In this document: in pieces, positions 1-64,000 of the stretch
Layout of the letters: each line of letters starts with the position of its first letter
How positions within the stretch are numbered: the stretch's first letter is position 1
Origin: an uncultured Bacteroidota bacterium
GTDB lineage: Bacteria; Bacteroidota; Bacteroidia; Bacteroidales; P3
Assembly: GCA_902778925.1 (NCBI GenBank)
Contig: CACYZN010000004.1
Span: 1 to 64,000, forward strand
Direction: 5' to 3'
DNA length: 64,000 bases
Notes under the pieces: model-generated
The model's input: only the letters and a program-made list of their open reading frames with translations
The model's database searches: none
What the model was told of the DNA's origin: nothing
Program-made: the position numbers and the translations under genes

Positions 1-3000
1 CCAGTCGGAGTAGGTGGTGTCGCCGTCGTAGTCGTCGACGCAAACCGAGCGCACGGCGATGGAGTAGGCGGTGCCGGGCTGCAGGTCGGTGAAGGTGTGT
101 GAGGTGGTGCTGATGGGTTCAGCATTGCCCATGGAGCCTTGCCACGAACCGGCTACTATCTCGACCTCATAGCTGTCGGCATAGCCGCTGAAGGTGACGG
201 TGGCGGTAGTCTCGGTGGCGGTGGCGCTCAGGTTGGTAGGGGTGCCGCAGGTGCCGGGCTGAGGACCGGGACCAGGTGTGGAGCCCTGGCTCATGACGAC
301 GGTAGCATTGCACAGGCCATCGAAGTACATGATGGTGTCGCCGGTGACATGGCTACCCATGGTGCCGCTGGTGAGGAGCACGCTGTCGGCGGCATCCTTG
401 ACCGTGAAGGAAGCTTCGCTAGAATAACTGCCCGTATGCCAGAAGAGCATGACCGAGTCGCCAAGGCAGGTGCTTACAGTCTCTATATTATTATTACCGC
501 TGGTGATGGTAAGAGTCTGGAAGAGGGCTCCGTTCTGGTAGACCTCGATGCTGTTGCCGCTCCACCCGTCGCCGTAGCTATCGGCCATTTCGACGGTGAA
601 GGTGCAGTTGCCGTTGGCACAATCGGTACGTGCCGAAACGGTACGGAGGGCGGAACTGTCGTTATCTTCGCAGAGGGCGCGCACACCGAACGTATAGTTG
701 GTGTTGGCTTCAAGAGCGGTGAAGGTGTAGACGGTGTCGGTCACAACGCCACCCACCTGCTCGCCATCGAGGTAGACGGCCCAGTTGGTATTGCTGCCCA
801 TGGGGCTCCATTTGATAGTGCACTCGGTGGCGCTGATTGCGTCGACCACAATATTGGTGGCGGGCATACAGGTCGGGCAGGGCGACTCGACGGTGGCCAG
901 CGTGTCGTTGTTCATGCTGGAAGTCATCCCACTGATGGTGTAGACAACCGTGCCGTCCAAAGTCTCGACCGTGCCGCCCATCTCACTGGGATAGCTACCG
1001 GCGGTGAAGACAAGCGAGGCAGGCATCGACGAGCAGACCGGCACGTTGACTGTGGCCTGGTTGGAACCATTGGCGATGGTGGCGCTGCCCACCTCGACGC
1101 CGTTCTGCACCACGCGGATGGCGCCACCGTTCCAACCATCCATGCCACTATAGCTGTCGGTGAGGTTGAACACGATGTCGCAGGAACCGTCGTCGCAGAG
1201 GGTGTGGAAGTTGTAGTTGGAAGCGACCGACTGGCCATCTTCGTCACCACAGTCGGCCATAACCATGATGGTATGACCAGTCACGGGCAGGAGTCCGCTA
1301 ATCGTGTACGAGGGGTTGTCGAACACATCGACGGTGTCGCCGCCATCGACGCAGACCTTCCAAGCAGTCTCTTCGCCACCGGCGGTCCACTCGATGGTGG
1401 CCGAGGTGCTAGTTGCATCGGCGGTGTGGATGTTTGTTACAGCCGGGCAAGAGATGGTGGTGGTGAACTCGACGGTCGAGGCATACGAGGTGTCGCCTGC
1501 GTCGCAGAGGGCGCGGACAACCACGGTGTGGTGCGACTCGCCAGCGAAGCCAGTGAGGGATACCACGGTGTCGCTAACGCTATATCCTTCTGTGCTGTCG
1601 ACCTGGATATACCAGTTGCTCTCGCCGTTGCGGGGGGTCCAGCTGATGTCGGCCGAATGAGCAAAGACGTTCGAGGCGGTAAGATGGCCCACGCGCGAGC
1701 AGTTGAGCTTGTCGATGGTGATGTTGTCCACGGCATGGGGCGGATTGACGTTACCGGTGCCGTACCAGTAGAAGATAAGGGTATGGACACCAGTGTCAGC
1801 CTCGACGACATTGCTGAACTCGGTCCAGTCGTTGGCTGCGGTGCAGGTAGCGACAAGAGTCCAAGAAGACTGTGGGCTGCTGCCATGGGTAGGATTCACC
1901 TCACCTGAAGCCAAATAAACTCTCATGTAGCGGCTGCTTGCATCACCATTGCCCTTCCACCAGAAGTTGACCGAAAATTCGCCGCCGTTCAGCATGTCGA
2001 AGTGACGGTAAGCATAGGAGCGGCAGGTAAGGCCGTCGGCCATCATGTTGCTAACGCCGTTATCGCGGCTGATGTAGAGGCTGGTACCACTCTCGTCGTA
2101 GGAAGTGGCGTTGCCGATGTACCAACCGTTGAGGTCGCCGTCGGTGTACCAACTGCGGTCCTCGCCAGGCTCGAAGCCAGTGCTGTAGGGGTATACGTTG
2201 ATGAGCGAATTGTCGATGATATTGACCGTAACACTCTTGCTGGCCTCACCATTCGAATTGCTGGCAGTGACAGTAAGTATGTCGGTACCGGCAGCCAGGT
2301 AGACGATGGTCACATCGTTGCTGTCCTGACTGACGATGACGGCTTCGCCGCTTTCAATCATGGCTGAAGTCCAGGTCCAAGACTCGACCTCACCGGTCAT
2401 CAGGTTGGCGCTCAGGTGCAGGGTGTCGCCCATGTTGATAGAATAGACACTGTGTTCGAAGGGTCCGAGCACAGGCACGCCGACGCGGATGACGTTGAAG
2501 TCATCGAGCATAAGTGTATAGATGCTTGTGTTGGTCGGCGGATTGGGCGTGGTACGGAGAGCCAGACGCTCGCCATTACCCTCATAGGTATCGAAGAGAA
2601 CGTTGTAGACATGGTAGGACTCGGAGAAGCCGCTACCAGCCTGGAGCTGGATGGTATCGACGGGGACAAAGACATACTCACCTCCCTCATCAATCTCGAT
2701 AACACCGGCCTCGAGCGTGAATTTGTAGGTACTAGTAGTGGTGGAAGCATAGAAGGAAAGCTGCAGGGTGCTGACATCTTCCATGCGGGGCAGGGCGAGT
2801 ACTTCGGTCTCGTTGCCGCTGGCACTCTCAAACTCGAAGTAGACGCTGCCGGTGTGGGCATTGGGGGCCCAACGGTAGGCCGAGGGGAAGACGGAGCCCA
2901 AGCCGGCATTTCCGCCCGTCTGAACCTGAACCCAGCAGTCGGGGCTTTCGTTGTTATTCAGCTCTTCGAAGCCGCTGAAGAAAGGCACTTCGGCATAGAC

Positions 3001-4395
3001 ACTCTCGTCGCAAGGGGCGTTGAAACTGATGTTGCGGAAGGCCGAGGTGTCGTTGCCGTCGCAGATGCGGGCCACGCTGACGTCGTAGTGGCTCAGGGGC
3101 CAGGTGGCGAGCACATAGTTGCTGTCGCCGCTGACGGGGTATTCGACGTCGTTGACGATAACCACATACTCACCGAGGCCGTCGACGTTGTTGTCGGTCC
3201 AGTGGATGGTGGTGGAGAAGGCGTCTTCAGGGGTCTGATGGACCGATACCGGCGGTATGCAGCTGGGGCATCCGTTGGCCACGGCCAGCAGGGTGTCGCC
3301 AGTGCTGTAGCTGTTGGTACTGCCGTTGAAGAGGTCGGTACCACCGGCATCGATAATCTGCAGCGTGGGGCTATAGGAATAATTCGGGGCCTGGTAGATG
3401 ATAATCAAGCTGTCGCCGTTGCAGATGTCGACCGAAGTGGTGCTGCTGACATCAGCCAGCAGAGAGCCGTTCTGGTAGAATCTGGCGTGGGGCATGTAAG
3501 TGGAGGAAGTATACTGAGCACCCGGGATGACCTGCACCTGGCAGTTGCCTTCCTGGCAGAGGGTGTGGAAGGTGCCCACAAGGGCTGCCGAGCTGTCGCC
3601 AGGGTTACACACATGCTTCACCTGCACGGTATGGTCCTCGTTGGCCGAAACACCGCTCACGGTGTAGAAGGTGTCGAAAGTGCTGCCCACCTCGACGCCG
3701 TCGACAAACACGGCATACTCGCTGCCGCCGCCGTAGGGCTGACCCCAACTGACGGTAGCTCCCTGGTTGGAGATTTCGCTGAATGCTATATTCTTCGGCT
3801 TGTAGCAATAGTCACTGCTGCCTGGAATATAGTTGAACGTAGTCTTCGGCAGGAAGTTCTGCACACCACTACTCGTAGAGCCTGACGAGGAAGTGTAAGA
3901 ATAATACGATGCACCATCGAGGGACATACCATAGAAGTTAGCTCCTTTATATGTACCGGCAGTAGTTACGATGTCGAGCAACAGGTTGCCGCCGCTGTAA
4001 TCGTAAGGGTTGTCGAGGGCGATGCTGATCTCGGGCATATTGGCATTCATGGTACCTTGCCACACCTGCGTCAGCGCGGTAGTGTTGTCGAGACCACTGA
4101 GCGAGGTGGCATCGGTTGTGCCGAGACTCAGGGTGACGGTGATATTCCACTCGCCAGTAGCCTGCGACTGAAGGTAGAAAGTGAGGCTGTTGATGACGCC
4201 ACCCACCATCTCGTCGAGCGAGTCGGCGGGGTAGAGCACCTGGTTGTGCTGAGCAGCATCGGCCCAATAGCCATAGACAGGGACATATTGGTTGTTAGAA
4301 CCTCCGTCGGCCACAGTCAAATCGACCTGCGCAAATGTCCTGACGGGCAACAATAGTAGCGCCGCCAGGGCAAAGAGTGTACTTAATTTCTTCAT
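1..4395 (-). CDS. Giant secreted modular T9SS-type adhesin, C-terminus beyond the window
   Basis: The frame is open from ATG at 4395 to base 1, giving 1465 codons, so the C-terminus lies outside the window. It begins with a signal peptide (MKKLSTLFALAALLLLPVRTFAQ). The remainder is extracellular in style: Thr/Ser/Asp-rich, with Fn3-like segments (TATVSWGQP, ATITWTAGG and similar), paired Cys (CDDGSCD, CANGNC) and one or more choice-of-anchor J / cleaved-adhesin modules (for example PYSTGFEPGED then NPPHAVDNITI). A DSYGDGWSG module recurs in the protein at 10349-15043. A T9SS sorting domain is expected past the edge but is not seen. It starts 44 nt after the gene at 4440-5951 and is probably cotranscribed with it. 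Surface adhesion or matrix binding is inference. Confidence 0.85.
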   Translation of the reverse strand, partial: MKKLSTLFALAALLLLPVRTFAQVDLTVADGGSNNQYVPVYGYWADAAQHNQVLYPADSLDEMVGGVINSLTFYLQSQATGEWNITVTLSLGTTDATSLSGLDNTTALTQVWQGTMNANMPEISIALDNPYDYSGGNLLLDIVTTAGTYKGANFYGMSLDGASYYSYTSSSGSTSSGVQNFLPKTTFNYIPGSSDYCYKPKNIAFSEISNQGATVSWGQPYGGGSEYAVFVDGVEVGSTFDTFYTVSGVSANEDHTVQVKHVCNPGDSSAALVGTFHTLCQEGNCQVQVIPGAQYTSSTYMPHARFYQNGSLLADVSSTTSVDICNGDSLIIIYQAPNYSYSPTLQIIDAGGTDLFNGSTNSYSTGDTLLAVANGCPSCIPPVSVHQTPEDAFSTTIHWTDNNVDGLGEYVVIVNDVEYPVSGDSNYVLATWPLSHYDVSVARICDGNDTSAFRNISFNAPCDESVYAEVPFFSGFEELNNNESPDCWVQVQTGGNAGLGSVFPSAYRWAPNAHTGSVYFEFESASGNETEVLALPRMEDVSTLQLSFYASTTTSTYKFTLEAGVIEIDEGGEYVFVPVDTIQLQAGSGFSESYHVYNVLFDTYEGNGERLALRTTPNPPTNTSIYTLMLDDFNVIRVGVPVLGPFEHSVYSINMGDTLHLSANLMTGEVESWTWTSAMIESGEAVIVSQDSNDVTIVYLAAGTDILTVTASNSNGEASKSVTVNIIDNSLINVYPYSTGFEPGEDRSWYTDGDLNGWYIGNATSYDESGTSLYISRDNGVSNMMADGLTCRSYAYRHFDMLNGGEFSVNFWWKGNGDASSRYMRVYLASGEVNPTHGSSPQSSWTLVATCTAANDWTEFSNVVEADTGVHTLIFYWYGTGNVNPPHAVDNITIDKLNCSRVGHLTASNVFAHSADISWTPRNGESNWYIQVDSTEGYSVSDTVVSLTGFAGESHHTVVVRALCDAGDTSYASTVEFTTTISCPAVTNIHTADATSTSATIEWTAGGEETAWKVCVDGGDTVDVFDNPSYTISGLLPVTGHTIMVMADCGDEDGQSVASNYNFHTLCDDGSCDIVFNLTDSYSGMDGWNGGAIRVVQNGVEVGSATIANGSNQATVNVPVCSSMPASLVFTAGSYPSEMGGTVETLDGTVVYTISGMTSSMNNDTLATVESPCPTCMPATNIVVDAISATECTIKWSPMGSNTNWAVYLDGEQVGGVVTDTVYTFTALEANTNYTFGVRALCEDNDSSALRTVSARTDCANGNCTFTVEMADSYGDGWSGNSIEVYQNGALFQTLTITSGNNNIETVSTCLGDSVMLFWHTGSYSSEASFTVKDAADSVLLTSGTMGSHVTGDTIMYFDGLCNATVVMSQGSTPGPGPQPGTCGTPTNLSATATETTATVTFSGYADSYEVEIVAGSWQGSMGNAEPISTTSHTFTDLQPGTAYSIAVRSVCVDDYDGDTTYSDW

Positions 4396-4439
4396 ATTGT
4401 TGTGTTTTTATTGAGTATTTCGATTGTTCTTTTCATAGT

Positions 4440-5951
4440 TTATTCAATCACCAGGCGGCGGCTGAGGGTGCCGGCATCGGTGAAGGCGTGGACCATGTAG
4501 GTGCCGGCGGCGAGATGGCGCACGTCGACGGCCACGCTCTGGCTTCCGGCGGCGTCGACGGTGCAGGCCACGCGGCCGGCCATGTCGACGACCACCACCT
4601 GGCCGATGGCCATCGGGGCGCTGACAGTGAGGCGCTCGCTGGCGGGGTTGGGCGAGAGGGTGAGGGTGGCCTGCTCGGCAGCCTCGATGCCCTCGTTGGG
4701 GGCCTCGTCGAGGGCGAAGTGCATGGTGTCGTTGACCCGCAGGCCGGGATAGTCGGTGCAGAGGGCGGTCTGGAAGCAGATGTCCAGGTCTTTGGGCAGC
4801 GGACGGGCACCAGACAGCACACGCAGCGACAGCGTGCGGGGCTGGCTGCCCACCGAGAACTGGTCGCCCGGGTTGAGCACCACGCCGTCGTCGGTGAGGC
4901 ACAGGAAGTCGACGCCCGAGACGGCTTCACCCTCGAAGTTGACGAAGACGATGGCCGAGTCGAAGCTGCTCTCGCCAAGGTCGACCGATATGGTGCGGGG
5001 GGTGCCCTTGCGCACGGTCTCGCGCGTGGCGTTGGTCAGGCCTATGCCGGCGGTGGTGGTGGTGAAGCTGCGGCCCTCGAGGAAGACGCCCGAGTGGAAG
5101 CCTGCATCACTCACGTCGCACACCGATATGTGCATGTGGTACGACTGGCAGGGCACGATGGCGGCGCTGGCGGTGAGCTTGCTGGTGAGGCCGTCGTACT
5201 GCACGCCGGGGTTGGCGGTCGAGCCATAATCATTCAGCGTGTCGTTGTTCTGATAGTACTGGTAGAACTGGGTGTAGCAGCCGTCGCAGTTGGGGGTGTA
5301 GGAGCCTGTACTGTAACCTGCATTGACGGTGTTGATGGCCACGGGTATGCCGTAGGGGTGGTCGTCGTCCTGGGTGCCGGGTATCATGGCTATGTTGCGC
5401 GTAACAACCTGGCCGGTGGCGGGGTCGGGGCCGGTGAGGAAAAAGACGAACACATCGTTGTAGTTGCTGAATACATATTCGTTGTATTCCTCCGAACCGA
5501 AGCAGTAGGTGAACGACACGTTCGAGTTGAGGCACACAAAGTCGAAGTCGAGCGTCGAGCACTCATAGGCATTGTCCGTAATACCCATCTGGGCCATCTG
5601 CGGGTCGACATATTGGCTGTTCGACATACCCATCGGGTTGCTGGAACTGGTGGAGTTGTTGGGACCCTCGGCCGTCTTCACATGGCCCGTGGTCATGATG
5701 ATGCCCGACTCCATCGACAGACGGTCGTAACCGTTGGCGGCAAAGGTGCCAATCTGCGGGTACTGCGCACGCACCGAACCGCTGAAGCCGTTGAATGTGG
5801 CGTTGTAGATGTACACGCCCTGGCCCACGAAGTTCTGCATCAGGAAATTCTCGATGTTCTGGCCTGCAGCCGACTGGACTGTCACGTTCTGCGACTGTGC
5901 GGCAAAGCACAGCGAAACCAAGCCTGCGAAAAGGATAAGACTCTTTTTCAT
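4440..5951 (-). CDS. Choice-of-anchor L domain protein with T9SS type A sorting domain
   Basis: 503 residues. The signal peptide is MKKSLILFAGLVSLCFAAQSQ. Residues about 25-290 match the choice-of-anchor L family: an N-terminal block on a new structural element (AGQNIENFL, then GIIMTTG), FCFGSEEYNEYV-like and DVFVFFLTGP motifs, then the VCDVSDAGFHSGVFLEG signature. The last ~75 residues are a T9SS type A sorting domain (LSPNPASERLTV, GTYMVHAF, RRLVIE). It is therefore predicted to be exported by the type IX system and surface-attached or released. Its substrate is unknown. A TATCTTTG -7 element lies 42 nt upstream. Confidence 0.9.
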   Translation of the reverse strand: MKKSLILFAGLVSLCFAAQSQNVTVQSAAGQNIENFLMQNFVGQGVYIYNATFNGFSGSVRAQYPQIGTFAANGYDRLSMESGIIMTTGHVKTAEGPNNSTSSSNPMGMSNSQYVDPQMAQMGITDNAYECSTLDFDFVCLNSNVSFTYCFGSEEYNEYVFSNYNDVFVFFLTGPDPATGQVVTRNIAMIPGTQDDDHPYGIPVAINTVNAGYSTGSYTPNCDGCYTQFYQYYQNNDTLNDYGSTANPGVQYDGLTSKLTASAAIVPCQSYHMHISVCDVSDAGFHSGVFLEGRSFTTTTAGIGLTNATRETVRKGTPRTISVDLGESSFDSAIVFVNFEGEAVSGVDFLCLTDDGVVLNPGDQFSVGSQPRTLSLRVLSGARPLPKDLDICFQTALCTDYPGLRVNDTMHFALDEAPNEGIEAAEQATLTLSPNPASERLTVSAPMAIGQVVVVDMAGRVACTVDAAGSQSVAVDVRHLAAGTYMVHAFTDAGTLSRRLVIE

Positions 5952-5992
5952 ATAGTTTTTTTTTTGTTTTTATTAACTTTGTTTTTGCGCTG

Positions 5993-6000
5993 CAAAGATA
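5993..6000 (-). promoter_or_regulatory. Bacteroidetes -7 element (TATCTTTG)
   Basis: The minus strand reads TATCTTTGC, matching the Bacteroidetes TAnnTTTG -7 consensus, 42 nt upstream of the ATG at 5951. No clear -33 TTG is seen in the A/T-rich sequence upstream. Confidence 0.6.
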
Positions 6001-6102
6001 CACATTTTTATCATTGAAAAAATTATTTAACATTTTTTACTCTTTTCCCACCCCCGCCTCCCTGCTTTTTGACCCCCTCCCCTCCCCCTCCGCTCCTCTT
6101 CC

Positions 6103-6227
6103 CCTCCGGTCGTTGTACTATCGTTGTACTATTGTTGTACTATCGTTGTACTATCGTTCTTATGTTTTTAATAGTACAACGATAGTACAACAATAGTACA
6201 ACGATAGTACAACGAGGCCACCGGAGG
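6103..6227. repeat. Palindromic 11-mer element, variant copy A
   Basis: CCTCCGGT is followed by four 11-bp units of type CGTTGTACTAT (6111-6154; the third unit starts with T), a 16-nt centre (6155-6170), and the exact 44-bp reverse complement (6171-6214). ACCGGAGG (6220-6227) closes the outer stem. The flanks and the centre (CGTTCTTATGTTTTTA) resemble the copies near 32258, 44450 and 58861, but the unit sequence differs. Confidence 0.9.
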
Positions 6228-6279
6228 AGGAGGAAGAGAGTAGGTAGAGAGTAGGGGAAAAGCAAAAAGATAAAAGAAA

Positions 6280-6330
6280 ACGGCAAAAGAAAGGGAGTCC
6301 CGGACAACGGTCTGCTGTCTGGAACTCCCT
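6280..6330 (-). terminator. Rho-independent-like terminator
   Basis: On the minus strand an AGGGAGT...ACTCCCT stem (6292-6330, with imperfect inner pairing) is followed by TTTCTTTTGCC. It sits about 30 nt past the stop of the DUF4159 gene and would end the mnmA-to-DUF4159 transcript. Confidence 0.65.
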
Positions 6331-6358
6331 GAAGTCCTTATGCTATGGAAGCTGGGCG

Positions 6359-7012
6359 CTATTCGCCGAAGGCGTAGCTCACCAGGTTGGAGCCCATGCG
6401 GAGGGCGCGGAGGCGGGTGGCCTGGCTGTCGCCGTGCACGTCGGGGTCCTCCCAGCCGTCGCCGAGGTCGCACTCCCACGAGAAGAAGCACACCACCCTG
6501 CCCTGCCACACCAGCGCATAGCCCTTGGGCGGCAGGTTGTCGTGCTCGTGCACCTTGGGCAGGCCGTTGGGGAAGTCGTACTTCTGGTGGTAGATGGGAT
6601 GCGAGAAAGGCAGCTCGACCCACTCGAGCTCGGGGAAGACGCGCTGCATCTGGGGCATCACATACTGGCGCAAGCCGTAGTTGTCGTCGATGTGCAGGAA
6701 GCCGCCGCCAGTCAGGTAGCGGCGCAGGTTCTGCACCTCGGCCTCGGTGAAGACCACGTTGCCGTGGCCGGTCATGTGCACGAAGGGGTAGTTGAAGAGC
6801 TCGGCGCTGCCCACGTCGACAGTGGCGGGTTCGGCCACCAGGCCCATCTGCTGGTCTTGGTTGCAGAAAGCGGTGAGGTTGCGCAGCGAGGTGGGGTTGG
6901 CATACCAGTCGCCGCCGCCACCGTAGCGCAGCAGGGCCAGCTGGGGCTGGCAAGGTGAAAGGTGAAAGGTGAAAGGTGAAAAGAAGAGAAGAATGAGCAG
7001 TAACTTTTTCAT
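6359..7012 (-). CDS. DUF4159 domain secreted protein
   Basis: 217 residues. ATG at 7012 overlaps the rsmE stop in an ATGA quartet, which suggests translational coupling; longer frames upstream are antisense or out-of-frame readings of rsmE. A signal peptide (MKKLLLILLFFSPFTFHLSPC) precedes a DUF4159 domain: LLRYGGGGDWYANP, the ATVDVGSAELFNYPF segment, HMTGHGNV, then a GGGFLHIDDNYG block. DUF4159 has a class I glutamine-amidotransferase-like fold and no assigned reaction. The signal-peptide c-region is encoded by a GGTGAAA heptamer array (6952-6984), which is unusual. Confidence 0.88.
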   Translation of the reverse strand: MKKLLLILLFFSPFTFHLSPCQPQLALLRYGGGGDWYANPTSLRNLTAFCNQDQQMGLVAEPATVDVGSAELFNYPFVHMTGHGNVVFTEAEVQNLRRYLTGGGFLHIDDNYGLRQYVMPQMQRVFPELEWVELPFSHPIYHQKYDFPNGLPKVHEHDNLPPKGYALVWQGRVVCFFSWECDLGDGWEDPDVHGDSQATRLRALRMGSNLVSYAFGE

Positions 7013-7737
7013 TGGGCTTTGTCGTTTATCAGGTTGAAGGCACATGCGGCATAGAGGGCGGCAGTCTCGGTGCGCAGACGGCTGGGGCCGAGGCTCACGG
7101 GCTGGAAGCCGCAGTCGAGGGCCAGGGCGATTTCGGCGGGCGAGAAGTCGCCCTCGGGGCCTATCAGCACCACGGCGTCGCGGCCGGCGACAAGGGCCTC
7201 GCCCAGGGGGCGCCGCGGCTGGTCGGCCTCGCAGTGGGCAATGAATTTGAGTGGAGAGTGGAGAGTGGAAAGTGGAAAGTGGAGCCAGTCGGAGAGTTTG
7301 ACGGCGGGGTTGATCCTGGGGAGGAGGGTGTGGAGGCTCTGCTTCATGGCGCTCAGGGCCAGGCGCTCCAGACGGTCGGTCTTGAGGAACGTGCGCTCGG
7401 AGTGGTCGCACTGCAGCAGGGTGATCTCGCCCACGCCCACCTCGACGGCCTTCTCGACCAGCCACTCCATGCGCGAGGGGTTCTTGGTAGGAGCCACAGC
7501 CAGGTGAAGGGTGGGGAGCGGCGAGTGGGTAGTGGGGAGCACCTCGGCTGCCTCCACGGTGCAGGCGCGATCGTCGGCAGCGACGATGCGGCAGGCATAG
7601 AGGTGGCCGCGGCCGTCGGTTACGTGTATGGGGTCGCCTTCGCGCAGGCGCATCACGCGCACGGCATGGCGGCTCTCGTCGGCATCGAGGGTGCCGAGGC
7701 CGCCGGCGGCCATATCGGGACAGTAGAAGAGTTGCAT
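7009..7737 (-). CDS. rsmE: 16S rRNA (uracil-1498-N3)-methyltransferase RsmE
   Basis: 242 residues from ATG at 7737, in the cytoplasm. RsmE uses SAM to methylate N3 of U1498 in 16S rRNA. Visible features are the N-terminal PUA-like part (HAVRVMRLREGDPIHVTDGRG), the SPOUT helix EWLVEKAVEVGVGEI, and the C-terminal trefoil-knot SAM site (LIGPEGDFSPAEI about 191-203, LGPSRLRTETA about 216-226). Two in-frame stretches of Pro/Leu/Thr/His/Ser, residues about 67-77 and 151-164, are encoded by heptamer repeats and lie outside the conserved motifs. Its stop overlaps the DUF4159 start. The 5-nt gap to the upstream beta-helix gene indicates an operon. Confidence 0.93.
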   Translation of the reverse strand: MQLFYCPDMAAGGLGTLDADESRHAVRVMRLREGDPIHVTDGRGHLYACRIVAADDRACTVEAAEVLPTTHSPLPTLHLAVAPTKNPSRMEWLVEKAVEVGVGEITLLQCDHSERTFLKTDRLERLALSAMKQSLHTLLPRINPAVKLSDWLHFPLSTLHSPLKFIAHCEADQPRRPLGEALVAGRDAVVLIGPEGDFSPAEIALALDCGFQPVSLGPSRLRTETAALYAACAFNLINDKAQ

Positions 7738-7742
7738 GGCGG

Positions 7743-9197
7743 TTATTCTACGGTATAGTCTACGGTATGTTTGGTCTTCACCTGGTGCGAGAAAAGGCGC
7801 AACGGCAGGTCGCGGTCGCGGCCGCGGGTGTTGGTGGTGCGCAGGCCACGCAGACGCACCGTGCTGAGGTAGCCAATCTCGCGCTGCAGGTCGTCGAGGT
7901 TGTCGATGGGGTCGTAGATGTCGAGGCGTCGCACCGTCCAGGGGGCTTCGACCACGAGGCCGTCGACGTAGAGGTTGGGCCAGCACTTCTCGCGCAGCTC
8001 GGGGCGCGGGTTGTCGGCCGTGTCGAGCAGCATGATGCTCACCAGGGCGTGGTGCGCCATGGTGAGGCGGAAGGTGCAGTCGTGCATCACCACGTCGAAG
8101 GGGGTATAGGCGTTGTAGCTCGAGCGTATGCGCACCGGCACATAGTCCTCGAAGCGGCAACTGTCGAACAGCACAGTGCCGTACATCGAGCCGAAGATGG
8201 TCTGGCGGCCATGCAGGTAGCAGCGGTGCAGCGACACATCGCGCCCGTAGCAGTGTATGTCGAAGCGGTCTATGTCGCAGTCCACAAGCTCGGTGTGGCT
8301 CATGTTGTTGCTGCCAAAGACGCCCCAGTTGCCATGGGCCCGTATGCGCTCGTAGCGCGTGTTGTAGCAGTTGTTGAGCGAGAAGGCATAGCCATAGTTG
8401 CGCGAGCGGCCGTAGCCCGAGTAGGTACCGTCGACGGTGATGTCGCGCACCACTATGTCGGCGCTGTTGCCTATGCTGAACACGCCGTCGGCAATCATGC
8501 GGCTGCGCGGGGTGGTTACATGCATGTCCTCGACCAGCACGTTGTACTGGCCGCTGACCGAGAGGCAGTAGGTGCGGAAGGTGGAGGCCTTGGTGCGGTG
8601 CATGGTGAGGCCGCGCACGCTCTTGGCTGCCGTGTCGACCACATAGTAGGTGGCCTTGAGCTGGGTGGAGTCGGTGTTCCACGGCATAACGGGGGTATTG
8701 GCGGCCACGCCGTCGTGCAGCACCAGCAGGTCGCTGCGGTAGGCCATGTAGCCGAAGCCGCGCCGCTCGGTCCAGGGCTTCTGGTCGTAGAGGCGCAGCA
8801 GGCGTGTGCCGGTGGCCAGCTCGGGCACGGCGGTGAAGTCGAGGCCGTCGACGGTGGCCTTGTCGAGGTCCACCGTGGCGCCGGCGGTCGAGAGGCTGAA
8901 GAGGGCGCCGTGCTTCACGGTATTGGTCACGTATAGCACCAATCCGCCGAAGTCGGTGTGCCGGCCGAGGGGTATGGAGCGCCAGGCCGGAGGCAGCTCG
9001 AGCTCGAGGGTGTCGATGCCGGCATAGCTCACCGTGGTGCCGCGGGCCAAAGCCTCGGTGTGGGCGTTATAGAGGGCGTAGTAGCGCCCGATGCCGGTGG
9101 TAGCCTCGCGCAGGCCGTAGTCGAGCGGGCTCACGGGCTGGGCCGCGCCGGCCAGGTGGGCGGCGCAAAGCACAATCAAAGGGAGTAGCTTTTTCAT
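7743..9197 (-). CDS. Secreted right-handed beta-helix protein
   Basis: 484 residues from ATG at 9197. An alternative ATG at 9215 forms TAATG with the mnmA stop and would add six residues. The signal peptide is MKKLLPLIVLCAAHLAG. The body shows short beta-strand repeats typical of parallel beta-helices (for example YNVLVEDMHVTTPRSRMIADG, NSADIVVRDITVDGTY, MSHTELVDCDIDRFD, DVSLHRCYLHG, FDVVMHDCTFR). Such folds are common in polysaccharide-acting or surface proteins. No catalytic motif was recognised and no sorting domain is visible, so the function is unknown. Confidence 0.8.
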   Translation of the reverse strand: MKKLLPLIVLCAAHLAGAAQPVSPLDYGLREATTGIGRYYALYNAHTEALARGTTVSYAGIDTLELELPPAWRSIPLGRHTDFGGLVLYVTNTVKHGALFSLSTAGATVDLDKATVDGLDFTAVPELATGTRLLRLYDQKPWTERRGFGYMAYRSDLLVLHDGVAANTPVMPWNTDSTQLKATYYVVDTAAKSVRGLTMHRTKASTFRTYCLSVSGQYNVLVEDMHVTTPRSRMIADGVFSIGNSADIVVRDITVDGTYSGYGRSRNYGYAFSLNNCYNTRYERIRAHGNWGVFGSNNMSHTELVDCDIDRFDIHCYGRDVSLHRCYLHGRQTIFGSMYGTVLFDSCRFEDYVPVRIRSSYNAYTPFDVVMHDCTFRLTMAHHALVSIMLLDTADNPRPELREKCWPNLYVDGLVVEAPWTVRRLDIYDPIDNLDDLQREIGYLSTVRLRGLRTTNTRGRDRDLPLRLFSHQVKTKHTVDYTVE

Positions 9198-9214
9198 ACT
9201 GTCGTCGTTGAACA

Positions 9215-10312
9215 TTAACCAATCATGCCGGTGGCCAGCACCAGGCGCTTGCCGTCGGCCGACGGGCGGCTGTAGACAGTGGCATACTGTCCGGCGGCGA
9301 TGCCCTGGATGGGCTCGTCGCTAGCGAGGTGCATGGTGCCGTCGGGGTTGGGAGCCAGGTGGCCGGGGTGGAACTCGGGGGTATGGCGTATCTTGAAGTC
9401 GATGTCGGCAGGCAGCTCGATGTCGGGTGCCAGCGGGTGGAAGCCCAGCAGGTTCATCTCGCGGCCATGGGCGGCCTCAGGGTCGTAGCCCTGCGACACG
9501 TAGAGCACGTTCTCGTCGATGTCCTTGCGCACCACGAACCACGGACCACCGCTCAGGTAGAGGCCCTTGCGCTGCCCGATGGTGTGGAACCAGTAGCCGC
9601 GGTGGGTACCCAGCACACGGCCGGTCTCCAGCTCCACTATCTTGCCTTCGCGCTCGCCGAGGTAACGACGCAGGAAGTCGTTGTAGTTTATCTTGCCGAG
9701 GAAGCAGATGCCCTGCGAGTCCTTGCGGTCGGCCGACGGCAGCGCCGCCTGGGCCGCTATGGCGCGCACCTCTCTCTTCATCAATCCACCGATGGGGAAC
9801 ATGAGCTTCTGTATCTGCCGGTATTCGAGCTGCGAGAGGAAGTCGGTCTGGTCTTTCACCGGATCGACGGCGGTGGCGAGGAAAGTCAAGAGGCCGTCCT
9901 GCTCGCCCTGCTGGGTATTCCACTTCACACTTTCCACCCGGGCATAGTGGCCGGTGGCGATGCGGTCGTAGTCGTGGCCACAGCGGTCGTCGAAGGCGCC
10001 GAACTTGATGAGGCGGTTGCACATAACATCGGGGTTGGGTGTGAGGCCACGGCGCACACTGTCGATGGTGTAGCTCACCACCTTGTCCCAATACTCGCGG
10101 TGCAGGTCGACCTCCTCGAAGCGGCAGCCGTAGTGCCGCGCTATCCATTGGGTAATCTCTATATCCTCTTCGGCGGGACAGCTGATGTAGCCCTCCTCGT
10201 CCTCCATACCGATGCGGATGTAGTAGATATCAGGAGTGGTGCCCTGTTCCTTGAGCAGGTGCACCACTACCGAACTGTCTACGCCGCCCGATACCAGTGC
10301 TGCAATATTCAT
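9215..10312 (-). CDS. mnmA: tRNA-specific 2-thiouridylase MnmA
   Basis: 365 residues, usual length. MnmA adenylates and then thiolates U34 of Lys, Glu and Gln tRNAs. The ATP PP-loop SGGVDSS is at residues about 8-14. The first catalytic Cys is in [12 protein letters not shown], and the second is in [17 protein letters not shown]. The ATGHYAR motif and the C-terminal barrel region ([12 protein letters not shown]) are present. It lies 36 nt downstream of the long adhesin gene and overlaps the alternative start of the next gene. Confidence 0.97.
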
Positions 10313-10348
10313 ACAGGTATTAACGGCGCTCTTTCCTATTTATTGTAT

Positions 10349-13300
10349 TTACCTCACTACGAGCTTGCGCACCGCTGAGCCCTCGGTGGTGGTTACGCGC
10401 ACGAAGTAGGTGCCCTGCGGAAGGGCTGTTACATCGAAGGAGGGCTTGTCGGTACGCAACAGCTCGCGGCCATTGAGGTCGAGCAGACTAATCCAGGCAC
10501 TGCCATCCACCTCGACATACACCACGCTGGAAGCAGGGTTGGGATAGAGTGCAAAGGGCACTGCATCGACACCGTCGATACCGTCGGGGGGAACGGGAGT
10601 CTCGTTCTCGGTGCTGAAGGTGAGCGCCGTGCTCCACTCGCTGTATAGGGAGTCACCACACACTGCACGCACGCGTACACTGTACTGGGTGCCGGCACTG
10701 AGGTTGGCGAGGGTGTAGGGGTGTCCGCTCGCGGTATAGACAGTGCCATTGACCTCGAGCTGCCAAGCACTTTCGGTGCCGCCGGCTGTCCAGTCGACAG
10801 AAGCCACGGTGGTGGTCACATTCACAGTGTGCAGGTTGGTGGGCACGTTGCAGGTCTCGGGCTCGGGGCCAGGCTCCTCGCCGTCGGCATGACAGGTGGC
10901 GTCAAATGTAAGGAACACCTCGCCGGAGGTAAGGCCGCTGCAGTCGTCGACTGCGTACACCTCGATACCGTTGGCATTGACGATGCTGAAGCTTGCCTCG
11001 TAGTCGAAGGTGCCGCTCGTCCAACTGAGGGTGATGGGCTGGCCCAGGCAGGTGGTTACTGTCTGCGAGCCGTAGTTACCGGACGAGAGCTTCACCATAT
11101 CGATGGTGGAACCGCCCTGCATCACGGTGATGCCGGCGCTGCCGTTCCAGCCGTCGCCATAGCTGTCTGCCATCTCGACAGTGAACTCGCAGTTGCCGCC
11201 TTCGCATTCGGTGCGGCCGGTGACACTCGAGGCAATGCTGGTGTCGCCTGCACCACAGACAGCACGCACCTTTATGATGTAGCTTGTAGCCGACTCGAGG
11301 CCAGCGACGGAATAGGAGGCGGTATTCACTATGGTGGTAACGCCATTTGCCGTTACGGCCCACTCGGTCTCGGTGCCCATGGCGGTCCAGCTGACGTCCA
11401 TCGTATGGGCACCGACATTGGTCACAGTGAGGGCTGTGGGGGCAGGGCACGAGTTAATGTTGAAGCTTACGTTGTCGACAGCAGCGGGCACACCGTTGGA
11501 CGATGTCGCATCGTTGGTCCAGTAGAACACCAGCTTGTAGAGGCCGGGAGTGGTGATACTGACGGTGCCCACCATGGTGGTCCATTCCGATTGGTCGACC
11601 AGGACCGTCCCGCCATCGAGGGGGATGAAGCCGATAGGCAGTGCCGAGGCGGTAAGGCCAGTGGTGGCGTTGTTGCCCGTCGGGGTGAAGCTCGACGGGG
11701 CCAGGAAGACACGCAGGTAGTCGTAGGCGCTGGTAAGCATCTCGCCCACGCACTTCCAGTCGTAGCTGTAGGAATACTCGCCGGCGTCGAGGCTCAGCAC
11801 ACGGTAGGCGTAGGCATAGGCGCTGTTGCTGGAATTATAGGCATACGAACTGCCGTTGTTGGTGATGTAGAGTGCACTGGTACCGCCGTTCTGTGTGGCG
11901 GTGCCTATAGTCCAGCGGTTGGCGCTGGCGCCACCCACGAGCTGCCAGAAGGCATTGTCGGTGTCGGTACTGTCGAAACCGGTGCTGTAGGGGAAGGCGA
12001 CCACTGGGTTAATGTCTATAACCGTGACCACAATGGTCTTCGTGGCGGTGCCAAAACTGTTGGTCACCGTCACCGTTATGGTGTCGTGCCCAATGGTGCT
12101 ATAGTTGAGCACTATGCTGGAGTCGTTGTTTACCATGGTAGCCAGGCCTGCATCTGCCATCGAGGAGGTCCAGGAATAGGCAAGGTTTTCGGTCGAGCCT
12201 TCATCCAGATGCGCAGTGTATGTGGCATTGATGCCCACGTTGGCGTTGACGTCGCCGACGATGCTGACCACGGGAGCCATAGTGCGGCGCACGGCCACGT
12301 CGTCGAGGTGCAGATACCACTGGTCGGAGCTTTGGTGGTGGCGGAAGACCAGGTATATGGTCTGGCCGGCATAGTCGTTCAGCGATATGGTGTGTTTTAC
12401 ATAGTCGGCACCAGAAAGGGTGTAGGACTCGGCAGGCGTGCTGGCCGCGATAGCCGTCACATCGGTCGAGGTGGCCACATAGACCGAGATGTGCTCGGCA
12501 TAGTACGAACTGCTGTAGGCGCCCACATAGTATTCGGCTATGAAGCCATCCTCGTCGGGCAGTATGATGGCCGGGCTTATGAGGTAGTTGTCGGGGTAGA
12601 GCTCCGCGTCCTCGTACGATGCACTCATCATATAGCCCGTGCCATTGTGGGCGTAGCCCGATGTGGTGGCGTGCGACCAATTGTAGCCGTCGTTGTCGGC
12701 GTCGACCATCGTCCAGCATGCCAGCATGCCGGCCTGCTCGAAGCCTTCGTTCCAGGGGAAGGTGCTGATGCCCGAGCAGTCGCGCACAAACACCGTGTGC
12801 GTGGCGCTGCCGGAGCCGAGGCCGTTGGTGGCGGTGGCGGTGATAATGTCGGTTCCGCCGGCAGTGTAGACGATGGTCATCGTGCTGTCGGTTGCTGTAA
12901 TATCGGCCAGGCCCGCATCGGCCATGGCTGAGCTCCAGGTGTAGCCTATGCCGTCGAGTATGCCCTCGGTCAGCACGATTGCAAAGCTGTTGGTGCTGTC
13001 CTTGTCGACCAGTGCGGGACCGTCGATGGTGATGACGGGAGCACCGGTGATGCGCACCCCTACACCGCGCAGACGCATATTATTGCTGCTGCTGCCCGAG
13101 CCGGTGTGGCGGAAGGCTATGCGGATGGTCTGCCCGGCATAGCTGCTCAGGTCGGCCGAGCGCGAGGCGTAGTTGTTGCTGCTGCTGTAGGACTCGGCGA
13201 AGAGCGAGTCGGTGAAGTCGGCGACATTGGCGCCGCCGTCCGGGGCCACCCAAACCTGATAGGAGCAGCCGGTGAAGCCACGCACGCTCCACTCCACGAT

Positions 13301-15043
13301 GGCGCCGTCGGCGTTGCCAGGCATGGCGATGGCGGGAGTGACTGCCCAGTCGTCGGTTCCGCGCGACGAGAGGTAGGCGTTGCCACCGTTGCCGCCACGG
13401 CTCCAGTTGTGGTTATTGTTGTCATTGTCAATGAGGGTCCAGCACTCGATGGCGCTGCTGCTGCTGAAGTCGGCGGCCCACGGCAGTTCGTCGATGGGGT
13501 TGCACTCGCGCACATGCACGGCATAGGTGGCGGTGGCCGTGCCGTAGGCGTTGGTGGCGGTGGCGGTAATGGTGTCGTCGCCACCGGCGCTGTAGGTGAT
13601 CACGGCGGTGCTGTCGGTGGCTCCGATGGTGGCCTGACCGGCCGAGGCCATCAGCGAGCTCCAGCTGTAGCTTATGCCTGTCAGCGAGCCTTCGCTCACC
13701 ACAATGGCGAAGTTGCCGTTGGCTCCGGCGTCGACCGACGTCGGGCCGGTGATGGCGATTACCGGCGCCGTGGTCTGCCGCACGCCTATGTTCTGCAGGC
13801 GCATGGCGTTGTTGCTGCCCGAGGCGGTATGCGTGTGGCGGAAGGCGATGCGTATGGCCTGACCGCTGTAGCCCGAGAGGTCGAGCGTGCGGCTGGCGTA
13901 GCTGTTGTTGGTATAGGTCTCGCCGAAGAGCGAGTCGGTGAAGTCCTCGATGTTGGCGCCACCGGTCGGCGACACCCACACCTCGTATTTATTGTTGCTG
14001 TAGCCGCGCACACGCCATTCCAGTATGGTGCCCTCGGCATCGGAAGGCATCTGCACCAACGGCGTGATGGCCCAGTTGTCGCCTCCGCGCGAGCCGAGGT
14101 AGGCTCCGCTATTGCCACTGCTGCGGCTCCAGTTGCGACCGTTGTTGTCGCCGTCGACGAAGTTCCAGCACTGCAAATCGGCATCGCTAGCGAGGCTGGC
14201 GGTCCACGGCAGCGCTTCGGCGGTGCCGCAGTCTATCACCGTTACGGTGCGCGTGGCCGTGGCGCTGCCAAGGGCATTGGTGGCCACCACGGTCACCGTG
14301 TCGATGCCGCCGGCGGTGTAGGTGATGACGGCGGTGTCGCCCTGGTCGTCGATAGTGGCCTGGCCGGCGGTGGCCATCACCGAGCTCCAGGCATAGGTGG
14401 GGGTCAGTCCCTCGGTGAGGGTTACATGGAACATGGCGTCGACGCCAACCTGCGTGCTGTTGACGCCGCCCAGGGTGATCATGGGGGCACCGGCCTGGCG
14501 CACCACTATGTCGTCGAGTATCACCTGCCACTGGTCGGTACAGTTGTGGTGGCGGAAGACTATGTAGACCGTCTGCCCGGCATAGTCGTTCAGATTGATG
14601 GTGTGCTTCACATAGCTCTCGGTCGAAAGGGTATAACTCTCATTGGCGGTCGAGGCGGCTATGGTAGCCGGGTCGTTCGACGCCGAGACATAGACCGACA
14701 GATGCTCGGCATAGTAATAATCGTCGTAGGCACCCACATAGTACTCCAGCAGGAAGCCTTCCTCGTCGGGCAGCTCGATGGCCGGACTGATGAGGTAGTT
14801 GTCGGGCGTCAGCTCGTAGGCCTCGTTGTTGTACGAGTCGCTGTGAATGTAACCCGTGCCGCCGTGGGCATAGTCGCTCGAGTTGTCCACCTCCCAGTTG
14901 TAGCCGTCGCCGTCCTGGTCCACAATGGTCCAGCCGGCGAGCCCGCCTTCGAAATCCTGCGTGTAGGGGAACACTGCAATCTGTGCCATGGCCGCCCAAC
15001 TGCCAATCAGCAGGGCGACTGCAAACAGTAACGTCTTTTTCAT
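10349..15043 (-). CDS. Large choice-of-anchor J / PKD-like / Fn3 T9SS cargo protein
   Basis: 1564 residues with signal peptide MKKTLLFAVALLIGSWAAMAQ. Five choice-of-anchor J / cleaved-adhesin-like modules start near residues 22, 276, 520, 770 and 1015 (PYTQDFEGGLAGW, LPWTASLASDADLQCW, LPWAADFSSSSAIECW, FPWNEGFEQAGMLACW, FPYSTGFDSTD). The first four are each followed by an Ig/PKD-like repeat of about 85 residues (for example SWSSLMASAGQATI then ITYSAGGDDTITATATN). After that come an Fn3-like segment, a DSYGDGWNG module, another Fn3-like segment, and a C-terminal T9SS type A domain (LYPNPASSVVYV, GTYFVRV, VRKLVVR). It is predicted to be a surface adhesin or matrix binder. Modules 2 and 3 are very similar, so internal duplication is likely. 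Confidence 0.9.
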   Translation of the reverse strand: MKKTLLFAVALLIGSWAAMAQIAVFPYTQDFEGGLAGWTIVDQDGDGYNWEVDNSSDYAHGGTGYIHSDSYNNEAYELTPDNYLISPAIELPDEEGFLLEYYVGAYDDYYYAEHLSVYVSASNDPATIAASTANESYTLSTESYVKHTINLNDYAGQTVYIVFRHHNCTDQWQVILDDIVVRQAGAPMITLGGVNSTQVGVDAMFHVTLTEGLTPTYAWSSVMATAGQATIDDQGDTAVITYTAGGIDTVTVVATNALGSATATRTVTVIDCGTAEALPWTASLASDADLQCWNFVDGDNNGRNWSRSSGNSGAYLGSRGGDNWAITPLVQMPSDAEGTILEWRVRGYSNNKYEVWVSPTGGANIEDFTDSLFGETYTNNSYASRTLDLSGYSGQAIRIAFRHTHTASGSNNAMRLQNIGVRQTTAPVIAITGPTSVDAGANGNFAIVVSEGSLTGISYSWSSLMASAGQATIGATDSTAVITYSAGGDDTITATATNAYGTATATYAVHVRECNPIDELPWAADFSSSSAIECWTLIDNDNNNHNWSRGGNGGNAYLSSRGTDDWAVTPAIAMPGNADGAIVEWSVRGFTGCSYQVWVAPDGGANVADFTDSLFAESYSSSNNYASRSADLSSYAGQTIRIAFRHTGSGSSSNNMRLRGVGVRITGAPVITIDGPALVDKDSTNSFAIVLTEGILDGIGYTWSSAMADAGLADITATDSTMTIVYTAGGTDIITATATNGLGSGSATHTVFVRDCSGISTFPWNEGFEQAGMLACWTMVDADNDGYNWSHATTSGYAHNGTGYMMSASYEDAELYPDNYLISPAIILPDEDGFIAEYYVGAYSSSYYAEHISVYVATSTDVTAIAASTPAESYTLSGADYVKHTISLNDYAGQTIYLVFRHHQSSDQWYLHLDDVAVRRTMAPVVSIVGDVNANVGINATYTAHLDEGSTENLAYSWTSSMADAGLATMVNNDSSIVLNYSTIGHDTITVTVTNSFGTATKTIVVTVIDINPVVAFPYSTGFDSTDTDNAFWQLVGGASANRWTIGTATQNGGTSALYITNNGSSYAYNSSNSAYAYAYRVLSLDAGEYSYSYDWKCVGEMLTSAYDYLRVFLAPSSFTPTGNNATTGLTASALPIGFIPLDGGTVLVDQSEWTTMVGTVSITTPGLYKLVFYWTNDATSSNGVPAAVDNVSFNINSCPAPTALTVTNVGAHTMDVSWTAMGTETEWAVTANGVTTIVNTASYSVAGLESATSYIIKVRAVCGAGDTSIASSVTGRTECEGGNCEFTVEMADSYGDGWNGSAGITVMQGGSTIDMVKLSSGNYGSQTVTTCLGQPITLSWTSGTFDYEASFSIVNANGIEVYAVDDCSGLTSGEVFLTFDATCHADGEEPGPEPETCNVPTNLHTVNVTTTVASVDWTAGGTESAWQLEVNGTVYTASGHPYTLANLSAGTQYSVRVRAVCGDSLYSEWSTALTFSTENETPVPPDGIDGVDAVPFALYPNPASSVVYVEVDGSAWISLLDLNGRELLRTDKPSFDVTALPQGTYFVRVTTTEGSAVRKLVVR

Positions 15044-15426
15044 TTTGACTATATATTAATGGTTAATACTCACTCTAGCAGCTGATAGTCAGGTTGGTAC
15101 CGGGAGTCAAGGGGAAGTAATCAATAGTGCAAATATAGTAAATCTTTTCAAACATCTGCATTTTTATTTGTTAAATGTTTCACTGTCGCTTGAACCCATC
15201 GGTCATCCGCCTTGTCCAACCAACCTGTCTTATAGCTATCTACAGCAATCTTGTCTTACTCATCTCCTACTATATTGTTTGTATAAACTTTGTTAAATTT
15301 TATTTTAGTAAATAATAAGTAATGAATGAATAGCGTTATTGTCGCAGAAATTAAATATTGTATATTATGGGTGAAGCAACAGGCAGCACCCTGTCTTATC
15401 TTTAAAACGCTGAACACTACAAAGAT
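15044..15426. other. 383-bp AT-rich divergent intergenic region
   Basis: It holds the minus-strand promoter of the gene at 10349-15043 and a weak plus-strand TATCTTTA at 15397-15404 that could serve the gene at 15427. No RNA gene, repeat or further coding sequence was recognised. It is much more AT-rich than the genes on either side. Confidence 0.6.
15130..15137 (-). promoter_or_regulatory. Bacteroidetes -7 element (TATATTTG)
   Basis: The minus strand reads TATATTTGC, 87 nt upstream of the ATG at 15043. A TTTG at 15152-15149 lies only 11 nt away, closer than usual for a -33, so only the -7 is firm. Confidence 0.55.
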
Positions 15427-16197
15427 ATGGCACATCAGATTGAAGGATTCATGGGAGGCTTCCAAGGTAAGCTGGGGCCCGTGGTAGGCTACCGATGGAA
15501 CGGGAAATGGGTCATGCGGTCTCGGCCGCGGAGGGTGAACAACCCACAGACTGAGGCGCAACAGGCGCACCGCGAGGAGTTCCGCGAGCAGGTACGCCTC
15601 GCCGCCGCCATGCGGCAGGGCGTGGTGGCCGGCATGACGCTGGCGGCCAGACAGGTGGGCATGACGGCCTACAACCTCTTCGTGAGCCTCAACCAAGGCA
15701 GCTTCGACGACTTCGGCCAGCTGCGTATCGCCACCGGACCACTGGCACCGGTGGGCTTCACCTCGATGTCGTTCGAGGACAACCGCCTGGAGGTGAGCTT
15801 CGAGAAGAACCCCCGGCATATGCGCGCCGACCGCTACGACGGCGTGCGGCTGTACCTGTACAACACAGACACACGGAAGGGTTTCCTCACGGCGCCGGTG
15901 TACCGTATGGACGGCCGCATTGGTCTGGTGGTGCCGCAGTGGCTATCGGACGGCGGTACGGTGTATGTGTATGGCTTCGTGCAGGATGGCGAAGGGCGCT
16001 GCTCGGAGAGCGCCTGCCTGGGCGTGCTAGGCGGCTCTGCGGCCCTTGCCGAGGACCACGATGGTCACAGCGGCGAGGATAAGCACGATGCCGAGGAGGA
16101 GGCGACCGGTGAAAGGCTCGCCGAAGACCAGCACGCCGATAACGACGGCGGTGGTGGGTTCGAGGGCACCGAGTATGGCAGTGGGGGTGGAGCCTAG
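15427..16197 (+). CDS. DUF6266 family protein with run-on C-terminus
   Basis: 256 residues from ATG at 15427. Residues 1 to about 200 resemble DUF6266: start MAHQIEGFMGGFQGKLGPVVGYRW, then RSRPRRVNNPQT, a helical QQAHREEFREQVRLAAAM block, and a beta-rich second half ending VYVYGFVQDGEGRCSESACLGVLG. From about residue 201 the frame continues antisense to the convergent EamA gene for 171 nt and encodes an Asp/Glu/His/Gly-rich tail with no family look. The natural end was probably near 16027 and the stop appears lost. The function of DUF6266 is unknown. Confidence 0.8.
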   Translation: MAHQIEGFMGGFQGKLGPVVGYRWNGKWVMRSRPRRVNNPQTEAQQAHREEFREQVRLAAAMRQGVVAGMTLAARQVGMTAYNLFVSLNQGSFDDFGQLRIATGPLAPVGFTSMSFEDNRLEVSFEKNPRHMRADRYDGVRLYLYNTDTRKGFLTAPVYRMDGRIGLVVPQWLSDGGTVYVYGFVQDGEGRCSESACLGVLGGSAALAEDHDGHSGEDKHDAEEEATGERLAEDQHADNDGGGGFEGTEYGSGGGA

Positions 16198-16932
16198 GTA
16201 CTTGGCGGCATAGACCATCATCACCAGCGCCATAATGGCAGGCACCACGGCCAGCCAGCCCACCCAGAGCCAGGCCCGCGGCGTGGGCGGCAGCTGCAGC
16301 GGCTGCCCGCTGAGCAGGGCAAACAGGGCCATGCCGGCGGCGCAGTAGAAAAGCACGTAGAAATTGATTTTGAAGCTCGACATGTGCAGCGGCGACTTGT
16401 CGACCACCACGATATAGAGGGCGTAGGTGAGCGCCGACACCAGCACCAGCACCACGCCGCCAAGGTGCAGCGTGCTCCCGTCGCCATCGCCCCAGTAGAG
16501 CAGCAACACGCCCAACAGGCTCAGCACAATGGCACCGACGGTGCCGAGGGTGACACGCTCGCGGAAAAACGTGGCCATTATGGCCGCCGTCATCACCGGA
16601 TAGGTGAACAGTATGGTCGAAGCCACGCCGGCAGGCATCAGGTGGAAGCTGAGGTATAGTGTGAGCGACGAGAGAATGAACAGCACGCCGAGGGCCGAGA
16701 GGGTGCGGAACTCACGGCGGTCCAGCCGCAGTCCCTCGCTTCCGCGCAGGGCTTTCACCCCCATCACCGCAGCCACGATAACCCAGGCCAGACCGAAGCG
16801 GTAGAAAAGAACCGAGGGCGTATTCATGCCCTCGGCGTATAGGTTCAAGGCTCCCAGCGGGTTGGTGCCGTAGCACACCGCCGCGCCGATGGCGCAGACG
16901 GTGCCTATGAACTTAGTCCGGCTGGTTGCCAT
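16027..16932 (-). CDS. EamA/DMT family transporter
   Basis: 301 residues with about ten hydrophobic segments in two EamA repeats (GTVCAIGAAVCYGTNPLGALNLYA; LVLVSALTYALYIVVVDKS). It belongs to the drug/metabolite transporter superfamily of inner-membrane exporters; its substrate cannot be told from sequence. The start overlaps the 3' end of ftsZ by 20 nt, so it is probably cotranscribed as the last gene of the dcw cluster. Its 3' end overlaps the DUF6266 frame. Confidence 0.9.
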   Translation of the reverse strand: MATSRTKFIGTVCAIGAAVCYGTNPLGALNLYAEGMNTPSVLFYRFGLAWVIVAAVMGVKALRGSEGLRLDRREFRTLSALGVLFILSSLTLYLSFHLMPAGVASTILFTYPVMTAAIMATFFRERVTLGTVGAIVLSLLGVLLLYWGDGDGSTLHLGGVVLVLVSALTYALYIVVVDKSPLHMSSFKINFYVLFYCAAGMALFALLSGQPLQLPPTPRAWLWVGWLAVVPAIMALVMMVYAAKYLGSTPTAILGALEPTTAVVIGVLVFGEPFTGRLLLGIVLILAAVTIVVLGKGRRAA

Positions 16933-18583
16933 AGAGGAAGGGGTTCTTGGCTATGCTTCCGTCGGCACGCATGGCCGAACCGGTAGCCTCGCGCATCGAC
17001 GAATGGGCTCCGGCGTAGAGCTCGTCGTCGCTAATCTGCTCGGTGGTCATGTGCTGCACGATGTCGGCACCGTCGGGGTTGTTTCGCAGCAGGTCGTGGA
17101 TGCGGCGTATGCGCTCGGCGGCGGTGGTCACATCGTTGTCGTTGCGGAAAGCCGAGGCTATGACCTCGGTCTTCGGTGCGAACTGCATCGGGCTGACTTT
17201 CGGGGCCTCGAGGGTGGCGGTCGGCTCGGCTTGCTTCTCGGGCTCAACCAGATGTATCTCGTCGACCATAGTATCCACTTCGGTCTTGAAGTCTTCCATC
17301 TGTGCCTGGGCGACCTCGCGGGCCTCGTGCATCGAGGGCTCGTCGTCGTCGAGCACAAACACGCGACGCTCGGGCTCGGCAGCCGGTTTGACCACGGGGG
17401 CCACAAAGGCTGCCGCCACGGGCTCGACCTGGGCCACGGGCTCGGGAGCGGGCTCGGCCTTGGTAATCAGCACCGGCTCGTCGGCAGCCACCACTTCGGG
17501 CTTGGCCACCACGGGCTCGGGCTTGGCGGCAGGCGCCACATCGGCAGGCAACTCTATCACATTGGGGCCTTCCTGGGTCAGGGTGGACTTCTCGAAGCCG
17601 GTAGCGATGAGTATCACCTTCAGCTCGTCGCCGAGGCTCTCGTCGGGGCCGGCGCCCCAGATGATGTCGGCGGTGCCGTTGGTCTTGTCGAGCAGATAGT
17701 CGGTAATCTCGGCCTGCTCGTCCATGGTCATCTCGTGCTCGGACGAGTAGGAGAAATAGAGCAGCACGTTCTTGGCACCGGCTATGTCGCTGTCGTCTAG
17801 CAGCACGCTGGTGGTGGCGGCCTCGATGGCGTCGTGGGCGCGGTTCTCGCCCTTGCCGCTGCCGGTACCCATCAGTGCGGTGCCGCTATGCTCCATCACG
17901 GTATTCACATCCTGGAAGTCGCGGTTCACATAGGCGTTCTCTGTGATGATTTCGGCAATGCCTTTGGCGGCAGTAAGCAACACGTCGTCGGCCATGCCAA
18001 AAGCCTCGCTGATGCGCATATTGCCGAAAGAGCGGAGCTTATCGTTGTTGATTACGATTATAGAGTCAACGTGTTGGCGCAGTTCCTCGATACCGGCCTC
18101 GGCCTGCTCGCGGCGGCGCTTGCCCTCGAAGCTGAAGGGCCTCGTAACGATGGCGACCACAAGTATCTTCTTGTTCTCATCGTTGTCGAGGTCTATGCTC
18201 TTGGCTATCTCGGCAATGACGGGAGCGGCACCGGTGCCTGTACCACCGCCCATACCGGCAGTGATAAAGAGCATCTGGGTGTTGTGGCTCAAGGCCTCAC
18301 GGATGTCATCGGCCTTGCTTTCGGCAGCGCGACGAGCACGCTCGGGCTTGTTGCCAGCACCGAGACCGAGGTCGCCCAGCGGTATCTTGTTGGGGACCGG
18401 CGAGGCGTTCAGGGCCTTCATATCGGTATTGCAGACTATAAAGTCCACTCCCTCGATACCCTCCTTGTACATGTGGTTGACAGCATTGCCACCACCACCG
18501 CCGACACCGATCACCTTGATGTAGGACGACTGGCCTTTGGGCGAATCGAAGCTGAAAAAAGCGGAATTTGTATTCTCTTCCAT
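16913..18583 (-). CDS. ftsZ: Cell division protein FtsZ
   Basis: 556 residues. FtsZ is the tubulin-like GTPase that polymerises into the Z ring. The GTP-binding signature GGGTGTGAAP is at residues 112-121, with GVGGGGGNAVNHM near 26-38 and the NNDKLRSF T-loop region near 180. The GTPase core ends near 335. A long Pro/Val/Ala/Glu-rich linker (about 345-440) and a second disordered stretch follow, typical of long Bacteroidetes FtsZ. The tail ends NPFLYGNQPD; the FtsA-binding peptide is inferred to lie there. It lies 140 nt downstream of ftsA, a gap long enough to hold its own promoter. Confidence 0.97.
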   Translation of the reverse strand: MEENTNSAFFSFDSPKGQSSYIKVIGVGGGGGNAVNHMYKEGIEGVDFIVCNTDMKALNASPVPNKIPLGDLGLGAGNKPERARRAAESKADDIREALSHNTQMLFITAGMGGGTGTGAAPVIAEIAKSIDLDNDENKKILVVAIVTRPFSFEGKRRREQAEAGIEELRQHVDSIIVINNDKLRSFGNMRISEAFGMADDVLLTAAKGIAEIITENAYVNRDFQDVNTVMEHSGTALMGTGSGKGENRAHDAIEAATTSVLLDDSDIAGAKNVLLYFSYSSEHEMTMDEQAEITDYLLDKTNGTADIIWGAGPDESLGDELKVILIATGFEKSTLTQEGPNVIELPADVAPAAKPEPVVAKPEVVAADEPVLITKAEPAPEPVAQVEPVAAAFVAPVVKPAAEPERRVFVLDDDEPSMHEAREVAQAQMEDFKTEVDTMVDEIHLVEPEKQAEPTATLEAPKVSPMQFAPKTEVIASAFRNDNDVTTAAERIRRIHDLLRNNPDGADIVQHMTTEQISDDELYAGAHSSMREATGSAMRADGSIAKNPFLYGNQPD

Positions 18584-18723
18584 GTGCTTGTGTTTTTCTA
18601 TCGTATTGACATAGATACCGTTATACGATTCCCGGCATCATATTATCAGTTGTAAAATTACCAAAATAATACCAATTAGCGCTACTATCTACAAATTAGT
18701 TTTCAACATATTATGCACAACAG

Positions 18724-20100
18724 TTAATCGTCGAGGCCCTCGTTGAACATCTTGTTTATGAAATTACCCACCACATCTTCGAATTTCACCTTCTTCTTGT
18801 CCTTTTTCTTTGGCTCGGGTTCTGCAGCTGCAGCAGGCTGGGTTGCAGACGGAATGTCGTCCATGCCCGCAAAGATGTCCACATGGTCGTCTTTCGCCTT
18901 GCTTTCTTCCTCGAATTGTTCGCCGGCATGCTCACGCTCCGACTGTTCAAGACCGTACAGCACCAGGCCTATACCGGTGGCATACATCGGGTGTGCCAGG
19001 TCGGCATAGGAGACGCTCTCGAAGTCCAAATGCTCGTTGGGTACACCAATGCGGGTATCGGTGGTGGTAATCAGCTCGCAGAGGTCCTTTATATTCTTCA
19101 ACTGGGCGCCACCGCCGGTGAGGACGATGCCCGCAATGAGCTTCTTGCCGAAGCCGGAGAGGTTAATCTCGTAGTTCACCTGCTCCATAATCATCTTGGT
19201 ACGGGCGTTGATGATGCCGGCCAGCGTCTTGACATAAATTTCGCGCGGAGCCTGGCTGCGGATGCCGGGTATAGAGATGACGTCGTTCTCGGAGACAGCC
19301 TGCACAAGGCAGGAGCCGAACTTCACCTTCAGGCTTTCGGCTTGTTTCTTCAATATGTTGCAGCCCTCGCGTATGTCGTTGGTGATAGCATTTCCGGCAA
19401 GCGGAAGCACCGAGGTGTGGCGAATGATACCATCGTGGAAGATGGCTATGTCGGTGGTGCCACCGCCTATATCCACCATGGCGACACCGGCATCGCGGTC
19501 GCTGTCGTCGAGGACAGCCTTGGCCGAAGCCACCGGTTCGAGGACGACGCCCTTGATCTTGAGGCCGGCACGCTCTACGGCATACTTTATGTACTGCAAG
19601 TTCTGTACATTGGCCGTAACCATATGGAAGTCGGCCTGCAGGTTTTTACCAGCCACACCCACAGGGGGTATGTCGCGGCTCAACGGCTCGCGGTCGACGA
19701 TATACTGCTGTGGGAAGATATGGATGATTTCCTCGCCGGGTTCGAGCATTGTGTTGTACTGCTCTGCTATCAGGCGGTCCACATCTTCCTGCTCGATGAG
19801 CGTGTGCTCAGGCGGGATCATGATACTGCCCTGACTGGGACGGGCCTTGATGTGCTGGCCTGCAATACCGACCCACACCTCGTCTATGTCGACGCCAGCC
19901 TGGTCGGCGGCTTCGTTCACCGCTTTGGTGATAGAGTCTGCCGTGGCAGTGATGCTTTTCACCACACCGTGCTCGACACCTACCGACTCGGTACGGCCGA
20001 AACCAAGGATTTTCACTTTGCCGCTCTCGACCCGCATGCCGACGAAACATGCGATCTTGGTGGTACCAATGTCGAGGCCTACTATAATTTCGTTTGCCAT
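18724..20100 (-). CDS. ftsA: Cell division protein FtsA
   Basis: 458 residues. FtsA is the actin-like ATPase that tethers FtsZ to the membrane. Visible features are the phosphate-1 motif VGLDIGTTKIACFVG near the start, the SHS2/1C domain, the phosphate-2 motif VDIGGGTTDIAIF, and the adenosine motif GIVLTGGGAQLKN. A charged linker (PKKKDKKKVKFEDVV) and a C-terminal helix, NFINKMFNEGL, are suited to membrane binding. It follows ftsQ by 12 nt. Confidence 0.97.
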   Translation of the reverse strand: MANEIIVGLDIGTTKIACFVGMRVESGKVKILGFGRTESVGVEHGVVKSITATADSITKAVNEAADQAGVDIDEVWVGIAGQHIKARPSQGSIMIPPEHTLIEQEDVDRLIAEQYNTMLEPGEEIIHIFPQQYIVDREPLSRDIPPVGVAGKNLQADFHMVTANVQNLQYIKYAVERAGLKIKGVVLEPVASAKAVLDDSDRDAGVAMVDIGGGTTDIAIFHDGIIRHTSVLPLAGNAITNDIREGCNILKKQAESLKVKFGSCLVQAVSENDVISIPGIRSQAPREIYVKTLAGIINARTKMIMEQVNYEINLSGFGKKLIAGIVLTGGGAQLKNIKDLCELITTTDTRIGVPNEHLDFESVSYADLAHPMYATGIGLVLYGLEQSEREHAGEQFEEESKAKDDHVDIFAGMDDIPSATQPAAAAEPEPKKKDKKKVKFEDVVGNFINKMFNEGLDD

Positions 20101-20112
20101 AGATATGTGTTA

Positions 20113-20874
20113 TTATGTTTGCTTATTCGATTTAGTGCATACTACCTGTCCGTCGTACTTGAGGCTGATTTGGGAGTAGGACTCCCAGCCGGCACGCGGC
20201 ATGCCCTTGCGATAGAAAGTCATGAGGTTTTCGAACTTAGTATCCAGATTGCGGACATCTCCCAGTTCGATTATATGGTCACCAAGTTTGGGCACCATCA
20301 ACAAATTGCCATTGCGTTCAACATATATTTGGTCTATCATACCCCTAAACTTGCGCTCGTCATCGAGGAAGTGAGCAAGATTGACCAATGCCTCTGTCTG
20401 AGTATTAAGGCTATCGATACAGAGAGGCTCTACAAAGTCGCCTCCAGCCACTAGGACATCACATTCACCAATTCTGCTCACCGGCATCATCACACCCTCG
20501 TCGTCAAAGTACAATTCACGATTGCCGTAGAAGAGACGGGCTATGGGGCGACGCTGCGCAGCACGCACCACGACCATGCCACTTACACTGACCGAAGCTG
20601 TAACATCCTTGAGGTATGGTACCCGAGCAGCGGCTTCGGCCACTGCCTCGCGATCCACCTGCCCCACTTGCAGCATAAGCAGACGAGGTATCGCGGCAAG
20701 TACAGTATCGGCCACCGTCTGCTCGTCGACCAACACTGGTGTGCGGCCATAGCGCAAGTCGACCTCAAGGCCTTTCACTTGTGAATGGTTGCGCGACAAA
20801 TTAGCTACCACCACCAGCACAAACAGCGCAATGGCACCAATCAGTATGAGCAGTATTTTGTACGGTCGTTTCAT
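20113..20874 (-). CDS. ftsQ: Cell division protein FtsQ
   Basis: 253 residues, bitopic inner-membrane protein. It has a short basic N-terminus (MKRPYKILL), one transmembrane helix (about 7-25, ILLILIGAIALFVLVVVANL), then a POTRA-like region (VDLRYGRTPVLVDEQTVADTVL) and a beta domain that includes LGDVRNLDTKFENLMTFYRKGM. FtsQ links early and late divisome parts. Its ATG overlaps the murC stop (ATGA). Sequence conservation is low; the call rests on topology and position between murC and ftsA. Confidence 0.9.
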   Translation of the reverse strand: MKRPYKILLILIGAIALFVLVVVANLSRNHSQVKGLEVDLRYGRTPVLVDEQTVADTVLAAIPRLLMLQVGQVDREAVAEAAARVPYLKDVTASVSVSGMVVVRAAQRRPIARLFYGNRELYFDDEGVMMPVSRIGECDVLVAGGDFVEPLCIDSLNTQTEALVNLAHFLDDERKFRGMIDQIYVERNGNLLMVPKLGDHIIELGDVRNLDTKFENLMTFYRKGMPRAGWESYSQISLKYDGQVVCTKSNKQT

Positions 20875-22292
20875 AGCATCTGTTCTCTAAGTGTTGCCTC
20901 AAGCCGCGGCACTAGTCGGTCGATGTCGCCGGCACCGAGAGTGAGCACCACATCGGGGCAGAGGGCCGGCACCAGCTCAAGCACTTGGTCAGGAGTACAA
21001 AGATACTTCGACATGGTCGGTATCTTACGCAGCACCATACTCGAGGTGACACCAAGTATCGGTTTCTCGCGGGCTGGATATATCGGCATCATCACCACCT
21101 CGTCGAGCAATTGCAGAACCTCGGCAAACTGGTCGGCGAGGTCGCGTGTGCGGCTATAGAGGTGAGGCTGGAAAATGCCCACAACCCTCTTATCGGGATA
21201 TAGATACCTTACACTTTCGATGGTAGAGCGTATTTCGGCCGGATGGTGGGCATAATCATCGATATACACCAATTCCTTTTCTCGTATGCGATAGTCGAAG
21301 CGGCGACACACCCCCTCAAAGCTTTTCAAACCACTGCGTAGTTGGTATTGGTCGACACCGCAGCTGAGAGCTACCGCCGAGGCAGCCACAGCGTTTTCTA
21401 CATTAAAGAGGGCCGTACCACAAAGCTCAAGGTCATAAAGCACGCCGTCGGGAGTACGCATATCGAAGAATATATTGCCATTGTAGGTACGGACATTGAT
21501 GGCGTAGTAGTCTGCCTCGATACCGCGTGCAGTATAGGTAGAAATGGGGGTATGGATTGTTTCGTGCGAAGAGATGTGATGGTCGTGGTGTTCATGATCA
21601 TGGTGAGGACCATACTCCACGTACGGCTCGCCATCGGCAGTATGGAATACGCCTTGTTTAAGGAAGAGGCGTCCGTCTGGCGAAATCTGATTGGCAAACT
21701 GGACATAGGCGTCCATCATAGCCTCATGGGTGCCATATATATCGAGGTGGTCTGGGTCGGTGGCGGTTATGATGGCCATGTAGGGATGCAGTTGAAGGAA
21801 CGAGCGGTCGTACTCGTCGGCCTCTACAACCACATACTCACTTTTGTTATTGACCAGAATATTGGAGCCGAAGTTCTTGCTTATACCCCCGAGGAAGGCA
21901 GAGCACCCACAACTGCTATTGGCGAGCAGATGGGCTATAAGGGTGGTAGTAGTGGTCTTACCATGGCTGCCAGCCACGGCAATACAACGCTTGCCGCTGG
22001 TAAGTTCTCCAAGCACCTGCGAACGCTTCTTCATAGGCACACCACGCTGCCGCAGGGCCTGCATCTCACCCAGGTCGTCAGGTACAGCTGGGGTATATAC
22101 AACGAGGTCTATAGCATCGGGCAGTCTGTCGGGGGCGTCGTCAAAGTGAACCTCTATGCCCTCAGTTTGTAGTTGGTCAGTGAGAGACGATGGAGTACGA
22201 TCATAGCCTCGCACAGTGTCGCCCCTGCGGTGAAAGTAGCGCGCCAAGGCGCTCATGCCAATACCTCCTATGCCGAGAAAGTAGTAGTTCAT
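20871..22292 (-). CDS. murC: UDP-N-acetylmuramate--L-alanine ligase MurC
   Basis: 473 residues. MurC adds L-Ala to UDP-MurNAc with ATP, the first Mur-ligase step. The N-terminal Rossmann motif is FLGIGGIGMSALA. The ATP loop AGSHGKTTTTTLI is near residues 108-120. The EADEYDRSF motif, ATDPDHLDIYG, and the C-terminal DDYAHHPAEIRSTI and GIFQPHLYSR motifs are all present. An unusual His/Asp/Glu-rich stretch at residues about 223-240 (PHHDHEHHDHHISSHE) sits in a variable loop. ATGA overlaps link it to ftsQ and to murG. Confidence 0.97.
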   Translation of the reverse strand: MNYYFLGIGGIGMSALARYFHRRGDTVRGYDRTPSSLTDQLQTEGIEVHFDDAPDRLPDAIDLVVYTPAVPDDLGEMQALRQRGVPMKKRSQVLGELTSGKRCIAVAGSHGKTTTTTLIAHLLANSSCGCSAFLGGISKNFGSNILVNNKSEYVVVEADEYDRSFLQLHPYMAIITATDPDHLDIYGTHEAMMDAYVQFANQISPDGRLFLKQGVFHTADGEPYVEYGPHHDHEHHDHHISSHETIHTPISTYTARGIEADYYAINVRTYNGNIFFDMRTPDGVLYDLELCGTALFNVENAVAASAVALSCGVDQYQLRSGLKSFEGVCRRFDYRIREKELVYIDDYAHHPAEIRSTIESVRYLYPDKRVVGIFQPHLYSRTRDLADQFAEVLQLLDEVVMMPIYPAREKPILGVTSSMVLRKIPTMSKYLCTPDQVLELVPALCPDVVLTLGAGDIDRLVPRLEATLREQML

Positions 22293-23410
22293 TGTACGAT
22301 TTTTGCTATCTGGTTCACAATCTTGTCGGCGGCACCACGCACCGCCATCTTGCCAATGGCCGCACTCATAGCGGCACGGCGGTCGTCGTTTTCAAACAGT
22401 TCAAGCACGGTTGGCAAACAAAGTGTAGCACAGTCGGCATCGCGCACCATGAGCGCCGCGCCACGATCGACCAAGGCAAGGGCATTTTTGGTCTGGTGGT
22501 CTTCTGCAACATTGGGCGATGGGACGAGCACCACAGGCTTGCCCACAAGGCATAGCTCACTTATGGCTATAGCGCCTGCACGCGATATTACCACGTCGGC
22601 AGCAGCATAGGCGAGATCCATACGCTGTATGAACTGGTGCACCTTCACCCACTCCTCTACCTTCGCTTCGCGCACAGCTCGCACAGCCTCGTCATACATC
22701 CAGCGGCCCGTCTGCCATACCAACTGTATATGGTTCTCGCGGAAGAAATGCAGGTGAGTAATAATCATCTGATTGATGGTGCGGGCGCCAAGACTGCCAC
22801 CAACCGAGAGCAGGACACGTCCCGATGTGTCTAAGCCGAAGTGCGAGCATCCTTCCTCCCGCGTACAATTCATTTGTTCAATGTCAGCACGGACGGGGTT
22901 GCCTGTGAACACTATTTTGTCGGCCGGGAAGAAACGTTCCATACCGTCGTATGCCACGCATATCTTTGCCGCACTACGGGCCAACATCTTATTGGTAAGG
23001 CCAGCATACGAATTCTGTTCTTGAAGCAGGGTTGGATAGCCCATGGCGGCGGCGGCCTTGAGGGTTGGCTCGGAGGCGAAACCTCCCACTCCGACAACAA
23101 TATCGGGGGCGAAGTCGCGCAGTATACTCTTCACCATACGACGACTACGCATCATAAGAAATGGCAGTTGCAAGTTCTTCACAATATTGGCAGGAGTCAG
23201 CTTCCGCTGAAGTCCAGCAATGGGCAGTCCTTTGATGGGATAACCTGCAGCCGGCACTTTCTCCATCTCCATGCGGCCTTCTGCACCGACAAAAAGAATC
23301 TCGGCATCAGGCCAACGCTTACGTATGGCATTGGCTATTGCCACCGCAGGGAAAATGTGTCCACCGCTTCCACCACCACTAATTATTGCTTTCATATTCT
23401 GTCCTTTCAT
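22289..23410 (-). CDS. murG: UDP-GlcNAc:lipid I transferase MurG
   Basis: 373 residues from ATG at 23410; an ATG at 23395 (MKAIISGGG) is an alternative start. MurG transfers GlcNAc to lipid I on the cytoplasmic membrane face, making lipid II. The glycine-rich donor loop ISGGGSGGHIFPAVAIANAI, the LLQEQNSYAGLTNK motif, LLSVGGSLGARTIN, and the C-terminal SRAGAIAISELCLVGKPVVLVPSP signature are present. It overlaps ftsW by about 32 nt at its 5' end and murC by 4 nt at its 3' end. Confidence 0.97.
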   Translation of the reverse strand: MKGQNMKAIISGGGSGGHIFPAVAIANAIRKRWPDAEILFVGAEGRMEMEKVPAAGYPIKGLPIAGLQRKLTPANIVKNLQLPFLMMRSRRMVKSILRDFAPDIVVGVGGFASEPTLKAAAAMGYPTLLQEQNSYAGLTNKMLARSAAKICVAYDGMERFFPADKIVFTGNPVRADIEQMNCTREEGCSHFGLDTSGRVLLSVGGSLGARTINQMIITHLHFFRENHIQLVWQTGRWMYDEAVRAVREAKVEEWVKVHQFIQRMDLAYAAADVVISRAGAIAISELCLVGKPVVLVPSPNVAEDHQTKNALALVDRGAALMVRDADCATLCLPTVLELFENDDRRAAMSAAIGKMAVRGAADKIVNQIAKIVQ

Positions 23411-24560
23411 TGTCTTTCGTTGATTCTACACTGTGCTGTACGGCAATCGACTCTTGAGCATCAATATCGGCCGCTACCGACTGAATAATACCCAATGCAC
23501 ATCCGAGAAATATATAGGCCGTACCTCCGTAACTGATGAACGGTAACGTTTGGCCAGTAACAGGGAGCACCCCTACGGCCACACTCATATTGACCAAGGC
23601 CTGCAGGTAAATCATTGTTCCGAGGCCTGCCACAGTAAGGGTGCCGAAAGTACCCCTACAGCGCCATGCCAGGCGTATGCAGCGGAAATAGAAAATACTG
23701 TATAGCACAAAGACAACAATGGCTCCAATCATGCCTGTTTCCTCTATGATGATGGCATAGATAAAGTCGTTGTGGGCCTGTGTCATGAGACGTGCATGCA
23801 CCGTGTTACCTATGCCGGCACCGAACACACCACCACGCGCAATGGCCATCTTGGCCATATTCTCCTGCGAGAGTTCCTCTGGATTCGGGTTCAGCCAACG
23901 GTCCACACGGTTGACCCATGTCTCACTACGTTCAAGAGCGCTGCTACTCTCGCCTGTCTTGAGCATCACAAACATTGCCACTCCCACAACAGCAACGGCC
24001 ACCAACAATAGACGCCACCAATATTTGCGTTTCACACCCCCAAAAAGCATCACCATATAGGCCGAAAGGAATATAAGGGCAGCGGTAGAGAAGTTCTCTG
24101 GCAACACAAGCAGTACTACCGGAGCGATATAAATGAGCAACATGAGGAAAGTGCTAATCTCACCCGCCTGTTCTTTTTTGAGGGCAAGCATACGAGCCAC
24201 AAAAACAATAAGCACCACCTTGGCAATCTCAGACGGCTGGAACTGTCCAATCAATGGCAGACGCATCCAACGGCCATGCAATGCCAACATCACTGCCAGC
24301 AGCACCAACGACACCCAGTAGCCCAACATAGCAAACCGCGAGAAATAACGGTAGTTGACGCGAGAAAGCAGTATCACCACAACGTACGTGGCCGCAACAA
24401 TCACCAGGTGTTTGAAGAAAAGTCCCGTGGGGCCGGCACCGTTCATCGAGTAGGCATACAAGCCTATCGAGCTGTAGACGGATACCAGCGATATGATACT
24501 GAGTAGCAGGAATACCACCCAGACTATCTTGTCGCCACGGAAGAGCTTGCTCGTTTTCAT
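23379..24560 (-). CDS. ftsW: Lipid II polymerase / divisome protein FtsW
   Basis: 393 residues, SEDS family, with about ten transmembrane helices. FtsW polymerises lipid II together with its partner PBP (FtsI, also in this cluster). Recognised pieces are KHLVIVAATYVVVILL, GRWMRLPLIGQFQPSEIAKV (the conserved RWI..G..FQPSE block), RGGVFGAGIGNTVHA, DFIYAIIIEETGMIGA and LPFISYGGTAYIF. The start overlaps the upstream murD-remnant stop in ATGA. Confidence 0.97.
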   Translation of the reverse strand: MKTSKLFRGDKIVWVVFLLLSIISLVSVYSSIGLYAYSMNGAGPTGLFFKHLVIVAATYVVVILLSRVNYRYFSRFAMLGYWVSLVLLAVMLALHGRWMRLPLIGQFQPSEIAKVVLIVFVARMLALKKEQAGEISTFLMLLIYIAPVVLLVLPENFSTAALIFLSAYMVMLFGGVKRKYWWRLLLVAVAVVGVAMFVMLKTGESSSALERSETWVNRVDRWLNPNPEELSQENMAKMAIARGGVFGAGIGNTVHARLMTQAHNDFIYAIIIEETGMIGAIVVFVLYSIFYFRCIRLAWRCRGTFGTLTVAGLGTMIYLQALVNMSVAVGVLPVTGQTLPFISYGGTAYIFLGCALGIIQSVAADIDAQESIAVQHSVESTKDNERTEYESNN

Positions 24561-25087
24561 AATTCGTTCACTTCATATCTGAAAGCCTCACCCAACGCTT
24601 CGGTTGGGGTGCCGTCGTTACAGGCCGGCGAGAAGAGTACCTTCACGTCGTAGGCCTCGTAGGTATAGGCATGGTGCAGCGCCTCGGCCATGGTGCGGCA
24701 GGCCACGATATTGGGCACCGCTTTGCCGAGTTGCTTGCGCAACTGTTCGTCGTTGCCGAGTACCAGCAACATGCGAACCTTGCGCAATGCCACAGGCACC
24801 AGACGGCTATAATCGACCCTATGGTTGCAGCCGATGGCGATCCACACAATGCCGCCCTGCATCGAGTCGAGCGAATACCATGTGGCATTCACGTTACGTG
24901 CAGCTGCGTCGTTGATGTACTCGCGGTCGAGTATTCTACCTTCGAACTCGAGACGGTAATGGGTGTCATCGAGCCGGTTGAAGCAAGCCCGCAGAGAGGC
25001 ATTACGCATTGCCTTGAGACGGGCGGTGTCGAGTCCGGCCAAGCCGGTGTAGGTACGGCCTTCTTTGGCCAATGTGTCTATTATCAT
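24557..25087 (-). CDS. MurD remnant: isolated Mur-ligase C-terminal domain
   Basis: 176 residues in the normal murD position, between mraY (3-nt gap) and ftsW (ATGA overlap). It aligns by eye only with the C-terminal third of MurD: THYRLEF (cf. PHRLE), EYINDAAARNVNATWYSLDSM (cf. INDSKATNVxST), the GCNHRVDYSRL block, and LFSPAC. The N-terminal UDP-binding and central ATP-binding domains, including the P-loop, are absent. Residues that bind D-Glu in E. coli MurD also look lost: the Lys and Thr of DSKATN read AAARN, the Lys of the GG.xK loop reads His or Arg, and SPACAS reads SPACND. It cannot be a MurD enzyme on its own. The reading frame is intact and no frameshift or leftover N-terminal coding was seen, so it is a remnant or a repurposed domain rather than an obvious pseudogene. 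Confidence 0.8.
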   Translation of the reverse strand: MIIDTLAKEGRTYTGLAGLDTARLKAMRNASLRACFNRLDDTHYRLEFEGRILDREYINDAAARNVNATWYSLDSMQGGIVWIAIGCNHRVDYSRLVPVALRKVRMLLVLGNDEQLRKQLGKAVPNIVACRTMAEALHHAYTYEAYDVKVLFSPACNDGTPTEALGEAFRYEVNEL

Positions 25088-25090
25088 TGT

Positions 25091-26269
25091 TTATCTCAGT
25101 TTCAGTGTTGAAAGGGTAAATATGGCGAGCAGAATTGCCACTATCACGAAGCGCATCACAACTTTCTCTTCGGCGATACCTTTCTTCTGGTAGTGGTGGT
25201 GCAATGGCGACATCAAGAAGGGGCGTTTCTCGACCGGCACGGGCACCCCGGCCGGCAGCTTATGCTTACGGCGGTAGCGCTTGCAGCCCGTAGTCTGTAT
25301 TATCACCGAGAGGTCTTCCACAAGGTATATGCCACACAGCAGGGGCAGAAGCAGTTCCTTACGGATCAAGATTGCAAAGACAGCAATGATGCCTCCGATC
25401 GCCAACGAGCCCGTATCGCCCATAAAAATTTGGGCGGGATGGGTGTTGTACCAGAGGAAGCCAAGCGTAGCACCAACAAAGGCCGTGCTGAAGATAGCCA
25501 ACTCGCCGATGCTGGGCAGATACATAATGTTGAGGTAGCTCGACATGATGACGTTGCCGCTCACCCATGCCAGCAGGGCCAGGGCGCCGCCATTGACGGC
25601 AGCCACGCCGGTGGCTATGCCATCTATACCGTCGGTCAGGTTGCTGGCGTTGCTCACCGCGGTTATTACGAAGACAATAACCACGACATAAATAATCCAA
25701 GCATAGTCGACCGCCCACTCGCCCATCCACGACACAAGCCATGTATAGTCGAACTCGTTGTTCTTCACAAAGGGAATAGTAGTCTTGAGCGGATTGATTA
25801 TATCGGGGTGGAAGCAAATCAGCAAACCCACCGCCAGTCCGAGCAGCACTTGTCCCATCACCTTGTATTTGCCAGGCAGACCAGCCTTGCCGCGAGTTTT
25901 CTTCAAGTAATCGTCCAGGAAACCGACAAGGCCCATCCATACAGTGGTGCCGAGCATGATAAGCACATAAATATTGTCGAGCTTGGCAAAGAGCAAGGTC
26001 GGTATGACAATGGCCGCCAGTATAAGTACACCACCCATTGTGGGGGTCTTGGCCTTGCGCTCGGCACCCTCGAGGCCGAGTTCTGTGCGCACCTCGTCCA
26101 TCATGCCAAGGCGGTTCTGCATCCAACGTATGAACGGCTTGCCAAGCACAAGCATGATGAACAGCGAAGTAATGATGCTCGCAGCCGCACGGAAGGAAAT
26201 GTACTGGAACACACCTGCTCCGGGGAAGTCAAACGCTCGGTCGAGCCAATCGAATAGATAATACAACAT
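25091..26269 (-). CDS. mraY: Phospho-MurNAc-pentapeptide transferase MraY
   Basis: 392 residues, polytopic inner-membrane enzyme that moves phospho-MurNAc-pentapeptide to undecaprenyl phosphate to form lipid I. Signatures are KAKTPTMGGVLIL, GFLDDYLKKTRGKAGLPGKYK (catalytic Asp pair), SNASNLTDGIDGIATG, WYNTHPAQIFMGDTGSLAIGG, and MSPLHHHYQKKG. It is a little shorter than many Bacteroidetes MraY proteins but contains every motif. It follows murE with a 4-nt gap. Confidence 0.97.
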   Translation of the reverse strand: MLYYLFDWLDRAFDFPGAGVFQYISFRAAASIITSLFIMLVLGKPFIRWMQNRLGMMDEVRTELGLEGAERKAKTPTMGGVLILAAIVIPTLLFAKLDNIYVLIMLGTTVWMGLVGFLDDYLKKTRGKAGLPGKYKVMGQVLLGLAVGLLICFHPDIINPLKTTIPFVKNNEFDYTWLVSWMGEWAVDYAWIIYVVVIVFVITAVSNASNLTDGIDGIATGVAAVNGGALALLAWVSGNVIMSSYLNIMYLPSIGELAIFSTAFVGATLGFLWYNTHPAQIFMGDTGSLAIGGIIAVFAILIRKELLLPLLCGIYLVEDLSVIIQTTGCKRYRRKHKLPAGVPVPVEKRPFLMSPLHHHYQKKGIAEEKVVMRFVIVAILLAIFTLSTLKLR

Positions 26270-26273
26270 AGTC

Positions 26274-27716
26274 TTAACTGTTAAGTTGGTTTTGCAACTC
26301 TTCTACATCGTCGAAGTGGCTGCGCACTCCGTTCACTTCTTGGTATTTCTCATGTCCCTTTCCAGCCACCAGCACAATGTCGCCTTCCTTGGCCATCATG
26401 CAGGCTGTGCGTATGGCCTGACGGCGGTCGGTGATGCGTACAGTGTGGCTCAGCTGCTGCGCACTGAGGCCTGCCTCCATTTCGTCAAGTATGGCTTCGG
26501 GCTGCTCCGTGCGAGGATTGTCGCTCGTAAGAACCAGCTTGTCGCTACCCTCGCAGGCTATACGGGCCATCTCCGGGCGCTTGGTGCGGTCGCGGTCGCC
26601 ACCGCATCCTACCACGGTTATCACCAATTGGTTCTTACGGCGTATGCTGTCGATGGTGCTGAGCACATTCTGCAAGGCATCAGGTGTATGGGCATAGTCG
26701 ACTATACCGGTAATGCCACGGCCGCTCACATACTGGAAACGTCCCGGTGCAGCCTCGAGCATGCTGAGCTGCCGCAAGGCCACTGCGCGTTCCACCCCAC
26801 ACAGCACTGCAGCGCCATAGATGGCGGTGAGGTTGTAGGCGTTGAAGCGACCCACCAGCCGGCACCACACCTCGCTACCGTCGAGCTCGAGGTGCATACC
26901 CTCGAAAGTGTCCTCGAGCACACGGCAACGTATGTCGGCGTCGCGCTGCAGGGCATAGGTGTGCACGTCGGCTTTACAGTTCTGCACCATGACGCGACCA
27001 TTCTTGTCGTCGACATTGGTCAGGGCCCAAGCATCGCGGGGCAGCATATCGAAAAAGCCCTTTTTGGCGGCGATATAGTTGGCCATCGTCTTGTGGAAGT
27101 CGAGGTGGTCGTGGGTGATATTGCTGAATATGGCTCCGGCGAAGACAAGACCCGCAATGCGATGCTGCACCACAGAATGGCTGCTCACCTCCATGAAAGC
27201 GTACTGGCAACCTGCGTCGACCATACGACGCAGCAGCTGGTTGAGCTCCAGCGCGTCGGGGGTTGTATGGCTTGTGGCAAGCTCTTCTTCGTCTATCTTG
27301 TTCACTATGGTCGAAATCAGACCAACGTGGTAGCCCATGTTGCGGAACATGCGGTGCAACAAGGTCACGGTTGTGGTCTTGCCATTGGTGCCGGTGATGC
27401 CCACCAGCTTGAGCTGCTGCGACGGATGGCCGTAGAAGTTGGCAGCCATGGCGCCAAGTGCCTCGCTGCTGTCGGGCACTACGACATAGGCCACACCGGC
27501 CTTGCACTCTGCGGGCAACTCTTCGCACACCACGGCCACGGCTCCTTTCTCGACAGCACCGCCTATGTAGGCATGCCCGTCGACCTTGGTACCGCGCTGG
27601 GCCACAAACAGGGTGCCGGCACCTACGCAACGCGAGTCGAACTGTATGTTGTCGACCTCGACATCGCTGCCTTGCACCTTGGCGTCTATTCCTTTTAATA
27701 TATCTTTCAGTTTCAT
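26274..27716 (-). CDS. murE: UDP-MurNAc-tripeptide synthetase MurE
   Basis: 480 residues. MurE adds the third amino acid to UDP-MurNAc-L-Ala-D-Glu. Present are the N-terminal DSRCVGAGTLFVAQRG motif, the ATP loop GITGTNGKTTTVTLL (about 107-121), ISNITHDHLDFH-like FSNITHDHLDFHKT, and the C-terminal DNPRTE motif. DNPR is the signature of meso-diaminopimelate specificity. It begins 1 nt after the ftsI stop. Because MurE needs the MurD product, the degenerate murD next door is notable. Confidence 0.96.
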   Translation of the reverse strand: MKLKDILKGIDAKVQGSDVEVDNIQFDSRCVGAGTLFVAQRGTKVDGHAYIGGAVEKGAVAVVCEELPAECKAGVAYVVVPDSSEALGAMAANFYGHPSQQLKLVGITGTNGKTTTVTLLHRMFRNMGYHVGLISTIVNKIDEEELATSHTTPDALELNQLLRRMVDAGCQYAFMEVSSHSVVQHRIAGLVFAGAIFSNITHDHLDFHKTMANYIAAKKGFFDMLPRDAWALTNVDDKNGRVMVQNCKADVHTYALQRDADIRCRVLEDTFEGMHLELDGSEVWCRLVGRFNAYNLTAIYGAAVLCGVERAVALRQLSMLEAAPGRFQYVSGRGITGIVDYAHTPDALQNVLSTIDSIRRKNQLVITVVGCGGDRDRTKRPEMARIACEGSDKLVLTSDNPRTEQPEAILDEMEAGLSAQQLSHTVRITDRRQAIRTACMMAKEGDIVLVAGKGHEKYQEVNGVRSHFDDVEELQNQLNS

Positions 27717-27717
27717 C

Positions 27718-29973
27718 TTATCTCAATGTAAGGTTCACTATGGTACCCTTGCGGCTTTGCGTGCCGGCCTGCGGACTTTGCGAGCGCACCTTGCCGTAGC
27801 CGCTTATGGTGACGCGGTAGCCCATGGAATGCAACATCTCGATGGCGTCCTTGGCGGTCATGCCGTTCACATTGGGCACATGGCCGTCGGCGGGACGGTA
27901 GACATCGTATATTGCAGGGGTGGAATCGGTAGCCGGGCGGCAGTAGACCCAACCCTTGGCCGAGTCGGTGGCGAGGTAGGGAAGCTTCAGCCTACGGTAG
28001 AGGTCCTCGATCTCGTCGCTCTTTCCACGCAGCAAGGTGGGTCGCGACATAGCGGCGGCACTGTCGGCCTCGAGGGTCGGCCAGGCCGAGCGCACGGCGC
28101 CGTCGCTGAGACGCTTGTCCATTGCCACCACACAGTCACTTATATTCTTGAACACCAACGCTGCCTGACGGCCATAGGCCGGTATATCCTGCACCACCAC
28201 GAGGCAGGTGTAGCGCGGCTCTTCCGAGGGGAAGAAGCCTGCAAACGAGGCGTTGTAGCGCTTCAGGTTGGAGTAGCTGTGCACTGCCGTGCCGGTCTTG
28301 CCGGCGATACCATAAGTAGTATTCTTTATATTATTACCAGTACCGTTCTCTACCACCCCTTCGAGCATCTCGCGCATGAGGGTGGCCGTGCGGCGGCTGC
28401 AGATGTGCTCGTTGACCACCACCGGCTTGATGGCATGCTCGCGCCCGTCGCGGTCGACGATGGCGCGGCAGAAAAGGGGCTTCACCATCCGGCCGCCGGC
28501 GCCAAGGGCGTTGTAGAAGGTGACGAGGCGCAGGGCCGACACGGTGGTGGAGTAGCCATAGCAGAAGTTGAGGAAGTCGCGGTTGGAAGCGTGCAGGTTG
28601 TTGATGCGTGTCTTATACTCCGGAGCCTTCACGTCGGGACTGAGCTTGGCATAGGGGAAAAGCTGCTCCACAAGGTGGCGCAGGGTGTCGCGGCGGTTGT
28701 TGTAGAAACGCCATCCCAGGTCGCTCATACCCACATTCGACGACTGTTCGATGACGCCCTTGAGGCTGAGCGAATCCCAGTTGCCGTGGTCGTCCTTGAT
28801 TTCGCCGTTCTTGCCGCCGAAGTTCTTGTAGCGTACCGGCAGGCGCATCGAGGTGTCAATCTGCACATCGGGGTCCTCGAGCATGGCCGAGAGGATGACG
28901 GTCTTGAAGGTGGAACCCGGCTCGTAGACGTCGCTCACCGCCACATTGCGGTCGCGCACCTCGAGGTAGTCGTGGGCGGCGGTATCGACCGCCAGGTTGG
29001 CGCAGGCGAGCACATAGCCGGTCTGCATCTCCATCAGTATGGCGCAGCCGGCGGTGCCACCATAGCGGCGCAGGGCATCGCGCAGCGAGGTCTCGGCTAT
29101 GTCTTGGTAGCGGGTATCGATGGTGGCCACTATGCTTTGGCCGTCGACGCGAGGCTGCAGCACGATGGTGTCTATGCGGTCCTGGTCGGTGCGCTGTGCC
29201 ACCTCGCGGCTCTGGCGCGGCTCGTCGGGCAGCCATATACCCTTGGTGAGGCGGCGGCAGTTGAAGAGGCCGTCCTGGCCACGCAGTATGCTGTCGTAGT
29301 AGCCCTCAAGGCCGGTGTACGAGTTGGCGTCTAAACGGTTGCGGAAGCCGATGGTATTCTCGGCCAGATTGCCATAGATGTGGGCACGCACCTGGTGCAC
29401 CACGCTCTGGCCGTCGACCTGACGCACCACCCCGCGGCTCCAGCCCGGCATGCGGCATATCTGGAGCCACACCGAGTAGGGCACCCCGCGCTGCACGAGG
29501 AAGCAGCGGCGCGGGTTCTCCTTGGTGCGCTCGACGGCGATACGCTCGCGGTAGTACGAAACGGTGTGCTGCGGTATGGCGTCGGCCAGCAAGCCGCACA
29601 CCGAGTCGAGGTAGTTGCTGAAGTTGCTGTCCACTATCGGGCCGGTCTCGATGGGGCGGCCGTGGCGGTCGTATTTGGCGTGGCCGTGCTCGTCGAGCTC
29701 GGCTTTGTTGTAGAGGTCGAGGTACAGGTCGCACTCGGTGACAGTGGTGGCCAGTATCTTGCCGTCGCTCGAGTAGATGATGCCACGGCGGGCGGGATCG
29801 GTGCGCAGGCCGGCCTCGCGGCGTTCGCCACGGGCGCGCCATTCGTCGCCATGCACCCACTGTATGTTGATGATATTGGCCAGCACCGCCACGCCGACAC
29901 CCAGGGTGAGTATCAGGTAGAGGGCGGTCATCCCTCGCGTCATGCGTACGTTGTCTTTCTTCTTGTCGCTCAT
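27718..29973 (-). CDS. ftsI: Division transpeptidase FtsI (PBP3) with C-terminal PASTA domain
   Basis: 751 residues from ATG at 29973 (MSDKKKDNVRMTRG); a longer reading would overlap ftsL. It has a short cytoplasmic tail and one transmembrane helix (ALYLILTLGVGVAVLANIINI). The PBP dimerisation domain follows (RRGIIYSSDGKILATT). The transpeptidase domain shows STFK near residue 350, SSN near 412 and KTGT near 558. A PASTA domain closes the protein (about 690-751, VPNVNGMTAKDAIEMLHSMGY). FtsI cross-links septal peptidoglycan and partners with FtsW. It starts 19 nt after the ftsL stop. Confidence 0.96.
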   Translation of the reverse strand: MSDKKKDNVRMTRGMTALYLILTLGVGVAVLANIINIQWVHGDEWRARGERREAGLRTDPARRGIIYSSDGKILATTVTECDLYLDLYNKAELDEHGHAKYDRHGRPIETGPIVDSNFSNYLDSVCGLLADAIPQHTVSYYRERIAVERTKENPRRCFLVQRGVPYSVWLQICRMPGWSRGVVRQVDGQSVVHQVRAHIYGNLAENTIGFRNRLDANSYTGLEGYYDSILRGQDGLFNCRRLTKGIWLPDEPRQSREVAQRTDQDRIDTIVLQPRVDGQSIVATIDTRYQDIAETSLRDALRRYGGTAGCAILMEMQTGYVLACANLAVDTAAHDYLEVRDRNVAVSDVYEPGSTFKTVILSAMLEDPDVQIDTSMRLPVRYKNFGGKNGEIKDDHGNWDSLSLKGVIEQSSNVGMSDLGWRFYNNRRDTLRHLVEQLFPYAKLSPDVKAPEYKTRINNLHASNRDFLNFCYGYSTTVSALRLVTFYNALGAGGRMVKPLFCRAIVDRDGREHAIKPVVVNEHICSRRTATLMREMLEGVVENGTGNNIKNTTYGIAGKTGTAVHSYSNLKRYNASFAGFFPSEEPRYTCLVVVQDIPAYGRQAALVFKNISDCVVAMDKRLSDGAVRSAWPTLEADSAAAMSRPTLLRGKSDEIEDLYRRLKLPYLATDSAKGWVYCRPATDSTPAIYDVYRPADGHVPNVNGMTAKDAIEMLHSMGYRVTISGYGKVRSQSPQAGTQSRKGTIVNLTLR

Positions 29974-29992
29974 CTCTCTGTTGCTAATCTCT

Positions 29993-30430
29993 TCACAGTT
30001 CGTAGGGCGGGCCTGCGGTGATGCCCACACCGCGGTCGCGCAGGTCGTCAGCTATCTGCGATATCTTGACACTTTGTTGGTATTGCTTCTGCATCTGTAT
30101 GCGTTGCTCGCGCAGGTAGTTTATGCGTTCTTCAGTGGCCTGTTTCTCGCGGCTGAAGCTCTCGATGCGGTAGCGGTTGCCGACGATGAGTAGCAGGTAT
30201 ACCAAGCAGAGCAGCAGCAGCGGTATCTGGCGCAGGACCATGCGGTCGCCGAGCAGGTCGCCGCCCAGCACGCTGGCCACGCCGCGCAGCGCCTTGCCGC
30301 CGCGTTCGCGTCGGGCGGGCTCGGACTGGGTCTCGGGCTGTGCCTCGGCCGACTCGGGAGCCGGTGCCTCGACGGGCTTCGGCGCCACCAGGTCTTCCTC
30401 GACGGTCTTCTCTCTGAACTTGTTTCCCAT
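29993..30430 (-). CDS. ftsL: FtsL-like divisome protein
   Basis: 145 residues from ATG at 30430. A Pro/Ala/Glu-rich N-terminal half (VAPKPVEAPAPESAEAQPE) is followed by one transmembrane helix (LRQIPLLLLCLVYLLLIVGNRY) and a short periplasmic coiled-coil segment (EKQATEERINYLREQRIQMQKQYQ). This topology and the slot between rsmH and ftsI identify it as the Bacteroidetes FtsL-like protein, part of the FtsQLB scaffold. Sequence identity in this family is low, so the call rests on layout. Confidence 0.85.
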   Translation of the reverse strand: MGNKFREKTVEEDLVAPKPVEAPAPESAEAQPETQSEPARRERGGKALRGVASVLGGDLLGDRMVLRQIPLLLLCLVYLLLIVGNRYRIESFSREKQATEERINYLREQRIQMQKQYQQSVKISQIADDLRDRGVGITAGPPYEL

Positions 30431-30450
30431 TGCGTTTCCGGTTTGTCGTG

Positions 30451-31398
30451 TTAGTTCTTCTGTTCCACCCGTTCGGCCACCCTGAGGCGGGCGCTGCGGG
30501 CGCGGTTGTTGCTCTGCACTTCGGCGGCCGAGGGCGCGAGGCTGCGCAACTGGCGCAGCGGCACCAACGGATTGCCGTAGAAGTCTTTCTCGATGGTGCC
30601 CTCGAAGTTGCCGCTGCGCATGTAGTTCTTCACCAGGCGGTCCTCGAGCGAATGGTAGCTTATGACGACCAGGCGGCCGCCCACCGGCAGCAGCTCGGTG
30701 GCCTGCTGCAGCAGGGCCTTGAGGGCTTCGAGCTCGCCGTTGACCTCGATGCGGAGGGCCTGGAAGAGCATGGCCAGGTATTTGTTCTCCATGCCGCGCG
30801 GCAGGTGACGCGACACGGCGGCACGCAGGTCGGCCGTGGTGACGATGTCGGCCTCGGAGCGGGCATGCACTATGGCGCGGGCCATCTGACGGGCGTTGGG
30901 CAACTCGCCGTATAGGCGCAGCAGGCGGCCCAGCGACTCCTCGTCGAGGCTGTTTACCAGGTCGCGCGCCGTCGTGGGCTGGCGCATGTCCATGCGCATG
31001 TCGAGCTCGCCGTCGAAACGGGTCGAGAAGCCGCGGTCGGCGGTATCGAACTGGTGGCTGCTCACCCCCAGGTCGGCCAGCACACCGTCGACGCTGCGCA
31101 CACCGTTCAGGCGCAGGAAGTTCTTCAGGTGGCGGAAGTTCTCGCCGATGAACATGAACCGCGCCTCGCTCTCCACCTTCCACTCCCCACTCTCCACTCT
31201 CCTGGCGGCATCGGCGTCCTGGTCGAAGGCCACAAGGCAGCCTTCGGGACCAAGCTGCCCAAGGATGGCACGCGAATGGCCACCACCGCCGAAGGTGGCG
31301 TCGACGTAGGTACCGTCGCGCCGCAGGCCGAGGCCTTCGAGGGCTTCGGCCAACATCACCGGCTGGTGATAGGTGTTGTCTGTTTGCTGGTTGCTCAT
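30451..31398 (-). CDS. rsmH: 16S rRNA (cytosine-1402-N4)-methyltransferase RsmH
   Basis: 315 residues from ATG at 31398, which overlaps the mraZ stop (ATGA). Motifs are HQPVMLAEAL, the SAM loop YVDATFGGGGHSRAIL (31-46), FDQDADA, DGVLADLGVSSHQFD, GFSTRFDGELDMRMD, and the C-terminal VISYHSLEDRLVKNYM. Residues about 67-77 (RVESGEWKVES) are encoded by a heptamer repeat array and interrupt the loop between FDQDADA and RFMFIGENF. The rest is full length, so the enzyme is probably active. Confidence 0.95.
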   Translation of the reverse strand: MSNQQTDNTYHQPVMLAEALEGLGLRRDGTYVDATFGGGGHSRAILGQLGPEGCLVAFDQDADAARRVESGEWKVESEARFMFIGENFRHLKNFLRLNGVRSVDGVLADLGVSSHQFDTADRGFSTRFDGELDMRMDMRQPTTARDLVNSLDEESLGRLLRLYGELPNARQMARAIVHARSEADIVTTADLRAAVSRHLPRGMENKYLAMLFQALRIEVNGELEALKALLQQATELLPVGGRLVVISYHSLEDRLVKNYMRSGNFEGTIEKDFYGNPLVPLRQLRSLAPSAAEVQSNNRARSARLRVAERVEQKN

Positions 31399-31850
31399 TG
31401 GTCTGCTGCCGACTGACCCAACAGCGCCTCTGCCCGCAGGGCATAGTCGCCGGTGTTGCTGTTCATCTTGTCGTAGGCTTTGCGGGCCCAGAGCTCGATG
31501 AACTTGCCAGTCGACTGCAGCACAACCTCCTTCGCACCCTCGACCACCGATTTCTGCTCGGCCGGAATCAGAAGGCGGTCGCTCGAGTCGAGCTCGATGA
31601 TGTTGCCTTCGGTCAGCTTGCGCAGCAGTTCGCGGTCCTCGCGGCGGTAGGGGTTGAGTTTCTCTTGTAGTTTCTCCACTTCCTCCCTGAAACTGGCATA
31701 GGTCCAAAGCTCTAAACACTCGGCGTATACACTCTGGCGAATCACGAAACGGCCATCCTCGGTCTCCAGCTGCCGCTTGAGGGCAATCGGAAACTTGAAG
31801 CGACCGTTCGCATCTACCTTACAGTATTCTTTTCCAAGTATTAAGGCCAT
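31395..31850 (-). CDS. mraZ: MraZ, dcw cluster regulator
   Basis: 151 residues, first gene of the cluster. MraZ is a DNA-binding AbrB-like protein with two SpoVT/AbrB repeats. Here repeat 1 includes GKEYCKVDANGRFKFPIALKR and repeat 2 includes GNIIELDSSDRLLIPAEQKSV. In other bacteria MraZ binds repeats upstream of its own gene and represses the cluster. No tandem operator was clearly recognised here. Confidence 0.95.
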   Translation of the reverse strand: MALILGKEYCKVDANGRFKFPIALKRQLETEDGRFVIRQSVYAECLELWTYASFREEVEKLQEKLNPYRREDRELLRKLTEGNIIELDSSDRLLIPAEQKSVVEGAKEVVLQSTGKFIELWARKAYDKMNSNTGDYALRAEALLGQSAADQ

Positions 31851-31873
31851 TTTTACCTACTTTTTTCAGTTTG

Positions 31874-31908
31874 TAAAAGTACGAAGAAAATCCCAATTAC
31901 TGCCAAAA
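31874..31908 (-). promoter_or_regulatory. Probable promoter of the dcw cluster
   Basis: The minus strand carries TACTTTTA at 31881-31874, one mismatch from TAnnTTTG, with TTGG near 31906 about 22 nt further upstream as a possible -33. It lies 24 nt upstream of the mraZ ATG. Confidence 0.5.
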
Positions 31909-32046
31909 AAATACAAAATTTGTTTTTTTTAACCAATTTTTGCTGTTCATAACCAATAACGCACAAAATCGCATTTTGTTCCACCCGGCAATGCAGAAAG
32001 TTCACAAAAAGCTAATCCACAGTGGGTTTAGGGACGAAAAATTTTT

Positions 32047-32076
32047 CCTGCGGCCGCCCCGCGGGGCGGCCGCAGG
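32047..32076. repeat. Perfect 30-bp GC palindrome
   Basis: The sequence CCTGCGGCCGCCCCG is followed directly by its exact reverse complement, with an A/T-rich run on the left and GTTGAAAAAAA on the right. It could form a very stable hairpin. No converging gene ends here, so a simple terminator role does not fit. Confidence 0.8.
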
Positions 32077-32257
32077 ACTGTTGAAAAAAAGTCGGCGCCG
32101 CTGCCGTCGCCCCCACCCCGCCCTGCCGCCCCACCACCCCCTGCTGCCACCCCCACTCGGCCCGAGACTACACAACACACTACAGCCCAACACCTTACAC
32201 CACCAAACCCTCATAACAGCCTCAAAACCAGCTCCCCAAGCCATCCCCTCCGCTTCC

Positions 32258-32370
32258 CCTCCGGTAGTTCTTATGTAGTTCTTATATCGTTCTTATGTAT
32301 TTCTTATGTTTTAAACATAAATACAACATAAGAAATACATAAGAAGTACATAAGAACGACCGGACCGGAA
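32258..32370. repeat. Palindromic 11-mer element, copy B
   Basis: CCTCCGGT, then four 11-bp units of type NNTTCTTATGT (32266-32309), a TTTAA centre, and four complementary units ending ACATAAGAACG (32358), then ACCGGACCGG. The ~25 nt upstream (AAAACCAGCTCCCC...) are shared with copy D. It lies about 90 nt upstream of the S46 peptidase -7 element. Confidence 0.9.
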
Positions 32371-32460
32371 GGCTACCGGAGCACCGGGGGGAAAGCCTGC
32401 GAGGCCAGCATGGTTTTGGGCAAAAGGTCATTTTTTGTGCTGCGGGTTGAAAAAAATTCG

Positions 32461-32468
32461 TATCTTTG
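32461..32468 (+). promoter_or_regulatory. Bacteroidetes -7 element (TATCTTTG)
   Basis: TATCTTTGC lies 47 nt before the ATG at 32516. A TTG at 32435-32437 is 23 nt upstream and may be the -33. It should drive the S46 peptidase-rpoN-ribH-fmt group. Confidence 0.65.
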
Positions 32469-32515
32469 CACGGCGTAATTAAGAAACAATAATCAACAAT
32501 AAAACAGATAAAACA

Positions 32516-34678
32516 ATGAAAGTTCGTACATTAGTAATGACCCTCGCGCTTGCGGTGCTGCTTCCCACTGCCGCTCGCGCCGACGAGGGAATGTGGCTCT
32601 TGTCGCTCATAGGCAAGAACTATTCCGACATGCAGAAAGCCGGCTTCAAACTGTCGCCGGAAGACATCTACAGCGTGAACCAAAGCTGCCTGAAGGACGC
32701 CATCGTGGGCCTGGGCAATGAAGGCACGCCGTTCTGGCACTTCTGCACCGGCGAGATCATCAGCAGCAAGGGTCTGATGAGCACCAACCACCACTGCGGC
32801 TACGGCAAGCTGCAGGAGCATTCGACCGTGGAGCACGACTACCTGCGCGACGGCTTCTGGGCCTACACCCTCGAGCAGGAGCTGCCCAACCCGGGCCTCA
32901 CCGCCTCGATACTGGTGCGTATGGAAGACGTAACCGACAGGGTGAAAGAGGCTCTGAGCGACGACATGAGCGAGACCGACCGCGAAGCCGCCATCAAGAA
33001 GGTGTGCACCGAAATCGAGGCCAGCGCCGTCGAAGGCACCCAGTACAGCGCCAAGGTGAAACCCATGTTCAACGGCAACCAGTTCTTCCTCTTCGTGCAC
33101 ATCATATACAAGGATGTCCGCCTGGTGGGCGCACCCCCCTCGTCGATGGGCAAGTTTGGCGGCGACACCGACAACTGGTCGTGGCCCCGTCACACCTGCG
33201 ACTTCTCGCTCTTCCGCATCTACACCGACAAGAACGGCAACCCTGCCCCCTACTCGAAGGACAACATACCCCTCACCCCGAAGCACCACCTGCCCGTGAG
33301 CGCCGGCGAGGTGAACGACGGCGACTTCGCCATGGTGATGGGTTTCCCCGGCACCACCGACCACTTCCTCACCAGCTACGGCCTCGAGGAGACCATGAAC
33401 ATCACCAACAAGCTGGTCTACGAAATCCGCACCGTGAAGATAAACATACTGCGCGAGGAGATGGCCACCAGCCAGGCCACCCGCATCAAATACGCCTCCA
33501 AGTATGCCAGCTGCTCCAACTACTGGAAGTACAGCAACGAGCAGAACAAGGCCCTGAAGGCCCTGAACACCATGGGCGTGAAGAAAGAGGTGGAGCGCGA
33601 ATATAGCGAATGGGCCCGCTTCCAGGCTCCGAAGTACACCCGCGCCCTCGAACTGATACGCGAAGGCTACGACGCCCGCCGCACCACCGAGGAAGCCAAC
33701 CTGTATGTGAGGGAAGGCCTCCTCTCGGGTTCCGAAGCACCCCTCTTTGCAGCCCGCTTGAGCCGCACCTTCAACCATCTGCTGGAGCAGGACAAGAATG
33801 CCGACCTCAGCCAATACAGAGGCTACATCGCCAATTTCTTCAAAGACTACGACCGCGAAGTCGACCAACGCCTCACCGCCGCCCTGTTCGGCTATGTCTA
33901 CTCGCACATGGACCCCGAATACTGCCCCGAATTCCTCAAAGCCGCCCAGAAGAAGTACAAGGGCAACTGGGAGAAATACGCTGCCGACCTCTACGAGAAG
34001 AGCATCTTCACCACGCCCGAGAAGCTGGCCAAGTACATGGAGAAGCCTTCCGTCAAGCCCCTCAAGAAAGATATCCTTGCCAAAGTCGGCAACGATGCGC
34101 TGGACCTCTACTTCAGCCTGCTTCAGGCTGTCCCCCAGCAAGCAGAAGAGGACTTGCAGCGCGGCATACGCGACTTCACCGACGGCATACTGCAAATCAA
34201 CGACAAGAACGGCAAGCTCATGTCGCCCGACGCCAACTCCACCATCCGCCTCACCTACGGCAACGTGATGAGCTACGATCCGCGCGACGGCGTCTCCTAC
34301 CACTACTACACCACCATGGCCGGCGTCATACAGAAGGAAGACCCCGAGAACTCGGAGTTCAACGTGCCCGAGCGCCTCAAGAAGCTCTACGGCGAGCGCA
34401 ACTTCGGCCCCTACGCCAACAAGAAAGGTGAGATGCCCACCTGCTTCATCACCAACAACGACATCACAGGCGGCAACAGCGGCTCGCCCGTCATCGACGC
34501 CCGTGGCCGCCTCATAGGCCTGGCCTTCGACGGCAACAGCGAAGCCATGAGCGGCGACATCGACTTCGAGGAGAACCTGCAGCGCTGCATCTGCCTCGAC
34601 AGCCGCTACATGCTCTGGGTCATCGACATCTACGCCGGTGCCAAGAACCTCATAGAAGAGATGGACATCGTAAGATGA
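32516..34678 (+). CDS. S46 family dipeptidyl-peptidase, DPP7 type
   Basis: 720 residues, usual for the family, with signal peptide MKVRTLVMTLALAVLLPTAARA. S46 enzymes release dipeptides from oligopeptides in the periplasm of protein-fermenting Bacteroidetes. The chymotrypsin-like triad appears as His93 in STNHHCGYG, Asp229 in PRHTCDFS, and Ser655 in GGNSGSPVID. The residue 18 after the Ser (673, in AFDGN) is Gly. In characterised members Gly there goes with DPP7 (hydrophobic P1) and Arg with DPP11 (Asp/Glu P1), so DPP7-like specificity is inferred. Its stop overlaps the next start in ATGA. Confidence 0.95.
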   Translation: MKVRTLVMTLALAVLLPTAARADEGMWLLSLIGKNYSDMQKAGFKLSPEDIYSVNQSCLKDAIVGLGNEGTPFWHFCTGEIISSKGLMSTNHHCGYGKLQEHSTVEHDYLRDGFWAYTLEQELPNPGLTASILVRMEDVTDRVKEALSDDMSETDREAAIKKVCTEIEASAVEGTQYSAKVKPMFNGNQFFLFVHIIYKDVRLVGAPPSSMGKFGGDTDNWSWPRHTCDFSLFRIYTDKNGNPAPYSKDNIPLTPKHHLPVSAGEVNDGDFAMVMGFPGTTDHFLTSYGLEETMNITNKLVYEIRTVKINILREEMATSQATRIKYASKYASCSNYWKYSNEQNKALKALNTMGVKKEVEREYSEWARFQAPKYTRALELIREGYDARRTTEEANLYVREGLLSGSEAPLFAARLSRTFNHLLEQDKNADLSQYRGYIANFFKDYDREVDQRLTAALFGYVYSHMDPEYCPEFLKAAQKKYKGNWEKYAADLYEKSIFTTPEKLAKYMEKPSVKPLKKDILAKVGNDALDLYFSLLQAVPQQAEEDLQRGIRDFTDGILQINDKNGKLMSPDANSTIRLTYGNVMSYDPRDGVSYHYYTTMAGVIQKEDPENSEFNVPERLKKLYGERNFGPYANKKGEMPTCFITNNDITGGNSGSPVIDARGRLIGLAFDGNSEAMSGDIDFEENLQRCICLDSRYMLWVIDIYAGAKNLIEEMDIVR

Positions 34679-36945
34679 AACAGGTACAGAGACAGCAACT
34701 GCAGCAGAAGTTCTCGCCTCAGCAGATACAGCTGATGCGACTGCTGCAGTTGCCTGTCACCGACCTGGAACAGGCCATCAAAGAAGAGATAGAGAAGAAC
34801 CCCCTGCTCGACGCCGAACCGCCCGACGAAGAACCGCTGCCGAGCACCGACCCCACAGAGTCGGACTGGGACAACAACGACGACGAGAACGAGGGCTTCG
34901 ACTACGACTACCGCGAGCACCTCGAGCAAGACCCCAACGCCACCCGCCGCGACTTCGTGGTGAGCGACACCAGTTCCTTTGCCGAGCGGCTGCTGCAGCA
35001 GCTCGCCCTCTCGGGCCTCGACAGCCGGCTCTTGGCTATCGCCACCGAGATCATAGGCTCGCTCGACGATGCCGGCTACCTGAGCCGCAGCCTCGACCTC
35101 ATAGCCAACGACCTCGCCTTCCGACAAGGCATTGAAGCCTCGGACAAGGAGATACAGCAAGCCCTCGAGGCGGTGCAAAGCCTCGACCCGCCGGGCATCG
35201 GGGCACGCAACCTGCAAGAGTGCCTTGCACTGCAACTGCGCCGCACAGCCGACCAGCCCGTGGCCCTCGACATCGTGCAGCACCACTTCGACGACTTCGC
35301 CAACCACCGCTACGAGCACATCTGCCAGTCGCTCGGCATCAGCCAACAGCAGTTCGACGAGGCGGCCGACGCCATACGCCACCTCAACCCCAAACCCGCC
35401 GGCTCCACCACCGACGACGTAGACACCGCAGCATATATCACCCCCGACATAGTGCTCACCCAGCACGACGGACAACTGCAGTTCTACGTCAACGACAGTC
35501 GTCTGCCCAAGCTGAGCCTCAACACCTACTACACCGACATGCTGCAGCAGATGGAGTCGAGCCATGGCGACAAAAGCACCATACAGTTCCTGCGCTCGAA
35601 GCAAGCCGACGCGCAAGGCTTCATCGACCTGCTGGCCCAGCGGCACGAGACCATAGTGCGCATCATGCGCTACATCGTGCGCCACCAACGTCAGTTCCTG
35701 CTCAGCGGCAACCCCGACCTGCTGGTGCCCCTGCGCCAGCGCGAAGTGGCCGAAGCCACCGGACTCGACATCAGCACCATCTCGCGCATGGCCAACAGCA
35801 AGTACCTGCAGACCGACTTCGGCACCATACCCCTCAAGGACTGCTTCTCGAAAGGCATGGCCACCGAGGGCGGCGAGGAAGTGGCCGTGGAGACCATCAA
35901 GCAGCAACTGTCCGAACTGGTGGCCGACGAGGACAAGCACGCCCCGCTCTCGGACGACGCCTTGATGCACACCCTCAACGCCCGCGGCATACCGATAGCA
36001 CGGCGCACCGTGGCCAAATACCGCGAACAACTGGGGATACCGGTAGCACGCCTGCGCCGCATCGTCTCCATAGCGCTACTACTGCTGGGCATGCAGTACG
36101 CCGAGGCACAGGTGTCGTACTACGACAGCATCATATCCGCCCGCCTCGAGGCAGCGACACGACAGCCAGCACCGGCCAAGGCAGCACCGGCCGCGAATAC
36201 GGCCAAGACCGTCAAGCCTGCCAAAGCCGTTCCACAGCCAAAGCCCAAGCGAGAGCCCGCTACAGAGCCACCCACACAGGCCGCAGCCGATCCCGTCATA
36301 GTGCCCATGTGGTACGACGCCTTTCCCCAGAACCGCGTGAACCCCTTGGGACGCACCCGCGTGGACCAGCTGCCCGACGAGGTGAACCTGCGGCTGGCCA
36401 AGGACTCGGCCGACTTCTGCTTCCCTGTGTGCAACAGCAAGACCAGCCCCTACGGCTGGCGATGGCAACGTGGCCACCACGGCGTAGACATACGGCTACG
36501 CACCGGCGACCCCGTGCGCGCCGTGTTTGGCGGCACAGTCAGGGTGGCCTCGCGCATGGGCGGCTACGGCAACTGCATAGTGCTGCGCCACCCCAACGGT
36601 CTGGAGACCCTATATGGCCACCTGTCGAAGATAAACGTAAAGCATGGCCAGCAGGTGAATGCCGGCGAGGTGATAGGCCTCGGCGGCTCGACCGGCAACT
36701 CGACCGGTCCGCACCTGCATTTCGAATGCCGCTTCCTGTACCAGACCTTTGATCCGGAATGGATACTTGACTTCGACAACTACACCCTGCGCACCCGCCG
36801 GCTGCACCTCGACAAGAGTTACTTCGGCATTCACAAGCCAAAGAATGGCGAAGACCTTGAATACAAGGCCGACAACAGCAGCATCAAGGAGCCAAAGAAG
36901 AAGCGCAAGACACAACCTAAAGAATATACCGCGAAAGACTTTTAG
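34675..36945 (+). CDS. rpoN: Sigma-54 (RpoN) fused in frame to an M23 peptidase
   Basis: 756 residues in one uninterrupted frame. Residues 1 to about 460 are a complete sigma-54: the Gln-rich region I ([18 protein letters not shown]), an acidic linker, the core-binding region ([14 protein letters not shown]), the HTH ([23 protein letters not shown]) and the RpoN box [10 protein letters not shown] at 442-451. Only about 12 residues later a hydrophobic segment begins ([17 protein letters not shown], 463-479) that looks like a signal peptide with cleavage after 478. An Ala/Pro/Lys linker follows, and then an M23/LytM domain (about 560-700) with Zn ligands in GHHGVD (H601, D605) and HLHFE (H680, H682). 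Ordinary sigma-54 ends shortly after the RpoN box. No ATG, GTG or TTG lies at the expected M23 start, only CTG. It may be a true fusion, an ancestral stop/start pair lost by mutation, or a sequence error. Confidence 0.9.
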
Positions 36946-36947
36946 AC

Positions 36948-37442
36948 ATGAAGAAAACCAACCTGTCCGACTACGACCCCACGACCATACCCTCCGGCGA
37001 ACTCTTCCGCATTGCCGTCGTGGCCGCCGAGTGGAATGCCGAGGTGACCGAGCCTATGCTGAAAGGGGCTGTCGACACCCTGCTCGAGCACGGAGTGAAA
37101 GAAGACAACATCATTATTAAACACGTGCCCGGCACCTACGAACTCCCCTACGCAGCCGAATGGCTGATAGCCAACAACGACGTGCTCGATGCAGTAATCT
37201 GCATCGGATGCGTGATACAGGGTGAAACACGCCACTTCGAGTTCATCTGCCAAGCTGTGTCGCAAGGCCTGGTCAACGTATCGATAAAGAACGACGTGCC
37301 CGTCATATTCAGCGTCCTAACCTGCGATACCATGCAGCAGGCACTCGACCGTGCCGGCGGCAAGCATGGCAACAAAGGCGTCGAAGGCGCTGTCACAGCG
37401 CTCAAGATGTGCAAATTCTCTGAAGACTGCATAACCGACTGA
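36948..37442 (+). CDS. ribH: 6,7-dimethyl-8-ribityllumazine synthase RibH
   Basis: 164 residues. RibH condenses 5-amino-6-ribitylaminouracil with dihydroxybutanone phosphate, the penultimate step of riboflavin synthesis, usually in a large capsid-like assembly. Features are [21 protein letters not shown], the [15 protein letters not shown] motif, [17 protein letters not shown] with the catalytic His, and [17 protein letters not shown]. It starts 2 nt after the upstream stop; its stop overlaps the fmt start (TGATG). No FMN riboswitch is seen. Confidence 0.97.
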
Positions 37443-38386
37443 TGAAGACAGTATTTTTCGGGACCCCCGACTTTGCCGTAGAGAGCCTCGACGCCATAGT
37501 GCGTTCCTCCCACGAAGTGGCCGCCGTGGTAACCGTGCCCGACCGCCAGGCCGGCCGTGGACAGAAAGTAGTCTGCAGCGCAGTGAAAGACTATGCTCTC
37601 GAGCACCAGTTGCCACTGTTGCAGCCCGAGCGACTGCGCGATCCCCAATTCATCGAGGCTCTTTCCGCCCTGGATGCCGACTGCTTCGTAGTGGTGGCCT
37701 TCCGTATGCTGCCCGAGGTGGTGTGGGGCATGCCACGACTTGGCACCTTCAACCTGCATGCCTCGCTGCTGCCGCGCTTCCGCGGCGCCGCCCCCATCAA
37801 CCGCGCCATCATGGCCGGCGAAAAGGAGACCGGCGTGACCACATTCCTGCTGAACCACCACATCGACGAAGGCAACATTCTGCTGCAGGCACGCACTCCA
37901 ATAGCCGCCGACGAGACTGCAGGTAGCCTGCACGACCGCCTGGCCGCCATGGGTCGTACCCTTGTAGTTCAGACCCTAGACGGGCTAGCCACCGGCACTA
38001 TAGTCCCCCGCCCACAGGAAGGCGAGCCCTGCCCTGCCCCCAAGATATTCAAGGACGACTGTATGGTCGACTTCAACCACACCGCCGCCGAGGTTGACCG
38101 CTTTGTGCGCGGCCTCGCCCCCTACCCCGCCGCCGTCACCACCCTCGTCAACCCCAAAGGGCAACCAGTGACTTTCAAACTACTACGTTGCGCACCCCTT
38201 GTAGAAGCCCACAACTACGCGCCTGGAACGCTTGTTTGCGACGGAAAAAGGAGTCTAAAATTCGCTACGACAAACGGTTTTGTCGCTGTTTTTGAGCTAC
38301 AAATGGCTGGAAAGAAAAAAAATAGCACCGAAGATTTCTTGCGCGGAAATACACTAAGTGGCTGGAATTCAGCGCTACTACCCTAA
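37442..38386 (+). CDS. fmt: Methionyl-tRNA formyltransferase
   Basis: 314 residues. Fmt formylates initiator Met-tRNA using 10-formyl-THF. Motifs are FFGTPDFAVESLDAIV at the N-terminus, NLHASLLPRFRGAAPINRAIM with the catalytic Asn/His region, HHIDEGNIL, and DFNHTAAEVDRFVRGLAPYP, then a C-terminal OB-like domain. The last ~50 codons are visibly more AT-rich than the rest. Its start overlaps the ribH stop. Confidence 0.97.
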   Translation: MKTVFFGTPDFAVESLDAIVRSSHEVAAVVTVPDRQAGRGQKVVCSAVKDYALEHQLPLLQPERLRDPQFIEALSALDADCFVVVAFRMLPEVVWGMPRLGTFNLHASLLPRFRGAAPINRAIMAGEKETGVTTFLLNHHIDEGNILLQARTPIAADETAGSLHDRLAAMGRTLVVQTLDGLATGTIVPRPQEGEPCPAPKIFKDDCMVDFNHTAAEVDRFVRGLAPYPAAVTTLVNPKGQPVTFKLLRCAPLVEAHNYAPGTLVCDGKRSLKFATTNGFVAVFELQMAGKKKNSTEDFLRGNTLSGWNSALLP

Positions 38387-38422
38387 TGGTTAAAAAAAAG
38401 TCAGTAAAAATGCTAAAAAAAT

Positions 38423-38454
38423 TTGGTGCAAATAAAAAAATATTCCTATATTTG
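38423..38454 (+). promoter_or_regulatory. HU gene promoter (-33 TTG, -7 TATATTTG)
   Basis: TTG at 38423-38425 and TATATTTG at 38447-38454 are separated by 21 nt of A/T-rich sequence, close to the Bacteroidetes consensus. The ATG follows 59 nt after the -7. Confidence 0.75.
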
Positions 38455-38513
38455 CAGCGAGAAAACGAAGACAACAGTAAGACAATATTTTAACCATTTT
38501 AAAACATATTATT

Positions 38514-38804
38514 ATGAACAAAACCGAACTTGTTAACGCCATTGCCGCAAAGACCGGAATGACAAAAGTGGCCTCCAAGGCTGCCATGAACGCTTGCTTT
38601 GCTACCATCGCCGAGCAGCTGAACAAAGGTGAGAAGGTGAGCCTCATCGGCTTCGGTACCTTCAGCGTGGCCAATCGCAAGGCTCGCACCGCAAAGAACC
38701 CGCAGACTGGCGCCACCGTCAAGGTTCCCGCCAAGAAAGTTGCCAAATTCAAAGCTGGCAGCAATCTGCTCGTAGCCAAGAAAGCCGCCAAGAAGAAAAA
38801 ATAA
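38514..38804 (+). CDS. HU family DNA-binding protein
   Basis: 96 residues. A nucleoid-associated histone-like protein that binds and bends DNA as a dimer. The sequence matches HU throughout: MNKTELVNAIAAKTGMTK, then GEKVSLIGFGTFSVANR, the beta-arm RTAKNPQTGATVKVPAKKV, and a Lys/Ala-rich tail (AKKAAKKKK). It has a strong promoter and its own terminator, fitting high expression as a single-gene unit. Confidence 0.97.
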   Translation: MNKTELVNAIAAKTGMTKVASKAAMNACFATIAEQLNKGEKVSLIGFGTFSVANRKARTAKNPQTGATVKVPAKKVAKFKAGSNLLVAKKAAKKKK

Positions 38805-38825
38805 GGCTTTCTGAAACCGATTGCA

Positions 38826-38863
38826 AGAGCGTGTAGCCGCAAGGCTGCACGCTCTTTGTTTTT
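38826..38863 (+). terminator. Rho-independent terminator of the HU gene
   Basis: The stem AGAGCGTG-T-AGCC with a GCAA tetraloop and GGCT-G-CACGCTCT (38826-38855) is followed by TTGTTTTT. It starts 21 nt after the HU stop. Confidence 0.9.
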
Positions 38864-38880
38864 AAGCTGGCGCCTGGTCG

Positions 38881-40056
38881 TCAGGAAGCGATGGCCTTGC
38901 GGCATAGGAACCCCGTATAACGGCCAGCCACCGAGGTAGCAACCAGCACCGCCTCGCCGTCGACCAGACGGAGGCGCTTCTGGAGAGTGACTGCGCTTTC
39001 GGGGTAGCCCCGGCATACTACCGAAGCCCTGCTGTCGGGCAACAGTCGTCGCACGCCTTTGGCGCTGAGCGGTACCTCGCCAACAACCTCGAGCACGCGA
39101 CCCGGAAAGCCTGCCACAATGGCGGACGCAGTGTAGAGGTGGCTATTGGGGTCGAGCTTCTGCACGCCGTACCAGCGGCAGAGGCTCTTGTAGGGGCCGG
39201 CCTTCATGAGGGCTGCATCGGGTTCGAGCAGATAGCGTCCCACGGCAGTGCAGTAGTCGGCCTCGGCGGCGGCTTCGTTGCTACGGGTGAAGCGGTGCTC
39301 GGTGATACCGCCTGCCGCGATGGAGACACAGTGGATCTCGGGCTCGGCAACCACTTCGGTGCAGAGCAGCAGCAGTTCCTTGCACTCGCCATCGACAGCC
39401 ACCACGTGCACCTCGGCGCAGTGACCCAGCTGGGCTACCGCCAAGTCTATGTCAAGCATCGGCGATGCCTTGACCAGCAGCCGAGAGCAGTGCGCAGCCA
39501 GAAGCCGACGATGTGCCATGACATCGGGACTGCAGTCCTCGAAGGCCACCACCTTGCGACCACTGGTGTCGCGACGGGCGGGGTCGACCATCAGCAGGTC
39601 GTGACGACCGGACTGGGCGGCGAGCCACTCGATGCTGTCGGCGCAATGCACAGCGATGTTGCCAATGCCCAGGGCGCGGCAGTTGTGCTCCATCAGCTCG
39701 CACAGCATGGGGTCGCGCTCCACGTAGTCAACCTCGGAAGCCACGGCGGCCAGGGCCATGCAGTCTATGCCCATGCCGCCGGTGAGGTCGGCCACCCGTT
39801 CCACCGCTCCTGCCACGGTGGCCTTGTATCGGGCGGCCGCCTCGGACGAAGCCTGCTCGCGGTTGAGGCGCGGCGGGTATACAAAATCGCTGCACTGCAG
39901 CAGCGACGGCCACTTGCGCTCGGCGGCGGCAAGGCCTTCTATCTGCTGCACTGCAGCGTGCATGTCGACACCGGGATAGCGCGAGGCCGAGAGGAGCAGC
40001 CGCGCGGTATCGTCGTGCCTGTGTTCGAGGGCGAAATCAATAAACGCCCTGTTCAT
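38881..40056 (-). CDS. SAM-dependent methyltransferase with THUMP-like C-terminal domain
   Basis: 391 residues from ATG at 40056. A helical N-terminal part (RAFIDFALEHRHDDTARLLL) is followed by a class I methyltransferase fold: VADLTGGMGIDCMALA as the SAM loop, DYVERDPMLCELMEHN, then LLMVDPARRDTSGRKV. A C-terminal THUMP-like region includes RLVDGEAVLVATS. RNA methylation is likely by analogy, but the target is not known. Its 5' end overlaps the upstream nucleotidyltransferase gene by 20 nt. Confidence 0.88.
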   Translation of the reverse strand: MNRAFIDFALEHRHDDTARLLLSASRYPGVDMHAAVQQIEGLAAAERKWPSLLQCSDFVYPPRLNREQASSEAAARYKATVAGAVERVADLTGGMGIDCMALAAVASEVDYVERDPMLCELMEHNCRALGIGNIAVHCADSIEWLAAQSGRHDLLMVDPARRDTSGRKVVAFEDCSPDVMAHRRLLAAHCSRLLVKASPMLDIDLAVAQLGHCAEVHVVAVDGECKELLLLCTEVVAEPEIHCVSIAAGGITEHRFTRSNEAAAEADYCTAVGRYLLEPDAALMKAGPYKSLCRWYGVQKLDPNSHLYTASAIVAGFPGRVLEVVGEVPLSAKGVRRLLPDSRASVVCRGYPESAVTLQKRLRLVDGEAVLVATSVAGRYTGFLCRKAIAS

Positions 40057-40927
40057 GGAGCTTGCGCAGGCGCTCCACCACCATCGGGCGGTCCTCCTTG
40101 TAGGTGACGCCAAACCACTGGGCCGTGGTCTTGAGCACCTGCATGGTGGCGGTGCCGTTGTGGATGAAGGTGTTTACGGCAAACGGGATGTAGTACTCCG
40201 ACTTGAGCTCGTGGCCGTGGTCGCGCAGGAAGTCGACGAACAGGGCCTCGCTCTTGGCGAAATAGTCGGAGGTGAACCCGAAGAGGTTCATGCTCACCGT
40301 GGCGTCGGCTGCGAGGGGGTGCATCGAGCCGTCGGCGTCCTTGTATTCTATGCCGTTGGCGGTGCGGCCTATCGAGGTGCGTTCGGTCATGCCCACCAGC
40401 AGTCCGTTGGCGTCGGTCTCGCACACTCCGCGGCTCACGGTACCGTTTTCCGACAAGGTGTTCTCCAAGCGGTAGCCCACCATGCAGTAGCGTCCCTCGG
40501 CATCGGCCAGCGTGGCCAGATGGCGACCCATCACCTCGAAGGCGTCGCGGCCATAGAAGTCGTCGGCGTTGATGATGGCGAAGGGTTCGTGTATCACATC
40601 CTTGGCCATGAGTATGGCGTGGTTGGTACCCCACGGTTTCTCGCGACCTTCGGGCACACTGAAGCCTGCCGGCAGGCAGTCGAGCTCCTGGTAGACATAC
40701 TCCACGGCAATGCGGCCTCCGAAGTGGTCGGCGTTGATGTGGCGTTTGAACTCGTCGGCAAACGAATGGCGGATTACGAAGACCACCTTGCCGAAGCCGG
40801 CGCGTATGGCATCCTCGACGCTGTAGTCCATGATTATCTCGCCGTGGGGGCCAACGCCGTCCATCTGCTTCAGCCCACCGTAGCGGCTGCCCATGCCGGC
40901 AGCCAAGACAAGTAATGTTGGTTTCAT
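40037..40927 (-). CDS. Nucleotidyltransferase family protein (NDP-sugar pyrophosphorylase-like)
   Basis: 296 residues. The N-terminal signature LVLAAGMGSRYGGLKQMDGVGPHGE is the nucleotide-binding loop of sugar-phosphate nucleotidyltransferases. PWGTNHAILMAKDVI and FAIINADDFYGRDAF (metal-binding Asp) complete the active site. The exact sugar and nucleotide cannot be assigned. It lies 34 nt downstream of tadA and may share its transcript. Confidence 0.9.
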   Translation of the reverse strand: MKPTLLVLAAGMGSRYGGLKQMDGVGPHGEIIMDYSVEDAIRAGFGKVVFVIRHSFADEFKRHINADHFGGRIAVEYVYQELDCLPAGFSVPEGREKPWGTNHAILMAKDVIHEPFAIINADDFYGRDAFEVMGRHLATLADAEGRYCMVGYRLENTLSENGTVSRGVCETDANGLLVGMTERTSIGRTANGIEYKDADGSMHPLAADATVSMNLFGFTSDYFAKSEALFVDFLRDHGHELKSEYYIPFAVNTFIHNGTATMQVLKTTAQWFGVTYKEDRPMVVERLRKLHEQGVY

Positions 40928-40961
40928 GTTGTTCTGTATTTATTATGTATATTTATTGTTG

Positions 40962-41414
40962 CTATTGTTTTCTCTTGCTGTTGAAGTACTCCTTCATCAA
41001 CGCGGCGCACTCGTCGGCGAGCACGCCGCCCACGACTGTGGTCTTGGGGTGGAGCATCGGCCCTGTCAGCAGCGAGAAGCCCCGTTTGGGGTCGGCGGCG
41101 CCATAGACAATGCGGCCCACCTGGGTCCAGCCGGCGGCGCCGGCGCACATGGGGCATGGCTCGACGGTGACGTAGAGCGTGCAGTCGGGCAGGTATTTGG
41201 CTCCGAAAGCCTCGCTGGCGGCAGTGAAGGCCAACATCTCGGCGTGGGCAGTGACGTCGTGCAGCCGCTCGGTCTGGTTGTGGGCACGAGCCACAATGCG
41301 GTCGCCACACACGATGACGGCGCCTATGGGCACCTCGTCCTCGGCGGCGGCGGCGCGTGCCTCGCGCAGCGCCTGCTGCATGTAGTATTCGTCGGGCGAG
41401 TCGAATATGCTCAT
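40962..41414 (-). CDS. tadA: tRNA-specific adenosine deaminase TadA
   Basis: 150 residues. TadA converts A34 of tRNA-Arg(ACG) to inosine. The zinc site is HAEMLAF (His plus catalytic Glu, about residues 57-63) and PCPMCAGA (two Cys, about 87-94). The N-terminal EYYMQQALREARAAAAEDEVPIGAV is typical. The ATG at 41414 overlaps the upstream stop (ATGA). Confidence 0.96.
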   Translation of the reverse strand: MSIFDSPDEYYMQQALREARAAAAEDEVPIGAVIVCGDRIVARAHNQTERLHDVTAHAEMLAFTAASEAFGAKYLPDCTLYVTVEPCPMCAGAAGWTQVGRIVYGAADPKRGFSLLTGPMLHPKTTVVGGVLADECAALMKEYFNSKRKQ

Positions 41415-42157
41415 GGGCGGTCAGAGTTGAAGATTATGTCGCGGCGTGGTTCCAGGCGCGCCTTGGTCTCGAGCACTGTCAACTCGCCGTTGCGCAGAAA
41501 GCTTTCGAGGCGCGGCAGCACCGTCGAGCCCACCGAGAGGTACTCGTGCATGCACTTCCACTCGATGCGCAGCTTTTCGCTTTGCTCGTTGCGCTTGCCC
41601 TCCATCTCGTCGGTCTCGATGATGATGGCCAGCAGGCCGTCGGGCTCGAACATATAGTAGCGGGTGAAGAGGTTAGGGCTCTCGACGCGGACCGACTCGA
41701 GCACGCGGCCGCCGGTCACCTGCACCTTGCCCTTGTAGGACAGCTGCAGGTTGGCGGTGCGCCAGTTGTAGAGCGGCCCCCGGAAGTCGTAGCCCACCAT
41801 GCCGTCGTAGAAGCGCTCGGGCTCCACGTCGATCCAGTAGCCGAGACTGCGGTTGTAGCTGCGGTAGCGCGAAGTGCCGTTGGTGCAGAGGCCGCCGTGC
41901 ATGTCGTCGCCGTGCCACACCTCGAGGCGCAGCATCTGCGGCCACGAGTACCACCGCCGCATCAGGAAGGTGTCGGTGGTGCCCACGACGGTAATCTGTG
42001 TCTCGAGCACCAGCAGGCTGTCGTGGGGCAGCGCGTCGATGTTCAGTATGTCGAGGTAGCGGTCGACGAGGCGTGCCGCCGTGTCCTCGCGCAGCAGGTG
42101 GTCTTGCGCCGCCACCAGTGTGGGCAGCAGCATTGCCAGAAGGAGTATCTTTTTCAT
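41411..42157 (-). CDS. Secreted LolA/DUF4292-like envelope protein
   Basis: 248 residues from ATG at 42157 (ATGA overlap with the gene upstream). Signal peptide MKKILLLAMLLPTLVAAQ. The body alternates beta strands with motifs such as RRWYSWPQMLRLEVWHGDD, GLCTNGTSRYRSYN and NLQLSYKGKVQVTGGR. This resembles the open beta-barrel of LolA/LolB-type lipoprotein carriers. That likeness is by eye only, and no specific family name is firm. It is linked to the DUF4292 and TPR lipoproteins, so a joint envelope role is inferred. Confidence 0.65.
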   Translation of the reverse strand: MKKILLLAMLLPTLVAAQDHLLREDTAARLVDRYLDILNIDALPHDSLLVLETQITVVGTTDTFLMRRWYSWPQMLRLEVWHGDDMHGGLCTNGTSRYRSYNRSLGYWIDVEPERFYDGMVGYDFRGPLYNWRTANLQLSYKGKVQVTGGRVLESVRVESPNLFTRYYMFEPDGLLAIIIETDEMEGKRNEQSEKLRIEWKCMHEYLSVGSTVLPRLESFLRNGELTVLETKARLEPRRDIIFNSDRP

Positions 42158-42666
42158 GACCCGTTGGTTTTGCGGAAGGGGAATGTGAGCCGCTCGGCGC
42201 GACGGCGGCCGGTGATGGCCACGCTGGCGTCGAAGCCCAGCTCGGTGGCGAGGCGCACTATGCGCTGCTCGGCGTCGGGGGCGGTGGCTATCTGCTGCAG
42301 CTCGGCAAAGGTCACCGTGCGCCCCACCCGCTTGCTCAGGTCGCGATAGTTGCCGGCGAAGTAGATGCCGAATACGGGAGCCGACACCCAAACGGAGTCG
42401 ACCGTGGCCAGGGCGCGTCCCACCTCGAGCAGTTTGGTGACCGACACCCAGATGGCGCTGTCCTGGGCCAGGCGCATCTGCCCGTTGGCGCTGATGCCCT
42501 GTACCGTGGCGGTGAAGTTGACCACCGAGTATTCGCGTTGCGGTTCCTGTGCGGCGCTGTCGGCGGCGCCTCCCTGGCGGTCGGCGCCGGTGCGCGCTGC
42601 CTCGCGGCTGCTGCGGCATCCGGCCAACATCACCACTGCCAGGGCTATATATATCAGTTTCTTCAT
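42154..42666 (-). CDS. DUF4292 lipoprotein
   Basis: 170 residues with a lipobox signal (MKKLIYIALAVVMLAGC, Cys17), so a lipid-anchored envelope protein. The core NFTATVQGISANGQMRLAQDSAIWVSVTKL is typical of DUF4292, a LolA-like family in Bacteroidetes often found after a TPR lipoprotein, as here (1-nt gap). The family function is not established; outer-membrane biogenesis is inferred. Confidence 0.85.
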   Translation of the reverse strand: MKKLIYIALAVVMLAGCRSSREAARTGADRQGGAADSAAQEPQREYSVVNFTATVQGISANGQMRLAQDSAIWVSVTKLLEVGRALATVDSVWVSAPVFGIYFAGNYRDLSKRVGRTVTFAELQQIATAPDAEQRIVRLATELGFDASVAITGRRRAERLTFPFRKTNGS

Positions 42667-42667
42667 G

Positions 42668-44311
42668 CTATTGTCCTTTCACTTGGTCCAGGTGGCGGCG
42701 CAAGGTCTCGCTCTGCGGATCGAGCTTCACGGCGCGCTCCAGGTAGGGCCGGGCCTCGGCGTCGCGTCCCAGCAGGTGCAGTATCCAGCCGTAGGTGTCG
42801 AGGCTGTTGGCCTGCTCGGGCTCGGCCTCGATGGTGCGGCGGCTCAGGCGCTCGGCCTTGTCCAGCTGCACCCCCTGCTCGGCCATGTAGTAGGCATAGT
42901 TGTTCATCATGCCCCAATCGTCGGGCTTCAGCTCGAGGAAGCGGTCGAAGGCGCGCCAGGCCTTGTCGTACTGGCCCGTGCGGTAGTAGCACTCGGCGGC
43001 CAGGGCATGGCTCTCGGCCTCGAGGTAGCCGTTGTGGAAGCCCCACTTAAGGATGCGGTCCAGCTTCTGCGCCGCGTCGGCATAGCGGTCCTGGTTGTAG
43101 GCGTAGAGGGCCTGCAGGTACAGGGGCAGCGTCTTCATGGGGAACAGACGCTCGGCGCGGGCGGCATAGGCCACCATGTCGGCCTCGCGCTCGTCGACCT
43201 CGGTGAGGCACACGAGCAGCCCCTCCCACACCTCGTAGCGGCTCGAATCGCGCTGCAGGCTCAGCTCGAGCCACCGGGCCGCCTCGGCGTAGCGCCCCTG
43301 GCGCATCAGCACGTCGCCGTAGACAAGGGCGTACTGCGCCGAGTCGTCGCATGTGCGCATCACCTGCTCCAGCAGGCGGAAGGTGGTGGCGCTACGCGTG
43401 GTGTAGAACTCCTCGTTGCTGTAGAACGACGCCATCAGCTGCACCTTGGTGCTGCAGTCGAGGCGCGGATTGGCAAAGGCCAGCTCGAGCTCGCGGTCGG
43501 CCTGGTCGGGGTGGCCGGTGCGCTTGTAGTACTCGGCCAGCTGCACGTGTATGTACTCGTCGTCGGGGTCGGCCGCAAGCACACGGTCGTAATACTGCTT
43601 CGCCTTGGCGGTCTTGCCACGGCTCATATACATCTCGGCCAGCATGGCCTGGTAGCGCTTCTCGTGCGGGAGGGCGGCCGCCAGGGCCACCAGCTCGCGC
43701 TCGGCCTTGTCCTCCTTGCCGGCAGCCAGCCAAAGGCGCTGCTTCTGGAGCGACACCTCCTCGGTGACGCCCACACGGCGCTCCACCCGGTTCAGGGCCT
43801 CGACGGCACCGTCCAGGTCGCCGGCAGCGATGCGGGCATTCGACAGTTCGTAGTAATTCTCCAACCGCTCGGGGTCGACGTCGACAATGCGCTCCCACGT
43901 GCGGGCCAGGCCGCGCCCGTCGCCCTGGCGGCCATAGACCTCGGCCTGCATCAGCAGGTACCAGCGGTTCGACCCGTCGACGGCCACAGCCCTCTCTATG
44001 CAGGCCCGCGCGCTGTCGGTCCACCCGCGGCTCAGGGCCAGCCGGCTCATCTCGTACCACGCCGCCGCGCAACGCGGGTCGGCGGCAGCCAGCCGCACAT
44101 AGGCCTCCAGCGCCTCGTCGGTGCGACCGCTCTCGTGCAGCGACAGGGCGTCGATCAGCTTGCTGTCGGCGTCAATCTGCTCCTGCGTCACCTCGCGTAT
44201 CGGCTCGCGGCTGTAGCGCCCCGTCGGCGCGGCGGCACGACGGCTGCCGCAGGCCACAAGCACCGCCACGGCCGAGAACAATACAATATATTTAAGACAT
44301 CTTTTCCTCAT
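42668..44311 (-). CDS. Tetratricopeptide repeat lipoprotein
   Basis: 547 residues from ATG at 44311; an ATG three codons upstream is also possible. Lipobox signal peptide MRKRCLKYIVLFSAVAVLVACGS. About a dozen TPR-like helix pairs follow (for example ESGRTDEALEAYVRLAAADP, GDLDGAVEALNRVERRVG, GQYDKAWRAFDRFLELKP, LGRDAEARPYLERAVKLDP). TPR scaffolds mediate protein-protein contacts. With the DUF4292 and LolA-like genes it forms an envelope operon. Confidence 0.9.
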   Translation of the reverse strand: MRKRCLKYIVLFSAVAVLVACGSRRAAAPTGRYSREPIREVTQEQIDADSKLIDALSLHESGRTDEALEAYVRLAAADPRCAAAWYEMSRLALSRGWTDSARACIERAVAVDGSNRWYLLMQAEVYGRQGDGRGLARTWERIVDVDPERLENYYELSNARIAAGDLDGAVEALNRVERRVGVTEEVSLQKQRLWLAAGKEDKAERELVALAAALPHEKRYQAMLAEMYMSRGKTAKAKQYYDRVLAADPDDEYIHVQLAEYYKRTGHPDQADRELELAFANPRLDCSTKVQLMASFYSNEEFYTTRSATTFRLLEQVMRTCDDSAQYALVYGDVLMRQGRYAEAARWLELSLQRDSSRYEVWEGLLVCLTEVDEREADMVAYAARAERLFPMKTLPLYLQALYAYNQDRYADAAQKLDRILKWGFHNGYLEAESHALAAECYYRTGQYDKAWRAFDRFLELKPDDWGMMNNYAYYMAEQGVQLDKAERLSRRTIEAEPEQANSLDTYGWILHLLGRDAEARPYLERAVKLDPQSETLRRHLDQVKGQ

Positions 44312-44449
44312 GCAATGCAACAGTTTTATGCCCTATAACTCAGAAAACCACATTTTATTGTGCCCGCGCACGCCAAACTCTGCACCCCCTTTCCGACCCC
44401 GCTCCTTACATGCTGACAATCAGTCCCTCACCTGCTCCCCTCCGCATCC

Positions 44450-44552
44450 CCTCCGGTAGTTCTTATGTACTTCTTATGTATTTCTTATGTATTTCTTATG
44501 TTTTAAACATAAATACAACATAAGAAATACATAAGAACGAGACCGGACCGGA
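44450..44552. repeat. Palindromic 11-mer element, copy C
   Basis: CCTCCGGT, then four 11-bp units (AGTTCTTATGT, ACTTCTTATGT, and ATTTCTTATGT twice; 44458-44501), a TTTTAAA centre, and about three complementary units ending ACATAAGAACG, then GACCGGACCGGAG. The right arm is one unit shorter than the left. It lies about 80 nt upstream of the -33 element at 44630. Confidence 0.88.
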
Positions 44553-44629
44553 GCAGGTGGGGAAGGCCTGGGAAGGGCCTGCGGAGGGCTTGCGGAGAGC
44601 CTCCAAAATCATAAAAAAACAAAAAATAG

Positions 44630-44659
44630 TTGCCGTGTGAGAAAAAAGGAGTATATTTG
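44630..44659 (+). promoter_or_regulatory. Consensus Bacteroidetes promoter of the T9SS cargo gene
   Basis: TTG at 44630-44632 and TATATTTG at 44652-44659 have a 19-nt spacer, matching the consensus very well. The ATG follows 113 nt downstream, leaving a long leader. Confidence 0.8.
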
Positions 44660-44772
44660 CATTTGAATTGAAAGACCCCAAAACGCCCCTCTGCGGCCTG
44701 AACACGCTGGCAGAGTGTGCACTAAAGCAAAGAATAGGTTAGAAAACATTAATCATCAAAAAACAAACAACA

Positions 44773-47550
44773 ATGAAAAAAGCACTAATGGTTATGGGTT
44801 TGGCGCTGTGCAGCACCCTCGCATTCGCCCAGACCGCAAATCGACTCAATCTCGGCTACGAGAAAGTCAACCGCACTCAGGTGACGGGCCAGAAAGTCAA
44901 CGTTGACTACAAGGCTTCCATCTTCACCAAAGAGTCCGACACCCTCTACCGCTTCAAATTCGACTCCGCCTGCGTGGCCAACATGATCTACGGCTCGGCC
45001 GGTGCCGTGCTGCCCACCGACGTCATCGACGGCCAGGCCGTTGGTACCGCCGCCATGGGTCAGAGCGGTAACAACGCCATCTACTGGCAGCGTATCCCCG
45101 ACTCGGCCTACATGTACGATCAGCAATTCCAGGCCCTCTATCCCCGCCTCGACCAGTATGGATTCCTGAGCGCCAACGCCGACTACTATGGCAAGGAAGT
45201 CAACATGGGCGAAGACAACGGCTTCATGGTCATGTCGCTCATCGACGCCACCATCGGCGCCGGCAACATCAACGCCTACATGCAGTTCCCCGCCATCGAA
45301 CGTCCGGAGGATGCAACTGTTATCGACATCAACTTCACCCAGCTCTACTACAAGTGGAACTCTGACCATTGCTACATCGACTACTACGACTACACCAACA
45401 ACGGCTGGAAGAGCCGCGAAATCAATGTGCGTGGCATCGACATCGTCGGCAGCAGCCCCTGGGGCGACGTCTACCCCTCGTTCACCATGCCGCTCGAGAT
45501 TGCCACCTACGACAGCATTAAGATTCGCGTGCGCTGGGCCTGCGGTCCCACCGCCAACTACTACGGCATCTTCTGGTCGGTCGACAACCTCTGCATCGTC
45601 GCTGGCGACGCTACCCGTATGACCAACTTTGGACAGACCTTTGTCGATGGCGCCTATGGCACCATGCCCGTCAACATGCCCATCCCCCTCTCGTGGTACT
45701 CCAAGGTCGCCAACACCGGCTCGCAAACCCTCAACAATGTGAACATCTCGGTGCGCTACATGTACGACCCCGCCGACACTACCAACGAGGCACAAATCGT
45801 GCACACCGTCGCCCAGGGCAACTTCGCCGCCGGCGACCCCACCAAGCCCTACTATGTTAAAATCAACGAGCGTCACTTCCTCGACTCCCTCGGCGGCGTC
45901 AACGTCTATGGCGACGGCGTTGGAACCTGGGGCTTCAACAACTACTATGGCACCTACAACGTGCCCGCCAACTACTTCAACCTGCCCGTCGACCAGACCG
46001 GTGAAAGCCGCTTCCAGACCTTTGTGACCGCCGACAACGTCGACACCATCAACTGGGCTGCCTACTCCTACAACGTCGTCGACGAATTCGGTGGCGGTTC
46101 CAACCTGCCCGTCCAGGGTTACCGCTGGGCCCACGACAACGGCGTCATTCCCTCGGGTTCGGCCTTCCACACCGGTTTCGAACTGGGCGACAACACTCTG
46201 CTCGTCTCCGACTCCGGTAACTATGGCTCCACTGGCTACTGGGTGGCCGTGCGCTACACCACCGGCTCCGTAGTGCCCGAGAACTGGGCTCTCCTCGGCA
46301 TCGAAATTGTGCCCAGCACCAGCACCCTCGACCTTGGCACCACCGCCGGCACCGAGGCCAACCTCAGCCTGAGCTCGATGCACAACGCCGAGATTTCGCC
46401 CATCGTGCTGAAGGCCAGCTTCGACAACGAGGACGACGGCTTCCTCAACGCCCTCGACAATGTGGCCACCGGCTTCTCCAACAGTCACAGCTATGTCGTC
46501 AACGCCAACACCAGCACCAACCTGATCGATGGTACCGGCTACATCGCCCCCGACTTCGATGGCGAGAACTACCAGGCCGTCAACATCGCCCTCCCCAACA
46601 TGCCTCTCCTCGAGCCCAACACCTCGTACTATATCGGCTACCGCATCGACGCCCCCTCGCGTTTCAGCGCTGCCAAAACCGCCACTTCCTACACCACCCT
46701 CAATGCCCAGAACCAGACCCAGCGTACCTCCTATAGCAACACTCAAGCTATCGCCCGCTACGCTCGCCAGTTCGGCATGGCCGGCTTCGACATCTTTGTG
46801 CACGACCCGGGTGCCAACATGACCAGCTACACCCTCGGTGGTAGCGGCCTCGTAGACGGCTTCCCCATGATCCGCGCCATCGTTGGCGAGCGCGCCGACA
46901 TCCCCGATGTACACGTCATCGCCCGCTGCAACCCCCAAGGCCTCGACTCGACCCTCTTCGTCATCACCGACGATAACCAGCACATCATCTGCGACAACCC
47001 CGACGGTATCACCATCGCCCAGGGTTCCAGCACCTCGGTCCTGATTATCCCCAACGACACCATGCACTACTACATCGACTCCATCGTCATCGACGGTACC
47101 GCCTACAGCCCCTATCGTCCCGAGACATGGCCCGACAACATCCTCATCGAGGGTCATAACTACCATGTCATGAATCCCGCCGACACCACCCAGGTTGCCC
47201 TCTTCCGCGACTGGTTCGAGGTGAGCATCGAGGAAATCACCGACGACGTCGTTATCGACGCTATCGCCCACTGGGAGCCCTGGCACATCGGCATCGACCC
47301 CGTTGCCCCCAATGTGACCCTCGGCATCCAGCCCAACCCCGCCACCTCGCAGGTGAAGATCAACGTTGCCGGTGTTAGCGGCATGGTCAACTGCAGCATC
47401 ATCGACATGAGCGGCCGCGTTGTCTACAACCGCACCATCAATGCCGAAGAAGCCCACATGGTCGACCTCAGCAACTTCACCCGTGGCGCCTACTTCGTCC
47501 GCGTCACCAACGACACCTTCAGCAAGGTCGAGAAACTCATCGTCCGCTAA
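44773..47550 (+). CDS. Large secreted T9SS cargo protein of unknown function
   Basis: 925 residues. Signal peptide MKKALMVMGLALCSTLAFAQ. The central part is beta-rich with aromatic/Asp/Asn-rich segments (VIDINFTQLYYKWNSDHCY, RVRWACGPTANYYGIFWSVDN, which is choice-of-anchor-like). No enzyme motif was recognised. The C-terminal ~75 residues are a T9SS type A sorting domain (IQPNPATSQVKINV, GAYFVRVTN, VEKLIVR). The codons are strongly biased to C-ending forms, and the promoter is near-consensus, so it may be abundant. It has its own terminator. Confidence 0.88.
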   Translation: MKKALMVMGLALCSTLAFAQTANRLNLGYEKVNRTQVTGQKVNVDYKASIFTKESDTLYRFKFDSACVANMIYGSAGAVLPTDVIDGQAVGTAAMGQSGNNAIYWQRIPDSAYMYDQQFQALYPRLDQYGFLSANADYYGKEVNMGEDNGFMVMSLIDATIGAGNINAYMQFPAIERPEDATVIDINFTQLYYKWNSDHCYIDYYDYTNNGWKSREINVRGIDIVGSSPWGDVYPSFTMPLEIATYDSIKIRVRWACGPTANYYGIFWSVDNLCIVAGDATRMTNFGQTFVDGAYGTMPVNMPIPLSWYSKVANTGSQTLNNVNISVRYMYDPADTTNEAQIVHTVAQGNFAAGDPTKPYYVKINERHFLDSLGGVNVYGDGVGTWGFNNYYGTYNVPANYFNLPVDQTGESRFQTFVTADNVDTINWAAYSYNVVDEFGGGSNLPVQGYRWAHDNGVIPSGSAFHTGFELGDNTLLVSDSGNYGSTGYWVAVRYTTGSVVPENWALLGIEIVPSTSTLDLGTTAGTEANLSLSSMHNAEISPIVLKASFDNEDDGFLNALDNVATGFSNSHSYVVNANTSTNLIDGTGYIAPDFDGENYQAVNIALPNMPLLEPNTSYYIGYRIDAPSRFSAAKTATSYTTLNAQNQTQRTSYSNTQAIARYARQFGMAGFDIFVHDPGANMTSYTLGGSGLVDGFPMIRAIVGERADIPDVHVIARCNPQGLDSTLFVITDDNQHIICDNPDGITIAQGSSTSVLIIPNDTMHYYIDSIVIDGTAYSPYRPETWPDNILIEGHNYHVMNPADTTQVALFRDWFEVSIEEITDDVVIDAIAHWEPWHIGIDPVAPNVTLGIQPNPATSQVKINVAGVSGMVNCSIIDMSGRVVYNRTINAEEAHMVDLSNFTRGAYFVRVTNDTFSKVEKLIVR

Positions 47551-47570
47551 TCTACTTTAGCCGACATACA

Positions 47571-47604
47571 AAAGAAAAGGCGTCCTCGCGGACGCCTTTT
47601 CTTT
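47571..47604. terminator. Bidirectional rho-independent terminator
   Basis: AAAGAAAAGGCGTCC, loop TCGC, GGACGCCTTTTCTTT forms a perfect 15-bp stem with A/T tails on both sides. It lies between the convergent T9SS cargo gene (stop 47550) and yicC (stop 47622) and can serve both. Confidence 0.95.
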
Positions 47605-47621
47605 ATCTATACCAGCTCGGC

Positions 47622-48482
47622 TTAAAGCACGTTGCCGAGCTGTTCCTTTATCTTTTCCAGCTCGTCCTTCATGGCCACCACCAGACGCTGTATCTCCACG
47701 TGGTTGGCCTTGGAACCGGTGGTGTTTATCTCGCGACCCATCTCCTGTGCCACAAAGCCCAGCTTCTTGCCACAGACCACCTCGTTGGCCATCGTGGCGC
47801 GGAAGTAGTCGATGTGTTTCTGCAGGCGCACCTTCTCCTCGGTGATGTCGAGCTTCTCGAGGTAGTAGATCAGCTCCTGCTCGAAGCGGTTCTGGTCCAC
47901 ATCCTTCACGGCGGCATCGGCCATGTAGCGGCGTATACGCTCCTTGGCGGTCTCTATGCGCTCGGGCTCGTAGGCCGGTATCTGGCCCAACATCTGCTCG
48001 ATGAGGTCCACATGGCGGTGGAAGTCGCGCTCCAGGACATCGCCCTCGTCGGCACGGAAGCGGTCCACATCGTCGATGGCACGCTCGATGTCGCGACGCA
48101 GCACCTCCCAGTCGCTATCGCCCAGCTCGGCATCGGCAGCGGTGTTCCATACGTCGCCGGCCGAAGCAAGCACGCCCAGCAGGTTGTCGGTGGGGGCGCC
48201 CACCTCCGTCGCCACACGGCACAACAGCTCGTAGCGACTGCGGAGCAACGCCTCGTTCATCACGACCTCGCCGAAGCCGTTCTCCTCGGTGAGGACAAAC
48301 TCCACCTTGCCACGCTCCAGACGCGCCAGCATGGCACGCACGTCGAGCTCGCGTCCGCGATAGGCAGCAGGCATCTTCACTATCAGGTCGAGCTGCTTGC
48401 TGTTCAAGGTCTTTATCTCGATATTGATTCTCTTGTCGCCAAGGATGGACTGCACCTTGGCATAGCCAGTCATTGATTTCAT
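47622..48482 (-). CDS. YicC family endoribonuclease
   Basis: 286 residues from ATG at 48482 (MKSMTGYAKVQ, the classic family start). Family features are IEIKTLNSKQLDLIVKMP, GRELDVRAML, and the C-terminal DUF1732 part (FVAQEMGREINTTGSKANHVEIQRLVVAMKDELEKIKEQ). YicC/YloC proteins are endoribonucleases linked to RNA turnover and stationary-phase survival. It follows apbE by 5 nt. Confidence 0.94.
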   Translation of the reverse strand: MKSMTGYAKVQSILGDKRINIEIKTLNSKQLDLIVKMPAAYRGRELDVRAMLARLERGKVEFVLTEENGFGEVVMNEALLRSRYELLCRVATEVGAPTDNLLGVLASAGDVWNTAADAELGDSDWEVLRRDIERAIDDVDRFRADEGDVLERDFHRHVDLIEQMLGQIPAYEPERIETAKERIRRYMADAAVKDVDQNRFEQELIYYLEKLDITEEKVRLQKHIDYFRATMANEVVCGKKLGFVAQEMGREINTTGSKANHVEIQRLVVAMKDELEKIKEQLGNVL

Positions 48483-48487
48483 ATATG

Positions 48488-49525
48488 TCAACGTTTAATC
48501 TCTAATTCTTCGAACTGGGGGGTGGCATAGGTGCACATGGTACCTGCCGAGTCGTAGATGAACAACACGGCAGCCGTGCCGGGGCTCGAGACATGTGCCG
48601 CTATGAAGTCGAGGCTCCGCTCAAGGCCCATCACCATGTAGGCTGTGGCCATAGCATCGGCCAGCCAGGCGGTAGAGTCGACCACCGACACACTGAGCAA
48701 TGAATGCTGCACGGGACGCCCGGTAGAGGGGTCGATGGTGTGGGAGTATTTCACACCGTCGCGCTCATAGTATTTGCGGTAGTTGCCCGAGGTAACCACC
48801 GAACTGTTACGCAGCGCTATGGCAGTCTGCACAACGGGAGCGCTACTGCTGTCGGCGGCGGGTTTCTCTATGCCCACGCGCCAAGGGCTGCCGTCGGGCT
48901 TGCCGCCCCGGCCTATCACCTCGCCGCCCACGTCGATAAGGTAGTTTTCGATGCCCAGCGAGTCAAACATGGTTGCCAGCAGGTCTACAGCATAGCCCTG
49001 GGCGATGGCATTGAAGTCGAGCTCGGTTGAAGGATACTGCTTCACCACCCTGTCGCCCGAAACAGCCACACGACCCGAGGCCGCCTTGCGCAGTTCGGCG
49101 AGGGTCTTGGCATCAAGCTCTTCGCGCTGCTTGAAGCTGAAGCCCCAGGCCTGCACGATGCGCCCAATACGGCAATCAAAAGCGCCGCCGGTGTACGAGT
49201 TAATCCACTGCGACTTGTCGAGCAGGTCGGCCAACAAAGGACTGATGCTGTCGGTGGCGTTACTGTTGATGCGCCGCAGCAGCGAGCTGTCGACCCAGAG
49301 CGAGGCCTCTCGGTCGAAGGCTTGCAGCAGCGAGTCAACCTTGGACTGCAGGTTACGCTGCTGCTTGTCGTAGTACTGTATGCTATAGTATGTACCCTGA
49401 GCCTGGCCGAGGAGCTGTATAGGTTCCGGCCGCTGGCACGAGGCCGAGGCCATCAGGATAAGCGTCAAAGTAAAAAAGCGTCCGACGTAATGGCGCCGAA
49501 CGCTTTTGGCTGTGGACTTTGTCAT
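48488..49525 (-). CDS. apbE: FAD:protein FMN transferase ApbE
   Basis: 345 residues. ApbE moves FMN from FAD onto Thr residues of flavoproteins such as the RnfG and NqrC subunits, in the periplasm. A lipoprotein-like signal (LTLILMASASC) precedes GTYYSIQYYDK, the LDFNAIAQGYAVDLLATMF motif, YLIDVGGEVIGRGGKPDG, VVTSGNYRKYYERDG and HTIDPSTGRPVQHSLLSVSVV. The start directly abuts the stop of the T9SS cargo gene upstream. Confidence 0.96.
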   Translation of the reverse strand: MTKSTAKSVRRHYVGRFFTLTLILMASASCQRPEPIQLLGQAQGTYYSIQYYDKQQRNLQSKVDSLLQAFDREASLWVDSSLLRRINSNATDSISPLLADLLDKSQWINSYTGGAFDCRIGRIVQAWGFSFKQREELDAKTLAELRKAASGRVAVSGDRVVKQYPSTELDFNAIAQGYAVDLLATMFDSLGIENYLIDVGGEVIGRGGKPDGSPWRVGIEKPAADSSSAPVVQTAIALRNSSVVTSGNYRKYYERDGVKYSHTIDPSTGRPVQHSLLSVSVVDSTAWLADAMATAYMVMGLERSLDFIAAHVSSPGTAAVLFIYDSAGTMCTYATPQFEELEIKR

Positions 49526-51451
49526 TTATTTGCTGACGATAAGTTTGCGGTTTATCTCCGAGCCGTCGGCAGCGACGATGCGCATGGTGTAGCTGCCAGT
49601 GGCGAGGTTGCCAAGGTCGAGCTGCACGTGGCTGCTCTCGTTGTTGCGCAGTATCACCTGCTGGCCGATGGTGTTGTAGACCTCGACACGAACAATGGCC
49701 TGCTCGCTGCTAAGGTTGACAAGGCGACTGGCGGGGTTGGGATAGATGTTCACGCTAACGCTCTCGGTCTCGTCAATGCCCATATTGTTCGAGGTGATGA
49801 CGATCCAGCTGGTGTCGCTGCAGTTGCGGGTGGTGGTGCTGATAAGCTTCACGTCGACGTTGGAGTTCTCGTCGTCGGTGCCGGGGGCGACAACGGTGAG
49901 GGTGGCGCCGGTGCCGGCGGGTGAGCCGTTCTTGAACCAACTGTAGCTGAGGTTGGTCATGTCGGACACGGCACGGAGCACGGTGGTGTCGCCCGGCTGC
50001 AGCATCCATTCACCCTCGATGTGGGTGTTGGGCGAGCGGTTGATGGTGAGTTTCAGACGACCTATCGAGTCGCATCCAACATAGTTGGGGACGCCTTCGA
50101 TGGTCTTGGTGGTGGTGATGGACGACGTGTAGGTCTGGCCGTCGAAGTCCCACACAAAATAGTCGCAAGCCGTAACTGTGGTGTCCTGATAAGAACTTTC
50201 GAGGATGGTGAGCTGCAAGGTACCAATCGAGTCGTAGCAGCTCTTGTAGTTGCTTATAGCACTCGTGGTGCGCTTGGCATAACGGTGGGTAACCACGGTA
50301 TCCGTGGTGTAGGTGTGCTTGTTGGTGTCGTACTGGCTACCGACATAGAAGGTGTAGCGGTCGCAAGCGACGGTGTCGACAACGTAGTCACGCTCGCGGA
50401 CCTCAGGTTTCCAAATTGTAAGGTCGATGGTGAGGTGGCTGATGCAGCCGGTAGCAGGATTGTAGACATAAAGGTTCGAGTCTTCGGCATAGGAGTAGAT
50501 GCCGGTCGAGTCATAGCGAGGCTTGTAGTTGAGAGCGGTATTGTCGGCATGACGGAAGTTGTATTCGCGCGATTCGCAGTAGGGACCGGCGACGAGGAGC
50601 GAGTCCTTCTCAACAAAGGTAAGGATGAGACGATGGCTCATGAAGCAGGTGCTGTCTGCGTTGACCATCAGGGTATCGTAGGTGCCGGCAGTGCTGTACT
50701 GCTTGTTGGTCACAGGCCATCTGTAGCTGTTGCCGCAGTAGGCCACCACATTGGAGTCGTTCTGCGCACCAGTGTAAGAGATGATGCGAATGGCCACCAG
50801 GCTGTCGCAGCCATATTGGTTGAGCTCGGTGGCATAGTGAGCCACGTTAGTGTCGCGATATTCCACGCCATGGAAGCGATAGAAGCAACCGGTGCTGACG
50901 TCCTCAACCACGGCAGAGGCGGTGTCAACGTTGGCCGTCTTGACAGTGAGCATCAAGGTGGTGGTGAGGCACGAAATGCTGTCGCTGTGCACGTAGGTGT
51001 CGCTCTCGGTGAGAGTGTCGCCCCACGAGGCAACATAGGACTTGTTGTTGCAGACCTCGGCGGTGAGGTTGGTGTCGGTATAGCCGCTGAGAGTGATGTT
51101 AATCTTCACCAAGCTATCACAGCCCTCGCTAGTCTTAAGAGTGGCGATATGCTCGCCAGCTTCATACCAGTATTTGTTATTCCAATTTACATTGCAGGTG
51201 CCGTTGAGTTCTACTGCCTCGGCGGTGTCGGCCACAGCTGCTTTAATGTCAAGCGCGAGCACATAGAGGTCGCCAGTCGTGGTATCGGTATATATCGCCA
51301 CGGTGTCCTGACTGTAGGTCACACTGTCGATCCATGTGAACGAGCCACAGACCGACGTATCTATCACGTGGACGTTGCCGACCGATGCCTGGCCAAAAGC
51401 CACAGGCAAGCATACAAAAGCCAAAATCAGACTCAATAATACTTTTTTCAT
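49526..51451 (-). CDS. Cys-repeat T9SS cargo protein
   Basis: 641 residues with signal peptide MKKVLLSLILAFVCLPVAFGQ. The body consists of about eight degenerate repeats of 45-70 residues, each with an N-terminal Cys before an aromatic strand (ACDRYTFYVG, ACDYFVWDFDG) and a closing Cys (GCDSLVKINITL, GCDSIGRLKLTI). They resemble the Cys-Asp-Ser repeat strings found in many Bacteroidetes surface proteins. An Ig-like segment (YSWFKNGSPAGTGATLTV) and a T9SS type A sorting domain (IYPNPASRLVNLS, GSYTMRI, NRKLIVSK) end the chain. The pairs of Cys suggest one disulfide per repeat. Ligand unknown. Confidence 0.9.
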   Translation of the reverse strand: MKKVLLSLILAFVCLPVAFGQASVGNVHVIDTSVCGSFTWIDSVTYSQDTVAIYTDTTTGDLYVLALDIKAAVADTAEAVELNGTCNVNWNNKYWYEAGEHIATLKTSEGCDSLVKINITLSGYTDTNLTAEVCNNKSYVASWGDTLTESDTYVHSDSISCLTTTLMLTVKTANVDTASAVVEDVSTGCFYRFHGVEYRDTNVAHYATELNQYGCDSLVAIRIISYTGAQNDSNVVAYCGNSYRWPVTNKQYSTAGTYDTLMVNADSTCFMSHRLILTFVEKDSLLVAGPYCESREYNFRHADNTALNYKPRYDSTGIYSYAEDSNLYVYNPATGCISHLTIDLTIWKPEVRERDYVVDTVACDRYTFYVGSQYDTNKHTYTTDTVVTHRYAKRTTSAISNYKSCYDSIGTLQLTILESSYQDTTVTACDYFVWDFDGQTYTSSITTTKTIEGVPNYVGCDSIGRLKLTINRSPNTHIEGEWMLQPGDTTVLRAVSDMTNLSYSWFKNGSPAGTGATLTVVAPGTDDENSNVDVKLISTTTRNCSDTSWIVITSNNMGIDETESVSVNIYPNPASRLVNLSSEQAIVRVEVYNTIGQQVILRNNESSHVQLDLGNLATGSYTMRIVAADGSEINRKLIVSK

Positions 51452-51556
51452 CTTTGTTTAGTTTGTATTTTTATTCTTTATTATCTTCTCTATATAGTTG
51501 CTCAATAGCGCCTTGCATAAGGCAGAGCCATGTTTTTCGCTATTGCGAACAACATG

Positions 51557-51564
51557 CAAAGATA
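51557..51564 (-). promoter_or_regulatory. Bacteroidetes -7 element (TATCTTTG)
   Basis: The minus strand reads TATCTTTGC, 106 nt upstream of the ATG at 51451. No clear TTG -33 is visible. It would drive the T9SS cargo-apbE-yicC operon. Confidence 0.6.
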
Positions 51565-51626
51565 GCACTTTTTTTTGGATTGTGAACTTTTTTGTTAAAA
51601 AAAAGTGTCTTTTCCGATATTTTAAC

Positions 51627-53051
51627 TTATCTGTCGGCGAGCACAAGTTCGGCTACATTCTCCACATGCTGGGTATGGGGGAACATATCGACGGGCTGTA
51701 TGCGGCGCACCTCGTAGCGAGCCGCCAACAATTGCAGATCGCGAGCTTGGGTGGCAGGATTGCAGCTGACGTACACAATCTTGCGTGGGGCTGCTTGCAA
51801 CAACTGCTGCACAACGCTCTCGTGCATGCCAGCCCGCGGAGGGTCGGTGACCACAACATCGGGCTGTCCATTGGCCGCGATGAAGTCGGCGGTCAGCACC
51901 TTGGCCATGTCGCCGGCGTAAAACACCGTATTCTCAAAGCCATTGCGCTGCGCATTAAGCCGTGCGTCTGTAATAGCTTCTTCCACATATTCTATTCCGA
52001 CCACCTTCTTGACCTGTGAGGCCAAGAAAAGGGCTATGGTACCAGTACCGGTATAAAGGTCATAGAGAGTATCGTCTGGCTTGAGTTCTGCAAATTCAGC
52101 CACATAGCCGTATAACCGGCGCGCCTGGGCCGAGTTTGTCTGGTAGAACGACTTGGGGTTGATTATAAAACGCAATGGGCGGCCGCCGTCGCAAGCCTCC
52201 ATTTCCTCCTCAATGTGGTCGTCGCCGCAGTAGGTCGTCACCTCAAGGTCGCCATAAGAGTCATTGAACTTGGTGTTTACAATATATTGCAGCGATGTGA
52301 TTTGCGGGAAGCGCTGGTGCAACATGTCGAGCAACGGGAAAAGCCGCTCGCGGTCGTCATCGGCCACCACCACAATCACCATCCAGTGCCCGAGAGAGGT
52401 GTTGCGCACCACCAAGTTACGCAGGAATCCTGTGTGGTTGCGTATGTCGTATGTCGGCAGCCCGTGTTCGATGGCGAAATCCCTCACTGCCAAGCGTATG
52501 GCATTGCTCGGGTCAGCTTGTAAGGCACAGTGCTCTATGGGAAGCACTTTGTCGAAAAGCTGTGGTATGTGGAAACCCAACGCTCCCCACTCTCCATCTT
52601 GCCGTTCGCCGACCTCGGTGTGCCAAGCGCGGTTGGAGAAGGTAAACTCTAACTTGTTGCGATAGTAGTATATATTCTCCGAGCCACAAATCGGCCTCAT
52701 GCCCGAGCAGTCGACCGATCCAAGCCGTTCCAAGTTGTCGCGCACCTGGCGCTGCTTAGCCTCAAGTTGGGCTTCATAACTCATTGTCTGCCACTTGCAG
52801 CCTCCACACACACCAAAATGCGGGCACACCGACGCAACCCTAAGCGGCGACTCGCGGTGTACCCTCACAGCACGTCCTTCGGCATAGTTCCGTTTCTTTT
52901 TATAGAGTTGTATGTCAACCACATCGCCAGGCACCACAAATGGCACAAAGACAACCATCCCGTCGACACGGGCCACTGCCATGCCTTCGGCTCCGGCATC
53001 GGTAATTTCGACATGCTCCAACAACGGCAGCTCGCGATTTCTTCTTCCCAT
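51627..53051 (-). CDS. rlmD: 23S rRNA (uracil-1939-C5)-methyltransferase RlmD
   Basis: 474 residues from ATG at 53051 (MGRRNRELPLLEHVEITDAG); an upstream in-frame extension has no family support. An N-terminal TRAM domain (AEGMAVARVDGMVVFVPFVV) precedes the iron-sulfur motif CPHFGVCGGCKWQTM and the methyltransferase core: LYDLYTGTGTIALFLA, VVTDPPRAGM, and the catalytic Cys in YVSCNPATQARDL. The paralogue RlmCD/RumA-type specificity cannot be fully told by eye. Confidence 0.93.
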   Translation of the reverse strand: MGRRNRELPLLEHVEITDAGAEGMAVARVDGMVVFVPFVVPGDVVDIQLYKKKRNYAEGRAVRVHRESPLRVASVCPHFGVCGGCKWQTMSYEAQLEAKQRQVRDNLERLGSVDCSGMRPICGSENIYYYRNKLEFTFSNRAWHTEVGERQDGEWGALGFHIPQLFDKVLPIEHCALQADPSNAIRLAVRDFAIEHGLPTYDIRNHTGFLRNLVVRNTSLGHWMVIVVVADDDRERLFPLLDMLHQRFPQITSLQYIVNTKFNDSYGDLEVTTYCGDDHIEEEMEACDGGRPLRFIINPKSFYQTNSAQARRLYGYVAEFAELKPDDTLYDLYTGTGTIALFLASQVKKVVGIEYVEEAITDARLNAQRNGFENTVFYAGDMAKVLTADFIAANGQPDVVVTDPPRAGMHESVVQQLLQAAPRKIVYVSCNPATQARDLQLLAARYEVRRIQPVDMFPHTQHVENVAELVLADR

Positions 53052-53206
53052 ACTTCTTCTTTTATTATAGCAAACAAACGGTCTGACACCGATTTTATTA
53101 TAGCCCCGACTTAAATAAACCGCAATCACCTAGGAACCCGAACACTACACAAGCCGCTCATCAATCGGTTCTCCACCGCCACCCCTCTGTATCAAAACCG
53201 TCGATA

Positions 53207-53262
53207 GTCGGACCTGATACGGACCAGAGTCGGACCGGATACGGACCGGATACGGAGCGGAT
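53207..53262. repeat. Short tandem repeat of CGGACCGGATA-type units
   Basis: About five degenerate units of 9-13 bp (GTCGGACCTGATA, CGGACCAGA, GTCGGACCGGATA, CGGACCGGATA, CGGAGCGGATG) lie in the gap downstream of the DedA-like gene. GGACCGG also appears at the right flank of the palindromic 11-mer elements. Confidence 0.7.
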
Positions 53263-53292
53263 GCCGTCGGTCGCCAAACCAAATACTGGCAA

Positions 53293-53733
53293 TCAACCAA
53301 CTCCGACCACACCGAGCAACCCCGCCACTGCGGCATAGCGCAGCATCTTGCCCGTAAACATCAGCAAGGCTGTAAGCCATGGGTTTGTGTGCATCAATCC
53401 CATGGCGATGGCAATCACATCGCCCACCACGGGAAGCCATGTGAGCAAGGCGGCCCAGACGCCGTAACGACCCGTCCATCGGCTGACATGCTCCAACCGC
53501 TCGCGCTTCACGCGGAACCAACGCTCCAGCCAATCCCACTTTACAAGCCAGCCCATAGCATAGCTCACCATGCCGCCCAACGTGTTGCCGCACGACGCTA
53601 CCAGCACCACAACCCATCGGTTGTAGTCCATCAGCAAGGCAGCTGCCAGCATGGCCTCCGACGAAAAAGGCACCACGGTGGCCGCCAAAGCACATCCAAG
53701 GAAGAGGCCCAACAGACCCAAAGACTGGAGCAT
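53293..53733 (-). CDS. YqaA/DedA-like membrane protein
   Basis: 146 residues from ATG at 53733. Hydrophobic segments with VVPFSSEAMLAAALL, then the GNTLGGMVSYAMGWLVKW block and RYGVWAALLTWLPVVGDVIAIAMGL. These are the conserved features of the short YqaA branch of the SNARE-associated / DedA superfamily, proposed to be lipid or proton-linked transporters. The precise role is unknown. A terminator lies between it and rpmH. Confidence 0.9.
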   Translation of the reverse strand: MLQSLGLLGLFLGCALAATVVPFSSEAMLAAALLMDYNRWVVVLVASCGNTLGGMVSYAMGWLVKWDWLERWFRVKRERLEHVSRWTGRYGVWAALLTWLPVVGDVIAIAMGLMHTNPWLTALLMFTGKMLRYAAVAGLLGVVGVG

Positions 53734-53755
53734 ATCAACACACGTCGGAAACAAA

Positions 53756-53793
53756 AAAGCGGAGACATCGCGATGCGATGGCTCCGCTTTCTT
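53756..53793 (-). terminator. Terminator after rpmH
   Basis: AAAGCGGAG...CTCCGCTTT forms a 9-bp outer stem, continued by ACATCGC/GCGATGG with one mismatch and a GAT loop. A/T runs flank both sides. It lies 21 nt past the rpmH stop on the minus strand. Confidence 0.8.
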
Positions 53794-53814
53794 CTTTTTC
53801 CCTTGTCTCGACTA

Positions 53815-53961
53815 CTATCTCTCGTCGGAAACAGTCAGTCTCTTTCTGCCTTTGCGGCGACGGGCGGCCAGCACTTTTCTACCATTGGCGGTAGACATTC
53901 TCTTACGGAAACCATGCTTGTTGGCTCTTTTTCTCAGCGAGGGTTGGAATGTTCTCTTCAT
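53815..53961 (-). CDS. rpmH: 50S ribosomal protein L34
   Basis: 48 residues, read directly from the sequence. It begins [20 protein letters not shown], continues [20 protein letters not shown] and ends LTVSDER. This is the highly conserved L34 of the large ribosomal subunit, Arg/Lys-rich throughout. It has a strong promoter about 46 nt upstream and a hairpin terminator. Neither rnpA nor dnaA lies beside it in this window, unlike in many other bacteria. Confidence 0.97.
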
Positions 53962-54006
53962 TTTTACACTATATTTTTTGTTCTTTTTTCGTCAAAATTG
54001 AGTTTG

Positions 54007-54014
54007 CAAAAGTA
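54007..54014 (-). promoter_or_regulatory. rpmH -7 element (TACTTTTG)
   Basis: The minus strand reads TACTTTTGC, a full match to TAnnTTTG, 45 nt upstream of the rpmH ATG. A TTG lies about 12 nt further upstream, closer than usual. Confidence 0.65.
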
Positions 54015-54140
54015 CGCATTTTTTTTCAATTGTTGATAAAAAAATAAGCCAAGCAAATCTTTTTTCAACACACATCGTTGATTACCAACAATAAGCATCT
54101 TTAAAATAAATTCTTTTTCCACCGTTTAAAAAATTATTTG

Positions 54141-54148
54141 TACATTTG
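54141..54148 (+). promoter_or_regulatory. -7 element (TACATTTG) upstream of the secG operon
   Basis: TACATTTGC matches TAnnTTTG and lies 58 nt before the ATG at 54207. The upstream sequence is T-rich without a clear TTG at the expected distance. Confidence 0.6.
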
Positions 54149-54206
54149 CATTTCCAAATTCGGCACTCCGAAAGTGCAAATTTGAGACATAAAAGAGAGG
54201 AACAAA

Positions 54207-54791
54207 ATGGACAAAAACCAATTCGCCGCCACCGTGACGACTCCCCGGCGTTTCACCCCGCAAGACCGAGGCTGGTTGCATGCCATGCTGGCAAAATACC
54301 CCCATTCGTCGGTAGTGAGCATTCTGACCCTACTGGCCGACCACGCACACAACTTCGACACCCCGCAGCAACGCCGCGCCACAGCGCTGGCCATGTGCGA
54401 CAACAGCCGCCTCGATGCCATGCTTGCCGCCGCCACCAACAAGATAGAAGAACCGCAGGTCGACATATTCAACGAGATAAACACCTACCAGGAAGTCTCG
54501 TTCAAGACCGCACCCAAGAGCGTAATCCTATCCAATTTCCTGCAGTCAAGCCCCACGAGCGAGGTGGAAAAAGCCCTTGCCTCGACCCCACACAGGGAAA
54601 GCGACGACAAAAAAAGCATTCGCATCGACGACTCATTAGCCACTGAGACCCTAGCACTTATACTCGAAAAGCAAGGCAAATTCGAGCGTGCCGTCGAGGT
54701 CTACAGAAAACTTTTGGCTGCCAATCCCGAAAAAAGTAGTACTTTTGCAGCCCGAATTGCAAAGTTGCAAGAAATAATAAACAGTAAATAA
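54207..54791 (+). CDS. Hypothetical protein with C-terminal TPR-like hairpin
   Basis: 194 residues, no signal peptide, probably cytoplasmic. The N-terminal half is helical (TPQDRGWLHAMLAKYPHSSVV, HNFDTPQQRRATALAM). The middle is polar and likely disordered. The C-terminus has one TPR-like helix pair (ETLALILEKQGKFERAVEVYRKLLAANPEKSSTF is the relevant stretch, about residues 150-182). No family was firmly recognised. It sits 17 nt upstream of secG and is probably cotranscribed. Confidence 0.75.
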   Translation: MDKNQFAATVTTPRRFTPQDRGWLHAMLAKYPHSSVVSILTLLADHAHNFDTPQQRRATALAMCDNSRLDAMLAAATNKIEEPQVDIFNEINTYQEVSFKTAPKSVILSNFLQSSPTSEVEKALASTPHRESDDKKSIRIDDSLATETLALILEKQGKFERAVEVYRKLLAANPEKSSTFAARIAKLQEIINSK

Positions 54792-54808
54792 ATATATAGT
54801 AAAGAGAC

Positions 54809-55141
54809 ATGTACACCTTCATCGTCATCCTGATTCTCATCGTCTGCGTGCTGCTCGCGCTGGTAGTACTCGTACAGAACTCTAAAGGCGGCGGCCTGGC
54901 AGCCAACTTCTCGGCACCCACCCAGGTGCTCGGTGCCCGCCAATCGGCCGACTTTGTCGAGAAAGCCACCTGGTGGCTTGCCGGCATACTGGTGGCTCTG
55001 TGCCTTGCAGCCACGGTATCCATCTCTGGTACCCACTCTGCAGCCACCGACCCCATGAAGACCGAGGTCACCACCACCGCTAACGACCTGAGCCCCGTAC
55101 AGCAGTCGGCCGCGCCGGTTGCCACCCCCGTAGCCGAATAG
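54809..55141 (+). CDS. secG: Preprotein translocase subunit SecG
   Basis: 110 residues. SecG assists SecYE and SecA in protein export. Two transmembrane helices are visible (VILILIVCVLLALVVLVQNS, about 5-24, and WWLAGILVALCLAATVSI, about 54-71). Between them is the conserved loop NSKGGGLAANFSAPTQVLGAR. The tail is longer than in E. coli, Thr/Ala-rich, ending near VATPVAE. Confidence 0.94.
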   Translation: MYTFIVILILIVCVLLALVVLVQNSKGGGLAANFSAPTQVLGARQSADFVEKATWWLAGILVALCLAATVSISGTHSAATDPMKTEVTTTANDLSPVQQSAAPVATPVAE

Positions 55142-55145
55142 CGCG

Positions 55146-56585
55146 GTGGCTGCCTCTGGCATAGAGCAGTCGGTTTCAAAACTAATACTATCCCGCTTCC
55201 CGCATGTACCAACAGACGGGCAGCGGGTTGCTTGTACCCTTATGGCGCGCTTCCTCTTCGAGCGCGAAGCACGTTCGGCCATGCTACTGCGTGGCTACGC
55301 CGGCACCGGCAAGACCAGTCTGGTCTCGGCGTTGATACAGACGCTGCCCGAGCTGCGGGTCAGCACCATACTTCTGGCCCCTACCGGCCGCGCCGCCAAG
55401 GTGCTGGCCGGCTACAGCAAACGGCCTGCCTACACCATCCACAAGAAAATCTACATGACCGCCACCGACGCCTCGGGGGCGCTGCGCACCGTGCGCGCCA
55501 TAAACAAGCACAGCTACACCTTGTTTATCGTCGACGAAGCCTCGATGATAGGGCTCGAACCCACCTCGACGCGCAACAGTCTGCTGCAGGACTTGATAGA
55601 CTACGTCTACAACGGCAACCACTGCCGACTGATGCTTATCGGCGACACGGCACAGCTGCCGCCTGTGGGCCAGAGCGAGAGTCCCGCCCTCGACGAGCGC
55701 TACCTGCAGGCCGCTTTCGGCCTCAACGTAACGGCCCACGAACTGACCGAGGTTGTGCGCCAGCAAAGCCTGTCGGGCATCCTGTCCAATGCCACCGCGC
55801 TGCGTAGCCAGATTGCCACCATAGGCGGCGGCGAGGCCTCGCTGCCCCTGTTCACCACCGCGCCCGACGTGGTCGACCTGCCCGGTTTCGACCTGCAGGA
55901 GACCCTGAACCGCGAGTACGAGGACGCCGCACTGGAGGACGTGGTGGTGGTTACGCGCAGCAACAAGCGCGCCAACCTCTTCAACCAGGGCATCCGCGCC
56001 AGCGTACTCTTCCGCGAGGAGGAGGTGAATGCCGGCGACTACCTGATGGTGGTGAAGAACAACTACTACTGGCTTGACCAGGACAGCGCCATCGGCTTCA
56101 TCGCCAACGGCGACATCGTGGAGGTGCTGAGCGTGCGCAATGTGCAGGAGCTCTACGGCTTCCGCTTCGCCGATGCCACATTGCGCTTCGTGGACTATCC
56201 CGACGAAGAGCCACGCGACTGCAAGCTGCTGCTCGACACTCTCTACAGCGAGTCACCCTCGCTGACACAGGAGGAGCAGACGAGGCTGTACGAGACGGTG
56301 ATGGAGGACTATGCCGACCTGCCGCACAAGGCCGACCGCCTGCGCGAGCTGAGGCAGAACCCCTACTACAACGCCCTGCAGGTGAAGTTTGCCTATGCCA
56401 TGACCTGCCACAAGACGCAGGGCGGACAATGGAAGACGGTGATTGTGGACCAAGGGTTCCTGCCGCCGGACATGCAGCTGGACCGCGACTATCTGCGGTG
56501 GCTCTACACCGCGTTCACGCGCGCCACCGAGCGGGTGTACCTGCTCGGCTTCGACCGTAAGTTTTTCAATTCCCCCGAGAGCTGA
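55146..56585 (+). CDS. RecD-like / UvrD-type ATP-dependent DNA helicase
   Basis: 479 residues from GTG at 55146, 4 nt after secG; the next ATG lies inside the conserved region, so GTG is preferred. Superfamily 1 motifs: Q-like PTDGQRVACTLMARFL, Walker A LLRGYAGTGKTSLVSAL, motif Ia APTGRAAKV, Walker B FIVDEASMI, motif III LIGDTAQLPPVG, VVRQ, and the C-terminal UvrD-C part AMTCHKTQGGQWKTV and LRWLYTAFTRATERV. It is a Bacteroidetes-type AAA helicase likely acting in DNA repair or recombination. The last 20 nt overlap the convergent acyltransferase gene. Confidence 0.92.
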   Translation: MAASGIEQSVSKLILSRFPHVPTDGQRVACTLMARFLFEREARSAMLLRGYAGTGKTSLVSALIQTLPELRVSTILLAPTGRAAKVLAGYSKRPAYTIHKKIYMTATDASGALRTVRAINKHSYTLFIVDEASMIGLEPTSTRNSLLQDLIDYVYNGNHCRLMLIGDTAQLPPVGQSESPALDERYLQAAFGLNVTAHELTEVVRQQSLSGILSNATALRSQIATIGGGEASLPLFTTAPDVVDLPGFDLQETLNREYEDAALEDVVVVTRSNKRANLFNQGIRASVLFREEEVNAGDYLMVVKNNYYWLDQDSAIGFIANGDIVEVLSVRNVQELYGFRFADATLRFVDYPDEEPRDCKLLLDTLYSESPSLTQEEQTRLYETVMEDYADLPHKADRLRELRQNPYYNALQVKFAYAMTCHKTQGGQWKTVIVDQGFLPPDMQLDRDYLRWLYTAFTRATERVYLLGFDRKFFNSPES

Positions 56586-57678
56586 GCACGGGGTTGGCGT
56601 ACATCTCGAGCAACAGCTGCCGCATGTCGGCGTTGGGCAGCGCGTTGGCGCGGGCCATCAGGTTGTCGCGCGTGCGCTGGGTGTAGCGGCCGGGGGCCGT
56701 CTTGCCGGTGAGCAGGCTGTAGGCCGCATAGTTGGTTGGCATGAGGCGGTAGCCGTCGCGGATGCGACTGTCGAGCACGGCGGCCACGTGGTCGGCCAGG
56801 TCGACGCCGTCGGGGGGCAGCAGGTCGCGCCGTGTCAGCGGGCGTCCTATCTCGAGGTGCACCTTGCCCTTGGCGCCTATGATGCCGGTAACGACGCTCT
56901 TCACGTCCTCGTCGGGCGCCTTCACATAGCTGCCCGAGCGGCTTTTGTACAGCTCGACGGCCTTCATGGCGTCGCAGGGGTCCCACTCGTAGCTGATACT
57001 CATGGGCACCAGATGCAGGTGCTCGAGGGTGTCTACGGGGTCGCCGGTGCCGCCGAGGGTGAGCATCTTGACGATGGCGGGAGCCGTGGTGTCGAGTCCG
57101 TCCTTGGCGCGACCGTTCTTCTGCGCTATCCAGACCGACTGCCGTTCGTCGACGACCAGGTGGTTGAGGTACTGCGACAGATGGCGCAGGCTCTCGTAGA
57201 AGGCCCTGGGCGAACCGCCGCGCGCCATGCGCACCAGCTTGTTGCTGCGGAAGAGGACCTCGATGATGGGCATGGCCAGCAGGTTCTGGCCGAAGACCAC
57301 GTGCGAGGTCTGACCACGGTGCTCGAGCAGGAGCATCTGCAGCAGGAAGGCGTCGAGGGTGATGTCGCGGTGGTTGCTCACGAAGAGGTAGGGTACCCCG
57401 CGCCGCAGGTTGTTGAGGCCGCCGGCGGTGAAGCCGTCGGTGGTCTCGGTCACGATGCGACGTATGGCGTCGACCATGAAGGTGGACTGGAAGCCATGCA
57501 CGGTGTCGATGGCCAGCAGGCGGCGACGGGCCTCGTCGACGCTCATGTCGGGATATATGAAACGCACTATCTGCGGGAAGAGCTCCCATTCGGCCACGCG
57601 GCGCATGGCCTGGGGCATCTCGTCGTCGCGATAGGGGCGTATGTCGTCGAAGACGGAGGGGTCGAAGCTAGAAGACAT
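56566..57678 (-). CDS. 1-acylglycerol-3-phosphate acyltransferase-like protein
   Basis: 370 residues from ATG at 57678. The PlsC-type active-site block reads YLFVSNHRDITLDAFLLQM (residues about 98-116), with NHRD and the downstream Asp. The acyl-acceptor region is FRSNKLVRMARGGSPRAFYESL, and a later block reads VWIAQKNGRAKDGLDTT. It probably acylates a glycerolipid or lysophospholipid. It overlaps gpsA, its upstream neighbour, by 11 nt, which fits a shared role in phospholipid synthesis. Confidence 0.87.
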   Translation of the reverse strand: MSSSFDPSVFDDIRPYRDDEMPQAMRRVAEWELFPQIVRFIYPDMSVDEARRRLLAIDTVHGFQSTFMVDAIRRIVTETTDGFTAGGLNNLRRGVPYLFVSNHRDITLDAFLLQMLLLEHRGQTSHVVFGQNLLAMPIIEVLFRSNKLVRMARGGSPRAFYESLRHLSQYLNHLVVDERQSVWIAQKNGRAKDGLDTTAPAIVKMLTLGGTGDPVDTLEHLHLVPMSISYEWDPCDAMKAVELYKSRSGSYVKAPDEDVKSVVTGIIGAKGKVHLEIGRPLTRRDLLPPDGVDLADHVAAVLDSRIRDGYRLMPTNYAAYSLLTGKTAPGRYTQRTRDNLMARANALPNADMRQLLLEMYANPVLSSRGN

Positions 57679-58657
57679 GTTCAATCAGGTTGTCGATTTC
57701 GGTACGGGGGTCGGCCTGCTCGTAGAGCACACGGTACACGGCCTCGGCCACCGGAATCTTGCGGCCGAACTCGATGTTACGCTGGTGGACGTTTCGCACC
57801 GAGTAGTAGCCTTCGGCCACGGCGCCCATGTTGTCGAAAGCCTCCTGCACGGTCTTGCCATGGGCCACGGCGACGCCGAGGGCGCGGTTGCGGCTGTGCT
57901 GCGACCAGCAGGTCACCAGCAGGTCGCCCAGGTAGCAGGGGCGGCTCATGTCGCGCTCGGAATAGGGCAGCCTGCTCTGCATGATGTCGCGCATCTCGCG
58001 GAAGGCGGCGGTGGTGAGCACGGCATTCATATTGTCGCCATAGCCCAGACCCTGACAGAGGCCGGCGGCGATGGCATAGATGTTCTTGGCCAGCCCGCAG
58101 CACTCCACGCCGTCGATGTCGGCGGTGTGCGAGGTGTGTATGTAGCTGCACCGCAGCGCCTGCTCCACCTCGGAAGCCAGCTGGGGACAGTGGGTGGCGA
58201 TGGTGAGGAATGTGGCCATTCCAAGGCTCACCTCCTCGGCGTGGCTCGGCCCGCTCACCACGCAGATGTTGTCGTGCGGCACACCCAGCTCCTGCTCGAG
58301 GTACTGCGACACGCTCATCGCCCGGTCGGGCAACGACCCCTTGACGAGCGACACGAAGCGCTTGCCCTCGAGCGACTGCCGGGGCAGGCGCGAAAGCACG
58401 CCCTCTAGGTGGGCCGAGGGTATGGCAAGGAAGATAAGGTCGCTCGCGGCCACCACCTGGTCCAGGTCGGTCGAGGGGTTGATGCGGCTGGCGTCGAGCT
58501 TCAGGTCGGGCAGGTGCTTGCAGTTGACGCCATGGTGCCGCAGACTGTCGCACACCTGGGGGTCGCGCACCCACCAATTGAGCCTTTGCGAGGGGTTCTC
58601 GAGTAATATTTTGACTATCGCAGTAGCCCACGTGCCACTGCCTATCATTGCTATCAT
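57668..58657 (-). CDS. gpsA: NAD(P)H-dependent glycerol-3-phosphate dehydrogenase
   Basis: 329 residues from ATG at 58657 (MIAMIGSGTWATAI); a GTG four codons upstream is possible. GpsA reduces dihydroxyacetone phosphate to sn-glycerol-3-phosphate, the backbone of phospholipids. The Rossmann loop is IGSGTWATAIVKIL. FLAIPSAHL, VVSGPSHAEEVSLGMAT, the catalytic Lys in GLAKNIYAIAAGLCQGLGYGDN, and LGDLLVTC are present. Confidence 0.96.
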   Translation of the reverse strand: MIAMIGSGTWATAIVKILLENPSQRLNWWVRDPQVCDSLRHHGVNCKHLPDLKLDASRINPSTDLDQVVAASDLIFLAIPSAHLEGVLSRLPRQSLEGKRFVSLVKGSLPDRAMSVSQYLEQELGVPHDNICVVSGPSHAEEVSLGMATFLTIATHCPQLASEVEQALRCSYIHTSHTADIDGVECCGLAKNIYAIAAGLCQGLGYGDNMNAVLTTAAFREMRDIMQSRLPYSERDMSRPCYLGDLLVTCWSQHSRNRALGVAVAHGKTVQEAFDNMGAVAEGYYSVRNVHQRNIEFGRKIPVAEAVYRVLYEQADPRTEIDNLIEHVF

Positions 58658-58716
58658 ATTCTGTCTCACTAACTATTGCGACCCGCCAACAGTCGGGTCC
58701 GCCTTGTTTCGTGTTG

Positions 58717-58724
58717 CAAAGGTA
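58717..58724 (-). promoter_or_regulatory. gpsA -7 element (TACCTTTG)
   Basis: The minus strand reads TACCTTTGC, a full TAnnTTTG match 60 nt upstream of the gpsA ATG. No clear TTG -33 was found. Confidence 0.6.
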
Positions 58725-58860
58725 ACACTTTCTTTTCACACTTTATAACACTTTTATGTTAAAAACAGTTAATTTACGCACACCCCGGTCCAAGCCGTCT
58801 GTTTTTCGACCCTTCGTTACCCACTGAAAACCAGCTCCCCCAGCCTTCCCCTCCGCTTCC

Positions 58861-58940
58861 CCTCCGGTAGTTCTTATGTCGTTCTTATGTATTTCTTATG
58901 TATTTCTTATGTTTTAAACATAAATACAACATAAGATATA
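58861..58940. repeat. Palindromic 11-mer element, truncated copy D
   Basis: CCTCCGGT and four left-arm units (AGTTCTTATGT, CGTTCTTATGT, ATTTCTTATGT twice; 58869-58912), the TTTAAACATAAATACAACATAAGA centre, then the right arm breaks off after about one unit into TATAGAGG. The ~25 nt before it match those before copy B. The truncation point abuts a heptamer array. Confidence 0.85.
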
Positions 58941-58945
58941 GAGGA

Positions 58946-59096
58946 AGAGGTGAGAGGTGAGAGGTGAAAGGTGAGAGGTGAGAGGTGATAAGTGAGAGGT
59001 GAAAGGCTGAATTCGAAATTCGAAGTTCGAAATTCGAAATTCGAAATTCATCGTAACGGTGGGAGGTGAGAGGTGAAAGGTGGGAGGCGAAAGTGA
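58946..59096. repeat. Three adjacent heptamer arrays
   Basis: 58946-59007 repeats GGTGAGA/GGTGAAA; 59010-59049 repeats AATTCGA about six times; 59059-59096 returns to GGTGAGA-type units. All use a 7-bp period. The same GGTGAAA/GAGTGGA types occur inside genes at 6952-6984, 7249-7284, 7503-7540 and 31167-31202. Confidence 0.85.
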
Positions 59097-59115
59097 GGTT
59101 CACCAATAATGGTGA

Positions 59116-59146
59116 TTGCGTGTATGGGGAATTATGGCTATCTTTG
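59116..59146 (+). promoter_or_regulatory. feoAB promoter
   Basis: TTG at 59116-59118 and TATCTTTG at 59139-59146, spaced by 20 nt, match the Bacteroidetes consensus. The ATG follows 25 nt later. No Fur-like box was clearly recognised. Confidence 0.75.
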
Positions 59147-59171
59147 CAATTCGAAATAAAACGAAAGACTA

Positions 59172-61600
<2,429 letters not shown>

Positions 61601-61604
<4 letters not shown>

Positions 61605-61774
61605 CACAGACAATCATAGTGGCACTTGTCCTTGCCGCGACGCTCTTCTTTGCGGTGCGGTGGGCGGTGCGCACCATAAAAGGCCGTGGCAGCTGCCATT
61701 GCGGCGGCTGCCACGGATGTCCACTGGCGGACAAAGGCCAGTGCGATTGCAGCAAAGCTACCTGCTCACGCTGA
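61601..61774 (+). CDS. FeoB-associated Cys-rich membrane protein
   Basis: 57 residues. A single transmembrane helix (IIVALVLAATLFFAVRWAVR) is followed by a cytosolic or periplasmic tail with seven Cys (SCHCGGCHGCPLADKGQCDC, then ATC). This is the pattern of the small protein encoded right after feoB in many Bacteroidetes and Firmicutes. It may bind iron or assemble with FeoB. It starts inside the feoB stop (ATGA), and its 3' end overlaps the convergent gene by 17 nt. Confidence 0.9.
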
Positions 61775-64000
61775 AGCGCGCGGTGTATACCGAACCGGGG
61801 GTCGAGGCACGCAGCAGATAGACACCCTGCGGCAGATGGTCGACAGCAAACGTGGTACCCACGGTGCCGAGCACGCGACGGCCGTCGACGGTGTAGACCT
61901 CTATCGTGGGAGCATCGCAAGGCTCGGGAAGGATTATCGTCACTTTATCGGAAGCCGGATTGGGGTAGAGCCCCACGCCGGCCAAACTGGCGTCATCGAT
62001 GCCGTCGGTCCCGCTGGCGGTGGTCACACTGCGGCGAGCCCATTGTCCGACAGCACCGTTGTCGCACAAAGCGCGGACACCCACGGTGTACTGGGTATTG
62101 GGCTGCAGGCCGGCGAAGACATGGCTGTGGCCGGTGATGGTGTCGGCCGTGGTGGGCTCAGCCCAGCCGCCGGCCATGATGGCCACGGCAAACCGCGGAG
62201 CAGTGGAGGTGAAGGTAATGGTTATGTCGTTGTCGGTGGCGATGGCCTGGTCGATTACGGCAGCGGGGCATGTTGGCTCGACTACGGTGTCGCTGTCGTC
62301 GACTACGGTAACAACCAGCGAGGCTGTATCGGCACCATACGAGTTGTGGGCGATGACGGTGATGGTGTCGACGCCGGGGGCAGAGTAGGTGATATACAGA
62401 AGGGCACTCGTCGAGCTGACAGCCTCGAGCACAGAATGCCAGGTATAGGTCAAGCCATTGGTGCTACCCTCGACGAGGATGGCGTCGTAGGTAGTCTCCT
62501 CGTCGACGTAGACCTCGGTGGGACCGGCAAGCTGTATGACGGGGATGTTGGTCTGGCGTATTTCTATATTGTCGAGGGCAATGCCATCGTCATCTTCATC
62601 GTTCACATGGCGGAAGGCGATACGTATAGTCTGGCCGGCATACTGGTCGAGGCCGACCGAGCGGTTGGCAAAGGCTTCAACGCCGTAGGTCTCGGTGAAA
62701 AGGGTATCGGTGAAGCTGGCCACGGTGGCACCGGCAGTAGGCGACACAAGCACCTCGTAGTAGGCATCGGCGTCGTAGTTCCCGCCACGCACATCCCACA
62801 GCAGTTTGTAGCCGTCGGCGTCGTCGGGCACAGTCACGGGAGGCATGATGGCCCAGTCGTCGGTGGCGCCGTACATGTTGTATGGAGCCTCCAGGGTATT
62901 GCCCGAGAACGACGACACGATGTCCCAGGTCTCACCATTGCCGTCGACATCGAGGGTAGTCCAGCAGCGGAAGCCGAGGGCGGGCGAGAAGGTCTCCCTA
63001 TAAGGGACGGTTATTTCACTGCATTCGGTGTAGAGTGTACCGACGAGGGCTGTGCTCAGGTCGTTCTCGTCACACTTGGCGCGCACCTTGACGGTGTAGG
63101 GGGTGTTGGCTTCGAGGCCGCCCACCGCGAAGGAGCACTCGTCCACAAGGCCATAGACGCTGTCGTTGATGCTAACCTCCCAGAGCGACTCCATGCCGGT
63201 GGCTGTCCAATGGAAGGCCAAGCTGTCGCTGGTGGCAGTGTCGAGCGTCAGATCGATAGGTCTGAAGCAAGTGACCAAGCCCAGGGATATATTGTCGACG
63301 GCGGCGGGAGGCTGGTCGCCGAAGTTGCCGTCGTTGCGCCAATAGAACACCAGTTGGTAGACGCCGGCCTCGGCTATGTACAGCGAAGCCTCGGTGGTCT
63401 GCCAGATGTTGCTGCCGCTCAGCTCGCCGCCGATGGCGATAAAGCCTTCGGGAAGATTGCTGGCGGTGATGCCGTTGGTGGTGTTGGCAGTGAGTTCCAC
63501 ACCGCTCGGTACAAGGATGGCGCGCAAAAAGTCGTATCCTTCCTCACCCTGGCACCGCCAATCGAAGCTCACGGCATACTCGCCTGGTACAAGCAGCAGT
63601 GCCCTGTAGGCATACGAGCTGGAGACGGTCTGGAATATATTGTAATAGTTGCTGTCTGTGGATATGGAGTCGCCCATGTAGGCCGTGCAGCTGACGTAGA
63701 GGCCTCGCTCTCCGTCGCTGTGGGCATTGGTGCCCAGGCGCCAGCCATTCACACCGTTGGCGAAGGTCCAGTTGGTGTCCTGTCCTTCTTCGAAGCTGGT
63801 GATGTACGGCAGCTCGGTCACCTGATTAAGATTGCGCACAGTCACTATAAACAGTGCGGAGTCCTCGCCGTAGTCGTTGTGGGCAACCACCTTGATGGTG
63901 TCGGTGCCTAGCGCGGAGTAGGTGATGGTCATCAAGCTGTCGTTGATCGACATGGCGGCGTTGGCGGCGCTTTCCATGGTCGACGTCCACAAGTAGCTCA
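61758..64000 (-). CDS. Modular T9SS cargo protein, N-terminus beyond the window
   Basis: The frame is open to base 64000; a TTG near 63992 is not a credible start because the sequence upstream (SYLWTSTMESAANAAM) continues an Ig/PKD-like repeat. Visible order from the edge: Ig/PKD-like, choice-of-anchor J-like (LPYITSFEEGQDTNW), Fn3-like (LAFHWTATGMESLWEVSIN), choice-of-anchor J (YRETFSPALGFRCW ... IALDNIEIRQ), Ig/PKD-like (YTWHSVLEAVSSTSALLYIT), Fn3-like, then a T9SS type A domain (LYPNPASDKVTII, GVYLLRAST). It is a paralogue in design of the protein at 10349-15043. Confidence 0.88.
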   Translation of the reverse strand, partial: SYLWTSTMESAANAAMSINDSLMTITYSALGTDTIKVVAHNDYGEDSALFIVTVRNLNQVTELPYITSFEEGQDTNWTFANGVNGWRLGTNAHSDGERGLYVSCTAYMGDSISTDSNYYNIFQTVSSSYAYRALLLVPGEYAVSFDWRCQGEEGYDFLRAILVPSGVELTANTTNGITASNLPEGFIAIGGELSGSNIWQTTEASLYIAEAGVYQLVFYWRNDGNFGDQPPAAVDNISLGLVTCFRPIDLTLDTATSDSLAFHWTATGMESLWEVSINDSVYGLVDECSFAVGGLEANTPYTVKVRAKCDENDLSTALVGTLYTECSEITVPYRETFSPALGFRCWTTLDVDGNGETWDIVSSFSGNTLEAPYNMYGATDDWAIMPPVTVPDDADGYKLLWDVRGGNYDADAYYEVLVSPTAGATVASFTDTLFTETYGVEAFANRSVGLDQYAGQTIRIAFRHVNDEDDDGIALDNIEIRQTNIPVIQLAGPTEVYVDEETTYDAILVEGSTNGLTYTWHSVLEAVSSTSALLYITYSAPGVDTITVIAHNSYGADTASLVVTVVDDSDTVVEPTCPAAVIDQAIATDNDITITFTSTAPRFAVAIMAGGWAEPTTADTITGHSHVFAGLQPNTQYTVGVRALCDNGAVGQWARRSVTTASGTDGIDDASLAGVGLYPNPASDKVTIILPEPCDAPTIEVYTVDGRRVLGTVGTTFAVDHLPQGVYLLRASTPGSVYTARFSVSR

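Follow-up and report, generated by a model that had tools for sequence, protein, structure and literature searches.

Sigma-54 joined in one reading frame to an M23 peptidase in rumen and gut Bacteroidales: a possible tie between a sigma factor and protein export

Sigma factors are usually soluble and are controlled by separate anti-sigma factors or, in the case of sigma-54, by activators. In the window, by which we mean the whole 64-kb stretch of DNA that was analysed, one reading frame is open from an ATG at 34675 to a stop codon at 36943-36945 and encodes 756 residues in which sigma-54 (1-462) is followed by a signal-peptide-like segment (463-478) and, further on, by an M23 peptidase domain (600-694). 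The locus raises the question of whether such a fusion is real and, if so, what it might mean for a sigma factor to lie ahead of an exported enzyme. The features are as follows.

32516..34678, + strand: S46 dipeptidyl-peptidase gene, upstream neighbour (ORF, Pfam)
34675..36945, + strand: rpoN::M23 fusion gene, 756 aa (ORF translation, Pfam)
34678..34812, + strand: sigma-54 activator-interacting domain (region I), aa 2-46 (Pfam PF00309, Sigma54_AID)
34960..35532, + strand: sigma-54 core-binding domain, aa 96-286 (Pfam PF04963, Sigma54_CBD)
35584..36060, + strand: sigma-54 DNA-binding domain, aa 304-462 (Pfam PF04552, Sigma54_DBD)
35998-36027, + strand: RpoN box (ARRT-KYR), aa 442-451, inside Sigma54_DBD
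36061..36108, + strand: signal peptide hydrophobic and c-region, aa 463-478, predicted cleavage before Q479 (sequence, hydrophobic run of fusions, AlphaFold helix)
36109..36375, + strand: variable, probably disordered linker, aa 479-567, after a conserved SYYDSI-type mature start (pLDDT, alignment)
36472..36756, + strand: M23 peptidase domain, aa 600-694, with H601, D605, H649, H680 and H682 (Pfam PF01551)
36948..37442, + strand: ribH (lumazine synthase), downstream neighbour (Pfam)

All four Pfam matches of the fusion lie above their cut-offs, and its score against the rpoN equivalog TIGR02395 is 412.4 (cut-off 277.35). The sigma-54 half is complete, because the alignment with the best solved sigma-54 chain extends to residue 474 of 477. 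Canonical RpoN shares the three Pfam domains and the RpoN box, but its chains stop at almost the same position, a few residues away at most, whereas the fusion runs on for ∼290 residues beyond the normal sigma-54 end, into the signal peptide and the enzyme. There Pfam finds M23 only, and no anti-sigma domain. The M23 domain, from a family of wall-cutting enzymes, has the HxxxD, YGH and HLH motifs, and from M23 family roles we take the five listed residues to be the ligand and catalytic residues; Foldseek matches the fusion to M23 chains with a best E-value of 6.4e-10. AlphaFold gives the domain folds but not the domain arrangement (pTM 0.41), with a helix at 458-477 and pLDDT below 50 at 497-560. 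The preliminary description of this DNA, which placed sigma-54, signal peptide and M23 peptidase in a single frame at these coordinates, is borne out by the RpoN box, the Pfam matches and the M23 motifs. The stop codon of the S46 dipeptidyl-peptidase gene overlaps the start of the fusion (ATGA), and ribH is the downstream neighbour in other Bacteroidales loci read as well.

We examined 120 genomes of the genus and could read the junction in 116, where 85 have an unbroken fusion, 29 have two separate genes and 2 lack M23 in the stretch read. Among titled assemblies the same unbroken frame occurs in 37 of 45 loci, a count that cannot be added to that of the congeners because some assemblies are common to both sets. 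The most divergent fusions in congeners are only 44-52% identical to the protein of the window. All of these data are assemblies, mostly metagenomic, and an assembly or base error might therefore be suspected; the uninterrupted frame in 85 congeners at such divergence excludes chance or base error, so that we give this explanation virtually no credence and regard it as refuted for the clade. A private mutation is rejected on the same count. The carriers of the fusion are a group of Bacteroidales from rumen and gut. In same-order genomes outside the family an rpoN match was found in at least 22 of 24, and among the matches listed, taken without reading junctions individually, no single one spans both halves.

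The preliminary description had argued that relatives with a stop codon after the RpoN box would mark the fusion as an error or private mutation, a rule that fails since such relatives exist and yet 85 of 116 are fused. Its suggestion that relatives be searched for the fusion or for adjacent separate genes yielded both states, and its alternative, the loss of an ancestral stop/start pair, stands as history: the pair was lost long ago, not privately in the window genome. In two of the 29 separate-gene congeners, G105 and G132, rpoN and M23 overlap by ATGA, and the two genes are close together in 3 of the 8 non-fused titled loci read, which belong to other Bacteroidales. The separate M23 neighbours are the best blastp partners in the separate-gene congeners. 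A tightly ATGA-coupled gene pair could fuse without any gain, a consideration that counts against the export-coupled reading proposed below.

These neighbourhoods, together with the same kind of signal peptide on the separate M23 proteins, would fit the view that the fusion is a constitutive polyprotein produced by operon compaction, cut by signal peptidase at a constant rate and then trimmed, with both parts working as before and nothing sensed. Two changes on the tree are enough to account for the fusion state, so it may reflect simple inheritance. If it did nothing, however, having a sigma factor of the cytoplasm tied to a secretory precursor should carry a cost, yet the fused clades on the tree show no fission. 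We consider the polyprotein somewhat unlikely.

Both halves are under purifying selection in 9 close pairs, where dN is well below dS (sigma-54 half, dN 0.014-0.075 and dS 0.087-1.104; M23 half, dN 0-0.064 and dS 0.105-1.13). Across 49 aligned fusions A442, R443, R444, T445, Y449 and R450 of the RpoN box are invariant, as are M23 residues H601, D605, H649, H680 and H682. All 85 fusions contain RRT[VI], and 82 have the strict M23 pattern, the other three retaining the same H and D residues by eye. The M23 domain with its intact metal residues is shared with the secreted M23 peptidases, some with LysM, that lie beside rpoN in Bacteroidales; there the peptidase is a separate gene with its own start, whereas the M23 of the fusion has none, and the window clade is without the C-terminal LysM-like tail.

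At the junction R461-R462 is followed by the 16 residues 463-478 and then Q479. By simple hydrophobicity and pattern measures the features recognised by Sec and signal peptidase I (basic n-region, h-region, small residues at -3/-1) are found in 85 of 85 fusions, always in the order basic end, short hydrophobic run, small residue and Q, the last step according to a broad pattern. The hydrophobic run lies 20-25 residues after the start of the RpoN box in every case, and the lowest best-10 Kyte-Doolittle mean is 2.22. The best-19 mean is 1.37 for the window fusion, and 27 of 85 fusions reach 1.8; a strong transmembrane anchor is not favoured. Unlike an N-terminal signal, this one is internal and preceded by ∼460 residues of sigma-54. 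The basic sigma-54 end, short hydrophobic run and A-x-A before Q fit an N-in/C-out export signal, as had been proposed for this segment. Because separate M23 genes also encode signal peptides, the signal was inherited with the gene and not acquired for signalling, a point against the export-coupled reading.

One frame might nevertheless give two products, if an extra start inside the end of sigma-54 were to yield a normal exported M23 peptidase, with the long product minor. In the window the GTG of V446 is the only start codon from residue 433 to the hydrophobic run and would give a plausible n-region; an in-frame GTG at the V of RRTV is present in 68 of 85 fusions, and third-base entropy is low (0.16) at R444, just ahead of it. 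The same GTG, however, occurs in 18 of 28 separate rpoN genes, and its excess over general valine codon use (GTG share 241/579 in separate rpoN, 1175/2116 in fusions) is alike in the two groups, so that it is not fusion-specific. It is absent from 17 of 85 fusions, five of the 85 lack any start codon between box and hydrophobic run, in G020 the lack extends back to 15 codons before the box, and third-base entropy over 440-462 is 1.32 as compared with 1.24 for the whole gene. Comparing the 85 fusions and the separate rpoN genes we found no conserved internal start codon at the junction. A conserved start is unsupported; the V446 GTG and the low R444 entropy leave a minor rival that we consider very unlikely.

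Sigma54_DBD has one match in the genome, the fusion itself, which is thus the only sigma-54 found. Of sigma-54 activators there is a single strong one, with AAA+ and Fis HTH; Pfam detects no receiver domain in it, and it has a relative in 111 of 120 genomes. One M50 site-2 protease gene is also present. Within the 64-kb window no exact sigma-54 site was found and one-mismatch sites are at chance (6 versus 5.06 expected), while a scan for sigma-70-type promoters and terminators gave nothing useful. Genome-wide counts of -24/-12 sites with looser patterns gave mixed controls (N5, 109 versus 72; N6, 72 versus 160 for the reversed control) and were therefore replaced by a stricter site and a secA test, each with off-spacing and opposite-strand controls. 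A first look at 30 matching loci had returned mostly in-gene noise, secA being the exception; since the secA test was prompted by this same genome, it is independent in relatives only.

The strict site, TGGCAYGNNTTTTGNW, occurs at 22 places in 11 chosen fused genomes, as compared with 4 for the control, the pattern read backwards. At 19 of these places the site faces a gene that can be recognised (secA 7, trx 3, degP-like 3, porU 2, tolC-like 2, lon 1, prfA 1), and representatives of these were checked. In 15 separate genomes the strict site barely exceeds its control, 20 versus 13, and of the 38 sites in that survey 28 face no recognised gene. Upstream of secA, TGGCAYG-N4-TTGNW is present in 22 of the 61 fused genomes but in none of the 20 separate ones, and of the 83 regions none has it with spacing N2, N3, N5 or N6 or on the opposite strand; 39 of the 61 fused genomes are without the strict site, and the -12 form is TTGC in only 8 of 61, with TTGA or TTGT in many. 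After start-finding rules the secA scans covered 27 of 30 loci, then 88 of 99 regions and then 83 of 99; G093 and G098, both fused and with a site in the first scan, were lost from later ones, and the partial secA match of G034 was left out. The contrast between fused and separate genomes, which speaks against a polyprotein that senses nothing, is confounded by phylogeny, with 1 independent pair on supported branches in which the site did not differ, and Fisher values are descriptive only.

Judged by the candidate sites, the putative sigma-54 targets concern secretion and protein quality control, not the wall remodelling suggested earlier. The sigma-54 regulon of Flavobacterium psychrophilum, as far as its published selection extends, includes GroES/EL, Lon, ClpB and a thioredoxin family protein and so shares protein quality control and envelope stress with our candidate targets; secA is outside that selection, PorU falls under another motif (SM6) and no fusion is described in it (PMC9723704).

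The candidate quality-control targets, a type II arrangement and the M50 protease would also suit a regulated release, in which sigma-54, with the fusion cut or uncut, is held inactive at the membrane until an envelope signal on the periplasmic part leads to cutting and a site-2 protease frees it. IutY-type ECF sigma factors offer a precedent: IutY is fused to a membrane anti-sigma and is released by Prc and RseP (PMC8999054), and in both cases the sigma factor continues at its C-terminus into a part that crosses, or would cross, the membrane and could be released by proteolysis. IutY belongs, however, to the sigma-70 family and to cell-surface signalling, and has an anti-sigma domain, whereas the fusion has sigma-54, a peptidase as its presumed periplasmic part and a junction that resembles a cleavable signal peptide rather than a long anchor. 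If signal peptidase cuts constitutively, no gate is evident, and we regard regulated release as quite unlikely.

We tentatively propose instead that sigma-54 is a secretory precursor whose activity would depend on Sec export and signal peptidase. In a single polypeptide an internal Sec signal peptide would use the sigma-54 C-terminus as its n-region and lead into the exported M23 peptidase. SecA/SecYEG would insert the chain so that sigma-54 stays cytoplasmic while the peptidase reaches the periplasm. Signal peptidase I would cut before Q479, which would free the peptidase but keep sigma-54 attached to the membrane by a short stub, open to later trimming by a site-2 protease. RseP cleaves type II segments after their periplasmic part has been removed by leader peptidase (PMC8144685). 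Export efficiency would then set the amount of free sigma-54: exported molecules would be tethered or consumed, while those failing export would stay free and turn on secretion and quality-control genes, including secA, in a homeostatic loop. Translation as one chain with targeting to Sec is probable; given these, a meaningful coupling of sigma-54 activity to export is slightly favoured, and given coupling, that failed export should give free, active sigma-54 is fairly likely.

The proposed logic resembles that of the SecM-SecA monitor of E. coli, where secA expression responds to Sec capacity through the translation arrest of an exported protein, whereas the sigma factor of the fusion would act on transcription. 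ATFS-1 of C. elegans, a transcription factor with a transport signal that is active when transport fails (PMC5835775), is a eukaryotic bZIP protein of mitochondrial import with no homology to the fusion, and would share with it the proposed logic only. That the fusion is a bacterial counterpart, its unexported sigma-54 fraction reporting Sec and signal-peptidase capacity, raising secA and periplasmic quality control and standing in for the sensory domain absent from the single activator, is an analogy that we consider rather unlikely.

We found no description of a sigma-54::M23 fusion in the literature searched, which covered few subscription papers and no bioRxiv preprints. In these bacteria an enzyme destined for export appears to be physically joined to a master regulator, possibly as a gauge of export performance. 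If so, a sigma-54 that forms the N-terminal part of such an enzyme would depart from the rule that sigma factors are soluble, and a sigma-54 dose tied to protein export would constitute a transcriptional gauge of Sec capacity in bacteria.

The fusion gene is a single open frame whose product joins sigma-54 to an M23 peptidase domain, with the following features.

34675-36945, + strand: fusion gene, single open frame, 756 aa
residues 2-46, 96-286 and 304-462: three sigma-54 domains, each above the Pfam cut-off
residues 600-694: Peptidase_M23, above the Pfam cut-off

The rpoN_sigma model TIGR02395 matches end to end over residues 7-462 with 412.4 bits (cut-off 277.35), and the alignment to the best solved sigma-54 chain reaches residue 474 of its 477, so that the fusion protein runs on past the normal sigma-54 end. 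R461-R462 are followed by a 16-residue stretch and then by Q479. The preliminary description, a full sigma-54, a signal-peptide-like segment and an M23 domain in one frame, is thus borne out by Pfam, TIGR02395 and the sequence itself. In an AlphaFold model that drew on 49 fusion sequences, the sigma-54 and M23 domains are both predicted confidently, residues 458-477 form a helix and confidence is low over 497-560; the overall values are a mean pLDDT of 73.9 and a pTM of 0.41, the latter making the relative domain placement uninformative. Foldseek groups the sigma-54 part with RNA polymerase sigma-54 (best E 3.3e-30) and the peptidase part with M23 chains (best E 6.4e-10). The short C-terminal tail (36757-36945) is lysine-rich in the window clade, which has apparently lost the LysM-like domain found at the end of other fusions and of separate M23 genes.

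Judged from substitution patterns, both halves of the fusion are in use, because dN lies far under dS in nine close pairs (sigma-54, dN 0.014-0.075 and dS 0.087-1.104; M23, dN 0-0.064 and dS 0.105-1.13) and H601, D605, H649, H680 and H682 of the peptidase are invariant across 49 aligned fusions. The strict M23 motif is matched in 82 of 85 fusions, the other three keeping the same residues with changes at adjacent positions. The signal region is short and variable, and saturated in one pair (dN 2.5 over 18 codons).

The junction is a predicted signal peptide. In all 85 fusions the most hydrophobic 10-residue run begins 20-25 residues past the start of the RpoN box (Kyte-Doolittle mean 3.06, minimum 2.22), and a broad pattern finds a small residue directly before Q at a suitable distance in 85/85. 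The 19-residue hydrophobicity maximum averages 1.66 (1.37 in the window; at least 1.8 in 27/85), slightly below the 1.82 of 28 separate M23 genes, and this low maximum places the junction closer to a cleavable signal than to a long anchor. The alternative to one chain is an internal start, for which the window offers the GTG of V446, its sole ATG, GTG or TTG from residue 434 to the hydrophobic run. This codon occurs in 68/85 fusions and in 18/28 separate rpoN genes, in both more often, and to a similar degree, than valine codon use in general would give; five of the 85 fusions have no start codon after the RpoN box, and in the congener G020 start codons are absent from 15 codons upstream of the box onward. 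Fourfold-site entropy in 43 fusions is 1.32 over residues 440-462 (15 columns) versus 1.24 for the gene (197 columns), with low single columns at R444 (0.16) and V446 (0.89). Because the GTG is shared with separate genes, starts are missing in some fusions and the entropy is not low, a conserved internal start is unlikely in general, although many genomes, the window's included, may have one.

The fusion is widespread in the genus. Across all 120 congeneric genomes the junction could be read in 116, the rpoN locus not being found in four (G003, G032, G062, G143). The earlier concern was that relatives with a stop codon and a separate M23 gene would make the fusion an error or a private mutation; such relatives exist, with different frames or a stop between the halves in 29/116 (including G132, at a contig edge, and G120, whose sigma-54 frame is truncated), yet 85/116 carry both halves in one uninterrupted frame. 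M23 was not found in the stretch read for G013 and G077; in G013 (locus L036) ribH directly follows rpoN with no M23 between. The fusion is also present in 37/45 loci from titled public genomes, which are MAGs of uncultured Bacteroidales or Bacteroidetes, many of ruminant rumen and gut origin; several are the same assemblies as the congeners, so that the two sets are not additive.

In the window the stop of an S46 dipeptidyl-peptidase gene overlaps the fusion start as ATGA (34675-34678), and ribH begins 3 bases past the fusion stop, making a very tight cluster. Two-gene congeners have rpoN, then M23, usually then ribH, and in G105 (L165) and G132 (L164) an ATGA overlap joins the end of rpoN to the start of M23, a likely stage preceding fusion. 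The three loci read among eight non-fused titled ones, all from other Bacteroidales, have the order rpoN, a hydrophobic-looking ORF of ∼208-212 aa (L074 5421-6047, L076 5427-6053, L080 5411-6049; no Pfam match for the L074 copy), M23 with LysM, ribH and fmt. For 24 genomes from other families of the same order, taken from match lists rather than junctions, rpoN matches in 22, and no single match spans both halves among the matches listed. On a quick sigma-54 tree (115 rows, 112 genomes plus 3 outgroup loci, without G120, G132, G013 and G077) the fused/separate state requires two changes, against an average of 26.7 in shuffles (0/500 as low). The two changes would fit one gain and a reversal or two gains alike; support for the deep forks is weak.

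For one continuous chain we propose that the basic end of sigma-54 would provide the n-region for an internal signal, that Sec would insert the chain and that a signal peptidase cut before Q479 would release M23 outside, with sigma-54 remaining on a membrane stub. E. coli RseP, a site-2 protease, is reported to take leader-peptidase-trimmed type II segments as substrates (PMC8144685), and IutY sets a precedent for the release of a membrane-extended sigma factor in this manner (PMC8999054). The window's genome has one M50 protease gene. Failed export would leave sigma-54 free and active, a homeostatic loop whose direction we infer, paralleling ATFS-1, which is active on import failure (PMC5835775).

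The same genome has one Sigma54_DBD match and four Sigma54_activat matches, one strong (E 1e-65) and three weak that are probably other AAA+ proteins; the family alone is not specific, matching in all 14 control genomes as well. The strong activator (410 aa; GAFTGA, AAA lid, Fis HTH) has no receiver domain by Pfam; relatives occur in 111/120 genomes, with further copies in some. Its gene (L167 1431-2663, - strand) lies between ORFs named by eye as dnaG-like and aroA-like. Sigma-54 is reported to govern protein quality control and envelope stress in F. psychrophilum (PMC9723704), and grpE and groES are reported as sigma-54-dependent in B. thetaiotaomicron (PMC12316311).

Candidate sites were sought genome-wide. 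Across 11 chosen fused genomes the strict site TGGCAYGNNTTTTGNW was counted 22 times, versus 4 for the reversed pattern, and 19 occurrences lie in front of a recognisable gene (secA 7, thioredoxin 3, DegP/HtrA-like 3, PorU 2, outer-membrane efflux protein (OEP) 2, Lon 1, prfA 1), three facing none. Representatives were checked against family models (SecA, Trypsin_2/PDZ, Peptidase_C25/PorU, OEP, Lon, thioredoxin, prfA), and the remainder were assigned by eye on the basis of the same N-terminal sequences; several NCBIfam scores fall below cut-off, mostly for ORFs cut at a locus end, as does the DegP-like protein (364.6 vs 416.2). In 23 further genomes there are 38 occurrences: 20 versus 13 control in 15 separate genomes, and 18 versus 1 in 8 fused ones, ten of them in G016 (L255, L270, L277, L281-L287; 0 control), with few recognised genes beyond lon. 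Recognised genes follow ten of the 38 occurrences (secA 2, lon 2, Clp ATPase 2, OEP 2, degP-like 1, GroES 1), the other 28 facing none. Three copies of a 34-base inverted-repeat element rich in A+T, TTCTTATGTTTTAAACATAAATACAACATAAGAA, lie in the window (32301-32334, 44493-44526, 58904-58937; chance expectation none), upstream of the S46/rpoN genes among other places, and a further copy lies upstream of secA (L173 1338-1371).

The window's genome has an exact TGGCAC-N5-TTGCT 64 nt upstream of secA. A secA match was obtained in 100/120 genomes, giving 99 upstream regions, 83 with a start found; TGGCAYG-N4-TTGNW lies within 200 nt upstream in 22/61 fused versus 0/20 separate genomes, while control spacings N2, N3, N5 and N6 and the opposite strand give 0/83. 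An alternative start rule (88 regions read) gives 21/61 versus 0/25. The positions range from -53 to -184, so the sites are not simply unchanged inherited sequence. The strict site is absent in 39/61 fused genomes, and the TTGC form is present in only 8/61. The fused/separate contrast contains one independent supported pair, whose members do not differ at the site, so that association of the site with the fusion is not proven. The window's genome contains a second secA-like frame (contig C46, 984-1406), 77% identical and in an open frame of 1112 aa, which may represent a paralogue or a foreign contig that entered the bin; other congeners listed have one secA match each.

The main rival is a silent polyprotein, a fusion with no signalling role. 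Freeing of active sigma-54 by export failure would be the simplest homeostatic logic, given the single receiver-less activator and secA among the candidate targets. ECF sigma factors that carry membrane extensions are known; we know of no sigma-54 with one, and no case was found in the literature searched. If an export gauge of this kind were shown, it would represent a novel type of regulation.
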